From NCBI GenBank assembly GCA_948470905.1, contig CAOKQK010000020.1, forward strand, positions 1 through 46,592: a DNA stretch of 46,592 bases, read 5' to 3'. Both the position numbers and the translations under genes were made by a program. Origin of the DNA: an uncultured Lachnospiraceae bacterium. Its GTDB lineage: Bacteria > Bacillota > Clostridia > Lachnospirales > Lachnospiraceae. The notes under the pieces are model-generated. The model made no database searches. It saw only the letters and a program-made list of their open reading frames with translations, and was not told the origin of the DNA. This document shows, piece after piece, positions 1 through 46,592 of the stretch (position 1 is the first letter of the stretch; each line of letters begins with the position of its first letter).

Positions 1-148
1 CAAGCCAGGGCTAATGTTATAAATTTTTCGGGACATTTTCAAAAATGCTTGACAGCCCCGGCGTTTGATTGCCTCAAAATATTGGCTTCATATGGTTCAA
101 TTATTATAGTTACAGTTCCTTATCGTCAACTGGGAAGGATTTTTTTGA

Positions 149-250
149 TTTTATAGACGAAAGTCGTCTTATAACTTCTCAAAAGCCTTTATAGTACTGG
201 CCAGTGTAGCTGCCTACTACATATGCAAGTGGCTGGACGGAGAGGAATAG
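149..250 (+). pseudogene. relic of a small hydrophobic peptide gene
   Basis: The reading frame that ends at the TAG at 248-250 encodes a hydrophobic stretch followed by a C-terminus reading AAYYICKWLDGEE. This resembles the tail of short hydrophobic peptides I recall from Clostridia genomes. The frame opens after a TGA at 146-148 and contains no ATG, GTG or TTG start, so it looks like a remnant. A strong hairpin follows at 298-332. Recognition is from memory of the tail only, and no function is claimed. Confidence 0.3.
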
Positions 251-297
251 GCGGCAACAGAGCAAGGCTGGTTGACTTCTCCAGGTAAAAGAAGGAG

Positions 298-332
298 AGC
301 CCCCGGGAGTACGGCAATACTTCCGGGGGCTC
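298..332. terminator. GC-rich hairpin, possible terminator
   Basis: AGCCCCCGG (298-306) pairs with CCGGGGGCT (324-332) around a 17-nt loop. CGTTCCTTTT follows on the plus strand and a T-rich stretch follows on the minus strand, so it could end transcription in either direction. It follows the small hydrophobic relic. Confidence 0.55.
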
Positions 333-554
333 GTTCCTTTTGTGCCGTATGGACACTGCTATCTTTTTTGCCTAGAAAGAATATACCACATGTTCCAGGC
401 AAAATCAAGTATATGCGTTAAAAAGAAATCTTATTCAGGCGTAAGGCATAAGGGAAAAGCCTTATATATTCAGCATACACAGCGCACAGTAAGGGTATAA
501 GGCACAGCACCACAGCCCAGGGCATAGGCGCGCATAGTACCATAGCACAGCACA

Positions 555-716
555 GCCCGCCTTGGCGGTGTCAGTGGTGTTAATGTCAATGTACTCGGCA
601 ATCCGGCGGAACTCGTCCGCAAACTTGAAATGTGCGCTAATATTACCGTTTTCGTAGACCTTGATGCGGTCTGCCAAGTCCGTGAGGATTTCACGGGTCA
701 GCGTTTCGATGCTTTG
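555..716 (-). pseudogene. C-terminal fragment of a large serine recombinase
   Basis: On the minus strand this stretch encodes ETLTREILTDLADRIKVY, then NGNISAHFKFADEFRRIAEY. This matches the pattern of the extreme C-terminus of Tn4451/TnpX-type large serine recombinases, where a segment like LTREIVEALIDRV is followed by a strand and FxFxDEFRR. No resolvase catalytic domain or zinc-ribbon domain lies upstream, because the DNA changes to unrelated sequence by about 760. It is a decayed remnant, suggesting that an integrative element once occupied this site. The flanking frame outside these coordinates is probably not part of the gene. Confidence 0.6.
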
Positions 717-865
717 ATATATTGCAAAGGCTACCAGCGCGGGGGGGCTTTCCGGCAGGCGGTTCAGCGCGTTTTGCAGATGGCAGGAGAAAGATATTTC
801 ATCAGAGCTTCTAAGGGGTGAAAGCACCCTGGTAAGAGAGCGGCAAATAAAAAGTGAACAAAATG

Positions 866-879
866 CAAACAAATGTTCG
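866..879. promoter_or_regulatory. LexA (SOS) operator
   Basis: CAAACAAATGTTCG matches 12 of 14 positions of the Gram-positive LexA/DinR consensus CGAACATATGTTCG. It ends 7 bp before the -35 hexamer of the uvrB promoter. uvrB is a classic LexA regulon member in Firmicutes, so both sequence and context fit. Binding itself is inferred. Confidence 0.75.
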
Positions 880-886
880 TTTTATA

Positions 887-915
887 TAGACAAATGGGAG
901 GTGATGTGCTATAAT
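887..915 (+). promoter_or_regulatory. sigma-A promoter of uvrB
   Basis: The -35 TAGACA (887-892) and the perfect -10 TATAAT (910-915) are separated by 17 bp. Transcription would start near 922, giving a leader of about 200 nt before uvrB. The LexA box lies directly upstream. Confidence 0.8.
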
Positions 916-1121
916 GAAACTCGATTTTGATTACCGGATTATCTGTGTCGTTTTCCGTGTTTATGCAGTACGGAAAAACAGGAGCGGTGTCAAAAATTCG
1001 TCGTGAGGGTATTTTTAACCAAAACTGGAAATGTGGCACGACGGATATCTGTCTAATAGACGAACTATTCTGACTATGGAAAATGCGAAAAAAGCTTTGC
1101 ACAGGAGGTGATTTTAAGCCG

Positions 1122-3113
1122 ATGTTGTTCAAATTGCACAGTGAATACAAGCCCACCGGCGACCAGCCCCAGGCCATCGCGGATCTGGTGGAGGGTTTCA
1201 GGCAGGGCAACCAATTCCAGACCTTGCTGGGGGTAACGGGCAGTGGCAAGACCTTCACCATGGCAAACGTCATCGCCCAGCTGAACAAGCCCACTTTGGT
1301 AATAGCGCACAATAAGACGCTTGCGGGCCAGCTTTACGGCGAGTTCAAGGAGTTCTTCCCCGAGAACGCGGTGGAATATTTTGTGTCCTATTATGATTAT
1401 TATCAGCCGGAGGCTTATGTGCCGTCTTCGGACACTTATATTGCCAAGGATTCCGCCATCAATGACGAGATTGACAAGCTGCGCCTGTCGGCTACGGCGT
1501 CTTTGACGGAGAGGCGGGATGTGGTGGTGGTGGCGAGTGTGTCCTGTATTTATGGCCTGGGCAGTCCGGAGGAATTCGAGGGGATGTCGGTTTCCTTAAG
1601 GCCGGGGATGACCAAGGACAGGGATCAGGTGTTGAGGGAGCTGGTGGACATTCAGTATACCCGCAATGATATGGATATGCAGAGAGGATGCTTCCGGGTC
1701 CACGGGGATGTGGTGGAGGTGTATCCTGCCCAGGGCGGGGATTATTTTATACGGATCGAGTTTTTTGGGGATGAGATAGACAGGATCTGCCAGGTGGAGC
1801 CCTTGTCAGGCAAGGTGCATGCTACGCTGAACCATACGATCATCTATCCCGCGTCCCACTATGTGGTTCCCATTGAGAAGATCAAGGCGGCGTGTGTAAA
1901 TATTGAGAAGGAGCTGGAGGAGCGGGTCAATTATTTCAAGGGTGAGGACAAGCTTATCGAGGCTCAGCGCATTGCGGAGCGGACAAACTTTGACATCGAA
2001 ATGATGCGTGAGACGGGCTTCTGCTCCGGCATTGAGAATTATTCCAGGCATCTGAGCTTCATGGAGCCGGGGGCGCCGCCCATGACGCTGTTGGATTTCT
2101 TTCGGGATGATTTCCTGATCATTGTAGATGAGTCCCATATGACGGTTCCCCAGATCAGGGGGATGTATGCGGGCGACCGTTCCCGGAAGATGACGCTGGT
2201 GGATTATGGATTCCGGCTGCCGTCGGCGCTGGACAACCGTCCTCTTAATTTTGAAGAATTTGAGTCGCATATTGATCAGATGCTGTTTGTGTCTGCCACG
2301 CCCTCGGACTATGAGGCGGCACATGAGCTTCTGCGGACGGAGCAGATCATCCGTCCCACAGGGCTTCTGGATCCGGAGGTGGATGTGCGTCCTGTGGAGG
2401 GTCAGATCGATGACCTGATCGGCGAGGTCAATAAGGAGGTTGAGAAGCATAATAAGGTGCTGATCACCACCCTGACCAAGCGGATGGCGGAGGACCTCAC
2501 CGATTATATGAAGGAGGTGGGGATCCGGGTAAAGTATCTGCATTCGGATATTGACACCCTGGAGCGTGCGGAAATCATCCGGGATATGCGTCTGGATGTG
2601 TTTGACGTGCTGGTGGGCATCAACCTTCTGCGGGAGGGGCTGGATATCCCGGAGATTTCGCTGGTTGCCATACTGGACGCGGACAAGGAAGGATTTCTGC
2701 GGAGCAGTACTTCCCTGATCCAGACCGTGGGGCGTGCGGCGCGTAATGCCGAGGGGCATGTCATTATGTATGCGGACACGATTACGGATTCCATGCGGGT
2801 GGCCCTGGATGAGACGAACCGCAGGCGTGAGATCCAGATGAAATATAATGAGGAGCACGGCATCACGCCCCAGACCATCAAGAAGGCGGTAAGGGACCTG
2901 ATCAGCATTTCCAAGGTGATCGCAAAGGAGGAGATGCGCTTCGAGAAGGATCCGGAATCCATGAACCGCAAGGAGCTGGAGAAGCTGGTGGCGGATATCC
3001 AGAAGAAGATGCAGAAGGCGGCTGCGGACCTGAATTTCGAGGCAGCGGCAGAGCTTCGTGACAAGATGATAGAACTCAAGCAGAAGCTGCAGGAGATGGA
3101 TCGGGAGGAATGA
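1122..3113 (+). CDS. uvrB: UvrABC system protein B (excision nuclease subunit)
   Basis: UvrB is the DNA-loading helicase-like subunit of nucleotide excision repair. It takes damaged DNA from UvrA and recruits UvrC. The ATG at 1122 is chosen because AGGAGGTG precedes it at 1103-1110 and the protein then begins [19 protein letters not shown], as the family does. An in-frame ATG at 1083 has no such site. The 663 residues match the usual length (about 660-675). Visible motifs are Walker A GVTGSGKT (about 37-44), the aromatic beta-hairpin [10 protein letters not shown] (about 92-101), the DESH helicase box, and a C-terminal UVR motif that binds UvrC. A LexA box and promoter lie upstream. The stop is one base before the next reading frame, so the downstream membrane protein is probably co-transcribed. 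Confidence 0.98.
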
Positions 3114-3114
3114 G

Positions 3115-4749
3115 GTGGGAGAGTTGAGTACAGGTTGGAGTAAAAAGAAATTTCTGACAGCGGCAGCGGTGGTGCTGATCATTCATGCAGCCTTTTTCCT
3201 GTTTTTCGGGACGCGTAAGGCGGCATTTCATGAGGATGAATATTTTACTTATTACCTCGGCGCTGGTCATGATGTAGTCAATCCATACGGATCGATCCAG
3301 GAAAAGACAGGGCAGGAGCTTCTGGAAAATTTCACAGTGACAGAGGAGCACAGGTTCCGTTTCGACAGGGTAGTGGGGATTTCGTCCACGGATGTGCATC
3401 CTCCGCTGTACTATATGAGCCTGCATTTCCTGATGTCATTGTTCCCGCATCAGTTTTATAAGTGGTTCGGAATTTTGCTCAACGGTTTCTACTCCCTGGT
3501 GGCATGTGCAGGTATTATGTTCTTTGTCTGCAGGCTGGACAAGGGTCGGCACCGGTACTTCCTGGCACTGCTGACAGGGCTTTTGTATGCGGTCCATCCC
3601 GCTTCGATCAGCGGGGTCATGTTCAACAGGATGTATACCATGAGTGCCATGTGGACAGTATTGTATATGGTTGTCATGATATTGTTGATGGAGGACCTGA
3701 CATGCGGGCGGAAGCGTTTTGCAGTGCTTACCCTGTGCGGTGCGGCAATCTGCGGCCTTGCGTTTCTGACGCATTATTTCTGTATGTATAATCTGTTTTT
3801 CCTGACGCTGGGCTTTTGCCTCTATGGATTGTTCCGGAAGCTGCGTTATAAGGAAAAGTGCTTTGTGAGGATGCTGGTCTATGGGGTCAGCATGGTTGCG
3901 GCGATCGGTCTGGCGATCCTGGTCTTTCCCGCGTCTATGGAACAGATCTTCGACGGAGAGCAGGGGGAGGGAGCTTTTTATGGGCTGCTTCACATACCCA
4001 CATCATATATGCTTGAGCTGTTCCTGCCCGTTTTAAATCATAATTTCTTTGCGGGAATAATGTATCCTGCACTTGTGATTCTGGTGCTTGCACTGATCGT
4101 CCGGGGGATATTGCGGGTGAAGCGGGGAAGGAAGACGGAAGGGGATGTGAGTACCGCCGTTATCACAATCGGTCTATTGTCTTCTGTGGTCATAGTCTGG
4201 CTGCTGTGCAAGACGTCACAGTTTCTGGGAGATGCCGCCAGCCGGTATTTTTATCCTGCAGCCGCCCTGATCCTGCCGCTGTTGGTCTACAGCATCTGCG
4301 GGACATTTATGGAAGCGGCGGACCTGCTGTCAGCAAAGTGGGCAAAAGCGGCTGTCTGCGGAGTCCTTTCTGTGCTTGTACTGCTTCCTGCCATTGTGGG
4401 ACATATACAGGGCAACGTGCTTTTTCTGTACCGGGATAAGCTGGAAACGCTCCAATACGCCCGGGATAACGCACAGTATCCGCTTGTGATGGTATACAAC
4501 CAGGACACGAGATACAAGACGTGGTACATCGCCAATGAAACATGGCCCTATGAAAATGTGATATTTATCAGGGATGATGAGGATGCCACTGTCCTGGACA
4601 GCGAGCTTTTGAGGACGGCGGAAAAGCTGATCGTATATATGGACAATCCTGTGCAGATATTGGACCGCTTGGTGGCACAGAATGAAAATCTGAGTTCCTG
4701 GTCGCTTCTGCGGCATGATTTTCATTATTTTGTCTATGTGGTGGAATGA
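3115..4749 (+). CDS. GT-C-like polytopic membrane glycosyltransferase, putative
   Basis: A 544-residue polytopic membrane protein. After one N-terminal membrane segment (about 13-32), an outside loop carries FHEDEYFTYY near residue 40, like the acidic first-loop motif of GT-C (PMT/GT39/ArnT-type) enzymes that use polyprenyl-phosphate sugars. A second conserved-looking stretch, STDVHPPLYY (about 90-100), also fits this fold. About ten further hydrophobic segments follow, then a soluble C-terminal domain of about 110 residues. The GTG at 3115 follows uvrB by one base and uses the GGAGGA at the uvrB 3' end; a TTG at 3124 is an alternative start. Its place between uvrB and uvrA looks incidental, since no link with repair is visible. 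Substrate and acceptor are unknown. Confidence 0.75.
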   Translation: MGELSTGWSKKKFLTAAAVVLIIHAAFFLFFGTRKAAFHEDEYFTYYLGAGHDVVNPYGSIQEKTGQELLENFTVTEEHRFRFDRVVGISSTDVHPPLYYMSLHFLMSLFPHQFYKWFGILLNGFYSLVACAGIMFFVCRLDKGRHRYFLALLTGLLYAVHPASISGVMFNRMYTMSAMWTVLYMVVMILLMEDLTCGRKRFAVLTLCGAAICGLAFLTHYFCMYNLFFLTLGFCLYGLFRKLRYKEKCFVRMLVYGVSMVAAIGLAILVFPASMEQIFDGEQGEGAFYGLLHIPTSYMLELFLPVLNHNFFAGIMYPALVILVLALIVRGILRVKRGRKTEGDVSTAVITIGLLSSVVIVWLLCKTSQFLGDAASRYFYPAAALILPLLVYSICGTFMEAADLLSAKWAKAAVCGVLSVLVLLPAIVGHIQGNVLFLYRDKLETLQYARDNAQYPLVMVYNQDTRYKTWYIANETWPYENVIFIRDDEDATVLDSELLRTAEKLIVYMDNPVQILDRLVAQNENLSSWSLLRHDFHYFVYVVE

Positions 4750-4936
4750 GACATTTACCAATCCTTTTACAGAGTACGCAAAGAACACAAGTGCGGGCAG
4801 GGGAGTATAAAGTGTGGAAGTAAATTTCCATACAATAGCTTTTTTAAGAAAAGAATTCTATTGTCACGAATATTGAATGGTATGTGTAAAGAGGGGGCTG
4901 CACACCCTCTTATGAAGCACGCAGAGAGGTATAACC

Positions 4937-7834
4937 ATGGAAGAAGCCAGGAAGATACGTTCCCGGAGGCAGAGCTCCCGGGGGCAGGACAGGGATGAGT
5001 ATATCAGGATAAGGGGTGCGAATGAGCATAATCTGAAGAATATTGATGTGGATATTCCCAGGAATGAAATGGTGGTGCTGACGGGATTGTCGGGTTCCGG
5101 CAAGTCGTCCCTTGCCTTTGACACCATTTATGCCGAGGGGCAGAGGCGTTACATGGAGTCTCTTTCCTCCTATGCAAGGATGTTCCTTGGGCAGATGGAG
5201 AAGCCAAATGTGGAGAAGATCGAAGGGCTGTCGCCTGCCATCTCCATTGACCAGAAATCCACGAACCGTAATCCGCGTTCCACGGTGGGGACGGTGACGG
5301 AGATTTATGATTATTTCCGTCTGCTGTATGCCAGGATCGGCATACCACATTGCCCTAACTGCGGAAGGGAGATACACAGGCAGACCGTGGACCAGATGGT
5401 GGACCAGATCATGGCGTTGCCGGAGGGTACGAAGCTGCAGCTTCTGGCGCCTGTGGTCAGGGGCCGCAAGGGGCAGCATGAGAAGGTGCTGGAGCGCGCC
5501 AAGAAAAGCGGCTATGTGCGCGTGCGGGTAGACGGCAGCCTGTATGAGCTGACGGAGGAGATTTCCCTGGACAAGAATATCAAGCATAATATTGATATTG
5601 TGGTGGATCGTCTGATGGTGAAGGAAGGCATACAGCGCCGTCTGGCGGATTCGGTGGAGAATGTGCTGGACCTTGCGGACGGGCTGCTAGTGGCGGACGT
5701 CATCGGGGGCGAGCCCATGACTTTCAGCCAGAGCTTCTCCTGTCCGGACTGCGGGGTGGGCATCAGCGAGATAGAACCCAGGAGTTTCTCATTCAACAAT
5801 CCCTTCGGCGCCTGTCCGGTCTGTGTGGGACTGGGCTACAAGATGGAGTTTGACGAGGATCTCATGATCCCGGACAAGTCACTGAGCATAAACCAGGGCA
5901 CCATCGCCGTCACGGGCTGGCAGTCCTGCACGGACAAGGGCAGCTTTACCAATGCAATCCTGCAGGCGCTGAGTAAGGAGTATGGTTTTGATCTGGACAC
6001 GCCCTTTGAAAAATATCCGGAAAAGGTGAAGGAAATCCTTCTGCGCGGGACGGACGGCAGGGAGGTGGAGGTTCATTATCAGAGCCAGAGAGGCAACGGC
6101 GTGTATCGGGTTGCCTTTGAGGGGCTGGCGCGCAATGTGGAGCGCAAGTATAAGGAGACTTTTTCCGAGACTATGAAGCAGGAGTATGAAACTTTTATGC
6201 GCATCACGCCCTGTAAGGAATGTAAGGGAATGCGCCTGAAAAAAGAGGCTCTGGCGGTAACGATCTGTGATAAGAATATTTATGAGATAACGAACATGCC
6301 CATACATGAACTCTTTCAATTTACAGGGGATATGCAGTTGACAAACCAGCAGCTGCTGATAGGCAGGCAGATACTCAAGGAGATACGGGCGAGGGTCGGC
6401 TTTCTGGTGGATGTGGGGCTGGAATATCTGTCGCTTTCCAGGGCTACCGGCACCTTGTCCGGAGGGGAGGCACAGCGGATACGTCTTGCCACCCAGATCG
6501 GCTCCGGGCTGGTAGGGGTGTGTTATATCCTGGACGAGCCCAGCATCGGGCTGCATCAGCGGGACAATGACAAGCTGCTCAACACATTGAAGAGCCTCCG
6601 GGATCTGGGGAACACTCTGATCGTGGTGGAGCATGATGAGGATACCATGCTGGAGGCGGACTATGTGGTGGATATCGGGCCGGGGGCAGGGTCCCACGGC
6701 GGGGAGGTCGTGGCATGCGGCACTGCGGAGGAGATCATGAAGATCCCGGAGTCAGTCACGGGGAAATATCTCAGCGGCGAGCTGGCGGTTCCGGTGCCAG
6801 ACAGGCGCAGAGAGCCCAGCGGCTGGATCAAGGTGCTGGGGGCACAGGAGAACAACCTGAAAAATATTAATGTGGAATTCCCTTTGGGGGTTTTGACCTG
6901 TGTCACCGGTGTGTCCGGTTCCGGCAAGAGTTCCCTGGTAAATGAGATCCTTTATAAGCATCTGGCAAGGGATCTGAACAGGGCGCGCTGTATCCCCGGC
7001 AGACATAAGGGGATCGAGGGGATAGAGCAGCTGGACAAGGTGATCAATATAGACCAGTCGCCCATCGGCAGGACGCCGCGCTCCAACCCGGCAACCTACA
7101 CCGGGCTGTTCGACCAGATCAGGGATCTTTTTGCCTCCACTGCAGACGCAAAGGCAAAGGGGTATGGCAAGGGAAGGTTCAGCTTTAACGTCAAGGGCGG
7201 GCGCTGTGAGGCGTGCGGCGGCGACGGCATCATCAAGATTGAGATGCATTTCCTGCCGGATGTCTATGTGCCCTGTGAGGTCTGCGGCGGCAAGCGGTAC
7301 AACCGGGAGACTCTGGAGGTGAAGTATAAGGGGAAGAGTATTTTTGACGTGCTGGACATGACAGTGGAGGAGGCGCTTCCCTTCTTTGAGAATCTGCCTT
7401 CCATCCGCAACAAGATCCAGACCCTGTACGACGTGGGGCTTTCCTATGTGAAGCTGGGGCAGCCCTCCACCACTCTGTCCGGCGGCGAGGCACAGCGTAT
7501 CAAGCTTGCCACGGAGCTCTCGAAGCGCAGCACCGGGCGGACCATCTATATTTTGGACGAGCCTACAACAGGGCTGCACTTTGCGGATGTACACAGGCTG
7601 GTGGAGATCCTGCACAGGCTTGCGGACGCAGGCAACAGCGTGGTGGTAATCGAGCACAATCTGGACGTGATCAAGACGGCGGACTATATTATCGACATCG
7701 GACCGGAAGGCGGGGACCGGGGCGGCACCGTGATCGCCAGAGGGACGCCGGAGGAGATTGCAAAGAACAAAAAGTCCTACACGGGCGCTTATGTGAAGAA
7801 GATGCTGGACAAGGCAAAGCGCCAGCAGGCCTGA
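4937..7834 (+). CDS. uvrA: UvrABC system protein A (damage-recognition ATPase)
   Basis: UvrA dimers scan DNA and load UvrB at lesions. The 965 residues contain two ABC ATPase modules. Walker A motifs are at about 50-58 (GLSGSGKSS) and in the second half (GVSGSGKSS near 660). Two LSGGEAQRI signature motifs and two Walker B segments ([18 protein letters not shown]) are present. Zinc-binding CxxC pairs are visible around CPDCGVG/CPVC and [12 protein letters not shown]. The protein starts with an unusual basic tail of about 20 residues before the canonical [12 protein letters not shown] segment. AGAGAGG lies just upstream of the ATG. uvrA is separated from uvrB by the membrane-protein gene, although in many Firmicutes the two are adjacent. 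A degenerate LexA-like site, GAACACAAGTGC, lies at 4783-4794. A 30-bp tandem array begins 2 bp after the stop. Confidence 0.98.
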
Positions 7835-7836
7835 GG

Positions 7837-7986
7837 ACAGGTGCAAAAGGGGTCTGCGGGGAAAGGACAGATACGAAAGGGACCGGAAGGGAAAGGACAG
7901 GTGCGGAAGGGGTCTGCGTGGAGAGAATATGTGCAAAAGGGGTCTGTGTGGAAAGGACAGGTACGGAAGGGACCGGGTGCGAAAAG
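7837..7986 (+). repeat. 30-bp minisatellite, 5 imperfect copies
   Basis: Five head-to-tail units of exactly 30 bp begin at 7837, 7867, 7897, 7927 and 7957. The shared core is ACAGGTGCAAAAGGGGTCTG followed by a purine-rich end (GGAAAGG). Copies differ at several positions. Because 30 is divisible by 3, one plus-strand frame stays open through the array as a basic Lys/Gly-rich repeat, but it has no convincing ribosome site and is not called a gene. Confidence 0.9.
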
Positions 7987-8022
7987 CGTTCTGCGGTTTC
8001 ATAAAAAAATGATTCAGACGGT

Positions 8023-8049
8023 TAAGTATCGGGAGTTTTGAGCCGATAT
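8023..8049 (+). promoter_or_regulatory. sigma-D (flagellar sigma-28) promoter
   Basis: TAAG (8023-8026), a 15-bp spacer and GCCGATAT (8042-8049) match the sigma-D consensus TAAA-N15-GCCGATAT with a perfect -10. It points toward mbl and the flagellar genes flhO/flhP. A hairpin starts about 12 bp after the -10. Confidence 0.65.
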
Positions 8050-8060
8050 ATATGTTTGCA

Positions 8061-8110
8061 AGGATGCATCAGGCGGGCACAGGAGTGAGCCCTTCTTTTG
8101 CATCCTGTTT
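8061..8110 (+). terminator. hairpin after the sigma-D promoter (attenuator or terminator)
   Basis: AGGATGCA (8061-8068) pairs with TGCATCCT (8099-8106), with an inner GGGC/GCCC pairing, and GTTTTATAT follows. It could end a ~55-nt transcript from the sigma-D promoter or act as an attenuator. Whether readthrough reaches mbl cannot be told from sequence. Confidence 0.5.
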
Positions 8111-8204
8111 TATATAAATGGTAGCCGACGATATTCTGCAATGCAGAGAAGACTGCGGAAGGCATGGCTTTGCTAAAAATTAAGAAAAATTTTTAATCTG
8201 CCTC

Positions 8205-8233
8205 TATGAAAATGGTGAGATTTCGGTTATAAT
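8205..8233 (+). promoter_or_regulatory. possible sigma-A promoter of mbl
   Basis: A perfect TATAAT lies at 8228-8233, 17 bp after a weak -35-like TATGAA (8205-8210). It lies 86 bp upstream of the mbl start and could give expression independent of the sigma-D promoter. Confidence 0.45.
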
Positions 8234-8319
8234 GAAAAATGTATGACCAGAATTAGCTGTGTAGGTGTAAATTCATTTTCAAAATAGATAGGGAAATGAT
8301 CAGGAAGGGGTAGAGTTTT

Positions 8320-9312
8320 ATGCAGTGTACGGATATCGGAATTGACTTGGGGACTGCCAGCATTTTAGTATACATTAGAGGGAAGGGTGTCGTTTTAAAG
8401 GAGCCTTCGGTGGTTGCTTTTGACAGAGATACCAACAGAATAAAGGCGATCGGAGAGGATGCAAGGCTGATGCTGGGAAGGACGCCCGGAAATATCGTCG
8501 CGGTCAGGCCTTTGCGTCAGGGCGTTATTTCTGACTATACCGTGACGGAAAGGATGATGAAATATTTTATTCAGAAGGCACTGGGCAAGAGGGCATTTCG
8601 GAAGCCGCGCATTGCCGTGTGTGTTCCCAGCGGAGTTACGGAGGTAGAGAAAAAGGCTGTTGAGGATGCGACCTACCAGGCGGGGGCGCGCGAGGTGGCG
8701 ATCATTGAGGAGCCCATTGCGGCTGCTATCGGCGCGGGAATTGATATTTCAAAGCCCTGCGGAAATATGATCGTGGATATCGGCGGCGGTACGTCCGACA
8801 TCGCGGTGATTTCCCTGGGGGGCACTGTGGTAAGCGCTTCCATAAAGATTGCAGGCGACGATTTTGATGAGGCCATCGTCCGGTATATGAGAAAAAAACA
8901 TAATCTGCTGATCGGTGAGCGGACGGCAGAGGATTTGAAGATAAAGATCGGCACCGCATACAAGCGGGCGGAGGCTGATTATATGGATGTGCGCGGGCGC
9001 AACCTGGTGACGGGTCTGCCAAAGACGGTCAAGGTTTCTTCCGAGGAGACGGAGGAGGCGCTGCGGGAGACTACGGCCCAGATCGTGGAAACCATCCACA
9101 GCGTTTTGGAGAAGACGCCGCCTGAGCTTGCGGCGGATATTGCGGACAGGGGGATTGTCCTCACAGGGGGCGGTAGCCTTCTAAGGGGGCTGGAGGAGCT
9201 GATCTCCGCAAGGACGGGGATCAATACCATGACTGCGGAGGATCCCATGACGGCGGTTGCGGTAGGCACAGGAAGGTATGTGGAGTTTTTGTCCGGCTAT
9301 CGTGATAACTGA
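8320..9312 (+). CDS. mbl: MreB/Mbl-family actin-like cell shape protein
   Basis: A bacterial actin that polymerises under the membrane and organises the elongation machinery. The 330-residue length is typical. The N-terminal IGIDLGTASILVY is the phosphate-1 loop, VDIGGGTSDIAVISLGG is phosphate-2 and GGGSLLRGLEE belongs to the adenosine site. The N-terminus is short, with no amphipathic extension. The gene is followed by two flagellar rod/hook-family genes, the same order as mbl-flhO-flhP in Bacillus subtilis, which is why mbl is preferred over mreB. AGGAAGGGG precedes the ATG. No mreC or mreD neighbours are present, which also fits Mbl. Confidence 0.9.
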   Translation: MQCTDIGIDLGTASILVYIRGKGVVLKEPSVVAFDRDTNRIKAIGEDARLMLGRTPGNIVAVRPLRQGVISDYTVTERMMKYFIQKALGKRAFRKPRIAVCVPSGVTEVEKKAVEDATYQAGAREVAIIEEPIAAAIGAGIDISKPCGNMIVDIGGGTSDIAVISLGGTVVSASIKIAGDDFDEAIVRYMRKKHNLLIGERTAEDLKIKIGTAYKRAEADYMDVRGRNLVTGLPKTVKVSSEETEEALRETTAQIVETIHSVLEKTPPELAADIADRGIVLTGGGSLLRGLEELISARTGINTMTAEDPMTAVAVGTGRYVEFLSGYRDN

Positions 9313-9404
9313 GCGGCGTAAGGATTTATGCGGCATTGCAGTCTGGCACAGGAGTGGGCTGTGGCTCAGGACAGCAGGGCTGATGCGGAAAAGGGAGAGG
9401 AAGA

Positions 9405-10190
9405 ATGTTAAAGGGATTATATACGGCGTGGACCGGCATGGTAAATGAGCAAAAGAGAATGGACATTATGACGAACAATCTGGCAAATGCTTCCACGGTT
9501 GGTTTTAAGAAGGAGGGCAGTACCAGTCAGGCGTTTGACGATGTCCTTGCCATGAAGATCAAGGACAGGAGCATGGGTGATGAAAGGATCGTGCAGCCTC
9601 TGGCGTATAATACCCCCGGTGTAAAGATCGGGGAAAATTACACGGATTTCACCCAGGGATCTTTCCGGGTGACGGATAATACCTACGATCTTGCCATAGC
9701 GGGAGATGGCTTTTTTGCCATTGAGTTTACCAATAAGGCAGGAGAGACATCTACCATGTATACCCGCGCAGGTCAGTTTACTCTGACCAGGGAGGGAAAC
9801 CTGGTGAATGAGAACGGAGATTATGTGCTTGATGTGAACAACAGCAGGATTCAGATAGATCCTCTGCAGGACTCCAGGATTGACAATGATGGGGTTATCT
9901 GGCAGAATGATACAAGGGTAGCACAGATTCAGGTGGCGGACTTTGAAGATTATGATTATCTGGAGAAGTACGGCGAGACTTATTTCCGACCGGTGGAAGG
10001 CGCGGAGCTTACGCAGGCAGACGCGGATGTCAAGTCGGGGTGGCTGGAGATGGCAAATGTGCAGATCGTGTCAGAGATGGTGAATATGATATCCATCACA
10101 CGCGCCTATGAGACGAACCAGAAGATTATCCAGGCGTATGACAGCTCTCTTGAGATTGCGGTGACGCAGCTGGGGAGGGTGCAGGGCTAA
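9405..10190 (+). CDS. flhO: flagellar basal-body rod protein, FlgF/FlhO type
   Basis: A 261-residue member of the flagellar rod/hook family. The N-terminus (LYTAWTGMVNEQKRMDIMTNNLANASTVG split around residues 5-33) carries the heptad-rich rod motif with the NNLANxxTxG signature. The middle has the hook-like beta domain with the IAGDGFFAIE segment and YTRAGQF. The C-terminus (SEMVNMISITRAYETNQKII) is the conserved helix that packs with the N-terminus in the axial coiled coil. Proteins of this family form part of the rod joining hook and basal body after type III export. It is immediately downstream of mbl and 70 bp upstream of a paralogue. GGGAGAGGAAGA precedes the start. Confidence 0.92.
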   Translation: MLKGLYTAWTGMVNEQKRMDIMTNNLANASTVGFKKEGSTSQAFDDVLAMKIKDRSMGDERIVQPLAYNTPGVKIGENYTDFTQGSFRVTDNTYDLAIAGDGFFAIEFTNKAGETSTMYTRAGQFTLTREGNLVNENGDYVLDVNNSRIQIDPLQDSRIDNDGVIWQNDTRVAQIQVADFEDYDYLEKYGETYFRPVEGAELTQADADVKSGWLEMANVQIVSEMVNMISITRAYETNQKIIQAYDSSLEIAVTQLGRVQG

Positions 10191-10260
10191 CAGGTGCGGC
10201 ATAGAAGCTTTTTTGATATAGACTTTTAGACAGACTATTTAGAGAAAGGATGTAATACAT

Positions 10261-11076
10261 ATGGTAAGAAGTTTATGGACGGCGGCGACTGGCATGCTTG
10301 CGCAGCAGGTGAATCTGGACACGATTGCCAACAATCTTTCAAATGTCAACACACAAGGCTATAAGACGCAGGTAAATGAATTTAAGAGCCTGCTTTACCA
10401 GACCATTCAGACGAGGACCACTTCGGCAAACGGTGATCCCAAGCCGGTTGGCGCACAGGTAGGTCTGGGTGTGCGCAATTCCGCAATTTCCACCAATTTC
10501 ACGGGAGGCAGTTTCCTGGCTTCCGAGAGTGATACTGCATTTGCCATTGATGGAAAAGGTTTCTTCGCGGTGAGAGGAGAGGACGGCAACACATATTATA
10601 CACGCAATGGTAATTTTCAGTTTTCCCTTGCAGCAGGAGGATATATGCTGTGTACTTCGGATGGGCTGCCGGTGATCAGCACTGCAGGTCAGCCGATCGT
10701 CTTAAGCGAGCAGTATAATCCCAGCAGGCTTACATTCACAGAGGAGGGGGAAATCTGCAACCTGAATGAGCAGGGGCAGGTTGAGCCGATCGGCATTAAT
10801 ATTGGTGTGTTCCAGTTCAGCAATCCTAATGGCCTGGACAGGATGGGTAACACTCTCTATGGGGAGACGGCTTCCAGCGGACAGCCCATCAATGAGGCTG
10901 TCAACAACAATGTGGAGAGGAGCAAGCTGGTGCATAAGTATCTGGAGGGCTCCAACGTGCAGGTGGCGGATGAGATGGTGAACATGATTGTGACGCAGCG
11001 TGCCTACGAGCTGAATTCCAAGGCGATCCTTGCCTCGGACGAGATGCTCCAGCAGGCGAATAACCTGCGCAGATAA
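10261..11076 (+). CDS. flhP: flagellar basal-body rod protein, FlgG/FlhP type
   Basis: A 271-residue paralogue of the preceding protein. It begins MVRSLWTAATGMLAQQ, has the IANNLSNVNTQGYK signature near residue 22, FAIDGKGFFAV and YYTRNGNF in the central domain, and the C-terminal NMIVTQRAYELNSKAI helix. It is of FlgG (distal rod) type and corresponds to FlhP in the mbl-flhO-flhP order of Bacillus. AGAAAGGATG precedes the ATG. The next gene starts 20 bp after the stop, so the three flagellar genes form one operon that ends at the hairpin at 11554. Confidence 0.92.
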   Translation: MVRSLWTAATGMLAQQVNLDTIANNLSNVNTQGYKTQVNEFKSLLYQTIQTRTTSANGDPKPVGAQVGLGVRNSAISTNFTGGSFLASESDTAFAIDGKGFFAVRGEDGNTYYTRNGNFQFSLAAGGYMLCTSDGLPVISTAGQPIVLSEQYNPSRLTFTEEGEICNLNEQGQVEPIGINIGVFQFSNPNGLDRMGNTLYGETASSGQPINEAVNNNVERSKLVHKYLEGSNVQVADEMVNMIVTQRAYELNSKAILASDEMLQQANNLRR

Positions 11077-11096
11077 GTGTGAGGGGGTATAAAACT

Positions 11097-11504
11097 ATGA
11101 TGGATATGTCGGATATCACGGCTATGTACAGCGATACATATGCCTCTGCGGCAAACCAGAGGGCATCTCGGCTGCAGAATAAGATTGCGGGAGCGGATTA
11201 TACCAGGGCTACGGATGATGAGCTTTTGGATGCCTGCAAGCAGTTTGAGGCGTATTTTGTCGAGCAGATGTTCAAGGGTATGCTCAAGACAATTCCTGAG
11301 AGCGAGAGTACTTCCAATTACACATCTACCCTTATGGATTATTATAAGGATCAGATGATACAGGGCATTGCGGAGGAGACTACCAAGCAGAGCGGCCTGG
11401 GGCTGGCACAGATGCTTTACGAGCAGATGAAACGCAATTATGGCATGACCGACGCACCTGCCGCAGAGGTGGCTGCAGCGGCGTCCGCGGTGACAGAGGA
11501 ATAG
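11097..11504 (+). CDS. rod-binding protein, FlgJ N-terminal-like
   Basis: A 135-residue protein. The segment from about residue 42 (DDELLDACKQFEAYFVEQMF) to LAQMLYEQMKRNYG resembles the rod-binding domain of FlgJ (PF10135 type). That domain caps or chaperones rod assembly in the periplasmic-equivalent space. The peptidoglycan-hydrolase domain found in proteobacterial FlgJ is absent, as is common in Firmicutes. The ATG at 11097 is chosen because GAGGGGG (11081-11087) precedes it with good spacing; the GTG at 11079 overlaps that site. The C-terminus is Ala/Glu-rich. It is the last gene of the flagellar cluster. Confidence 0.82.
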   Translation: MMDMSDITAMYSDTYASAANQRASRLQNKIAGADYTRATDDELLDACKQFEAYFVEQMFKGMLKTIPESESTSNYTSTLMDYYKDQMIQGIAEETTKQSGLGLAQMLYEQMKRNYGMTDAPAAEVAAAASAVTEE

Positions 11505-11553
11505 GTGGAATTAGATTCTGAGATAAAAGGTTGGAAATTGAGAAAATCAGGGA

Positions 11554-11586
11554 CAAGGCTGCTTGGATAGAAGGCAGCCTTGTTTT
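11554..11586 (+). terminator. rho-independent terminator of the flagellar operon
   Basis: CAAGGCTGC (11554-11562) pairs perfectly with GCAGCCTTG (11574-11582) around an 11-nt loop, followed by TTTT. It falls 50 bp after the rod-binding gene and before recD2. Confidence 0.8.
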
Positions 11587-11634
11587 GGGTGGGATCAGCC
11601 GGGTCAGCAGGGTCTGGCATGTTTGGAGATGCGG

Positions 11635-14091
11635 ATGGAAAAGATCAATGGTTATGTAGAGCATATTGTTTTCCAGAACAACGAGAATGGGTATACCGTC
11701 ATGAACCTGATGGTGGATGGGGAGGAAGTGACCTGCGTGGGAACCTGTAAGGGGCTGACACAGGGGGAAAATATAGCCGCCCAGGGGGAGTTCATGGAGC
11801 ATCCGGTCTACGGGACGCAGTTTAAGATCAGCAGCTTTCAGGTGGTGGCGCCCAAGGACAGCGCGGGGATGGAGCGGTATCTGGCGTCGGGGGCTGTCAA
11901 GGGAATCGGGGCAGCTATGGCAGCGCGTATCGTAAAGAAATTCGGTGATGATACCTTTCGGATCATTGAGGAAGAACCGGAGCGGCTGGCGGAGATCAAA
12001 GGCATCAGCGTGCGAAAGGCGCAGGAGATCGCGGTCCAGATGGAGGAAAAGAGGGATATGCGTGATGCGCTGATATACCTGCAACAATTCGGCATTTCCA
12101 ATACTTTTGCCATAAAGATATACAATGCTTATGGCATGGAGCTGTATGGGGTCATGAAGGAGAATCCCTATCGGCTGGCGGAGGATATCAGGGGCATCGG
12201 TTTTCGGTTCGCGGATGAGCTTGCCGAGAAGCTGGGCATTCACGCAGATTCGGAGTATCGGATCAGGAGCGGGGTCCTCTATGGGCTGCTGCAGGCGGCG
12301 GGAGAGGGTCATTGCTTCCTGCCTGTGGACAGGCTGCTTGAGCGTGCTGGGGAGCTATTGGGAGTGGACAGGGAAAATATCCGCCCCCAGCTGGACAATC
12401 TGATGATGGACAAAAAGATTGTTATCAAGAATGACTGTGTGTTCATGACATCCTATTATTACGCAGAGCTCAACTGTGCGCGGATGCTGTATGAATTGAA
12501 TGTCTCCCAGGAAGCTGAGGAGGGGATGCCCGAAGGGGATGATTGGAAAGGAGCGCCTGGAGGGGATGAGCGGAAAGGAATGCCCGGTGATGAGCGAAAA
12601 GGAGTGCCTGGGCAGGAAGCCGGGGAGGGAATGCACGGTGATGAGCGGAAAGGAGTGCCCGGGGAGGGAATGCCTGGAGGGAATGAGCGGAAAGGAATGC
12701 CTGGGCAGGAAGCCGGGCAGGGAATGTCCCGACAGAATGACGTGGTCAGGGAACGTCTGGAAAAGCTGGCAGGGGAACTGAAGGTAGAGCTGGATGAGCT
12801 GCAGTTCCAGGCGGTCACTGGCTGTATCCACAATGGGCTTTTTATTCTTTCGGGAGGTCCCGGCACAGGCAAGACCACCACGATCAATATGATGATCCGC
12901 TATTTTGAGTCGGAGGGGATGGATATTTTCCTGGCAGCGCCTACAGGGCGCGCCGCCAAGAGGATGACGGAGGCCACAGGCTTTGAGGCGAGGACCATCC
13001 ACCGGATGCTGGAGCTGAACAGCGCCCTGTCTGACGACGAGGCGCGCAAGGTCAGGTTTGAGAGGAATGAAGAAAATCCCCTGGAAGCGGATGTTGTCAT
13101 TATAGATGAGATGTCTATGGTAGATATCCAGCTGTTCCAGTCTCTTTTGAAGGCAATCGCGCCCGGGACGCGCCTGGTGCTGGTGGGAGACGTGAACCAG
13201 CTGCCCAGCGTGGGACCGGGACAGGTGCTGAAGGACTTGATATCCAGCGGATGTTTCCCCATGGTGGAGCTGAAAAAGATTTTTCGGCAGGCGCAGGAAA
13301 GTGACATTGTTGTCAATGCCCACCGGATCAACAGCGGACAGCAGATTGCGTTGGATAACAAATCCCGTGATTTTTTCCATCTGGAGAGGAATGACGCAAA
13401 TGTCATATATAAGCATATGATACAACTGATAAGTGAGAAGCTCCCGCGGTATGTACAGGCGGGACCTTTTGACATCCAGGTGCTGACCCCCATGCGCAAG
13501 GGCAGCCTGGGATGTGAGACTTTGAACGGTATCCTGCAGCGTTACCTGAATCCTCCAGACGAGAGCAAGCGGGAGCATCAGTCCGGCGACACGGTCTTTC
13601 GCGAGGGAGACAAGGTGATGCAAATCAAGAATAATTATCAGCTGGAATGGGAGGTTGTCAGCCGCTACGGCATCCCTGTGGACAAAGGAGTGGGGGTCTT
13701 CAACGGCGACATGGGGAGGGTCCTGGAGATCAGCGAGACTTCCTCCAGTCTGGTCGTGGAGTATGATGAGCACAGACGGGTGACTTATCCCTTTTCCCTG
13801 CTGGAGGAGCTGGAGCTGTCCTATGCCATCACCATCCACAAGTCTCAGGGGAGCGAGTATCCGGCGGTGATCCTGCCGCTGCTTGGGGGGCCGCGGATGC
13901 TCTTTAACCGCAATCTGCTCTACACGGCGATTACCAGGGCGAAAAGCTGCGTTACCATACTGGGCAGCAGTGAGACGGTGCGGGATATGATCGACAATAC
14001 CAGCGAGAACAGACGCTGTACCGCCCTTGCCCAGCGGATCAGGGAAATCTGCGGCGGTGCAGAGGGAGAGGTTCAGAGAAATCTGTGGTAG
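11635..14091 (+). CDS. recD2: RecD2-type ATP-dependent DNA helicase with a repeat-filled linker
   Basis: A superfamily 1B 5'-3' helicase of the RecBC-independent RecD2 (YrrC) type. The N-terminus (MEKINGYVEHIVFQNNENGY) is the family OB-like domain, followed by helix-hairpin-helix repeats. The helicase core has Walker A GGPGTGKTTT (about residue 407), IIDEMSMVD, a QLPSVGPG segment, and a C-terminal YAITIHKSQGSEYPAVI motif. The start at 11635 uses TTGGAG; an upstream TTG at 11563 lies inside the previous terminator loop and is rejected. At 818 residues it is slightly longer than B. subtilis YrrC (about 800). The extra length is explained by a low-complexity Gly/Glu/Lys/Pro segment at about residues 296-367, between the N-terminal and helicase domains. 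The last ~15 residues are encoded by the first unit of the 34-bp array that follows. Confidence 0.93.
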   Translation: MEKINGYVEHIVFQNNENGYTVMNLMVDGEEVTCVGTCKGLTQGENIAAQGEFMEHPVYGTQFKISSFQVVAPKDSAGMERYLASGAVKGIGAAMAARIVKKFGDDTFRIIEEEPERLAEIKGISVRKAQEIAVQMEEKRDMRDALIYLQQFGISNTFAIKIYNAYGMELYGVMKENPYRLAEDIRGIGFRFADELAEKLGIHADSEYRIRSGVLYGLLQAAGEGHCFLPVDRLLERAGELLGVDRENIRPQLDNLMMDKKIVIKNDCVFMTSYYYAELNCARMLYELNVSQEAEEGMPEGDDWKGAPGGDERKGMPGDERKGVPGQEAGEGMHGDERKGVPGEGMPGGNERKGMPGQEAGQGMSRQNDVVRERLEKLAGELKVELDELQFQAVTGCIHNGLFILSGGPGTGKTTTINMMIRYFESEGMDIFLAAPTGRAAKRMTEATGFEARTIHRMLELNSALSDDEARKVRFERNEENPLEADVVIIDEMSMVDIQLFQSLLKAIAPGTRLVLVGDVNQLPSVGPGQVLKDLISSGCFPMVELKKIFRQAQESDIVVNAHRINSGQQIALDNKSRDFFHLERNDANVIYKHMIQLISEKLPRYVQAGPFDIQVLTPMRKGSLGCETLNGILQRYLNPPDESKREHQSGDTVFREGDKVMQIKNNYQLEWEVVSRYGIPVDKGVGVFNGDMGRVLEISETSSSLVVEYDEHRRVTYPFSLLEELELSYAITIHKSQGSEYPAVILPLLGGPRMLFNRNLLYTAITRAKSCVTILGSSETVRDMIDNTSENRRCTALAQRIREICGGAEGEVQRNLW
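12523..12735 (+). repeat. in-frame degenerate minisatellite inside recD2
   Basis: A purine-rich repeat built from GATGAGCGGAAAGGAATGCC-like units, alternating with GGGCAGGAAGCCGGGGAGGG-like units, so spacing varies in multiples of three. It encodes repeated DERKGMPG, DERKGVPG and GQEAGEGM peptides and no stop. It lies exactly in the linker between the N-terminal region and the helicase core. Confidence 0.85.
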
Positions 14092-14385
14092 TGCAGAGAG
14101 AGGTTCAGAGAAATCTGCGGCAGTGCAGAGAGAGAAGTTCAGAGAAATCTGCGGCGATGCAGAGGGAGGTTCAGAGAAATCTGCGGCGATGCAGAGGGAG
14201 AGGTTCAGAGAAATCTGCGGCAGTACAGAGGGAGAAGTTCAGGGAAATCTGCGGCAGTACAGAGGGAGAGTTTCAGGAAGGTCTGTGACGGCACAGGAGG
14301 AGAAGTTCAGTGAGGTCTTGTGATGGTGCAGAGGGAGAAGCAGGGAGGTTCTGTGATGGCACAGGGGAGAAGGTCAGGGAAGCCC
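14037..14385 (+). repeat. 34-bp minisatellite, about 10 copies, bridging recD2 and comF
   Basis: Units follow the pattern ATCTGCGGCAGTGCAGAGGG then AGAGGTTCAGAGAA, mostly 34 bp with some of 32 or 33 bp. Successive units diverge toward the 3' end. The array starts inside the last codons of recD2, passes its stop at 14091 and continues through the proposed comF start. A frame without stops runs through much of it because of length variation, but no separate gene is claimed. AGGGAGG inside the array serves as the ribosome site of comF. Confidence 0.9.
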
Positions 14386-15108
14386 ATGAAGGCGCAGGGC
14401 AAAAAGATACAGGCAGGGCTGACGCAGCTTTTGTTTCCTCTGCGCTGCCCGGTCTGTGATGGGATCGTGATTCCGGCAGGGGAGAAGGTCTGCCTGGAAT
14501 GTTTAAAGAAATTGAGGCTTCTGACTCCGCCCTGGTGCATGAAATGCGGCAAAAAGCTCACCGAGGAGGGGGAATTGTGCGGTGACTGCAGACGGAAAGC
14601 ACATCAGTTTGTCAGGGGGCGCGCGCTTTATGAGTATGAGAGTGCGGCGCCTGCAATTTACCGGTTTAAGTACGGCGGGCGCAGGGAATATGCGGATTTC
14701 TTTGGAGAACAGGCGGCAGAGTATCTGGGAGGCTTTATCAAAAGCATCAGGCCGGATGCGCTGATCCCCATTCCTCTGCACAGGCGCAGGAAGGCACAGA
14801 GAGGTTATAACCAGGCGCAGCTGTTGGCGGAGCGGGCAGGGGAGTATCTGGGACTGCCTGTGTGCAGCGATATTCTGGTGAGAGAGAAGAATACAAGCCC
14901 TCTAAAGTATCAAAATCCGGAAGAACGTCAAAATAATTTGAAAAAGGCTTTTAATATATCGCAAAATGATGTAATATTAAAGAGAGTGATATTGGTCGAT
15001 GATATTTACACTACCGGGAGCACAATGGACGAGGCGGCGGAGACGCTGAGGGCAGGCGGTGTTGAAGAGGTCTTCTTTATCGCGCTGGCATGTGGGGCAG
15101 GTATCTGA
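14356..15108 (+). CDS. comF: ComF family phosphoribosyltransferase-like protein
   Basis: A ComFC-type protein. An N-terminal zinc-ribbon-like part has CxxC pairs (CPVCDG, CLECL, CMKCGK, CGDC). A type I phosphoribosyltransferase fold follows, with LIPIPLHRRRKAQRGYNQA and the PRPP-binding loop ILVDDIYTTGSTMDEA near the C-terminus. ComF proteins are linked to DNA uptake and to recombination of incoming DNA. The exact start is uncertain: ATG 14356 has AGGGAGG upstream, while GTG 14320 and ATG 14386 are possible. The first ~15-25 residues are translated from minisatellite DNA; the family-like sequence begins at LLFPLRCPVC. comF is followed by yvyF, the order also found in Bacillus (comFC-yvyF-flgM). 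Confidence 0.88.
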   Translation: MAQGRRSGKPMKAQGKKIQAGLTQLLFPLRCPVCDGIVIPAGEKVCLECLKKLRLLTPPWCMKCGKKLTEEGELCGDCRRKAHQFVRGRALYEYESAAPAIYRFKYGGRREYADFFGEQAAEYLGGFIKSIRPDALIPIPLHRRRKAQRGYNQAQLLAERAGEYLGLPVCSDILVREKNTSPLKYQNPEERQNNLKKAFNISQNDVILKRVILVDDIYTTGSTMDEAAETLRAGGVEEVFFIALACGAGI

Positions 15109-15176
15109 CGGCTCAGTAAATTTTTACCGGGAGCGGATGGATTGTTTTGTCTAACTGACAGAAAGGGAGGAATACT

Positions 15177-15587
15177 ATGAATGTAAAAAACTGCAGGTTT
15201 TGTGGGCGTATTTACAACTATATGGCGGGACCTAACATTTGCCCTTCCTGCCGTGAGGGCATGGAGGCGAAATTTCAGGAGGTAAAGGAGTATATACGGG
15301 CCCATAAGGGATGCGGGATACAGGAGGTTTCCGACGCATGTGACGTGGAGACATCCCAGATCCGCCAGTGGCTGCGGGAAGACCGGCTGGAGGTCACGGA
15401 GGATTCTGCAATCTTTTTAAGCTGCGAGTCCTGCGGCGCGCCCATCCGCAGCGGCAGGTTCTGCGAGAAATGTGCCGGCAATATGATGAAGGGCTTTAAT
15501 GAGGCGATTGGCTCCGGGCAGAAGGCGCCGGCGCCGAAACCGCCTGTGCAGAAGGACGGGGATAAGGCGAAGATGAGGTTCCTGTAG
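15177..15587 (+). CDS. yvyF: YvyF-like flagellar operon protein
   Basis: A 136-residue protein. The N-terminal treble-clef-like zinc motif has NCRFCGRIYN and CPSCREGM. A central winged-helix-like part has IQEVSDACDVETSQIRQWL, and a second cysteine motif follows (CESCGAPI, CEKCAG). This matches the TIGR03826/YvyF family described in flagellar operons. The position after comF is conserved with Bacillus, but flgM, which normally follows, is absent here. GGGAGG precedes the ATG. Its role is unknown beyond the flagellar association. Confidence 0.85.
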   Translation: MNVKNCRFCGRIYNYMAGPNICPSCREGMEAKFQEVKEYIRAHKGCGIQEVSDACDVETSQIRQWLREDRLEVTEDSAIFLSCESCGAPIRSGRFCEKCAGNMMKGFNEAIGSGQKAPAPKPPVQKDGDKAKMRFL

Positions 15588-15676
15588 CAGCGTGAAAGGA
15601 ATTTGCCGGGCTGCCGGGCAGACAACAGAGGACACAGCCGGGAAAGCCTGAGGCTTCGCGCGGAATGGAGTTTGAT

Positions 15677-16069
15677 ATGATAAACGAGCAGAGAGTTATT
15701 TTGATGACACAGCTTGCCTCTTACGAAAAGGGGGAAGGCAGGAAAAACGTGAAGATAGGGAACTATTTTCGCAGTGATTATATTGCCATTCAGATTTTGA
15801 AGGCTGTGATCTCTGCCACGCTGGCTTTTGGAATCGTGCTTGCACTGTACGTCTTATATGATTTTGAAAATTTCATGCAGGATCTGTATAAGATAGACTT
15901 GTTTGCCTTTGCGTGGAATATTGTCACATATTATGCGGCTTTTGTGCTGGGTTATGCGATTTTAACCTACATTGTCTGTACGTGGCGGTACGCGAAGGCA
16001 AAGAAAAGCCTGAAGATTTATTATCATAATTTAAAAAAGCTGGGGAGCCTGTATAACGAGCAGAAGTAG
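15677..16069 (+). CDS. uncharacterised membrane protein upstream of cdaA
   Basis: I do not recognise this 130-residue protein. It begins with a soluble segment of about 40 residues. Two strong hydrophobic helices follow (about 41-62 and 77-104), and it ends in a basic tail rich in Lys and Tyr (YAKAKKSLKIYYHNLKKL). This suggests a two-helix inner-membrane protein with a cytoplasmic basic C-terminus. The ATG at 15677 is preferred over 15665 because GGAG (15667-15670) precedes it by 6 bp. It is 21 bp upstream of another membrane protein and in the same direction as cdaA-cdaR-glmM, so a shared transcript is likely. Confidence 0.75.
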   Translation: MINEQRVILMTQLASYEKGEGRKNVKIGNYFRSDYIAIQILKAVISATLAFGIVLALYVLYDFENFMQDLYKIDLFAFAWNIVTYYAAFVLGYAILTYIVCTWRYAKAKKSLKIYYHNLKKLGSLYNEQK

Positions 16070-16090
16070 GCTGTCCGGTTGGAGGAAATA

Positions 16091-17278
16091 ATGACAGGTT
16101 TACTGGAAATAAGAGAAAAACTGAAGCTGTTTTACAGCAAATATGAGCCCTTTATCCTGCCTGTAGTGAAGTTCCTGCTTGCTTTTGTGACGCTGAACAC
16201 AGTGAATGGCAGGCTGGGCTACATGATACAGCTGGATAATGTTGCGGCGGTGCTGATCGTGGCATTGCTCTGTTCCTTTCTGCCCACGGGCACAATGGTC
16301 TTTTTTGCCATGCTGTTCAGCCTGGCGCATATGTACGCGCTTTCCCTGGAAGTGGCGTTGGTGGGCCTGTGTGTCTACCTTTTGATGTTCCTGATATTTT
16401 TCAGGTTCAGCCCGAAGCACTCGGTGGTGGTCCTGCTGACCCCGCTCCTGTGTTCCATGCACATACCTTATGTTGTCCCGGTGGCGGTGGGGCTTTTGTG
16501 CGGTCCGGCGGCTGCAGTGTCGGTGGGCTGCGGGGTGGGCATCTTTTACCTGTTTGAGACGATCCAGGCCAATGAGTCAAACATCAGGACCATGGGTGAT
16601 GAAGACATGTTGGCAAAGATACGTCTGCTCATTGACGGTATTGTCGGGAATAAGGGAATGCTGGTGATAATCGCGGCTTTTGCGGTTACTGTACTTGCGG
16701 TTTACCTGCTACGCAGGCTGTCCGTAGACTATGCGTGGACGATCGCATCGGTGGCGGGCGCCATGATCAATGTGGTGCTGCTGCTGATCGGGGATCTGAT
16801 CTACAATATCAATATTTCCATAGGAGGGGCTCTGCTGGGTTCCCTTCTTGCCATCGTAGTGGCAAAGGTGATTGAATTCTTCAGGTTTTGTGTGGATTAT
16901 GGGCGCAAGGAAGTGGTACAGTTTGAGGATGACGAGTATTATTATTATGTGAAAGCAATCCCCAAGATGACGGTTTCCGTGTCCACCAAGACGGTAAAGA
17001 GGATCAATTCCCATTCCCAGCTCTCCAGAGCGGCGGTTCCGGCAAAGAGCGGGGCATCAGCCAGAGGGGCACAGGCTTCCAGAACGGCGCAGCCGTCCCG
17101 TCCTGCGGGAAGGAGCGTGGTGACGGAAAGGACAGCAGCTTCGCGGAAAAGCTATGGAGCGGGGAACAGGGCCCAGAGCCGGAGCAGCGACCTCAGAAGC
17201 GGAAAGAGCGTGACCATGGGGAACGCAGCATCCGAAGAGAATGCCAGTGCTTTGGATGATTATGAGGAATTGTTTTAG
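16091..17278 (+). CDS. uncharacterised polytopic membrane protein with Ser/Arg-rich tail, upstream of cdaA
   Basis: A 395-residue protein with about nine or ten hydrophobic segments in the first ~275 residues. An acidic/tyrosine segment (QFEDDEYYYYVKAIPKM) follows, then a disordered tail of ~100 residues rich in Ser, Ala, Arg and Gly, ending in DDYEELF. The ATG at 16091 has GGAGGAAATA directly upstream; the in-frame TTG at 16079 overlaps that site. I cannot assign a family. The tail looks cytoplasmic. It lies 62 bp before cdaA, so it is a candidate partner of c-di-AMP or cell-envelope control, but this is inference from position only. Confidence 0.78.
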   Translation: MTGLLEIREKLKLFYSKYEPFILPVVKFLLAFVTLNTVNGRLGYMIQLDNVAAVLIVALLCSFLPTGTMVFFAMLFSLAHMYALSLEVALVGLCVYLLMFLIFFRFSPKHSVVVLLTPLLCSMHIPYVVPVAVGLLCGPAAAVSVGCGVGIFYLFETIQANESNIRTMGDEDMLAKIRLLIDGIVGNKGMLVIIAAFAVTVLAVYLLRRLSVDYAWTIASVAGAMINVVLLLIGDLIYNINISIGGALLGSLLAIVVAKVIEFFRFCVDYGRKEVVQFEDDEYYYYVKAIPKMTVSVSTKTVKRINSHSQLSRAAVPAKSGASARGAQASRTAQPSRPAGRSVVTERTAASRKSYGAGNRAQSRSSDLRSGKSVTMGNAASEENASALDDYEELF

Positions 17279-17340
17279 AAGGTGACTTTGGACAGTTATC
17301 AGGATTTGATGACATGGGGCGAAAAGTGAGATAAAGTCAT

Positions 17341-18234
17341 ATGCATTGGTTTGAGTCGGTAAGAGGATATATTGAAAATATCATACTTTACACAAAGATG
17401 CTGAATTGGCGTGATGTGGTGGAAATTATCATCATCGCCTTTTTAGTGTATTATATTTTGGCCTGGATGAAGACCACCCGCGCATGGAGGCTGTTAAAGG
17501 GATTGATCATTATCTCCATCTTCCTGTTCGCGGCGTACAGGCTGGAAATGTCTGCTATCATGTGGATCGCGCAAAATGTTCTGGGCTTTGCCGTGACAGC
17601 GATCATTGTGGTCCTGCAGCCGGAACTGCGCCATGCGCTGGAGGAACTGGGGCAGAAAAGCTTTCTGCCCTCTTTTGCCTTCTCCTCGGACGCTTCCCGC
17701 AGGGCACAGAGCGTCTTTTCGGAGAAGACCATCAATGAGATCACCAAGGCGTGTGTGGAGATGGGAAAGGCGAAGACGGGCGCCCTGATCGTCATTGAAA
17801 AAAAAGAATCCCTGAAGGATTACGAGCGCACAGGTATTGAGGTGGATGCCGTAGTGACCAGCCAGCTTCTGATCAATATTTTTGAACATAATACACCATT
17901 ACATGATGGTGCTGTCATTATACGCGGAAATCGTATTACACGCGCAACCTGCTACCTGCCGCTTACAGACAACCTGGGGCTGAGCAAGGAGCTTGGGACA
18001 AGGCACCGCGCGGGGGTGGGAATCTCAGAGGTGACAGATTCCATGACGGTGATCGTCTCCGAGGAGACGGGCAAGATCAGCATCGCCTATGAAGGGGAGC
18101 TGGAACGAAGCCTCAGTGAGGAAGAAATGAAGGAAAAAATGCGCAGGCTTTTGAATATGAATGAAGAAGACGGAACTAAGAGCAGGCGCAGAAAGAAGGT
18201 ACAAAAACAGGGGAAGGAGCAAGCCCGGAAATGA
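17341..18234 (+). CDS. cdaA: diadenylate cyclase CdaA (c-di-AMP synthase)
   Basis: It makes cyclic di-AMP from two ATP. Three N-terminal membrane helices (about 25-90) precede the DAC catalytic domain. The diagnostic DGA motif is at residues 189-191 (LHDGAVII) and the RHR motif at 221-223 (GTRHRAGVGISE). The 297-residue length is normal, and the tail is highly basic (KSRRRKKVQKQGKEQARK). The gene overlaps cdaR by 4 bp, and glmM follows, the standard cdaA-cdaR-glmM operon of Firmicutes. In other species CdaR and GlmM bind CdaA and modulate its activity. The ribosome site is weak. Confidence 0.97.
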   Translation: MHWFESVRGYIENIILYTKMLNWRDVVEIIIIAFLVYYILAWMKTTRAWRLLKGLIIISIFLFAAYRLEMSAIMWIAQNVLGFAVTAIIVVLQPELRHALEELGQKSFLPSFAFSSDASRRAQSVFSEKTINEITKACVEMGKAKTGALIVIEKKESLKDYERTGIEVDAVVTSQLLINIFEHNTPLHDGAVIIRGNRITRATCYLPLTDNLGLSKELGTRHRAGVGISEVTDSMTVIVSEETGKISIAYEGELERSLSEEEMKEKMRRLLNMNEEDGTKSRRRKKVQKQGKEQARK

Positions 18235-19520
18235 AAAAGAAGATACTGCGTAACTGGGGGCTGAAGCTGCTTTCGGTTGTGATCGCGTTCATGCTCTGGT
18301 ATCTGGCGGTCAGTACGGATGACCCGAAGGAGACTCATTCCTTTTCCAATATTCCTGTAATCCTGCGGAATGCAGAGCTGCTGGAGCAGGAGAATAAGGT
18401 CTATGAGATACAGGGAGGTAATGTGACAAGGGTGTCAGTACGCGCTCCCAGGAGTGTGTTCGAGCGGCTGAGGGCAAGCGATATCATTGCTGAGGCTGAC
18501 ATGAATATGCTGACGGATATTAATACCATAGCGATCACCTGTATTGTCCCCAATTATGAGGTAGAGAGCATAATCTGTAATCCGGCGGTGCTGCGTCTGG
18601 GCATTGAGGAAAAGAGCAGCAAGTGGCTGTTGGTGCAGGCGTCAACTACAGGCGAGGTGGCGGAAGGGTATGTGATCGGCAATATTACCACCGATGAGAA
18701 CAGGATAGAGATTAGCGGTCCGAAGTCAGTGGTGGAAAGAGTCAGCTATGCAGGGCTGGAATTTGATGTGTCCGGCGCTACGAGTACACAGACGGCAAAT
18801 GCGGAGATCATATTATATGATGCGGAAGGCAAGCCCGTGGAATCGGATAACCTGCACAAGACAGTAAACTATATCCGTATGAGGGTGGAGATACTTCCTG
18901 TCAGAGAGATTCCCGTGGAGCTGGATTACACAGGCGTACCCGCTCAGAAATATATGGCTACGGGAGAGATCAAGTGTGAACCTGAGACTGTAAGGATCGC
19001 AGGGTCTGCCCTTGCACTCATAGGAGTATCGAAGATCAGTGTACCGGCAAGTGAGCTGGACATTACCGGTGCTACGGGCAATATGGAGAAAGTGATCAAT
19101 ATCAAAGAATATCTGCCTGCAAGCGTACGTTTTGCAGACGCGGATTTTGACGGGAGAGTCACGGCAATGGTCTATATAGAGCCTATAAAGGAGAGGACAT
19201 TGCAGATTCCCGAAGGAAGGATCCTCATTTCCGGAACCCCGGAGGGTATGGATATCAGCTATGCATTGTCGGGTCAGACATACCGGCTGATGGTTTCCGG
19301 TCGGAATGCTCTGGTGTCCGCGTTGAACGAGACAGATGTGTCGTGTTTTGTCGACATAGAGGAATGGATGGAGGAGGAAGGCATACAGAAGCTGGAGCCT
19401 GGAACGTATGTGATTCCGGTAAAGGTTGTCCTGCCAAAGGATATTACGGCTGAAAACGAGCTATATGTGAGACTCAGAATTGAGGAGGAAAAGGAAGATG
19501 GCGAGATTGTTCGGAACTGA
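18231..19520 (+). CDS. cdaR: CdaR (YbbR-domain) regulator of diadenylate cyclase
   Basis: A 429-residue membrane-anchored extracellular protein. One N-terminal helix (about 10-28, LKLLSVVIAFMLWYLAV) is followed by roughly four YbbR beta-repeats. Each repeat shows a pattern such as IPVxLRNAE, VSVRAPRSV or IEISGPKSVV. CdaR modulates CdaA from the outer face of the membrane. Its start overlaps the end of cdaA by 4 bp, and its last 23 bp overlap glmM, so the three proteins are translationally coupled. Confidence 0.95.
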   Translation: MKKKILRNWGLKLLSVVIAFMLWYLAVSTDDPKETHSFSNIPVILRNAELLEQENKVYEIQGGNVTRVSVRAPRSVFERLRASDIIAEADMNMLTDINTIAITCIVPNYEVESIICNPAVLRLGIEEKSSKWLLVQASTTGEVAEGYVIGNITTDENRIEISGPKSVVERVSYAGLEFDVSGATSTQTANAEIILYDAEGKPVESDNLHKTVNYIRMRVEILPVREIPVELDYTGVPAQKYMATGEIKCEPETVRIAGSALALIGVSKISVPASELDITGATGNMEKVINIKEYLPASVRFADADFDGRVTAMVYIEPIKERTLQIPEGRILISGTPEGMDISYALSGQTYRLMVSGRNALVSALNETDVSCFVDIEEWMEEEGIQKLEPGTYVIPVKVVLPKDITAENELYVRLRIEEEKEDGEIVRN

Positions 19521-20847
19521 TGGTGTGCGCGGAGTCGCCAACGAGGATTTAACCCCCATGATGGCGATGCAGCTGGGCCAGGCGGGAGCTTATGTGCTCA
19601 CAAGGGAGAAGGAGCACAAGCCTACCATCATGGTGGGCTGTGATACGCGCATCTCAGGGGATATGCTGGCGAACGCACTGATGGCAGGCGCCTGCTCTGT
19701 AGGCGCAAACTGCATTTATGTGGGCGTCATCCCTACGCCTGCAGTGGCGTATCTGACGAAAAAATATATGGCGGATGCGGGGGTGGTCATCTCCGCATCG
19801 CATAATCCCGTGGAATTTAACGGTATCAAATTCTTTGACGGAAATGGCTATAAGCTGCCGGATGAGCTGGAGGATGAGATCGAGGCGGTCATCCGGAAGG
19901 AGATGTCGGAGATCAAGTTTCCCATCGGGCCCGGCGTGGGCAAGATCAAGTATCGCACGGATGCGAAGGAGGAGTACATAAACCATGCGATTACATCGGT
20001 TCCCGTGAAGCTGGGAGGCATGAAGATTGTGGTGGACTGTGCGGAGGGCGCGTCATATTATACTTCCGTGGAGGCGTTGAAGGAGCTGGGCGGATCTGTG
20101 GTTGCTATCCATAATAGCCCAGACGGCACAAATATCAACGTCAACTGCGGATCTACCCACATGGAGGAACTGCAGGCGCGGGTGGTCTACGAGAAGGCGA
20201 AGGTAGGGCTTGCCTTCGACGGGGACGCCGACAGGCTCCTGGCGGTAGACGAGAAGGGCAATGTGGTATACGGCGACCAGATCATGGCAATCGTGGGCAG
20301 TTACATGAAGGACAGGGGATGCCTGAAAAAGGATACCATAGTAACAACTGTCATGAGCAATCTGGGCTTTTTCCTCATGGGAAAGAAGACCGGGATTGCC
20401 ATGGAACAGACAAAGGTCGGCGACAGGTATGTGATGGAACGTATGAAGGAGATAGGCGCCAGCCTGGGCGGAGAACAGTCCGGGCATATTATCTTCCTGG
20501 ATGAAAATACCACCGGAGACGGGCTGCTCAGCGCGCTGCATCTGCTGCAGGTCATGGTTGACACCGGCAAGGATCTGTCAGAGCTTGCCGGTGTGATGGA
20601 GGTGCTCCCTCAGGCGCTTGTGAATGCAAAGGTGGCAAACCACAAGAAAGAGAAGTATCTGGAGTATCCTGAGATCGAGTCTGCCATCCGGCAGCTGGAG
20701 GAAAGGTTTGCCGGGGAGGGTCGTGTGCTGATCCGTCCTTCCGGCACGGAGCCTCTGGTGAGGGTGATGATCGAGGGCAAAGATCAGCAGGTCATCCAGG
20801 AGGAAGCCCAGAAGCTGGCGAATCTGATACAGGATATTATGTTTTGA
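19498..20847 (+). CDS. glmM: phosphoglucosamine mutase
   Basis: It converts glucosamine-6-phosphate to glucosamine-1-phosphate for UDP-GlcNAc and peptidoglycan synthesis. It begins MARLFGTDGVRGVAN, with GAGGAGGAAAAGGAAG upstream. The phosphoserine motif SASHNP places the catalytic Ser at 101, the metal site is FDGDADR, and the phosphate-binding loop RPSGTEPLVRVMIEG is near the C-terminus. The 449-residue length is standard. It overlaps cdaR by 23 bp and is the last gene before a hairpin and a new promoter. In related species GlmM also inhibits CdaA, tying c-di-AMP level to wall precursor flow. Confidence 0.98.
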   Translation: MARLFGTDGVRGVANEDLTPMMAMQLGQAGAYVLTREKEHKPTIMVGCDTRISGDMLANALMAGACSVGANCIYVGVIPTPAVAYLTKKYMADAGVVISASHNPVEFNGIKFFDGNGYKLPDELEDEIEAVIRKEMSEIKFPIGPGVGKIKYRTDAKEEYINHAITSVPVKLGGMKIVVDCAEGASYYTSVEALKELGGSVVAIHNSPDGTNINVNCGSTHMEELQARVVYEKAKVGLAFDGDADRLLAVDEKGNVVYGDQIMAIVGSYMKDRGCLKKDTIVTTVMSNLGFFLMGKKTGIAMEQTKVGDRYVMERMKEIGASLGGEQSGHIIFLDENTTGDGLLSALHLLQVMVDTGKDLSELAGVMEVLPQALVNAKVANHKKEKYLEYPEIESAIRQLEERFAGEGRVLIRPSGTEPLVRVMIEGKDQQVIQEEAQKLANLIQDIMF

Positions 20848-20859
20848 GATATTTTTGCG

Positions 20860-20883
20860 GGAAACGCTTTAATCAGTGTTTCC
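20860..20883 (+). terminator. weak hairpin after glmM
   Basis: GGAAACGC (20860-20867) pairs with GTGTTTCC (20876-20883) with one G-U pair. No T-run follows, so termination is uncertain. Confidence 0.35.
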
Positions 20884-20905
20884 ATAAACATTTGCAAAAT
20901 CATAC

Positions 20906-20934
20906 TTGTGAACAGGTGCCAGGCGTGGTATGAT
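20906..20934 (+). promoter_or_regulatory. promoter of ptsH
   Basis: TTGTGA (20906-20911), a 17-bp spacer and TATGAT (20929-20934). Transcription near 20941 would give a leader of about 170 nt before ptsH. That leader contains a possible stem TTGGCA/TGCCAA near 20979-21011. Confidence 0.65.
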
Positions 20935-21111
20935 ATAAGAAACTGATTGTAAGTCAATTTGTACATTTGGAATGTGTTTTGGCATGAGTGGGTTGTCCAG
21001 ACTGTTGCCAAACCATGTATCAACTGCAAAGTTTATGAACAGTTCCTGAGAGACAGAGCGAATTTATGGGGAAAGGATATACAATACAAACAAGAATTGG
21101 AGGGAAGCAAC

Positions 21112-21375
21112 ATGGTGAGTCAGAAGGTGGTCATCAAAAATCCTACAGGCTTGCACCTCAGACCGGCAGGAGTTCTTTGCAAGGAAGCAATGCAGTTCAA
21201 ATCATTGATCACATTTTCGTTTAGGGATAATACGGCGAATGCAAAAAGCGTGCTGAGCGTGTTGGGCGCATGCGTAAAGTGTGGGGATGAGATTGAATTT
21301 GTCTGTGAAGGAGAGGATGAACAGGAAGCGCTGAAGACACTGATACATGCTGTAGAAAGTGGACTGGGAGAATAA
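21112..21375 (+). CDS. ptsH: phosphocarrier protein HPr
   Basis: HPr carries phosphate from enzyme I to sugar-specific EIIA proteins in the PTS, and in Firmicutes also acts in carbon catabolite control. The 87 residues include the active-site His15 (NPTGLHLRPA) and the regulatory Ser46 (NAKSVLSVLGA) phosphorylated by HPr kinase. Retention of His15 distinguishes it from Crh. GGAGGGAAGC precedes the ATG; the frame is open further upstream but that is not part of the protein. ptsI is not adjacent, so it stands alone between its promoter and the terminator at 21381. Confidence 0.96.
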   Translation: MVSQKVVIKNPTGLHLRPAGVLCKEAMQFKSLITFSFRDNTANAKSVLSVLGACVKCGDEIEFVCEGEDEQEALKTLIHAVESGLGE

Positions 21376-21380
21376 AGCCG

Positions 21381-21402
21381 CGGGATGCCGGAAGGCATCC
21401 CG
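21381..21402 (+). terminator. terminator after ptsH
   Basis: CGGGATGCC (21381-21389) and GGCATCCCG (21394-21402) form a perfect 9-bp stem with a GGAA tetraloop, 6 bp after the stop. The T-tract is short (TAATTTG), so efficiency may be modest. Confidence 0.75.
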
Positions 21403-21477
21403 TAATTTGTGCAGGAACCTGAGATATAGAGAAGCGTCATACCGCACAGGCAGGCATGGTATGGTGGAGGCAGGATA

Positions 21478-21497
21478 AATTGCCACAGACGGCAATT
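21478..21497 (+). other. short hairpin just upstream of the leuA ribosome site
   Basis: AATTGCC (21478-21484) pairs with GGCAATT (21491-21497), six bases before GGGAGG. No leucine-codon leader peptide or T-box is visible, so any regulatory role is speculative. Confidence 0.35.
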
Positions 21498-21512
21498 GGA
21501 ATGGGAGGATTT

Positions 21513-23186
21513 ATGTTGAAATATGAAAGATATCAAAAAAATCCGGTGGTCAATTATCCGGAGAGAGAGTGGCCGGGAAAGGAGATCACCAAGGCGCCGG
21601 TCTGGTGCAGCGTGGACCTTCGTGACGGCAACCAGGCTCTGATTGATCCCATGCAGGTGGACGAGAAGATTGAAATGTTCCAATTCCTGGTGAAGCTGGG
21701 CTTTCGAGAGATTGAGATCGGCTTTCCGGCGGCGAGCCAGATAGAATATGATTTCCTGCGCCAGCTCATAGAGCGCAGGCTGATACCTGACGATGTGGTG
21801 GTACAGGTTCTGACCCAGTGCCGGGAAGAACTGATTGACAGGACCTTTGAGGCCATTGAGGGCTGTAAACAGGCGGTGGTGCATATTTATAATTCTACAT
21901 CTACTCTGCAGCGGGATGTGGTGTTCCACATGGATAAGGAGCATATCACGGAGATTGCGGTAAACGGTACCAGGATGGTAAAAGAACGGGCGGCGAATTT
22001 CCCCGGCAGGATTATTCTGGAGTATTCACCGGAAAGCTTTACCGGGACGGAGCTGGAGTATGCGCTGGAAATCTGCAACGCGGTGATACGGGAATGGCAG
22101 CCTTCCACGGATGCGCCCATGATCATCAATCTTCCTTCCACGGTGGAGATGAATACGCCCAATGTGTACGCGGACCAGATAGAGTGGATGGCAAGGCATC
22201 TGGATAACAGAGAGAGTATCGTACTCAGCGTCCATCCTCACAACGACAGGGGCACCGGCGTGGCCAGTGCAGAGCTTGCGCTGCTTGCAGGCGCCGACCG
22301 TGTGGAGGGGACTCTTTTCGGAAACGGGGAGAGGACCGGAAATGTGGACATCGTAAATTTGGCATACAATATGTTTTCCCAGGGCATTGATCCCAGGCTG
22401 AACCTGGAGCGGGTAAACGATGCCATTGAGATATATGAGCGCTGCTGTAAGCTGCCTGTCCATCCAAGGCACCCTTATGCCGGGAAGCTTGTGTTTACCG
22501 CCTTTTCCGGCTCCCATCAGGATGCCATCAACAAGGGCATGCACGCCATGAAGGAGCGGGGCAGCGACATCTGGCAGGTTCCTTATCTGCCCATCGACCC
22601 TGCGGATATTGGCAGGCAGTATGAGCCCATTGTGCGGATCAATTCCCAGTCAGGCAAGGGTGGTGTCGCCTTTATCATGGATACTTACTTTGGCTTCAAG
22701 CTCCCCAAGGCGATGCACAAGGAGTTTGCAAATGTCATTCAGGAGATTTCCGAGAAGCAGGGAGAAGTGTCGCCTGAACAGATCATGCAGAGCTTTCGGG
22801 AGACTTATCTGGACAAGAAGGAGCCCATCCATTTCCGCAGGCTGCAGATTGAGGAAATGGGCGGGGAGGTCAAGAGCCAGTTTGACACAAAGGTCATTGT
22901 GGAATACACTGACCACGGGGAAACAAAGTGCTTTGAGGCGGTAGGCAACGGTCCCATTGACGCGGTGCAGAGGGGATTGAATCACCAGCTGGGCATTTCC
23001 ATAAAGGTTTTGGATTATGAGGAGCACGCCCTCCAGAGCGGCGCCAACTCCCAGGCGGCGGCATACATCCACCTGCTGGACGGGGAGAGCGGGCGTGTGA
23101 CCTATGGTGTGGGTGTCAGCTCCAATATCACAAGAGCTTCTGTCCGGGCGGTCTTTTCTGCCGTGAACAGGCTGGAGCTTGGGTAG
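21513..23186 (+). CDS. leuA: 2-isopropylmalate synthase
   Basis: It condenses acetyl-CoA with 2-ketoisovalerate, the first committed step of leucine synthesis. The protein starts MLKYERYQKNPVVNYPEREW with GGGAGG upstream. A TIM barrel begins at WCSVDLRDGNQALIDPM (metal-binding Asp) and carries the HPH metal motif in SVHPHNDRGTG. A C-terminal LeuA-dimer regulatory domain (about 430-557) would bind leucine for feedback inhibition. At 557 residues it belongs to the longer LeuA type. No other leu genes are adjacent. A strong bidirectional terminator follows. Confidence 0.96.
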   Translation: MLKYERYQKNPVVNYPEREWPGKEITKAPVWCSVDLRDGNQALIDPMQVDEKIEMFQFLVKLGFREIEIGFPAASQIEYDFLRQLIERRLIPDDVVVQVLTQCREELIDRTFEAIEGCKQAVVHIYNSTSTLQRDVVFHMDKEHITEIAVNGTRMVKERAANFPGRIILEYSPESFTGTELEYALEICNAVIREWQPSTDAPMIINLPSTVEMNTPNVYADQIEWMARHLDNRESIVLSVHPHNDRGTGVASAELALLAGADRVEGTLFGNGERTGNVDIVNLAYNMFSQGIDPRLNLERVNDAIEIYERCCKLPVHPRHPYAGKLVFTAFSGSHQDAINKGMHAMKERGSDIWQVPYLPIDPADIGRQYEPIVRINSQSGKGGVAFIMDTYFGFKLPKAMHKEFANVIQEISEKQGEVSPEQIMQSFRETYLDKKEPIHFRRLQIEEMGGEVKSQFDTKVIVEYTDHGETKCFEAVGNGPIDAVQRGLNHQLGISIKVLDYEEHALQSGANSQAAAYIHLLDGESGRVTYGVGVSSNITRASVRAVFSAVNRLELG

Positions 23187-23282
23187 CCTGTGCATTGGGG
23201 CAGGGAAGAATTTTCTCCCTGCCTGCCGCGCGGCCCGCATGCTGCTTCAGCAGCAAAATTCCATATGCGGGCCTGTGCATCA

Positions 23283-23321
23283 AAAAAGACTGCTGCGTCC
23301 ATTCTGCGCAGCAGTCTTTTT
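23283..23321. terminator. bidirectional terminator between leuA and the minus-strand operon
   Basis: AAAAAGACTGCTGCG (23283-23297) and CGCAGCAGTCTTTTT (23307-23321) form a perfect 15-bp stem with a 9-nt loop and T-runs on both strands. It separates leuA from the convergent glycosyltransferase genes. Confidence 0.92.
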
Positions 23322-23327
23322 GCAGTA

Positions 23328-25148
23328 TTATTTCCGATATATCCGTATATATCTTCCGTTGTCGACCTGGGTATATCCGAAGTCGTTCTCGATGTATTGC
23401 ATCAGCCAGCCGTCAGGGCTGGTCATCAATTCTCCGTACCAGCAGTCCACTATAATCACATTTGGCTCTTTTTCCGGATACATTTCCCAGTATTCCAGAA
23501 GCCTTTCGTCATAAATGGTTCCATTGACGATGGAGAAATGGGAGATTTCCACGTCCTTGAACAGGTATTGGATGGTGCCGAGATTGTTTACCTGGTCTGC
23601 CATAATCAACACCCTGTCCCCATCCCGGAGATACTCCTGCCAGTCCTCATAATCACAGTTATAGATATAAGCGCTGATATAATTGGATATAATGCCTGCC
23701 GCCGGTCCTTCTTTCATTATGCCTCCGCTCTGCAATACGTTGCTGTAATCAGCGTTTGCGCGCAGCGTGTAGGCTTTCCCAAAGATGGCGGTAAGGCACC
23801 AGACCGTCAATACACCCCAGACCCATTTGGAATATCTGCTGTTCTGACTTTTCTCCAGCCCCAGGATCAGCAGGGCTGCGCTGTAAAAAGCCGCGGGCAT
23901 GGCGTGGGGAATGGACTCCGTAAGGCTGATGTCTGTCAGGTAGACCACAGCCAGCAGGCAGAGGACCGCTCCCCATATGCCGTATCGCAGCAGGGCGGCG
24001 TCTTCCGTGCCGTGACGCTTGTCCTGGAGGGAGCCAGCACAGGCGTCCGCCCGGGATAAAGCTGCGGAAGCGCCGCCCTGCGTGGAGCCTGCACAGGCGT
24101 CCCCCTGGGATAAAGCTGCGGAAGCGCCACCCTGCGTAGAGCCTGCATGAATGTCCTCTCGGAGGAATTTGGCATGGACATGCAGTCCTGCTGCGGTGAT
24201 CGCGATCAGGTGGATATGCATGGACTCATAACCGGAGTTCAGCACGATCCAGTAAAAGAGCTGTACCACACAGGAAAAGAGGATGATCAGGCAGTCCTTT
24301 ATGCCGCTTTCCAGCTTTTTCCACCTTGCCACTGCCGTGGCAAGGAGCCAGCAGCCCAGCCAGAGGGCGAGCTCATAAAGAGCCTTCAGCAGAAAGAACT
24401 GGAATTTGTCCCACAGAGAAGACTTGTGGGTGACATCCCCGTTTAAAATATGGGAGAGGGAGTCCATCAGTCCCGAAGGGGTTGTGTGAAGGAGCAGCAT
24501 TCCCAGGTAGCCTGCGGCGCATATCCCGCAGACAAGAGTGAAAATGCCCATGTCACGCCATCTGTCTTTTCCGGAGAGGCGGGCAAGGCAGACCAGCACA
24601 AAAGGATAAAGGATCAGGCAGGAGGGGTAGGACAGTATCGTCAACGCCAATGAGACGGCTGCCAGGATCAGATATCTTTTTTTCCTGTCCGTGTGATAAT
24701 ATTGGATCAGAAAAAGGGACAGCAGGGTGTAGAACCACACCTGCATGATGCCGAACTCGGGCAGCATGATCTGTTTTGGGATGGTATTGTAGTAGATAAG
24801 GGCAAGAAGCCAGGCGTAATTCCTGTTTACAAAGCCCTGCAGCACCTTGTACAGATAGACGCTGATGCCCAGATGGATCAGGGCGCCCCAGACCCGCAGG
24901 TATATCACAACCCCTGTTGTGCCAAAGAATTTCAGATAAGGTTTCATTAAGAATGTACACAAAAAAGCGGAGGACTGATGAGGCTCCCACATATCCAGAA
25001 ACAGCCTGCCGCCTGTAGCATTGCGGTAAGACATTACCACCTGGTATTCCTCGTCCAGTCCCACCGCGCTGATGAACATTTTTAACGTTGCCAAAATGCT
25101 CAATACGATCAAAAAAGGTTTTAGACGGTCAATTTTGTTTTTTGTCAT
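23328..25148 (-). CDS. polytopic membrane protein, GT-C-like glycosyltransferase, with internal repeat
   Basis: A 606-residue polytopic membrane protein. After a first helix (about 11-29) the outer loop has the acidic LDEEYQVVMSYR motif and later WEPHQSSAF, resembling the DE-containing first loop of GT-C enzymes. About ten more helices follow, then a soluble C-terminal domain (about 455-606). Residues about 331-372 are a repeat-encoded insert (AGSTQGGASAALS twice) between membrane segments. The gene overlaps the upstream GT2 gene by 20 bp, with AAGGAGAC before its ATG. The pairing of a GT2 polyprenyl-phosphate glycosyltransferase with a polytopic GT-C is the usual arrangement for lipid-linked sugar transfer to envelope polymers. 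The acceptor is unknown. Confidence 0.78.
   Translation of the reverse strand: MTKNKIDRLKPFLIVLSILATLKMFISAVGLDEEYQVVMSYRNATGGRLFLDMWEPHQSSAFLCTFLMKPYLKFFGTTGVVIYLRVWGALIHLGISVYLYKVLQGFVNRNYAWLLALIYYNTIPKQIMLPEFGIMQVWFYTLLSLFLIQYYHTDRKKRYLILAAVSLALTILSYPSCLILYPFVLVCLARLSGKDRWRDMGIFTLVCGICAAGYLGMLLLHTTPSGLMDSLSHILNGDVTHKSSLWDKFQFFLLKALYELALWLGCWLLATAVARWKKLESGIKDCLIILFSCVVQLFYWIVLNSGYESMHIHLIAITAAGLHVHAKFLREDIHAGSTQGGASAALSQGDACAGSTQGGASAALSRADACAGSLQDKRHGTEDAALLRYGIWGAVLCLLAVVYLTDISLTESIPHAMPAAFYSAALLILGLEKSQNSRYSKWVWGVLTVWCLTAIFGKAYTLRANADYSNVLQSGGIMKEGPAAGIISNYISAYIYNCDYEDWQEYLRDGDRVLIMADQVNNLGTIQYLFKDVEISHFSIVNGTIYDERLLEYWEMYPEKEPNVIIVDCWYGELMTSPDGWLMQYIENDFGYTQVDNGRYIRIYRK
24031..24156 (-). 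repeat. 54-bp tandem repeat inside the GT-C-like gene
   Basis: Two full 54-bp units (24031-24084, 24085-24138) and a partial third (to about 24156). On the plus strand they begin GAGCCTGCACAGGCGTCC. The period is divisible by three, so the gene stays in frame and gains an 18-residue Ala/Gly/Ser-rich unit per copy. Confidence 0.88.
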
Positions 25149-26085
25149 GTGTCTCCTTTTCCCCCGGCTCCGATATCTCGTCTATGATGTAGGGGGGGCG
25201 CGTCCTGGCGGCGTCCAGCGTGCGCCAGATGTATTCGCCCAGGATACCCAGCATCAGCATGATAATGCCCGACGCACACAGGACCACGCACATCAGGGAA
25301 GCCCATCCTGCGATGGGAGTGCCCCGGGTAAATTTCTCCACCAGGACAAAAATCAGCAGGATCACTGCCAGTATATTGAAAACGATACCCAGACCGGACA
25401 TGAAACGGAGAGGAAAGTAGGAGAAGCTCATAACGGAATCCATGACCAGCTTTACTTTTTTGGAGAGCGTCCAGCGGGACTTGCCGACTTCCCGGTCCTG
25501 TCGGACGAAATAAATCTTGTCCGTGCGGAAGCCTGCCCAGAGCACCTGCAGAGTCAGGGAGGAATTCTTCTCGTCCAGCCGTTCCAGTACTTCAATGACC
25601 TTGCGGTCTATGAGATAACAGTCACAGCCGCCCACGGGCATGTTTTTGTTGACAATTTTGCGGATCAGGGAATAGTACATATTGGCAAAAAATACTTTTA
25701 CAGGGTTCTCTTTTCGCTCTTTTCGGACTGCAAGGACTACTTTGTTGCCGCGCTTCCAGCTCTCGTACATTTCCAGGATAATGCAGGAATCCTCCTGCAG
25801 GTCTGCCTGCTTGGTGACAGCGCAGTCTCCGGTGCAGACGGACAAGCCTGCCAGCAGAGCAGCATGTTCGCCGAAATTGCGGGACAACCTGACAAGCCTG
25901 ACATGGGGATCCCGGTCTTTGAGACGGTTCATCACCTGCCAGGAATCATCACCGGAACCGTCGTCCACGAATACGATCTCATATTCCCCCAGCTTGTCCA
26001 GGATTTTTTCTCTCATATCTTCATAGAGAAGCTCCAGTGTATCCGCGTTGTAGTATACAGGGACTACAATTGATATCTTACTCAT
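25129..26085 (-). CDS. GT2 glycosyltransferase, polyprenyl-phosphate sugar synthase type
   Basis: A 318-residue family 2 glycosyltransferase of the DPM1/GtrB/ArnC subgroup. The GT-A domain begins ISIVVPVYYNADTLELLYED, with FVDDGSGDDSW for nucleotide binding. Two C-terminal membrane helices (about 228-253 and 263-287) anchor it. Members of this subgroup make undecaprenyl-phosphate sugars at the inner face. The usual DVDLQDP metal motif reads KQADLQED here, so the first Asp of the motif is replaced while ADLQ remains. It is the first gene of a two-gene minus-strand operon with the overlapping GT-C-like gene. The start uses GGTGAT and no strong promoter is seen. Confidence 0.88.
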   Translation of the reverse strand: MSKISIVVPVYYNADTLELLYEDMREKILDKLGEYEIVFVDDGSGDDSWQVMNRLKDRDPHVRLVRLSRNFGEHAALLAGLSVCTGDCAVTKQADLQEDSCIILEMYESWKRGNKVVLAVRKERKENPVKVFFANMYYSLIRKIVNKNMPVGGCDCYLIDRKVIEVLERLDEKNSSLTLQVLWAGFRTDKIYFVRQDREVGKSRWTLSKKVKLVMDSVMSFSYFPLRFMSGLGIVFNILAVILLIFVLVEKFTRGTPIAGWASLMCVVLCASGIIMLMLGILGEYIWRTLDAARTRPPYIIDEISEPGEKETHDKKQN

Positions 26086-26283
26086 TTTATCACCATTTTA
26101 AGTAAATTCCCTAAGCATTAACCCCGGTACACTGAAATATAAGCATGAATGCACCGGTACATCTTCCTGGATTATTCTACCATACCCCGGCATCTTCTTC
26201 AAGGATTACTGTAAAAAATACACCCTTATTACGCACTGCAACCCCTGCAACGCCTTATGCTGCAGAGAAATCAAGCCTGGTGT

Positions 26284-27423
26284 TCACCTGTAGGTAAAGG
26301 TATTCCCCTCCTGAACGATACAGATCATGGTCTTGCCGGTGTTCATCACAATCTCGTTGCCAAAATCATCGTAATACTTTGTGGCGCCATAGTCGCTTGT
26401 CTTTGACCAATGGATGTGGATCCCCCTGCCATTGGTAAAATACCAGCCGTCCCTGGTAGTGTCATGGCACTGGAATGCCAGGTAGCCGTTGCCGATATCC
26501 TCGGATTTCGTGTTCTGTACAATGATATTTTTGAAGGAAAGCTGTTCGCCGGTTGCCGCGTCCATATGGGCGCCGTCAGTGCTTCCGGACAGGTACTGGG
26601 ACCGATAATAGAGCCCGTCATCGTCATTGTACTCAAAATAGCACCTTGTCAGGGGATAGCAGCCTGACATGTCGATATAAGTTGCATCCTTGGCGTCAGA
26701 ACCATATTGTGTCAGGTCATTGGGGGTATCCTTAGTGGCAAATACAAAATGCTCTTTGTCCGTCAGCCCGCGGTAGGCAAGGGAATAACCCTTCTTTTGG
26801 ACGACACTTGCAAGCCCGGAGCCGGTGGCATAGCTGTTATGGGGCGCCTGTCGGTTCGCGTCGCGGAAAAATGCGGCGGAATCGGAAGCCTGGTTGGCAT
26901 CAATGGTCTGTGTATTAGGTTCCGCCAGCAGGTCATTGATAAAGAAAGGCCCTCCGTGATGCACGATGAAGGCATCCCACTCAAATGCCCAGTAAGCGTA
27001 GTAAGCCCGCAGGCTCCGTACATTGCCGATCTTGCTTAAGTTTTCCCAGTCTTCAAAAATTGCCAGCATGCGGGTCATGCGTCCCTCCACATTTGCCTCA
27101 TAGATGACGGAGGCTTCCGAGAGATTGTAGTGGGGGATCGCATTGCTTTCGTTAGGTATCATCACTGCGATAGGGCGGGTGGCGGCAACATCCGCATCAA
27201 CCCATTCATTTGTCAGGAGACTTCGCACCATGCCGTCCTGAGGGGGCCTGGAGTCGCCGTCTGCAGTGCCGGAAGGTATGGCAGTGGGGACTGTGGGTGT
27301 CGGTGTATTGTTATCAGGAGCCGGTGTCTCCTGGACAATGGGACTTGGTATGTTACCTGGGCTGCATGCACAAAAAACCGTAAGGAAGGCTGTGAGGGCA
27401 AACCAAAGTTTTATCTTTTTCAT
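26284..27423 (-). CDS. DUF3048 domain lipoprotein (YerB-like)
   Basis: A 379-residue secreted protein of the DUF3048/YerB family. The start at 27423 is chosen because AGGAG lies 8 bp upstream and it gives a clean signal peptide (MKKIKLWFALTAFLTVFCAC). The Cys at about 18-20 could be lipid-modified, although the lipobox is atypical. A Pro/Thr-rich linker follows. The DUF3048 N-terminal domain begins RPIAVMIPNESNAIPHYNLS and contains GNVRSLRAYY; the C-terminal DUF3048_C part ends GKTMICIVQEGNTFTYR. The biochemical function of the family is not known to me. A promoter with TATAAT lies upstream. It is transcribed away from the GT2 gene at 27773. Confidence 0.88.
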   Translation of the reverse strand: MKKIKLWFALTAFLTVFCACSPGNIPSPIVQETPAPDNNTPTPTVPTAIPSGTADGDSRPPQDGMVRSLLTNEWVDADVAATRPIAVMIPNESNAIPHYNLSEASVIYEANVEGRMTRMLAIFEDWENLSKIGNVRSLRAYYAYWAFEWDAFIVHHGGPFFINDLLAEPNTQTIDANQASDSAAFFRDANRQAPHNSYATGSGLASVVQKKGYSLAYRGLTDKEHFVFATKDTPNDLTQYGSDAKDATYIDMSGCYPLTRCYFEYNDDDGLYYRSQYLSGSTDGAHMDAATGEQLSFKNIIVQNTKSEDIGNGYLAFQCHDTTRDGWYFTNGRGIHIHWSKTSDYGATKYYDDFGNEIVMNTGKTMICIVQEGNTFTYR

Positions 27424-27470
27424 TTTATTCTCCTGTGTAGACCTGTAAATAAAAAAATCCATTTCAGCAC

Positions 27471-27499
27471 ATTATATCATATTAAAATTTGCCAGTCAT
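27471..27499 (-). promoter_or_regulatory. promoter of the DUF3048 lipoprotein gene
   Basis: On the minus strand ATGACT (27499-27494), a 17-bp spacer and a perfect TATAAT (27476-27471). Transcription would start about 40 bp before the gene. Confidence 0.65.
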
Positions 27500-27584
27500 C
27501 CTGTTGGCCGGAAAATTAAGAATTATTTATAATTCAGAATTACAGTATGCCCCAAAGAGGCGGCAACTATTTATGGCTTTTGGC

Positions 27585-27613
27585 TTGCGAAATGTCTCAG
27601 AGCATTATATACT
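27585..27613 (+). promoter_or_regulatory. promoter of the GT2 gene at 27773
   Basis: TTGCGA (27585-27590), a 17-bp spacer and TATACT (27608-27613). The start near 27620 falls just before the first stem of the predicted leader structure. Confidence 0.55.
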
Positions 27614-27632
27614 ATATTTGAAAATAAAGCAA

Positions 27633-27732
27633 CTGTCCAGACGGTTCCTATTGCCGCCGCGAGGCTTTGGAGCTTCGGGTTTGTCACACAAAGAACGCGT
27701 GAAAACATCTCGCGGAGATAACCAGTGGACAG
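27633..27732 (+). ncRNA. candidate structured 5' leader (cis-regulatory RNA)
   Basis: Nested complementary segments suggest a multi-branched fold. P1 pairs CTGTCCA (27633-27639) with TGGACAG (27726-27732). P2 pairs CCGCGAG (27657-27663) with CTCGCGG (27709-27715). Inside P2 lie GCT/AGC and TTTGT/ACAAA (27680-27684 with 27688-27692) hairpins. P1 starts about 13 nt after the predicted transcription start and ends 41 nt before the GT2 ATG. I could not match it to a riboswitch class I know. There is no terminator, so control, if any, would act on translation. Confidence 0.4.
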
Positions 27733-27772
27733 AAACGTTCCGGATAGTGCCAAAAAAGGAGATCAGGGATTT

Positions 27773-28702
27773 ATGAGCCTGTTAAGCGTGATCGTGCCCT
27801 GTTATAACGAGGAAGAAAATGTGGCGCTCTTTTATACAGAGCTTATGAAAAACAGCGCCTTTTTTGATGAAAAAAATATAGAACTGGAAATAATTTATAT
27901 AGATGACGGCTCTGTGGACGGAACTGTGGCAGAGGTGAAGAAGCTGCATGAGCAGGATGAACGGGTCCACATGGTTTCGTTTTCGCGTAATTTTGGCAAG
28001 GAAGCGGCAATGTATGCGGGGCTGGAGAACTCCCATGGCGACTATGTGGTGATGATGGACGTGGATCTGCAGGATCCGCCCGGACTTTTGCCGGAGATGT
28101 TTTCCTATATGGAACAGGGCTATGATTCTGTTGCCACAAGGAGGGTTTCGCGGAAGGGTGAGCCCCCTGTGAGGAGTTTCTTTGCCCGGAGGTTCTACAG
28201 CCTTATGAAAAAGATCTCGCGGACAGAGATTGTGGACGGGGCCCGGGACTACCGCCTCATGACCAGGCAGATGGTGGATGCGATCCTGTCCATGCAGGAG
28301 TATAACCGCTTTACCAAGGGCATCTTTGGCTGGGTGGGTTTTCGTACCAAGTGGATGGAGTATGAGAACGTGGAGCGCGCCAAGGGGGAAACCAAGTGGA
28401 ACTTCTGGAAGCTCTTTCTGTATTCGCTGGACGGCATTACGGCGTTCTCTACTGTCCCCCTGATGCTGGCGTCCGTGGTGGGGCTTTTCTTCTGCTTTTT
28501 TGCCTTTGTGATGATCGTTTTCATCATTGTGCGCAAGCTCATATTCGGGGATCCTGTATCAGGCTGGGCTTCTCTGGTCTGTATCATACTGATGGCCAGC
28601 GGCGTGCAGTATTTCTGTGTGGGCATCCTGGGCCAATACCTTGCCAAGACCTATATGGAAGTGAAACGGCGTCCTGTTTATATTGCCAGAGAGAAGCTGT
28701 AG
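27773..28702 (+). CDS. GT2 glycosyltransferase, DPM1/GtrB-like, membrane anchored
   Basis: A 309-residue glycosyltransferase of the polyprenyl-phosphate sugar synthase subgroup. It begins MSLLSVIVPCYNEEENVALF. YIDDGSVDGT and the intact metal motif MDVDLQDPPGLLPEM are present, followed by ARDYRLMTRQMVDAIL. Two C-terminal membrane helices (about 225-250 and 260-287) anchor it. The start is ATG 27773 with AGGAGATCAGGG upstream; an in-frame ATG at 27725 lacks a site. Unlike the minus-strand paralogue it has no adjacent GT-C gene. It sits alone behind the possible structured leader and converges with the GGDEF gene at 28731. Confidence 0.9.
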   Translation: MSLLSVIVPCYNEEENVALFYTELMKNSAFFDEKNIELEIIYIDDGSVDGTVAEVKKLHEQDERVHMVSFSRNFGKEAAMYAGLENSHGDYVVMMDVDLQDPPGLLPEMFSYMEQGYDSVATRRVSRKGEPPVRSFFARRFYSLMKKISRTEIVDGARDYRLMTRQMVDAILSMQEYNRFTKGIFGWVGFRTKWMEYENVERAKGETKWNFWKLFLYSLDGITAFSTVPLMLASVVGLFFCFFAFVMIVFIIVRKLIFGDPVSGWASLVCIILMASGVQYFCVGILGQYLAKTYMEVKRRPVYIAREKL

Positions 28703-28730
28703 GGCGGCGCAGTGAGGGGGGGATTGCCGA

Positions 28731-30008
28731 TCATGACACAATACGGTTCCTGCCCCCGTCCTTGCCCTTGTACAGTTTCTCATCCGCAAGCCGCAGATTC
28801 TTTCCGGCGTCTTTGGGGTCCCCCGGCACAATGCCGAAAGTCATGGTCACTTTTACGCTCTGCCCCTGATAGCAGCATTCCGCGGTGCGGATGGCATTCA
28901 TGAGCTGGTCCAGGGATGCCAGGGCGGCATCCAGCCCCATGTTTTCAAAGATCAGCAGAAATTCTTCACCGCCCCATCTTGCCACAGTGCCAATCCTGTC
29001 CATATGACGGCTCATGATGGAAGCCGTGTTCTGCAGTACCACGTCACCGCATTCATGCCCATAAGTGTCATTGACCTTCTTGAAGAAATCAATATCGCCG
29101 ATTGCCACGCAGAAAGGGGTGCCCTTTTCTGCGGATTTTTTCATGATCTGCTTCAGCCTTTTTTCGCCGGAACGGCGGTTGCAGAGGCTGGTGAGGGCGT
29201 CCTGTTCTATCAATGTGTACAGGGAGCGCTGCATGATGAGGGCGGACTGTCCAATCTCGCCCAGCTCATCAGAGCGGTTCAGGACGGAGGGGCTCAGCTG
29301 TGCGTCCAGGTTTCCAGCGGATACTTCTTTGAGAAAGCCGTGTATCTGCATCAGGACGGAAACGATCCTCTTGGTGTAAAAGAAGGTGAACAGGGAAGTC
29401 AATATTACAAGGACGATATCCACAGCCAGCAGGGGATACAGGGAGCGCCGGACGAAAGCGTCCACCTCGGCGGTGGGTTTTCCCACAAAAAGCATCCCTG
29501 CCACAGTACCATCTTGATTTCGCAGTGGCACATAATAAGAAAAATAGCTGAGGCCGTAGATAAGGGTCTTTTTATAAAATTTTGGGTTGCCGTTCTTTAA
29601 GACTTCCTCGGCAATTTCCGACGGCGCTGCGGAGCCGATGATGCGCCCGCCGTCGCTGCTCGTGATGGTGGTGAGGGCGCGGGTGTCCTGATAGAAAAAG
29701 GTGATCTCCATCCCTGTGTCTGCCTTGATACGGTCGATCAGCGCATAGTCTGCCGTCAGGTCATGGCCCCCCTTTTGAAAATGAAAGGTGTTCCCCTCCT
29801 GGAGCTCATAGTCCCCTGGATACAGAGCGTCAAACATGGTGACGATATTCCCGGACACATTGCTCAGTTCGATTTCTACCTCGGAATACATGGACATTGT
29901 AAACCGATGCGTGCCCACGCCCAGGATGATCAGCCCGAAAAGCAGCAGGGGAAGGGAAGTGATAGTCTGAAGTACATATGATAATTTTCCTTTGCCGGTG
30001 GATCTCAA
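28731..30008 (-). CDS. membrane diguanylate cyclase with Cache-like sensor, HAMP and GGDEF
   Basis: A 425-residue protein likely to make cyclic di-GMP. The first membrane helix is at about 15-35. An extracellular Cache-like sensor domain (about 37-190) contains a YYVPLRNQDGTVAGMLFVGKP segment typical of single Cache domains. A second helix follows (about 190-212), then HAMP (about 213-265) and GGDEF (about 268-425). The active site reads WGGEEF, a functional variant. The position of the inhibitory RxxD site reads DRIG, so product inhibition is probably missing. The start is TTG 30008 with GGGGGTG upstream. The extracellular signal is unknown. Confidence 0.9.
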   Translation of the reverse strand: MRSTGKGKLSYVLQTITSLPLLLFGLIILGVGTHRFTMSMYSEVEIELSNVSGNIVTMFDALYPGDYELQEGNTFHFQKGGHDLTADYALIDRIKADTGMEITFFYQDTRALTTITSSDGGRIIGSAAPSEIAEEVLKNGNPKFYKKTLIYGLSYFSYYVPLRNQDGTVAGMLFVGKPTAEVDAFVRRSLYPLLAVDIVLVILTSLFTFFYTKRIVSVLMQIHGFLKEVSAGNLDAQLSPSVLNRSDELGEIGQSALIMQRSLYTLIEQDALTSLCNRRSGEKRLKQIMKKSAEKGTPFCVAIGDIDFFKKVNDTYGHECGDVVLQNTASIMSRHMDRIGTVARWGGEEFLLIFENMGLDAALASLDQLMNAIRTAECCYQGQSVKVTMTFGIVPGDPKDAGKNLRLADEKLYKGKDGGRNRIVS

Positions 30009-30371
30009 AATTACACCCCCTCATGTGCTTTGGCACGCATGTCAGTCAGTGTTCCTCACAATAGGGCCCTTCTCCGAAAGGGTTCCATTGTAGGAAGCTT
30101 CCTTATACAAAATTGTATCATTATGCCTGCCCTTGCGGAGGCAGGATCTGATATCCGGAACTGCATTTCTCTCAAATTTATAATTTCAGCGTGCCGTTAT
30201 GTGTATTATGGTCAATATTTGGAAGTGGTTCCGGTTTTCTTTTGTATACAGTCCTGTATTCAGTATACTAAGTTTTGAGAAAGAAAGCAACAGTCCTTTA
30301 CTTTTTCGGATATTTTTGATAAGATGGCTGTATGATTAAGAGAAATCCCAGAGTAGGGGGGGCGGCAGGCT
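30009..30371. other. divergent intergenic region between two GGDEF genes, with candidate promoters both ways
   Basis: Plus strand: TTTACT (30297-30302), 17 bp, TAAGAT (30320-30325), leading to the gene at 30372. Minus strand: TTGCTT (30290-30285), 17 bp, TATACT (30267-30262), leading to the gene ending at 28731 with a ~245-nt leader. No other gene or strong structure is seen. Confidence 0.45.
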
Positions 30372-32141
30372 TTGAATGATTCAGTATTGACAGAGGTATA
30401 TCCTGTGGGCAGGTTTGACAGCGCCCTGATGGTGCAGGACGGCAACAGGCAGGTATTTGAGCTCTTGGGAGAATATCTCTATTCGCCGCTTTATAAGATG
30501 GTCCTGAAGAAGGATGTGGGACGCCTGGAAGCAGCAGTGAAGGGCTGCACAGAGGAAGAAGCTGTGGACGAATGTGTACAGCTCATAGACGCCCAGGGGG
30601 AGTACGAAAAATATATTGTCAGCGTGCGCAGGGACGGCAGCGAAGGGTATTATATTGAGTTTCAAAATGTTTCTGTCGATAAGCAGCAGGCGAAAAGTTT
30701 TAAGAAAAGGCTTCTGATGGCGGACGATTTCCTGACGGTTGCAGGTAATCTCTTTTTTACGTATACACCCCGGCTTAATCATTTTCATATGTTCTGGGTG
30801 AATGATGAGCAGAAAGTCGATGTGTTCAATACCAACCTTGACGAATGGATGGATCAGATGACAGGCGGCAACCTGGTCATGGGGCAGGACAGGGAGGTCT
30901 TCGAGATGTTCTGTGAGGTCCTGCGGGAAGCAGAGCACGGCCATACGTTTCGTTTTCGCGGGAGCATCCTCAACAAGGGAGAGAGCAGGGATGCCTACAG
31001 GATAAAATTCCTTCCCCGCGTATATGACGGCGAGAAGGTAGTTTTGGGGACGTGGACGGTCATCAATGAGCAGACGGGCAATGAGGTTGAGGATTACGTG
31101 GAGGGGAGCTATGTGGATCCCCTGACGAGGATATTGAACAAGCGGGCCATTACAGAGTATGCGGAGGAGGCGGCAGCCTCAGGGGAGAAGATTGCCCTTG
31201 CCCTGATAGATATAGATAATTTTAAGGATGTGAACGATACCTACGGGCATCTGTTCGGGGATCAGGTGATCGCTGCCACCGCAGACATAGCCAGAAAGGT
31301 CGTTGGGGAGAAAGGGGCCGTAGGGCGTATTGGCGGCGACGAGTTCATGGTGGTGATGAAGCGGTATGAAGATGAGCTGGACCTGCGCAATTACCTGCGG
31401 ACGATCAAGACCAGGGTGGCGTCGCTTTTTCAGGACAGGCTCAATGGGAACAGGATCTCCTGCTCCATTGGCGCGGCGCGTGCGGGCATTGACGCCGATA
31501 ATTACAAGGACCTGTTCCGCATTGCCGACAAGGCGCTCTATATCGCCAAGCAGAAAGGCAGGAACCGCTTCATTATTTATAAGCCGGAGCTGCACGGCCA
31601 GTTTAATGTCTCCGATGATGACTATGACATGACAGAGATCAGGGACACCTTTTATTCCGCCAAGGATATGAACAGGCTCAACGAGCTGCTGGCGGACACG
31701 ATCATAAACGGCAGCAGCCGTCTGCCCGGTCTGCTGGAGCATGCGGCGCATACCCTGATGCTGGACAGGCTGTTCATCGTATGGGGAGAGGAGAGGCAGG
31801 TGCTTGCTGCATATCCGGCAGAATATAAGCTGACGGAGGACAGCCGCGACATATTGGAGGGACAGCAGTATCAGCAGATGTTCCATAACGATATGCTGAT
31901 GATAACAAATGTCAATATGCTGGAGTACAGTATGCCGGAGGCTTATGGTCTTTACCGCGGAAACGGGGTTCTGAGCCTGATGCAGCATCTTCTGAGAGAT
32001 CGCGGGGGCAGGTGCATTGGCATGATGATGGCGGAGGAATGTACCAATATGAGGCATTTCCCTCAGCTTGCACAGCAGCTTTTTGAAAGTATGTGCCATA
32101 TTGTCAATGCGGTATTGATAAAAGAAGGGCTTGACAAGTGA
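30372..32141 (+). CDS. GGDEF protein with N-terminal PAS-like and C-terminal GAF-like regions
   Basis: A 589-residue soluble protein; no membrane helix is evident. Residues about 1-230 resemble one or two PAS-like modules (for example FRFRGSILNKGESRDAYRIKF). Residues about 240-400 form a GGDEF domain with the canonical motif GRIGGDEFMVV and DNFKDVNDTYGHLFGD for GTP binding. The residues where RxxD would lie read GEKG, so no inhibitory site. The last ~180 residues may be a GAF-like domain (weak, by secondary-structure pattern only). The start is TTG 30372 after GGGGGG. It lies divergent from another GGDEF gene, and its last codons contain the promoter of ileS. Confidence 0.82.
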   Translation: MNDSVLTEVYPVGRFDSALMVQDGNRQVFELLGEYLYSPLYKMVLKKDVGRLEAAVKGCTEEEAVDECVQLIDAQGEYEKYIVSVRRDGSEGYYIEFQNVSVDKQQAKSFKKRLLMADDFLTVAGNLFFTYTPRLNHFHMFWVNDEQKVDVFNTNLDEWMDQMTGGNLVMGQDREVFEMFCEVLREAEHGHTFRFRGSILNKGESRDAYRIKFLPRVYDGEKVVLGTWTVINEQTGNEVEDYVEGSYVDPLTRILNKRAITEYAEEAAASGEKIALALIDIDNFKDVNDTYGHLFGDQVIAATADIARKVVGEKGAVGRIGGDEFMVVMKRYEDELDLRNYLRTIKTRVASLFQDRLNGNRISCSIGAARAGIDADNYKDLFRIADKALYIAKQKGRNRFIIYKPELHGQFNVSDDDYDMTEIRDTFYSAKDMNRLNELLADTIINGSSRLPGLLEHAAHTLMLDRLFIVWGEERQVLAAYPAEYKLTEDSRDILEGQQYQQMFHNDMLMITNVNMLEYSMPEAYGLYRGNGVLSLMQHLLRDRGGRCIGMMMAEECTNMRHFPQLAQQLFESMCHIVNAVLIKEGLDK

Positions 32142-32160
32142 AAATTTATGGAGCTATAAT
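32131..32160 (+). promoter_or_regulatory. promoter of the ileS T-box leader
   Basis: Perfect TTGACA (32131-32136) and perfect TATAAT (32155-32160) with an 18-bp spacer. The -35 overlaps the last codons and stop of the GGDEF gene. Transcription near 32167 starts the T-box. Confidence 0.88.
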
Positions 32161-32166
32161 GTCATA

Positions 32167-32620
32167 AAATACAAATGCGCAGACGAAGAAAGTAATTGCC
32201 CAGAGAACGTAACAGCGAGCCGGCGGCGGTGTGAGGCCGGTACAAGTAGCAGGGCAGTGAAGATCACTTCCGAGCAGCCAGGGCGAAAGGAAATCCGGGA
32301 GAAATTCGGGGCTTCCCTGTAGTTTTGGACGGTGTTCCCCCGTTACGGGAAGCCATATAATTCTTCTAGTATATCATTGCGTTAATCTTGAAGTAATCAG
32401 TGCTTGATGCTTGCGTCAGCGCAAGGCGGCGGAAGGAGGCGATGCGGTGGACACGCCACCTGACAACAACGCAGCGATGGCGTGAGCAGCGAATGCTGAT
32501 TACTCAAGAATTAATGCAATGATGTACTAGCCTTTTGGCAGGGGAACGTATGATGTAATAGGTGGTACAGCGGGAATGTGTAAGTCTCGTCCTTTTACAA
32601 GGGCGGGGCTTTTTCTTTTA
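32167..32620 (+). promoter_or_regulatory. ileS T-box riboswitch, interrupted by a 165-bp element
   Basis: A tRNA-sensing leader controlling isoleucyl-tRNA synthetase. Stem I carries the GA-type AGTAA segment (about 32191), the conserved GAGCCGGCGGCGGTGTGAGG apical region (32216-32235) and the specifier ATC (Ile) at 32263-32265, in the context GAAGATCAC. Stem III is visible as GGACGG/CCGTTA (32327-32345). The T-box sequence TAGGTGGTACAGCG lies at 32559-32572. A terminator stem follows: 32582-32594 pairs with 32599-32611 (13 pairs, 3 of them G-U), then TTTTCTTTT. Between stem III and the T-box sequence, 32366-32530 is foreign repeat DNA. Uncharged tRNA-Ile would be expected to stabilise the antiterminator. 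Confidence 0.92.
32366..32530 (+). mobile_element. MITE-like element, copy 1 (165 bp)
   Basis: The ends are CTAGTA and TACTAG. The left arm (32366-32400) and right arm (32496-32530) are imperfect inverted repeats, matching at about 31 of 35 positions. The interior shares blocks with the copy at 41103-41268, including GCAAGGCGG, GAAGGA, GCGATG and ACAACGCAGC, in opposite orientation. It encodes no protein. It resembles a non-autonomous palindromic mobile element. It lies within the ileS T-box. Confidence 0.8.
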
Positions 32621-32633
32621 TCATCAAGCGCAG

Positions 32634-32764
32634 AGACGGAACTTAAAACACAACAGTCTTGCAGCGGAAGCCCCCGGGAGATTTTTCAGATGCTGTGTTG
32701 CAGCTGAAAATTACTCCCCCACCAGGGGGGCTGAAGGGGCTGAAGCGAAAGACGGAACTTAAAA
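32634..32764 (+). repeat. direct repeats around a long hairpin in the ileS 5' region
   Basis: AGACGGAACTTAAAA occurs at 32634-32648 and again at 32750-32764. Between them lies a long imperfect hairpin: AGCCCCC...ATTTTTCAG pairs with CTGAAAATT...GGGGGGCT, with a loop around 32690-32703. It is downstream of the T-box terminator and ends 16 bp before the ileS start. The right arm, GCAGCTGAAAATTACTCCCC, resembles sequence next to the second MITE-like copy (about 41269-41300). Confidence 0.7.
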
Positions 32765-32780
32765 TAAGAAAGGAGCAAAT

Positions 32781-35700
32781 ATGTACAAACAGGTTTCTAC
32801 TGATCTAAATTTTGTGGAGCGCGAAAAAGCAATCGAAAAATTCTGGAAGGACAATAACATCTTTAAAAAGAGCATTGACAGCCGCAGGGAGGGCCCGGTC
32901 TACACCTTCTATGACGGGCCGCCCACAGCGAATGGAAAGCCTCACATCGGGCATGTGGAGACACGCACGATCAAGGACATGATCCCCAGATACCGCACCA
33001 TGAAGGGCTGCATGGTGCCCAGAAAGGCGGGGTGGGATACCCACGGCCTGCCTGTGGAGCTGGAAGTGGAGAAGCTTCTGGGGCTGGACGGTAAGGAACA
33101 GATCGAAGAATACGGGCTTGCGCCTTTTATCGACAAGTGTAAGGAAAGCGTCTGGAAATACAAGGGGATGTGGGAGGATTTCTCCGCCATCGTGGGTTTC
33201 TGGGCAGATATGGATGATCCTTACGTTACCTACAGCGACGAGTATATTGAGTCCGAGTGGTGGGCGCTCAAGACCATCTGGGACAAGGGACTTTTGTACA
33301 AGGGCTTCAAGATCGTGCCCTACTGCCCCCGCTGCGGCACGCCCCTGTCCAGCCACGAGGTTGCCCAGGGCTATAAGGCGGTGAAGGAGCGTTCCGCAAT
33401 CGTGCGCTTCAAGTGCGTTGGCGAGGATGCCTATTTCCTTGCCTGGACCACCACGCCCTGGACCCTGCCCTCCAATGTGGCGCTCTGCGTACACCCGGAA
33501 GAAGCCTACTGCAAGGTAAAGGCGGCGGACGGCAATGTCTATTATATGGCGCAGGCGCTGCTGGACACTGTGCTGGGCAGGCTCGCCCAGGAGGGAGAGC
33601 CCGCCTATGAGGTGCTGGAGGCTTATGCCGGCAGGGAGCTGGAATACAGGGAATACGAGCCTCTCTTTGCCTGCGCGGGCGAGGCGGCAAAAAAACAGAA
33701 TAAGAAGGGACATTTTGTCACCTGTGACACGTATGTCACAATGACGGACGGCACGGGAATCGTACACATTGCGCCTGCTTTCGGTGAGGATGATGCCAAT
33801 GTAGGCAGAAAATACGACCTGCCCTTTGTGCAGTTTGTGGACGGCAGGGGCGATATGACAGCGGAGACGCCTTATGCCGGCAAGTTCGTCAAGGACGCGG
33901 ATCCGGATATCCTGAAGGATCTGGACAAAGAGGGGAAGCTTTTTGCCGCGCCCAAGTTCGAGCATGATTATCCCTTCTGCTGGAGATGTGACACACCGCT
34001 CATTTATTACGCGCGCGAGTCCTGGTTTATCAAGATGACGGCGGTGAAGGACGATCTGGTCCGCAACAACAAGACCATCAACTGGATCCCTGCCTCCATC
34101 GGAGAGGGGCGCTTCGGCAACTGGCTGGAGAATATCCAGGACTGGGGCGTGTCCAGGAACCGTTACTGGGGCACTCCCTTAAATATCTGGGAATGTGAGT
34201 GCGGGCACATGCAGTCCGTGGGCAGCCGTGAGGAGCTGTGTGCTTTGAGCGGCAGCCAGGAGGCGAAGACGGTAGAGTTTCACAGGCCCTACATTGATGC
34301 CATCACCATCCCCTGCCCCAAGTGCGGCAGGGAAATGAAAAGGGTGCCGGAGGTCATTGACTGCTGGTTTGACTCAGGGGCAATGCCCTTTGCCCAGCAT
34401 CACTATCCTTTTGAGAATAAGGAGCTGTTTGAACAGCAGTTCCCTGCAAAATTCATCTCGGAGGCAGTGGATCAGACCAGAGGATGGTTCTATTCCCTGC
34501 TGGCGGAATCCACCCTGCTCTTTAACAAGGCGCCCTATGAGAATGTCATTGTGCTGGGGCATGTCCTGGACGAGAACGGACAGAAGATGAGCAAGTCTAA
34601 GGGCAATGCGGTGGATCCCTTTGAGGCGCTGGAGGAGTTTGGCGCAGACGCCATCCGCTGGTATTTTTATACAAGCGCCGCGCCCTGGCTGCCCAAGCGC
34701 TTCTCTGGCAAGACGGTCATGGAGGGCCAGCGCAAGTTCATGGGCAAGCTGTGGAACACCTACGCGTTCTTTGTGCTGTATGCCAACATCGACGGTTTTG
34801 ACGCCGCCAGGTACAAATTGGAATATGATAAGCTCCCTGTTATGGATAAGTGGATGCTCTCCAGGCTCAACAGCGTGGTTGCGGAGGTGGACGAGGACCT
34901 TGACAAGTACCGGATCCCCGAGGCGGCTAAGGCGCTGCAGGATTTTGTGGAGGACATGAGCAACTGGTATGTCCGCCGCAGCCGCGAGCGCTTCTGGGCA
35001 AAAGGCATGGAGCAGGATAAGGTCAACGCCTATATGACGTTGTACACCGCCCTTGTTACCATCTCCAAGGCGGCGGCGCCCATGGTCCCCTTCATGACGG
35101 AGGAAATCTATCAGAACCTTGTGCGCACCAGCTTTGCGGATGCGCCGGAGAGTATCCATCTCTGCGAATTCCCTGTGTCCGAGGGGGCGCATATCGACAG
35201 GGAGCTGGAGGCTGACATGGAGGAGGTCCTGTCCGCGGTGAACATGGGCCATGCCTGCCGTGAGGATGCCGGGATCAAGAACCGCCAGCCGCTGAGCCGC
35301 ATGTATATCAAGGCTGCCCTGGAGCTGGGCGACTTCTACAAAGATATCATTGCGGATGAACTGAATGTGAAAGAGGTAGTCTTTACCGACGATGTGAGAA
35401 GCTTTACTACCTATACCTTTAAGCCGCAGCTTCGCACCGTGGGCCCTAAATACGGCAGGCAGCTGGGGGGGATTCAGAAAGCTCTGGCAGCCCTGGAGGG
35501 AAATGCCGCCATGGATGAGCTGAACGCCAGCGAGGCGCTGAAGTTGCAGGTGGACGGCGTGGCGGTGGAGCTGAAAAGGGACGACCTGCTCATCGATATG
35601 ACCCAGAAAGAGGGCTATGTGTCCCAGGAGGACAATAAGATGACGGTTGTGCTGGACACGAACCTCACCGAGGAGCTGATTGAGGAGGGCTTTGTCTACG

Positions 35701-35936
35701 AGATCATTAGCAAGATTCAGAACATGCGCAAGGACGCCGGGTTTGAGGTCATGGACCACATTAAGGTCTCTCTTAACGAAAATGAGAAGCTGAGCGCCCT
35801 GGCACAGAGAAACAGCGCGGCAATCTGCGGGAAAGTGCTGGCGGACGTGCTGACATCAGGAGAATCCTTCGCAGTGTCAAAGGAATGGGACAATGTAAAC
35901 GGGGAGAGGGTTGTGATCAGTCTGGAAAGGCTGTAA
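32781..35936 (+). CDS. ileS: isoleucyl-tRNA synthetase, long (eukaryote-like) type
   Basis: It charges tRNA-Ile with isoleucine. The 1051-residue class I synthetase has the HIGH motif at residues 55-58 (NGKPHIGHVE) and KMSKS at about 602-606. The CP1 editing domain (about 200-420) includes TTTPWTLPSN and DGTGIVHIAPAFGEDD. A C-terminal anticodon-binding domain follows. Features such as AGWDTHGLPVELEVEK and the absence of the C-terminal zinc finger place it in the IleRS2 group, which includes eukaryotic enzymes and mupirocin-tolerant bacterial forms. AAGGAGC precedes the ATG. It is controlled by the T-box upstream and is probably monocistronic. Confidence 0.97.
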   Translation: MYKQVSTDLNFVEREKAIEKFWKDNNIFKKSIDSRREGPVYTFYDGPPTANGKPHIGHVETRTIKDMIPRYRTMKGCMVPRKAGWDTHGLPVELEVEKLLGLDGKEQIEEYGLAPFIDKCKESVWKYKGMWEDFSAIVGFWADMDDPYVTYSDEYIESEWWALKTIWDKGLLYKGFKIVPYCPRCGTPLSSHEVAQGYKAVKERSAIVRFKCVGEDAYFLAWTTTPWTLPSNVALCVHPEEAYCKVKAADGNVYYMAQALLDTVLGRLAQEGEPAYEVLEAYAGRELEYREYEPLFACAGEAAKKQNKKGHFVTCDTYVTMTDGTGIVHIAPAFGEDDANVGRKYDLPFVQFVDGRGDMTAETPYAGKFVKDADPDILKDLDKEGKLFAAPKFEHDYPFCWRCDTPLIYYARESWFIKMTAVKDDLVRNNKTINWIPASIGEGRFGNWLENIQDWGVSRNRYWGTPLNIWECECGHMQSVGSREELCALSGSQEAKTVEFHRPYIDAITIPCPKCGREMKRVPEVIDCWFDSGAMPFAQHHYPFENKELFEQQFPAKFISEAVDQTRGWFYSLLAESTLLFNKAPYENVIVLGHVLDENGQKMSKSKGNAVDPFEALEEFGADAIRWYFYTSAAPWLPKRFSGKTVMEGQRKFMGKLWNTYAFFVLYANIDGFDAARYKLEYDKLPVMDKWMLSRLNSVVAEVDEDLDKYRIPEAAKALQDFVEDMSNWYVRRSRERFWAKGMEQDKVNAYMTLYTALVTISKAAAPMVPFMTEEIYQNLVRTSFADAPESIHLCEFPVSEGAHIDRELEADMEEVLSAVNMGHACREDAGIKNRQPLSRMYIKAALELGDFYKDIIADELNVKEVVFTDDVRSFTTYTFKPQLRTVGPKYGRQLGGIQKALAALEGNAAMDELNASEALKLQVDGVAVELKRDDLLIDMTQKEGYVSQEDNKMTVVLDTNLTEELIEEGFVYEIISKIQNMRKDAGFEVMDHIKVSLNENEKLSALAQRNSAAICGKVLADVLTSGESFAVSKEWDNVNGERVVISLERL

Positions 35937-36031
35937 CCATACGGTCAGCAGTTTGTGACGGTGGGAAGGAGATTGGGCATCTCTCGCAGCTGGGCGGCGG
36001 AATATCCGTCCAGCCGCAGAGGTGCCGATTA

Positions 36032-36820
36032 TTATCTTTTTACCATAAAAATCCTTTTTTCATTTGTATCAACCTCAAAGGTATCCGGAGAAGTCCTGAT
36101 CAGCTTTGTACCGATTGGCATACCAACATATTTAAAAATGTCCGGATCAAAAGACTGACATACATAGCCCACATCCGCCAACAGGATGTTGTTGACATCC
36201 GTGTTATAACTAACGTCCTCATCGCCTGCAAAGAAGGCCCATCCGCTGTCCATCTCGTTATGGGGTTCATATCTCTCCATAAATCCGACTTTCCAGCCTT
36301 CTTCCGCTATTTTTTTAGAGACAAGGGCTTTTAAGTTCATGATTTTGAGTATGTTTCTAATTTCCTCATAATTTTTCCGGTTATCCAGAAATTGATTGAT
36401 CTTGGCATCTCCGGCTCTTATATCCGTATTTAATTTTTCTATATCTGCATTCCATATTCCGCGGTCATCTGCTTCATTTCTTAAGATTACAGCCAGCTCC
36501 AACAAATCTGCTTCCCCTGACTCTAAGCGGGTATGAATCTCCTTGAGCAGCTTATTTCCGTCATCTTCGTAAAGGCACAGTATCACTGTATTATCTTTAT
36601 ACAGCATTAGCTTGGCGGCGCCCATATGTTTTTCATCGTAGTAAAATACCATGAAGGGAGGCAGCTTATTGTTCACATACCAGTCAAATTCTGTACCGTC
36701 CCTTCCATTCATATAAAAAACTGCCCCATTATCCTCCAGAGCGCTGTTTTTGATATGAGGCAAATATAAATCCATGTTTTTTTCAATTATCTTTTTGATT
36801 TCACTTAATATACTGTTCAT
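36032..36820 (-). CDS. DUF2185 (Imm33-like) domain protein
   Basis: A 262-residue cytoplasmic protein. The N-terminal ~160 residues are unrecognised, helical and acidic. The C-terminal part (about 165-255) matches the DUF2185/Imm33 pattern: VSKKIAEEGWKVGFMERYEP, then DSGWAFFAGDE and an ILLADVGYVCQ segment. This domain is found in proteins predicted to be immunity factors of polymorphic toxin systems and in stand-alone proteins. No toxin gene is next to it. The DNA is visibly more AT-rich than the neighbouring genes, which suggests acquisition. It is convergent with ileS and divergent from the chemoreceptor. Confidence 0.75.
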   Translation of the reverse strand: MNSILSEIKKIIEKNMDLYLPHIKNSALEDNGAVFYMNGRDGTEFDWYVNNKLPPFMVFYYDEKHMGAAKLMLYKDNTVILCLYEDDGNKLLKEIHTRLESGEADLLELAVILRNEADDRGIWNADIEKLNTDIRAGDAKINQFLDNRKNYEEIRNILKIMNLKALVSKKIAEEGWKVGFMERYEPHNEMDSGWAFFAGDEDVSYNTDVNNILLADVGYVCQSFDPDIFKYVGMPIGTKLIRTSPDTFEVDTNEKRIFMVKR

Positions 36821-37043
36821 ATTGTCATCTCCTGAGGAACTGTTTTTAAACTTGGGGGTGTTGATTGATACATCATATAATTATAACACTTGTATATGAA
36901 TTTTTCAATAATAATGCCTCCCTGTATGGAATGGAAAGAAAAAGCAGAAAGAAACAGCGGTTACTGTTTGTTTCGTCCGGCAGCACGGGACAGGGGCTGT
37001 AATCTGCCGGGCACGGAGCCAAATATAATTTCCAAAATACAGA

Positions 37044-37072
37044 TTGAATATTGCAAAGCCATATGCTAATAT
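37044..37072 (+). promoter_or_regulatory. promoter of the chemoreceptor gene
   Basis: TTGAAT (37044-37049), a 17-bp spacer and TAATAT (37067-37072), 25 bp before the start. It is a sigma-A type promoter; no sigma-D match is seen here. Confidence 0.6.
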
Positions 37073-37096
37073 ATTGAGGATAGGAGGAAAAAGACA

Positions 37097-39043
37097 ATGA
37101 GATCGATCAAATCAAAAATTCAGGTTAGCATGCTGGCGGTGGTGCTGGTCAGTTCCATATTGATCGGAGTGATCACGGCTTTTTTAAATGCCAGTGGAAT
37201 TGATGATGTGATAACAAAAACGCTGGGGCCCGCGACGCAGATGGCAGCGGACGCAGTGGAATGGCGGATGGATAAATACTGGACGGCGCTCCAGGAGGCG
37301 GCTGCTTCCGATATTTTCAGGGAGTCTGCCCCGGATGCTCCCGAGCTGGTTCCTGTTCGGGACGATATTGCCCGGAGAAACGGTTTCCTGTATACCGGCA
37401 AGATGAACGCCGATGGATTTTCCTCCACCGGCGACAGTTATGCCGGGGAGTATTATTTTCAACAGTGCAGGGCGACTATGGAACCCTATATATCTGATAT
37501 TATTAATGACGGCACTCAGATGATATTTCTGCTGGAAGTTCCCATTATCGTCAACGGTCAATTTGAAGGTGTGGTATATGGCGGGATCAACGCTGACTTT
37601 TTGTCAGATATCGTAGTCAATTTGGCAATGGGAAACGACGGCGTATCCTATGTGCTGGACAACAAGGGCAATGTCATCGGTCATCGGGATCATTCCATAG
37701 TGGAGGGAGCATCGAACATGATCGAAGCCGCTAAGACAGATTCCAGTGTGGCGGACGTGGCGGCTGTCAATCAGCGTATGATTCAGGGAGAGACCGGTTT
37801 TGGCACCTATAAATTTTATGGGGATAATAAGATTGTGGGCTTTGCGCCCATTGGTGGTAATCAGGAATGGAGCATTGCGATTGAAACCAGCCAGCGGGAA
37901 TTTAAGTCTACATTGGATCGAAGCATCCGGCTCACGATCTGGGTAGTTTTTTTGGTGGTGATTGCAACTTTCCCTGTTGCGGTCATGGTAGGAAGATCCA
38001 TTTCAGGACCTATCCGGTCCTGCGTTACAAGGCTGCAAAAGCTGGCGGAAGGAGATTTGCAGACTCCAACGCCCAGTGTACGGTCTCATGATGAAACCGC
38101 AGGGCTTATAAAAGCACTGGAGGCGACACGGCTCCGTTTGAATGAGGTAGTGCAGGATGTTTCCCTCCATCTGGGCAAAATGGGACAGGGGGATTTCCGT
38201 GAGGATATTATCTGTACATATTGGGGAGACTTTGTGGCAATTGAAAAGTCTATTAAGGCGATCCACAGCTCCTTGAAAGACACGCTCCTGCAGATCAGGC
38301 AGTCTGCCGGAACTGTGGCCGTCAGCGCCAGCCAGGTGTCTGACGAAGCACAGTCGCTGAGCATGGGAGCTACCGAGCAGGCAAGCGCAGTCCAGGAGCT
38401 CTCTGCCACTGTGGCTGATATTGCGGAAAATGCCGAGCAGACTGCCCAGGCAGCGGAGGAAGCAGGGAACTTTGTGAATCAGGCTGGGGCGCAGTTGGGT
38501 ATCAGCGTAGACTATGTTGGAGAACTGAATGTTTCCATGGATAAAATTTCACAATCCTCTGCAGAGATCAGTAAGATTATCAGTGCAATTGAAGATATTG
38601 CTTTCCAGACCAATATTCTGGCGCTGAACGCTTCTGTTGAGGCAGCGCGGGCGGGCAGTGCAGGCAAGGGTTTCGCTGTAGTGGCGGACGAGGTGCGGAA
38701 TCTGGCAGCCAAATCAGACGAAGCGGCAAAGGCGACGAAAGAACTCATTGAAGGCTCCATTGCCGCTGTTAGGGAAGGCGGTCAGGTGGTGGGCAAGGTT
38801 ACGGAGTCACTGGACAAAACCAGCTCTATCGCCGGGAATGTGACTATCAAGGTGAATGCGGTTGTGGAGGCAGTGGAGAGCCAGACTACCGCAATCGCGC
38901 AGGTAACGGAAGGCATTGGCCAGATTTCTTCCGTGGTCCAGAACACTTCTGACACATCAGTGGAGGGCGCCGCTACTTCACAAAAGCTGTCAGACGAATC
39001 TGCGCTGATGAATAAGCTGGTATGTAAATTTCAGCTTGACTGA
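37097..39043 (+). CDS. methyl-accepting chemotaxis protein with Cache sensor
   Basis: A 648-residue transmembrane chemoreceptor. There is an N-terminal helix (about 10-30), then an extracellular dCache-like ligand domain (about 35-275) with [10 protein letters not shown] and [17 protein letters not shown] segments. A second helix follows (about 280-305), then HAMP (about 305-360) and a long helical signalling domain. The CheA/CheW-binding hairpin tip reads [20 protein letters not shown] and continues [19 protein letters not shown], as in the family. Two helical stretches flank the tip and probably hold methylation sites. AGGAGGAAAAAG precedes the ATG. The flagellar genes at 9405-11504 support active motility. 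Confidence 0.95.
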
Positions 39044-39073
39044 ATTTCCAGGAGGGATGTGGAAATCCTTTTT
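39044..39073 (+). terminator. terminator of the chemoreceptor gene
   Basis: ATTTCCA (39044-39050) pairs with TGGAAAT (39060-39066), followed by CCTTTTT. It begins right after the stop codon. Confidence 0.75.
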
Positions 39074-39133
39074 CTGGATGCAGGTATTAAGGGACAGAGG
39101 TGACAAACGAGGGATGGGTGAGTCAAAACAACA

Positions 39134-39201
39134 AAATAAAAACCTATTCTTCCTTCTCTAAGGAAATCGCTGTCAACGATAGCTGCGAAATGTTTTTATT
39201 T
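39134..39201 (+). other. candidate three-way-junction RNA or palindromic element
   Basis: An outer 10-bp perfect stem AAATAAAAAC/GTTTTTATTT (39134-39143 with 39192-39201) encloses two hairpins: TTCCTT-CTCT-AAGGAA (39150-39165) and ATCG/CGAT (39166-39169 with 39177-39180). It lies between the two terminators that separate the chemoreceptor from the MATE gene, so neither gene explains it. Confidence 0.4.
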
Positions 39202-39240
39202 GAGTGTGGCATTGATTGATATTTGTCATCCTATTGGCAA

Positions 39241-39273
39241 AAAAAGCGCCGGCCAGATTGGTCGGCGCTTTTT
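39241..39273. terminator. bidirectional terminator between the chemoreceptor and MATE genes
   Basis: AAAAAGCGCCGGCC (39241-39254) pairs with GGTCGGCGCTTTTT (39260-39273) with one G-U pair. A/T-runs on both sides allow termination in both directions. It is 40 bp past the MATE stop. Confidence 0.88.
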
Positions 39274-39312
39274 GGAGATTAGGTAAAATAATTTCTGCAT
39301 CAAAGGGGAGCT

Positions 39313-40722
39313 TTACAAAGAAGCTTTGTTCGCTGCACCCCAAAATTTTATTCCATACTCTTTGCAGATCTTCCGTATCTCAATGACGGCAATGACTGCG
39401 GCAAGTGTTCCGCTGGCAGTGTTACTGACAGCCATGACGATTCCTGCGCTGACGTTGCCGAGGTTTGTAAACTGCTGCAAAGCCCACAATACGGGGATGC
39501 GGAATACAAATACGCGGCAGAAGTTCATGAACAGCGTCACCTTTGTCTTTCCAAAGCCATACAGCAGGCCCATCACCGCCGAATTGATACCCAGGGGGAT
39601 TGCGCCTACAGCCTCCAGACGGTAAATATTGCGGATCATTTCCGCAAACTCCCCATCATCTCCGGCAAAAAAATGCGACAGCGGCTGAAGACAGATCAGG
39701 GAAAGGCTCATTAACACCAGACCCAGCCCCATGTTTATGAGCAGGATCCATTTGAAAGCGGAGAGGGCGCGCCCGGGTTTTTTCGCCCCAAGGTTCTGGC
39801 TGATGATGGCGGAGCCGCCGTCCTGAAAGCCGTTCTGGGGCATGGTGGTAATGCCGCCGATATTGTTGGAAATGCCCAGGGCGCCTACCGTCAGGGAGCC
39901 GTAGACAGTGCTCATGGAATTGATCACTACCTTTCCCATGGCGAAAGCTGCTTTTTCTATCATGACAGGGAAAGAGAGCCGGAGCATGGGCTTGATCACA
40001 TTTCCCCGGAAGGCGATGGCCTTTGCGGAGAAGCCAAAGACGCTGCCCTTCTGGTTTAAATTGATGATAGCTGCGGCAAACATAATAAAGTTAGACAATA
40101 TGGTTGCGATGGATATGGTATTGATGTCCCCGTCCAGCCCATAGACAAACCATGCGGTCAGGCCAAGCTTCAGGGTGATCACCGCCGCATTCAGGTACAG
40201 GATGCGCCGGGAATTGCCCCGCGCCCGCTCAATGGCTATATATACATTATTAAAAAAAGCGATCACAAGGGCAGATAATTCCAGGATAAAATAAGTGCTG
40301 CCCTCTGTGATAAATTCCTCAGGTGTGTTCATGAGCCGCAGGAACTGGGGCGCAAATGGGACCAGCACCAGAAGCATGCCTCCACCAAGGATGGCACACA
40401 TGGCGAACAGGGTGCTGACCCTGCGCTTGACCAGCTCAAAATCTCCAGCCCCATACGCTTCGCTGACCTTGATGACGGCGCCTGCCGCCAGCCCCCCGCC
40501 CAGGGCGGACAGCATCAGATTGATCTGTGAAAGGTACGACACTGCGGATACGGTGGACGCGCTGATGTGGGATGCCATCATGGAGTCAAATATTTTAAAA
40601 AGCTGGTTCAGGCTCTGGTAAAGCGCCAGAGGCAGCCCTACCTGCAGAATCACTCTGCCCATAGGGCCATTTAATGAAAATTCCCGAAATGTCTCGTCTT
40701 TTTTGGAAAGAAAGGCCTGCAT
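39313..40722 (-). CDS. MATE family efflux transporter
   Basis: A 469-residue integral membrane protein of the multi-antimicrobial extrusion family, which exports cationic compounds using a sodium or proton gradient. About twelve helices form two related halves. Family-like segments include QVGLPLALYQSLNQLFKIFDSM, split around residues 27-48, with the second-half PQNGFQDGGSAIISQNLGA. AGGAGGATTTTAT precedes the ATG. It is monocistronic, ending at the bidirectional terminator. The substrate is unknown. Proteins of this branch are often called DinF/NorM-like, but the sequence does not decide. Confidence 0.93.
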   Translation of the reverse strand: MQAFLSKKDETFREFSLNGPMGRVILQVGLPLALYQSLNQLFKIFDSMMASHISASTVSAVSYLSQINLMLSALGGGLAAGAVIKVSEAYGAGDFELVKRRVSTLFAMCAILGGGMLLVLVPFAPQFLRLMNTPEEFITEGSTYFILELSALVIAFFNNVYIAIERARGNSRRILYLNAAVITLKLGLTAWFVYGLDGDINTISIATILSNFIMFAAAIINLNQKGSVFGFSAKAIAFRGNVIKPMLRLSFPVMIEKAAFAMGKVVINSMSTVYGSLTVGALGISNNIGGITTMPQNGFQDGGSAIISQNLGAKKPGRALSAFKWILLINMGLGLVLMSLSLICLQPLSHFFAGDDGEFAEMIRNIYRLEAVGAIPLGINSAVMGLLYGFGKTKVTLFMNFCRVFVFRIPVLWALQQFTNLGNVSAGIVMAVSNTASGTLAAVIAVIEIRKICKEYGIKFWGAANKASL

Positions 40723-41095
40723 ATAAAATCCTCCTGTACTTCTCTAAACCCTTTTGAACGCCGGATTCTGCCCTGCTTTTTTGGCAAGGCACGTCTTAAG
40801 GCTTTGTATTGTTTTTAAAGTAAGTCTTGCCAGACAGTCCCTGAGTAAGCGGTATATGGGCTCTTGACTGACAACAAGCCTTATGATATAACAAAAATAA
40901 AAGTAATCATACCGAATTTTATTGCAAAATATAATTGTATTACAGATTTTTTGGCGTTACTCCTGTGGGCGGTGAGCCTGGCGCCGAATTCAGGTAACAT
41001 AGCCCACTATGCGTCCTTCATCCGGCAAATTATCTGTAAGATAATTTAATCTCCCACAAACTGTAACGCACATCTGGCAGAAAGCTTTTTTCAAA
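40723..41095. other. AT-rich intergenic region without recognisable genes
   Basis: This stretch upstream of the MATE gene holds no convincing gene. A 61-codon plus-strand frame at 40864-41049 lacks a ribosome site and similarity to anything I know. No clear promoter stands out for the MATE gene. Confidence 0.5.
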
Positions 41096-41102
41096 CACAG
41101 TA

Positions 41103-41268
41103 CTAGTACTGTGTTGCGCAATTAACAGTGAATTCAGCACCGCCTATTTGCACCAGTGCTGCGTTGTCATCAGTCAGCGATGGAGCCACATCGCTTCCTT
41201 CTTCCGCCTTGCCCTGGCACAAATATTCAGCGCTGATATTCACTGTTATATGCGCAACGCAGTACTAG
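41103..41268 (-). mobile_element. MITE-like element, copy 2 (166 bp)
   Basis: The ends are CTAGTACT and AGTACTAG. Arms 41103-41138 and 41232-41268 are inverted repeats with few mismatches. On the minus strand the interior aligns with copy 1 at 32366-32530: a 27-bp block (41186-41212) matches 23 of 27 positions, and ACAACGCAGC is identical. An 18-bp perfect palindrome CACAGTACTAGTACTGTG spans the left junction (41096-41113), which suggests a remnant end of another copy. No protein is encoded. Confidence 0.8.
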
Positions 41269-41283
41269 CAGCTGAAACCTGCT

Positions 41284-41411
41284 CCCACACAAGGGGGGCA
41301 AGTTCCCGTGAACGGGAACGGAAGTGCAGAGGGCGGAACAAGTGCCCGGGAGTGGGTACTGAGTGTAGAAGCGTAAAGGGCGGAAAAGGTTCCCGCAAGT
41401 GGAAACTGGAA
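41284..41411 (+). repeat. 46-bp degenerate tandem repeat upstream of the AraC gene
   Basis: Two clear ~46-bp units begin near 41320 and 41368 (GAAGTGCAGAGGGCGGAACA and GAAGCGTAAAGGGCGGAAAA), with a more diverged partial unit before them. The partial unit includes the palindrome GTTCCCGTGAACGGGAAC (41303-41320). The array ends just before AGGAGGG, the ribosome site of the AraC gene. Confidence 0.7.
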
Positions 41412-41424
41412 TAGGAGGGAAATT

Positions 41425-42291
41425 GTGGAAAACCATAAGGAAACTGCGGGTCCGGAAGGGACCTATCGGGACATAGTAAGCGAATTTATGGTGGATCGGG
41501 TCAGGCGTTCCCATTCCTTTGGGATGGAACAGCCTCACTACCACCCGTATTATGAACTTTATTTCCTGATATCCGGAAGCTGCAGGATGTTTATTGACCA
41601 CACGCTCTGCTATCTGTCTGCCGGAGATATTGTCATCCTTTCCCCCTACCAGCTGCACAAGACAATATACGGCTCAGGGCAGTCAGCAGAGCGCTTTACG
41701 GTGAATTTCATTCCGGGATATATAGAATATTTCAACAGCCAATGTGGCGGAAAAGGAGTGGACGCCATCTTTTCCAGGCGAAGGCTCTCCGTTCCGAAAG
41801 AACAGAGAGGCTATGTGCAGGAGCTCTTTTCGCAGATGATGAAGGAAACTCTGTCCAGGGACTGCTATTCCCAGATCCAGATCAAAAGCACTCTGTTCCA
41901 GCTGCTTTCATTTCTGGGACGATGCCGGAATACGGAGTCGCCGGATCAGCTTCTGGATGCCGGGGATGCCGTGATCCAGGAGGCGGCACAGTATATCTAC
42001 ACCCATCACAGGGAACCTTTGACATTGGACACAGTGGCAAAAACAGCACATATGAGCCCTGTATGGTTTTCCAAAAAATTCCGTCAGACGGTGGGGCTTG
42101 GCTTTAAGGAATACCTGACCCATATAAGGCTGGAAGATGCGGAAGAACTTCTCCTGACTACCGATATGACTGTCACAGAGGTTGGGCTGACCTGCGGCTT
42201 TTCCAACGGAAATTATTTTGGGGATGCGTTCAAAAAGGCAAGGGGTATCTCACCGAAGGAATTCCGGTCGGCGAGGCATTCGGCTTGCTGA
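41425..42291 (+). CDS. AraC family transcriptional regulator
   Basis: A 288-residue DNA-binding regulator. The N-terminal cupin-like sensor domain (about 20-150) has QPHYHPYYELYFLISGSC and LSAGDIVILSPYQLHK. The C-terminal AraC double helix-turn-helix (about 190-285) has TLDTVAKTAHMSPVWFSKKF and TEVGLTCGFSNGNYFGDAFK. The start is GTG 41425 with AGGAGGG upstream. The cupin type usually senses sugars or other small metabolites. Neighbouring MATE and deacetylase genes give no clear target. Autoregulation through the palindrome at 41303-41320 is possible but unproven. Confidence 0.93.
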   Translation: MENHKETAGPEGTYRDIVSEFMVDRVRRSHSFGMEQPHYHPYYELYFLISGSCRMFIDHTLCYLSAGDIVILSPYQLHKTIYGSGQSAERFTVNFIPGYIEYFNSQCGGKGVDAIFSRRRLSVPKEQRGYVQELFSQMMKETLSRDCYSQIQIKSTLFQLLSFLGRCRNTESPDQLLDAGDAVIQEAAQYIYTHHREPLTLDTVAKTAHMSPVWFSKKFRQTVGLGFKEYLTHIRLEDAEELLLTTDMTVTEVGLTCGFSNGNYFGDAFKKARGISPKEFRSARHSAC

Positions 42292-42402
42292 GGGGATCCG
42301 GCAGCATAGGTTTGAGATGTTTTTGCACCGGGCTGGCAAGGAATGTAATCTGACAAGTTTTTCCCCACATATATTGTAAGGAAAAAGCGAGGGAAGCTTG
42401 TT

Positions 42403-43281
42403 ATGAGAACAATTTATGTAAAGAACATAGGACAAAAGCTGATCGGGGGCGGCAGGGTTGACTGGAAAAAGGCGCTTCCTGTTTGTGCGTTTCTGATCGC
42501 GTGCTTTCTGTTCGGGCGCGCCGCAGCAGAGACTATTGGAGGAGTCTTGGAGACAAGCGGCGAGCCGATCATACTGAAGACGGAAAACTGGGGGCTGGGC
42601 TTTGGCAAAGAGGGACAGAAGCCCACCGGCAATGCATCGTCTGCAGAAATGGCAAAATATAACGCCTACTTCTGCGCGGAGGGAGAGGAGAAGGTACTTT
42701 ACCTGACCTTTGACTGCGGCTATGAAAACGGCAACACGGAAGCCATTCTGGATGCCCTTAAGAAACACAACGCTCCGGCAACCTTTTTCGTAGTGGGGCA
42801 TTTCCTGGAATCTGCTCCGGATATTGCAAAACGTATGGTAGCCGACGGGCACACCGTAGGAAACCACACTTACCACCACCTTGACATGTCAAAGCTGTCT
42901 GACAAAAGCGCTTTCAAGAAGGAACTGGACGATGTGAACGCGCTTTTCAAAGAGATAACAGGGACAGAGCTTTCCATGTACTACAGGCCGCCCCAGGGAA
43001 AATACAGCATAAGCAACCTGCAGATGGCTCAGGAGCTTGGGTATTCTACCTTTTTCTGGAGCCTTGCCTACGTGGACTGGAACCAGGACAGCCAGCCCAG
43101 CCACGAGGAGGCCTTTAAAAAGCTCTGCGGCAGGATCCACCCGGGGGCGATCGTGCTGTTACATAGTACCTCTAAAACCAATGGGGAAATTATGGATGAA
43201 CTGTTGACGAAATGGGAGGAGATGGGTTACACTTTCCGACCCCTTGCGGACTTTACCGGAAGCGCGGCATCAGGCGGCTGA
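42403..43281 (+). CDS. pdaA: polysaccharide deacetylase (PdaA-like)
   Basis: A 292-residue NodB-domain hydrolase. It has a short cytoplasmic start and a signal/anchor helix (about 25-43), so it acts outside the cell. The catalytic domain has LTFDCGYENGNTEAIL (a PdaA-like variant of the TFDDG metal motif with Asp-Cys), GHTVGNHTYHHLDMS with the metal His residues, YYRPPQGKYS, and IHPGAIVLLHSTS near the C-terminus. PdaA proteins de-N-acetylate muramic acid on the way to muramic delta-lactam in spore cortex, so this hints at a spore former. GAGGGAAGC precedes the ATG. The exact substrate is inferred from motif resemblance only. Confidence 0.88.
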   Translation: MRTIYVKNIGQKLIGGGRVDWKKALPVCAFLIACFLFGRAAAETIGGVLETSGEPIILKTENWGLGFGKEGQKPTGNASSAEMAKYNAYFCAEGEEKVLYLTFDCGYENGNTEAILDALKKHNAPATFFVVGHFLESAPDIAKRMVADGHTVGNHTYHHLDMSKLSDKSAFKKELDDVNALFKEITGTELSMYYRPPQGKYSISNLQMAQELGYSTFFWSLAYVDWNQDSQPSHEEAFKKLCGRIHPGAIVLLHSTSKTNGEIMDELLTKWEEMGYTFRPLADFTGSAASGG

Positions 43282-43311
43282 GGGCGTGGCCAGGATACCA
43301 AAGACAGTAAG

Positions 43312-43440
43312 AGCCTGTAGAACAGGGCGGACTGTGAAACAGGGATGCGACAGGTTAGTGGTCTGGTCGGGCTGTGAAACAGGATGCAACAGGTCAGCGA
43401 CCTGGGCGGACTGTGAAACAGGGACATAACAGTGCAGGCG
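43312..43440 (+). repeat. ~40-bp tandem repeat after the deacetylase gene
   Basis: The segment CTGTGAAACAGG recurs at 43332, 43372 and 43411, spaced 39-40 bp, with a diverged copy (CCTGTAGAACAGGG) near 43313. Units also share CAACAGGTCAGCGACCTGG-like blocks. It lies 31 bp beyond the pdaA stop and is non-coding. Confidence 0.8.
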
Positions 43441-43748
43441 GATTGCTGTATTGTCGCACAGGGGGGCATCAGCTCCCCTGTTTTGGAGTTTGGGACTTGA
43501 CAAGCCCTGCAGTATATTCATACAATGTAATTGTCCGAAGGCAGTGTCAGGTGGGTTGAGAACAGTTTCCCAACAGGGTGGGCTGAAGTTCTGTGCCGGA
43601 GCCTGTTGGCTAAGTGATACTGATTCAGGAAAACGTAACAATTCAGCCTTCAGCTGAATCGTTGTAAATCAGGCAGTACTTTTGGAAGTTACTGGGAACA
43701 TTTCAAAATGATATTAAAATAGAAGAAAGATGCGGGAGGGTAAGAAGA
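43441..43748. other. intergenic region before pepF, with one hairpin
   Basis: No gene is seen. ATTCAGC (43641-43647) and GCTGAAT (43653-43659) form a small hairpin without a T-run. No clear promoter was identified for pepF. Confidence 0.4.
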
Positions 43749-45572
43749 ATGGCAGATGAAATTATTTTCAGGAAAGACGTACCTCAAAACCTTACATGGG
43801 ATCTGAGCCTGATCTATGAGACAGAGGAGGAGATGTACCATGACGCACAGGAAATGGAGGAACTGGGAAGAAAGGTAGCGGAGGCTTACAGGGGAAAGCT
43901 GGACACTCCGGAAAATATCGAAGCGTGCCTGACGGAATACAGAAAGGTCTGCGAACTCAGGACTCTTATCGGAAATTATTGTGATTTGGCGGTTTCCGTA
44001 GATTATTATGACACTCATAATCAGGAGCGGTATGGAAAGATTGAGCGCAGGATCAGCGTGCTGATGAGTTCCCTGAGCTTTATTGACAGTGAGATCATGG
44101 ACCAGGAGGAGGCTGTGATCGAGAAGGCTATGGCGGCCAGCCGCGGGAACAGGGGATATTTGCAGAATCTGCTCCAAAGGAAAGCCCACAGGCTTCACGG
44201 GGAGACAGAGCGTGCCATGAAAGCGCTTTCCCAGACGCTCAACGCCCCCTATGACATTTACAACGCCGCGAAGCTGGCGGATATGAAGTTTGATCCTTTT
44301 GAAACAGAGGGAAAAGAATATCCCATGAGTTATTCGCTGTTTGAGGAGAATTATGAGTATGAGCCAAATACCCGGGTGCGCCGCGCCGCGTTTGCCGCTT
44401 TTTCCCGGAAGATAAGAGAGTATGAGAATGTGACTGCGGCGGCGTACAACACACAGGTGCAGACAGAGAAGACCTTTGCTGCGCTCAGGGGTTTTGGCTC
44501 CGTATTTGACGCGCTTTTGTTTTCGCAGAAGGTGCCGCAGGAGCTGTACCACCGCCAGATCGACCTGATCATGGAAAAGCTTGCCCCTCATATGCGCAGG
44601 TACGCAAAACTGATCCAGAAAGTACACAAGCTGGACAGGATGACTTACGCGGACCTGAAGCTGCCGGTTGATCCCTTCTATGCGCCGGAGGTGACAATAG
44701 AAGGATCAAAACAATACATTGAAAAGGGGCTCTCCATTTACGGAGAAGAATATGCAGAGATGATCCGGACTGCTTATGAAAAGCGCTGGATAGACTTTGC
44801 GCAGAATCAGGGCAAGTCCACAGGAGGCTTCTGCGCAAGTCCCTATGGCAGGAACTCTTTCATCCTGTTGAGCTGGAACAATAAAATGTCTGATGTGTTC
44901 ACATTGGCGCACGAACTGGGACATGCGGGACACTTCAAGACCTGCAACGGAACGCAGTCCATTTTTGACACAGATGTTTCCACCTATTTTGTGGAGGCGC
45001 CTTCCACCATCAACGAGCTGCTGATGGCGCATTATCTCCTGAAAACAAGTGAGGACAAGCGTTTCCGCAGGTGGGTGCTTTCCAACATTGTGAGCAACAC
45101 CTATTATCACAATTTTGTGACACATCTTCTGGAAGCGGCTTACCAGAGAGAGGTCTACAGGCTGGTGGACGCAGGCGGAAGGGTACAGGCGGAAACTTTA
45201 AGCGGCATTATGGGTGACACCCTGAAAAAGTTTTGGGGTGATACCGTAGAACTCACCGACGGCGCGGAGCTTACCTGGATGCGCCAGCCCCACTATTATA
45301 TGGGGCTCTATTCCTACACCTACAGCGCCGGGCTGACCATTGCCACACAGATGTGCAGCCGGATTGAAAACGAGGGGAAAAGCGCCATTGAAGACTGGAA
45401 GAAAGTGCTGGCAGCAGGCGGCACAAAGAATCCCGTAGAGCTGGCTGCAATGGCGGGCATCGACATTACTACGGATAAGCCGCTGCTGGACACCATAGAA
45501 ACGATTGGAGGCATGATTGACGAAATCTGCAGGCTGACGGAAGAAGTCAGCGCAGAAGGCGCCGCCGACTGA
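43749..45572 (+). CDS. pepF: oligoendopeptidase F (M3 metallopeptidase)
   Basis: A cytoplasmic zinc peptidase that cleaves short peptides. The 607-residue length is typical. The N-terminal PepF domain starts at LTWDLSLIYETEEEMYHD, and the M3 catalytic domain carries the zinc motif HELGH in FTLAHELGHAGHF (about residue 385). The downstream glutamate region is STYFVEAPSTINELLM. GGGAGGGTAAGAAG precedes the ATG. It is probably transcribed alone; no partner genes are close. Confidence 0.96.
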   Translation: MADEIIFRKDVPQNLTWDLSLIYETEEEMYHDAQEMEELGRKVAEAYRGKLDTPENIEACLTEYRKVCELRTLIGNYCDLAVSVDYYDTHNQERYGKIERRISVLMSSLSFIDSEIMDQEEAVIEKAMAASRGNRGYLQNLLQRKAHRLHGETERAMKALSQTLNAPYDIYNAAKLADMKFDPFETEGKEYPMSYSLFEENYEYEPNTRVRRAAFAAFSRKIREYENVTAAAYNTQVQTEKTFAALRGFGSVFDALLFSQKVPQELYHRQIDLIMEKLAPHMRRYAKLIQKVHKLDRMTYADLKLPVDPFYAPEVTIEGSKQYIEKGLSIYGEEYAEMIRTAYEKRWIDFAQNQGKSTGGFCASPYGRNSFILLSWNNKMSDVFTLAHELGHAGHFKTCNGTQSIFDTDVSTYFVEAPSTINELLMAHYLLKTSEDKRFRRWVLSNIVSNTYYHNFVTHLLEAAYQREVYRLVDAGGRVQAETLSGIMGDTLKKFWGDTVELTDGAELTWMRQPHYYMGLYSYTYSAGLTIATQMCSRIENEGKSAIEDWKKVLAAGGTKNPVELAAMAGIDITTDKPLLDTIETIGGMIDEICRLTEEVSAEGAAD

Positions 45573-45778
45573 TGGCGCTGGAGGTGTGCCTCCGGCACAG
45601 ACCAAAACGGAGTGGAAACCAATGCAGACTATGGGGATTCACGCAAGTCAAATGCACAAGTTATTGATGGACAGTGCTTTACCCTTGTTTCCGCACTTTA
45701 TAAGGGCAAAATGAGGGAAGCGAAATGGGGTAAACATGAGGAGAACATGCCTGCATGCTCGACGAACGGCGAATGGCG

Positions 45779-45801
45779 ATCATGAATCGCAGATTCATGA
45801 T
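45779..45801. other. perfect hairpin with GCA loop upstream of the GNAT pseudogene
   Basis: ATCATGAATC and GATTCATGAT form a perfect 10-bp stem around the loop GCA. A second, smaller stem of the same form (ACAACC-type arms, loop GCA) lies after the pseudogene at 46376-46392. Confidence 0.6.
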
Positions 45802-45819
45802 AAACACTACAGGAAGGCA

Positions 45820-46373
45820 ATGACCAATATAAGATCGTATTGCGTCCTCTTACGGACAGGGACTTGCCATACTTATATAAACGGAGTTCCGATCCAGAAG
45901 TGTTATATTGGACAGAAGGCGAAGATATTGAATGTTATCCCCCAGAGGTGGTTCAGCAAATTTATGGAGGCATATGGCAAAATAATCTTTGCTTTGCGGT
46001 TGAAGTAAATGGTGAGACTATAGGTGAATGCTGGTTACAAAAAATGAATCTGTCTGACGTTAAGGCAATGTATGACGATGGTACAGATGTAAGAAGAATT
46101 GATATGTAAATCGGTGAAAAAGCTTTTTGGGGGAAAGGCATCGGAACGCTTTTTACAGGCATGCTCATAAAATACGCTTTTGAATGTGAGCATGTGGATG
46201 TTTTGCATTGTTTTTGTGAGGATTATAATATTCGTTCAAGGCGTATCTGGGAAAAGAACGGATTTACCCTTATTTTCACGGAAGAAATTCCCCAACCGCA
46301 TAAGGGAAAATTACAATATCATTGGAGACTGACAAAAGACGAATATAACAAAAGACCAGGTGAAACATCCTGA
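45820..46373 (+). pseudogene. GNAT acetyltransferase, AAC(6')-like, disrupted
   Basis: A remnant of a GNAT N-acetyltransferase resembling aminoglycoside 6'-acetyltransferase-like proteins. After ATG 45820 (MTNI) the frame must shift near 45829-45832 to continue as KIVLRPLTDRDLPYLYK. That frame then runs through DPEVLYWTEGEDIECYPPE and DVRRIDM to a TAA at 46107-46109. The same frame resumes at once with IGEKAFWGKGIGTLFTGML, the acetyl-CoA binding segment, and ends at 46371-46373. There are thus two lesions, a 1-bp frameshift and an in-frame stop. Sequencing error cannot be excluded for either. The DNA is more AT-rich than the surrounding genes. Confidence 0.85.
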
Positions 46374-46375
46374 GT

Positions 46376-46392
46376 ACAAACCGCAGGTTTGT
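46376..46392. other. hairpin with GCA loop downstream of the GNAT pseudogene
   Basis: ACAAACC (46376-46382) pairs with GGTTTGT (46386-46392) around the loop GCA, three bases after the stop codon. No T-run follows. Confidence 0.5.
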
Positions 46393-46401
46393 GCAAGGGG
46401 G

Positions 46402-46592
46402 TATTGTGCGCTTCGGCACCGAGGTGTATTATGCGGTCCAGCGCCGGGGGCATATTGTGTTCTCCTGTACCGAGGGTATATTGTACTCTCCGGCGCCGAA
46501 ATGTATTATGAGCTCCATCACCGGGGGAGTATTGTGCTCTCCTGTACCGAGGGTATATTGTACTCTCCGGCGCCGAAATGTATTATGAGCTC
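46402..46592 (+). repeat. 26-bp minisatellite with 77-bp higher-order repeat, running off the window
   Basis: Seven full units of 25-26 bp and a partial one begin with TATTGTG or TATTATG at 46402, 46427, 46453, 46479, 46504, 46530, 46556 and 46581. Three successive units form a 77-bp higher-order repeat; the units at 46479 and 46556 are identical. Units end in a CACCGGGGGAG- or CACCGAGGG-like stretch. The array is cut by the window end. Confidence 0.9.

Follow-up and report, generated by a model that had tools for sequence, protein, structure and literature searches.

A CTAG-bordered MITE-like repeat within Stem III of an isoleucine T-box leader upstream of ileS

The T-box leader of the essential gene ileS in the DNA analysed here, a stretch of 46,592 nucleotides from an uncultured gut bacterium of the Lachnospiraceae (hereafter the window), is interrupted by a 165-bp inverted-repeat element. 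By sequence comparison, this element is a dispersed repeat with CTAG borders, a sister copy has an empty counterpart in a related genome, and the site of interruption lies within Stem III of a leader whose other parts are present. We consider it likely that a non-autonomous MITE-like element, from a family restricted to one genus, transposed into a CTAG in Stem III and that the leader still senses tRNA-Ile.

The ileS leader and its parts

The leader, the element and the gene comprise the following features.

32131..32160, + strand: sigma-70-type promoter of the ileS leader, TTGACA-18-TATAAT (12 of 12 consensus matches)
32171..32597, + strand: ileS T-box leader with an insert of ~161 nt (RF00230, model positions 1-219 of 219)
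32263..32265, + strand: specifier codon ATC (Ile) in Stem I, read in the sequence GTGAAGATCACTTCC
32328..32351, + strand: Stem IIA/B pseudoknot region, with the F-box CCGTTA at 32340-32345 (F-box; UUCCC/GGGAA complementarity)
32354..32369, + strand: 5′ strand of Stem III (CATAT, then TTCTTCT) through the left CTAG (emptied-leader folds; Stem III of relatives)
32366..32530, + strand: MITE-like palindromic element, CTAG at each end (inverted repeat, dispersed copies, fold, borders)
32527..32552, + strand: right CTAG (32527-32530) and 3′ strand of Stem III, GCC TTTT GGC, AGGGGAA, GTATG (emptied-leader folds)
32557..32572, + strand: T-box sequence AATAGGTGGTACAGCG, 5′ side of the antiterminator (RF00230 alignment)
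32582..32611, + strand: intrinsic terminator, 13 pairs, then a T-run (terminator prediction)
32781..35936, + strand: ileS, 1051 aa, intact (sole full-length match in the assembly)

The promoter is the sole promoter-like match in 32100-32800, with shuffled sequences averaging 0.6 matches of any quality. RF00230 matches the leader with an E value of 1e-16 and 76.4 bits, the Rfam gathering score being 93, and a scan of the window at the gathering score returned no T-box match. That score is reached by 10 of the 32 T-box rows in three genomes of the genus, and the window's ileS T-box scores above the element-free ileS T-boxes of G001 (65.9) and G038 (58.8). A cmscan at the gathering score also returned no match in 20 relative loci, which we did not count as absence.

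The specifier ATC fits the downstream aminoacyl-tRNA synthetase gene. A preliminary description of this DNA had proposed a palindromic 165-bp element at 32366-32530, inserted as a mobile-type repeat into an isoleucine T-box, with the ATC specifier before it and the T-box sequence and terminator after it. The coordinates are right, the flanking parts are where they were said to be, and dispersed copies, CTAG borders and a T-box match with an insert of ~161 nt bear out the insertion. By contrast, the structure before 32350 earlier labelled stem III corresponds to the Stem IIA/B pseudoknot and its F-box: we assign GACGG..CCGTTA (32328-32345) to IIA/B on the T-box domain anatomy, including Stem IIA/B and the F-box, given in a T-box review (PMC7583486). 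The UUCCC loop of IIA/B pairs with a downstream GGGAA, and by eye both covary in several relatives (for example, L111, L117 and L128).

For comparison we collected 110 ileS loci and dropped two without an ileS alignment (L053 and L071), leaving 108 upstream regions, which include truncated ones, ones without a recognized T-box and repeated genomes (for example, L051 and L074). An F-box, a T-box and an ATC specifier-like motif occur jointly in 65 of the 108. No second ileS was found in the window's own assembly, which is 89.9% complete; the remaining matches, at two further loci, are partial, with 25-32% identity, and presumably belong to other synthetases.

The stretch from the terminator to ileS contains a second dispersed repeat (32634-32764), with a 15-bp direct repeat, AGACGGAACTTAAAA, at each end. 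It has at least 20 matches in the own genome, the window copy included, and some in G019, G020, G021 and G026.

A dispersed family with CTAG borders

The two arms of the element (32366-32422 and 32474-32530) are 57 nt each and 74% complementary. Its 165 nt have a predicted fold of −86 kcal/mol against a mean of −46.5 kcal/mol for shuffled sequences (z −10.5; none of 200 shuffles as good), which supports, at the level of prediction, the earlier suggestion that it folds independently. The base of the hairpin comprises 26 base pairs with one bulge. No open reading frame of at least 80 aa lies inside the 165 bp, and a promoter borne by the element was rejected for want of any promoter match inside it.

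The sequence matches 19 places in the own genome, counting the window copy; six are nearly full length, at 89-100% identity, and several others cover the inner core only. With at most 8 candidates scored per genome, at least 9 of 99 genomes (own included) match, all within 61 genomes of one Acetatifactor-like genus of the Lachnospiraceae. Among the matches listed, full-length copies above 80% identity are found in G000, G001 and G038, and copies of 75-76% identity over ~139 nt in G026 and G047. A 28-nt pattern for the ends occurs 18, 64 and 59 times in G000, G001 and G038, respectively, and its reversed control not once; at least 27 pairs of ends in G038 face each other at full length. The G038 copies examined are nearly identical though at different sites, which suggests that the family has recently been active.

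The copies also vary in a manner consistent with a shared hairpin. Across 14 aligned copies, 92.4% of cells are paired (0 of 500 shuffles as good), 9 of 67 pairs have changed on both sides (7 of 500) and the covariation score is 0.163 (0 of 500); further pair types do not exceed the shuffles (363 of 500).

Terminal inverted repeats, short length, non-coding sequence and many dispersed copies are all MITE traits. We use the name MITE-like because a matching autonomous transposon was not found in these incomplete drafts, with DDE_3 as the transposase searched for. No facing ends 0.3-3 kb apart, as an autonomous partner would have, occur among the end-pattern matches listed. DDE_3 was absent from three of four draft genomes (G000, G038 and G021) and present in G001 as one IS630-type fragment whose ends are unlike those of the element; an IS630 parent with shared ends was rejected on this search.

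Several related observations were made alongside. The IS630-type fragment of G001 (L222, L272) is itself CTAG-bordered and sits beside sequence that also flanks element copies in G038. Elements of equal size with CTAGTAC ends and different arms occur at L014, L015, L172 and L034; by eye, one of these types shares the core around GGAGGCGATGCGG, and in another the core hairpin is similar but reads CGTAGC..GCTACG instead of CGATGC..GCATCG. The element at L220 (1495-1659) appears by eye to be chimeric, its left arm of one type and its right arm of another.

The borders are regular. Across 41 distinct insertions, CTAG is found on the left in 38, on the right in 35 and on both sides in 34, counts that are biased because part of these loci were retrieved with the CTAG pattern; the length between ends is 158-160, or 174 in three. 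Among loci found by similarity (L001 to L043), 17 of 24 have CTAG on both sides. Two of the six nearly full-length copies in the own genome have exact CTAG on both sides, and the other four deviate on at least one side, to CTGG, CCAG or CGAG. In at least five cases, judged by eye, a copy lies directly against another element and the two have one CTAG in common.

We searched for empty sites with 14 joined flanks against 61 genomes, taking the best 4 candidates per genome. The site of the G038 copy in L156 is empty in G006, which is collinear with it on both sides at 88% identity and has a single CTAG there; G014 has CCGG at the same insertion site. The match of relatives such as G030 and G024 to the flanks of the L037 copy is one-sided, running from the left across a single CTAG. 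On these comparisons, namely the borders of 34 of the 41 insertions and one two-sided empty site, a target-site duplication is present. An empty site would look the same whether all of CTAG or its TA alone had been duplicated, so that 4-bp and 2-bp duplications are indistinguishable here; if the duplication covers TA alone, the element proper is 32369-32527.

Position in Stem III and predicted effect on the switch

The element had been thought to occupy the linker between stem III and the antiterminator. Emptied folds and relatives place it within Stem III, the hairpin CATAT..GTATG that follows IIA/B and forms part of the discriminator.

First, the spacing fits. From F-box to T-box the window leader has 226 nt, or 65 nt after subtraction of 161 (the element plus one CTAG). 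In the 11 best-ranked of the relatives compared, this distance is 62-65 nt in ten cases and 155 in one; across 22 loci the span is 54-155 nt, with 12 at 62-66.

Second, the emptied Stem III has a predicted energy of −14.7 kcal/mol when one CTAG is kept and −6.9 kcal/mol when none is, and CTAG ranks 8th of all 256 possible retained tetramers, tied from 5th to 14th.

Comparison of the ileS leader among relatives, proposed earlier as a check, finds the element in 1 of 108 upstream regions, the window's own. As the closest ileS leader half is 79% identical among the matches listed (at most 5 candidates scored per genome), the empty ileS site is reconstructed from homologues of other species. A strict Stem III parse matched 51 of the 108 regions; in these, three of five basal pairs are paired in all 51 and the others in 43 and 40, a conservation that is weak proof because the parse itself demands that shape.

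Elsewhere, the element core (up to 4 mismatches in 20) is absent from the 19 examined of 31 other T-box places; among these 19, of which cmscan recognized 18 as T-boxes, is every other T-box place of the own genome (10). Clostridiales-1 RNA matches below cut-off lie beside T-boxes in G001 (L260, L265).

Comparison of folding with and without the element gives a mixed picture: the element is predicted to fold alone, as had been suggested, but upper Stem III pairing is predicted to be weaker. Terminator pair probabilities are mostly 0.93-1 in both cases (0.35-0.42 for the outermost pair), and the penalty for forcing the Stem III base to form is 1.7 kcal/mol whether or not the element is present. 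When folding is left unconstrained, adding the element lowers the upper pairs of Stem III from 0.62-0.99 to 0.2-0.32 and the basal pairs, already low, from ~0.11 to 0.04; the base of Stem III, the T-box sequence and the terminator can be found both in the sequence and in the constrained fold. With the real element in place, 77% of leader pairing is preserved, against 60 ± 14% with shuffled elements, so that self-folding is predicted to help the leader modestly. Because 12 of 100 shuffles do as well and leader pairing suffers no more at 54 of 69 other positions, folding does not explain why this site retains the element, and the idea of a structurally unique insertion site is not supported. The variable top of Stem III explains tolerance better than self-folding does.

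In the account that we favour, the element would have entered, by transposition, a CTAG high on the 5′ strand of Stem III, leaving CTAG on each side by duplication of CTAG or its TA. In the transcript it would form its own long hairpin with its ends side by side, turning Stem III into a three-way junction whose base, next to the antiterminator, could still form. The leader would keep sensing uncharged tRNA-Ile by antitermination, and tolerance of the insertion would follow from the variable length of the top of Stem III in relatives; a gain for the host need not be assumed. The switch probably still works, as the leader retains its promoter, specifier AUC, F-box, T-box sequence and terminator, and no other ileS was found.

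Possible, if somewhat doubtful, is a further role compatible with this account, in which the hairpin serves as an RNase III processing site that alters the stability or length of ileS mRNA. The long, once-bulged helix at its base would suit such a role, and Correia elements are cut by RNase III according to a MITE review (PMC10969869).

We think it unlikely that the insertion broke the switch, leaving the leader constitutively on or mostly terminated and the level of ileS fixed. Such an outcome would agree with the predicted weakening of upper Stem III and with the indispensability of Stem III for binding the tRNA 3′ end, as given in the T-box review (PMC7583486). Against it stand the T-box sequence, F-box, specifier and terminator, the Rfam score above those of two congener ileS leaders lacking the element, and a Stem III base that is present and no costlier to form.

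A more speculative reading, which we regard as improbable, is that palindromic repeats of unrelated families land time and again in Stem III of ileS T-boxes and are built into the switch, with the 161 nt as a delay line. If so, the added length would separate the half that captures tRNA from the half that takes the decision, and uncharged tRNA would have longer to bind before the terminator is made.

Other leaders do have long Stem III regions. A looser parse, matching 82 of the 108 regions, had four long rows (L145, L070, L114 and L104) that begin at a wrong upstream motif and were excluded by eye; the longest regions that remain are those of the window (211) and of G026 (173; L062 and L075, the latter being MAG contig CATKYJ010000065.1 from an uncultured Acetatifactor sp.). 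Part of the G026 leader insert (L273/L075) matches at least 18 other places, in at least 7 of 99 genomes, the best at 81% over 74 nt (E 3e-12). The 17 of these 18 matches examined belong to a repeat family distinct from the window element, and both ends of this repeat, GTTACTGTTCAC and GTGAACAGTAAC, occur in 9 of the 17; neither end was found in the G026 ileS leader. The G026 insert is probably a decayed copy of this different family, judging from its sequence, or it may share a motif with it. A third long region, in the G123 ileS leader (L337; 155 nt from F-box to T-box), has no match among the loci compared.

Two readings would do without an insertion at this site. An assembly artefact, with two loci joined at a repeat, is very improbable: the genome is a draft of 157 contigs, some of which end inside element copies, but the two flanks complete one Stem III of expected length, and other genomes share the order of GGDEF gene, T-box and ileS. 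Seven loci (L104, L078, L074, L066, L060, L057 and L051), some of them from the same or near-identical genomes, have a homologue of the window's long GGDEF gene upstream of ileS, at 41-52% identity; this homologue adjoins the T-box in five and is ~1.1 kb away in L074 and L051. We rejected a chimera on this conserved order and the single completed Stem III. A native extension of Stem III, for which the range of F-box to T-box spans might be cited, is highly improbable given the CTAG-bordered copies of the same sequence at many other places, one clean empty site and 107 of 108 ileS upstream regions without it.

Relation to known elements and riboswitches

According to the T-box review, insertions whose function is unknown occur in every T-box domain (PMC7583486). 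One such insertion gains a concrete origin here, a transposable repeat with sharp borders, which makes the origin of riboswitch expansions testable and offers one route by which switches gain parts. The leader suggests that the discriminator tolerates 161 nt atop Stem III.

The preliminary description held that transposable DNA inside a functional riboswitch is rarely described. That is fair, with the reservation that a precedent exists in the pneumococcal trp operon, where a BOX element lies between two T boxes and RNA-seq data led to the inference that the riboswitches still function (PMC3049150). BOX resembles the present case as a small, folded, dispersed repeat in a T-box leader; it separates two T boxes, whereas the window element interrupts a single one, in Stem III. 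We found no report of a MITE inside a single T-box in the open-access literature searched. The MITE review considers it possible that MITEs give rise to riboswitches (PMC10969869), and transposon-borne terminators can turn into attenuators (PMC2965389). Correia and ERIC elements, bacterial MITEs with effects at the RNA level, are likewise short inverted repeats without coding sequence and can be transcribed together with host genes, according to the same MITE review (PMC10969869). The window element differs from them in its family, its CTAG borders, its conserved core and its site inside a riboswitch domain.

With IS630/Tc1-mariner elements and the MITEs derived from them, the element shares a TA/CTAG target. 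IS630 reportedly prefers TA within CTAG, a finding attributed to Tenzen and Ohtsubo in 1991. ISY100, of the IS630/Tc1-mariner group, targets TA and duplicates it upon insertion (PMC2170065). Unlike in those systems, DDE_3 was found in neither the own genome nor G038, and the ends of the G001 fragment differ. Like other transcriptional ileS T-boxes, the window leader has a specifier AUC, an F-box, Stem III, a T-box sequence and a terminator; it departs from them in a Stem III that carries 161 extra, repeat-derived nucleotides.
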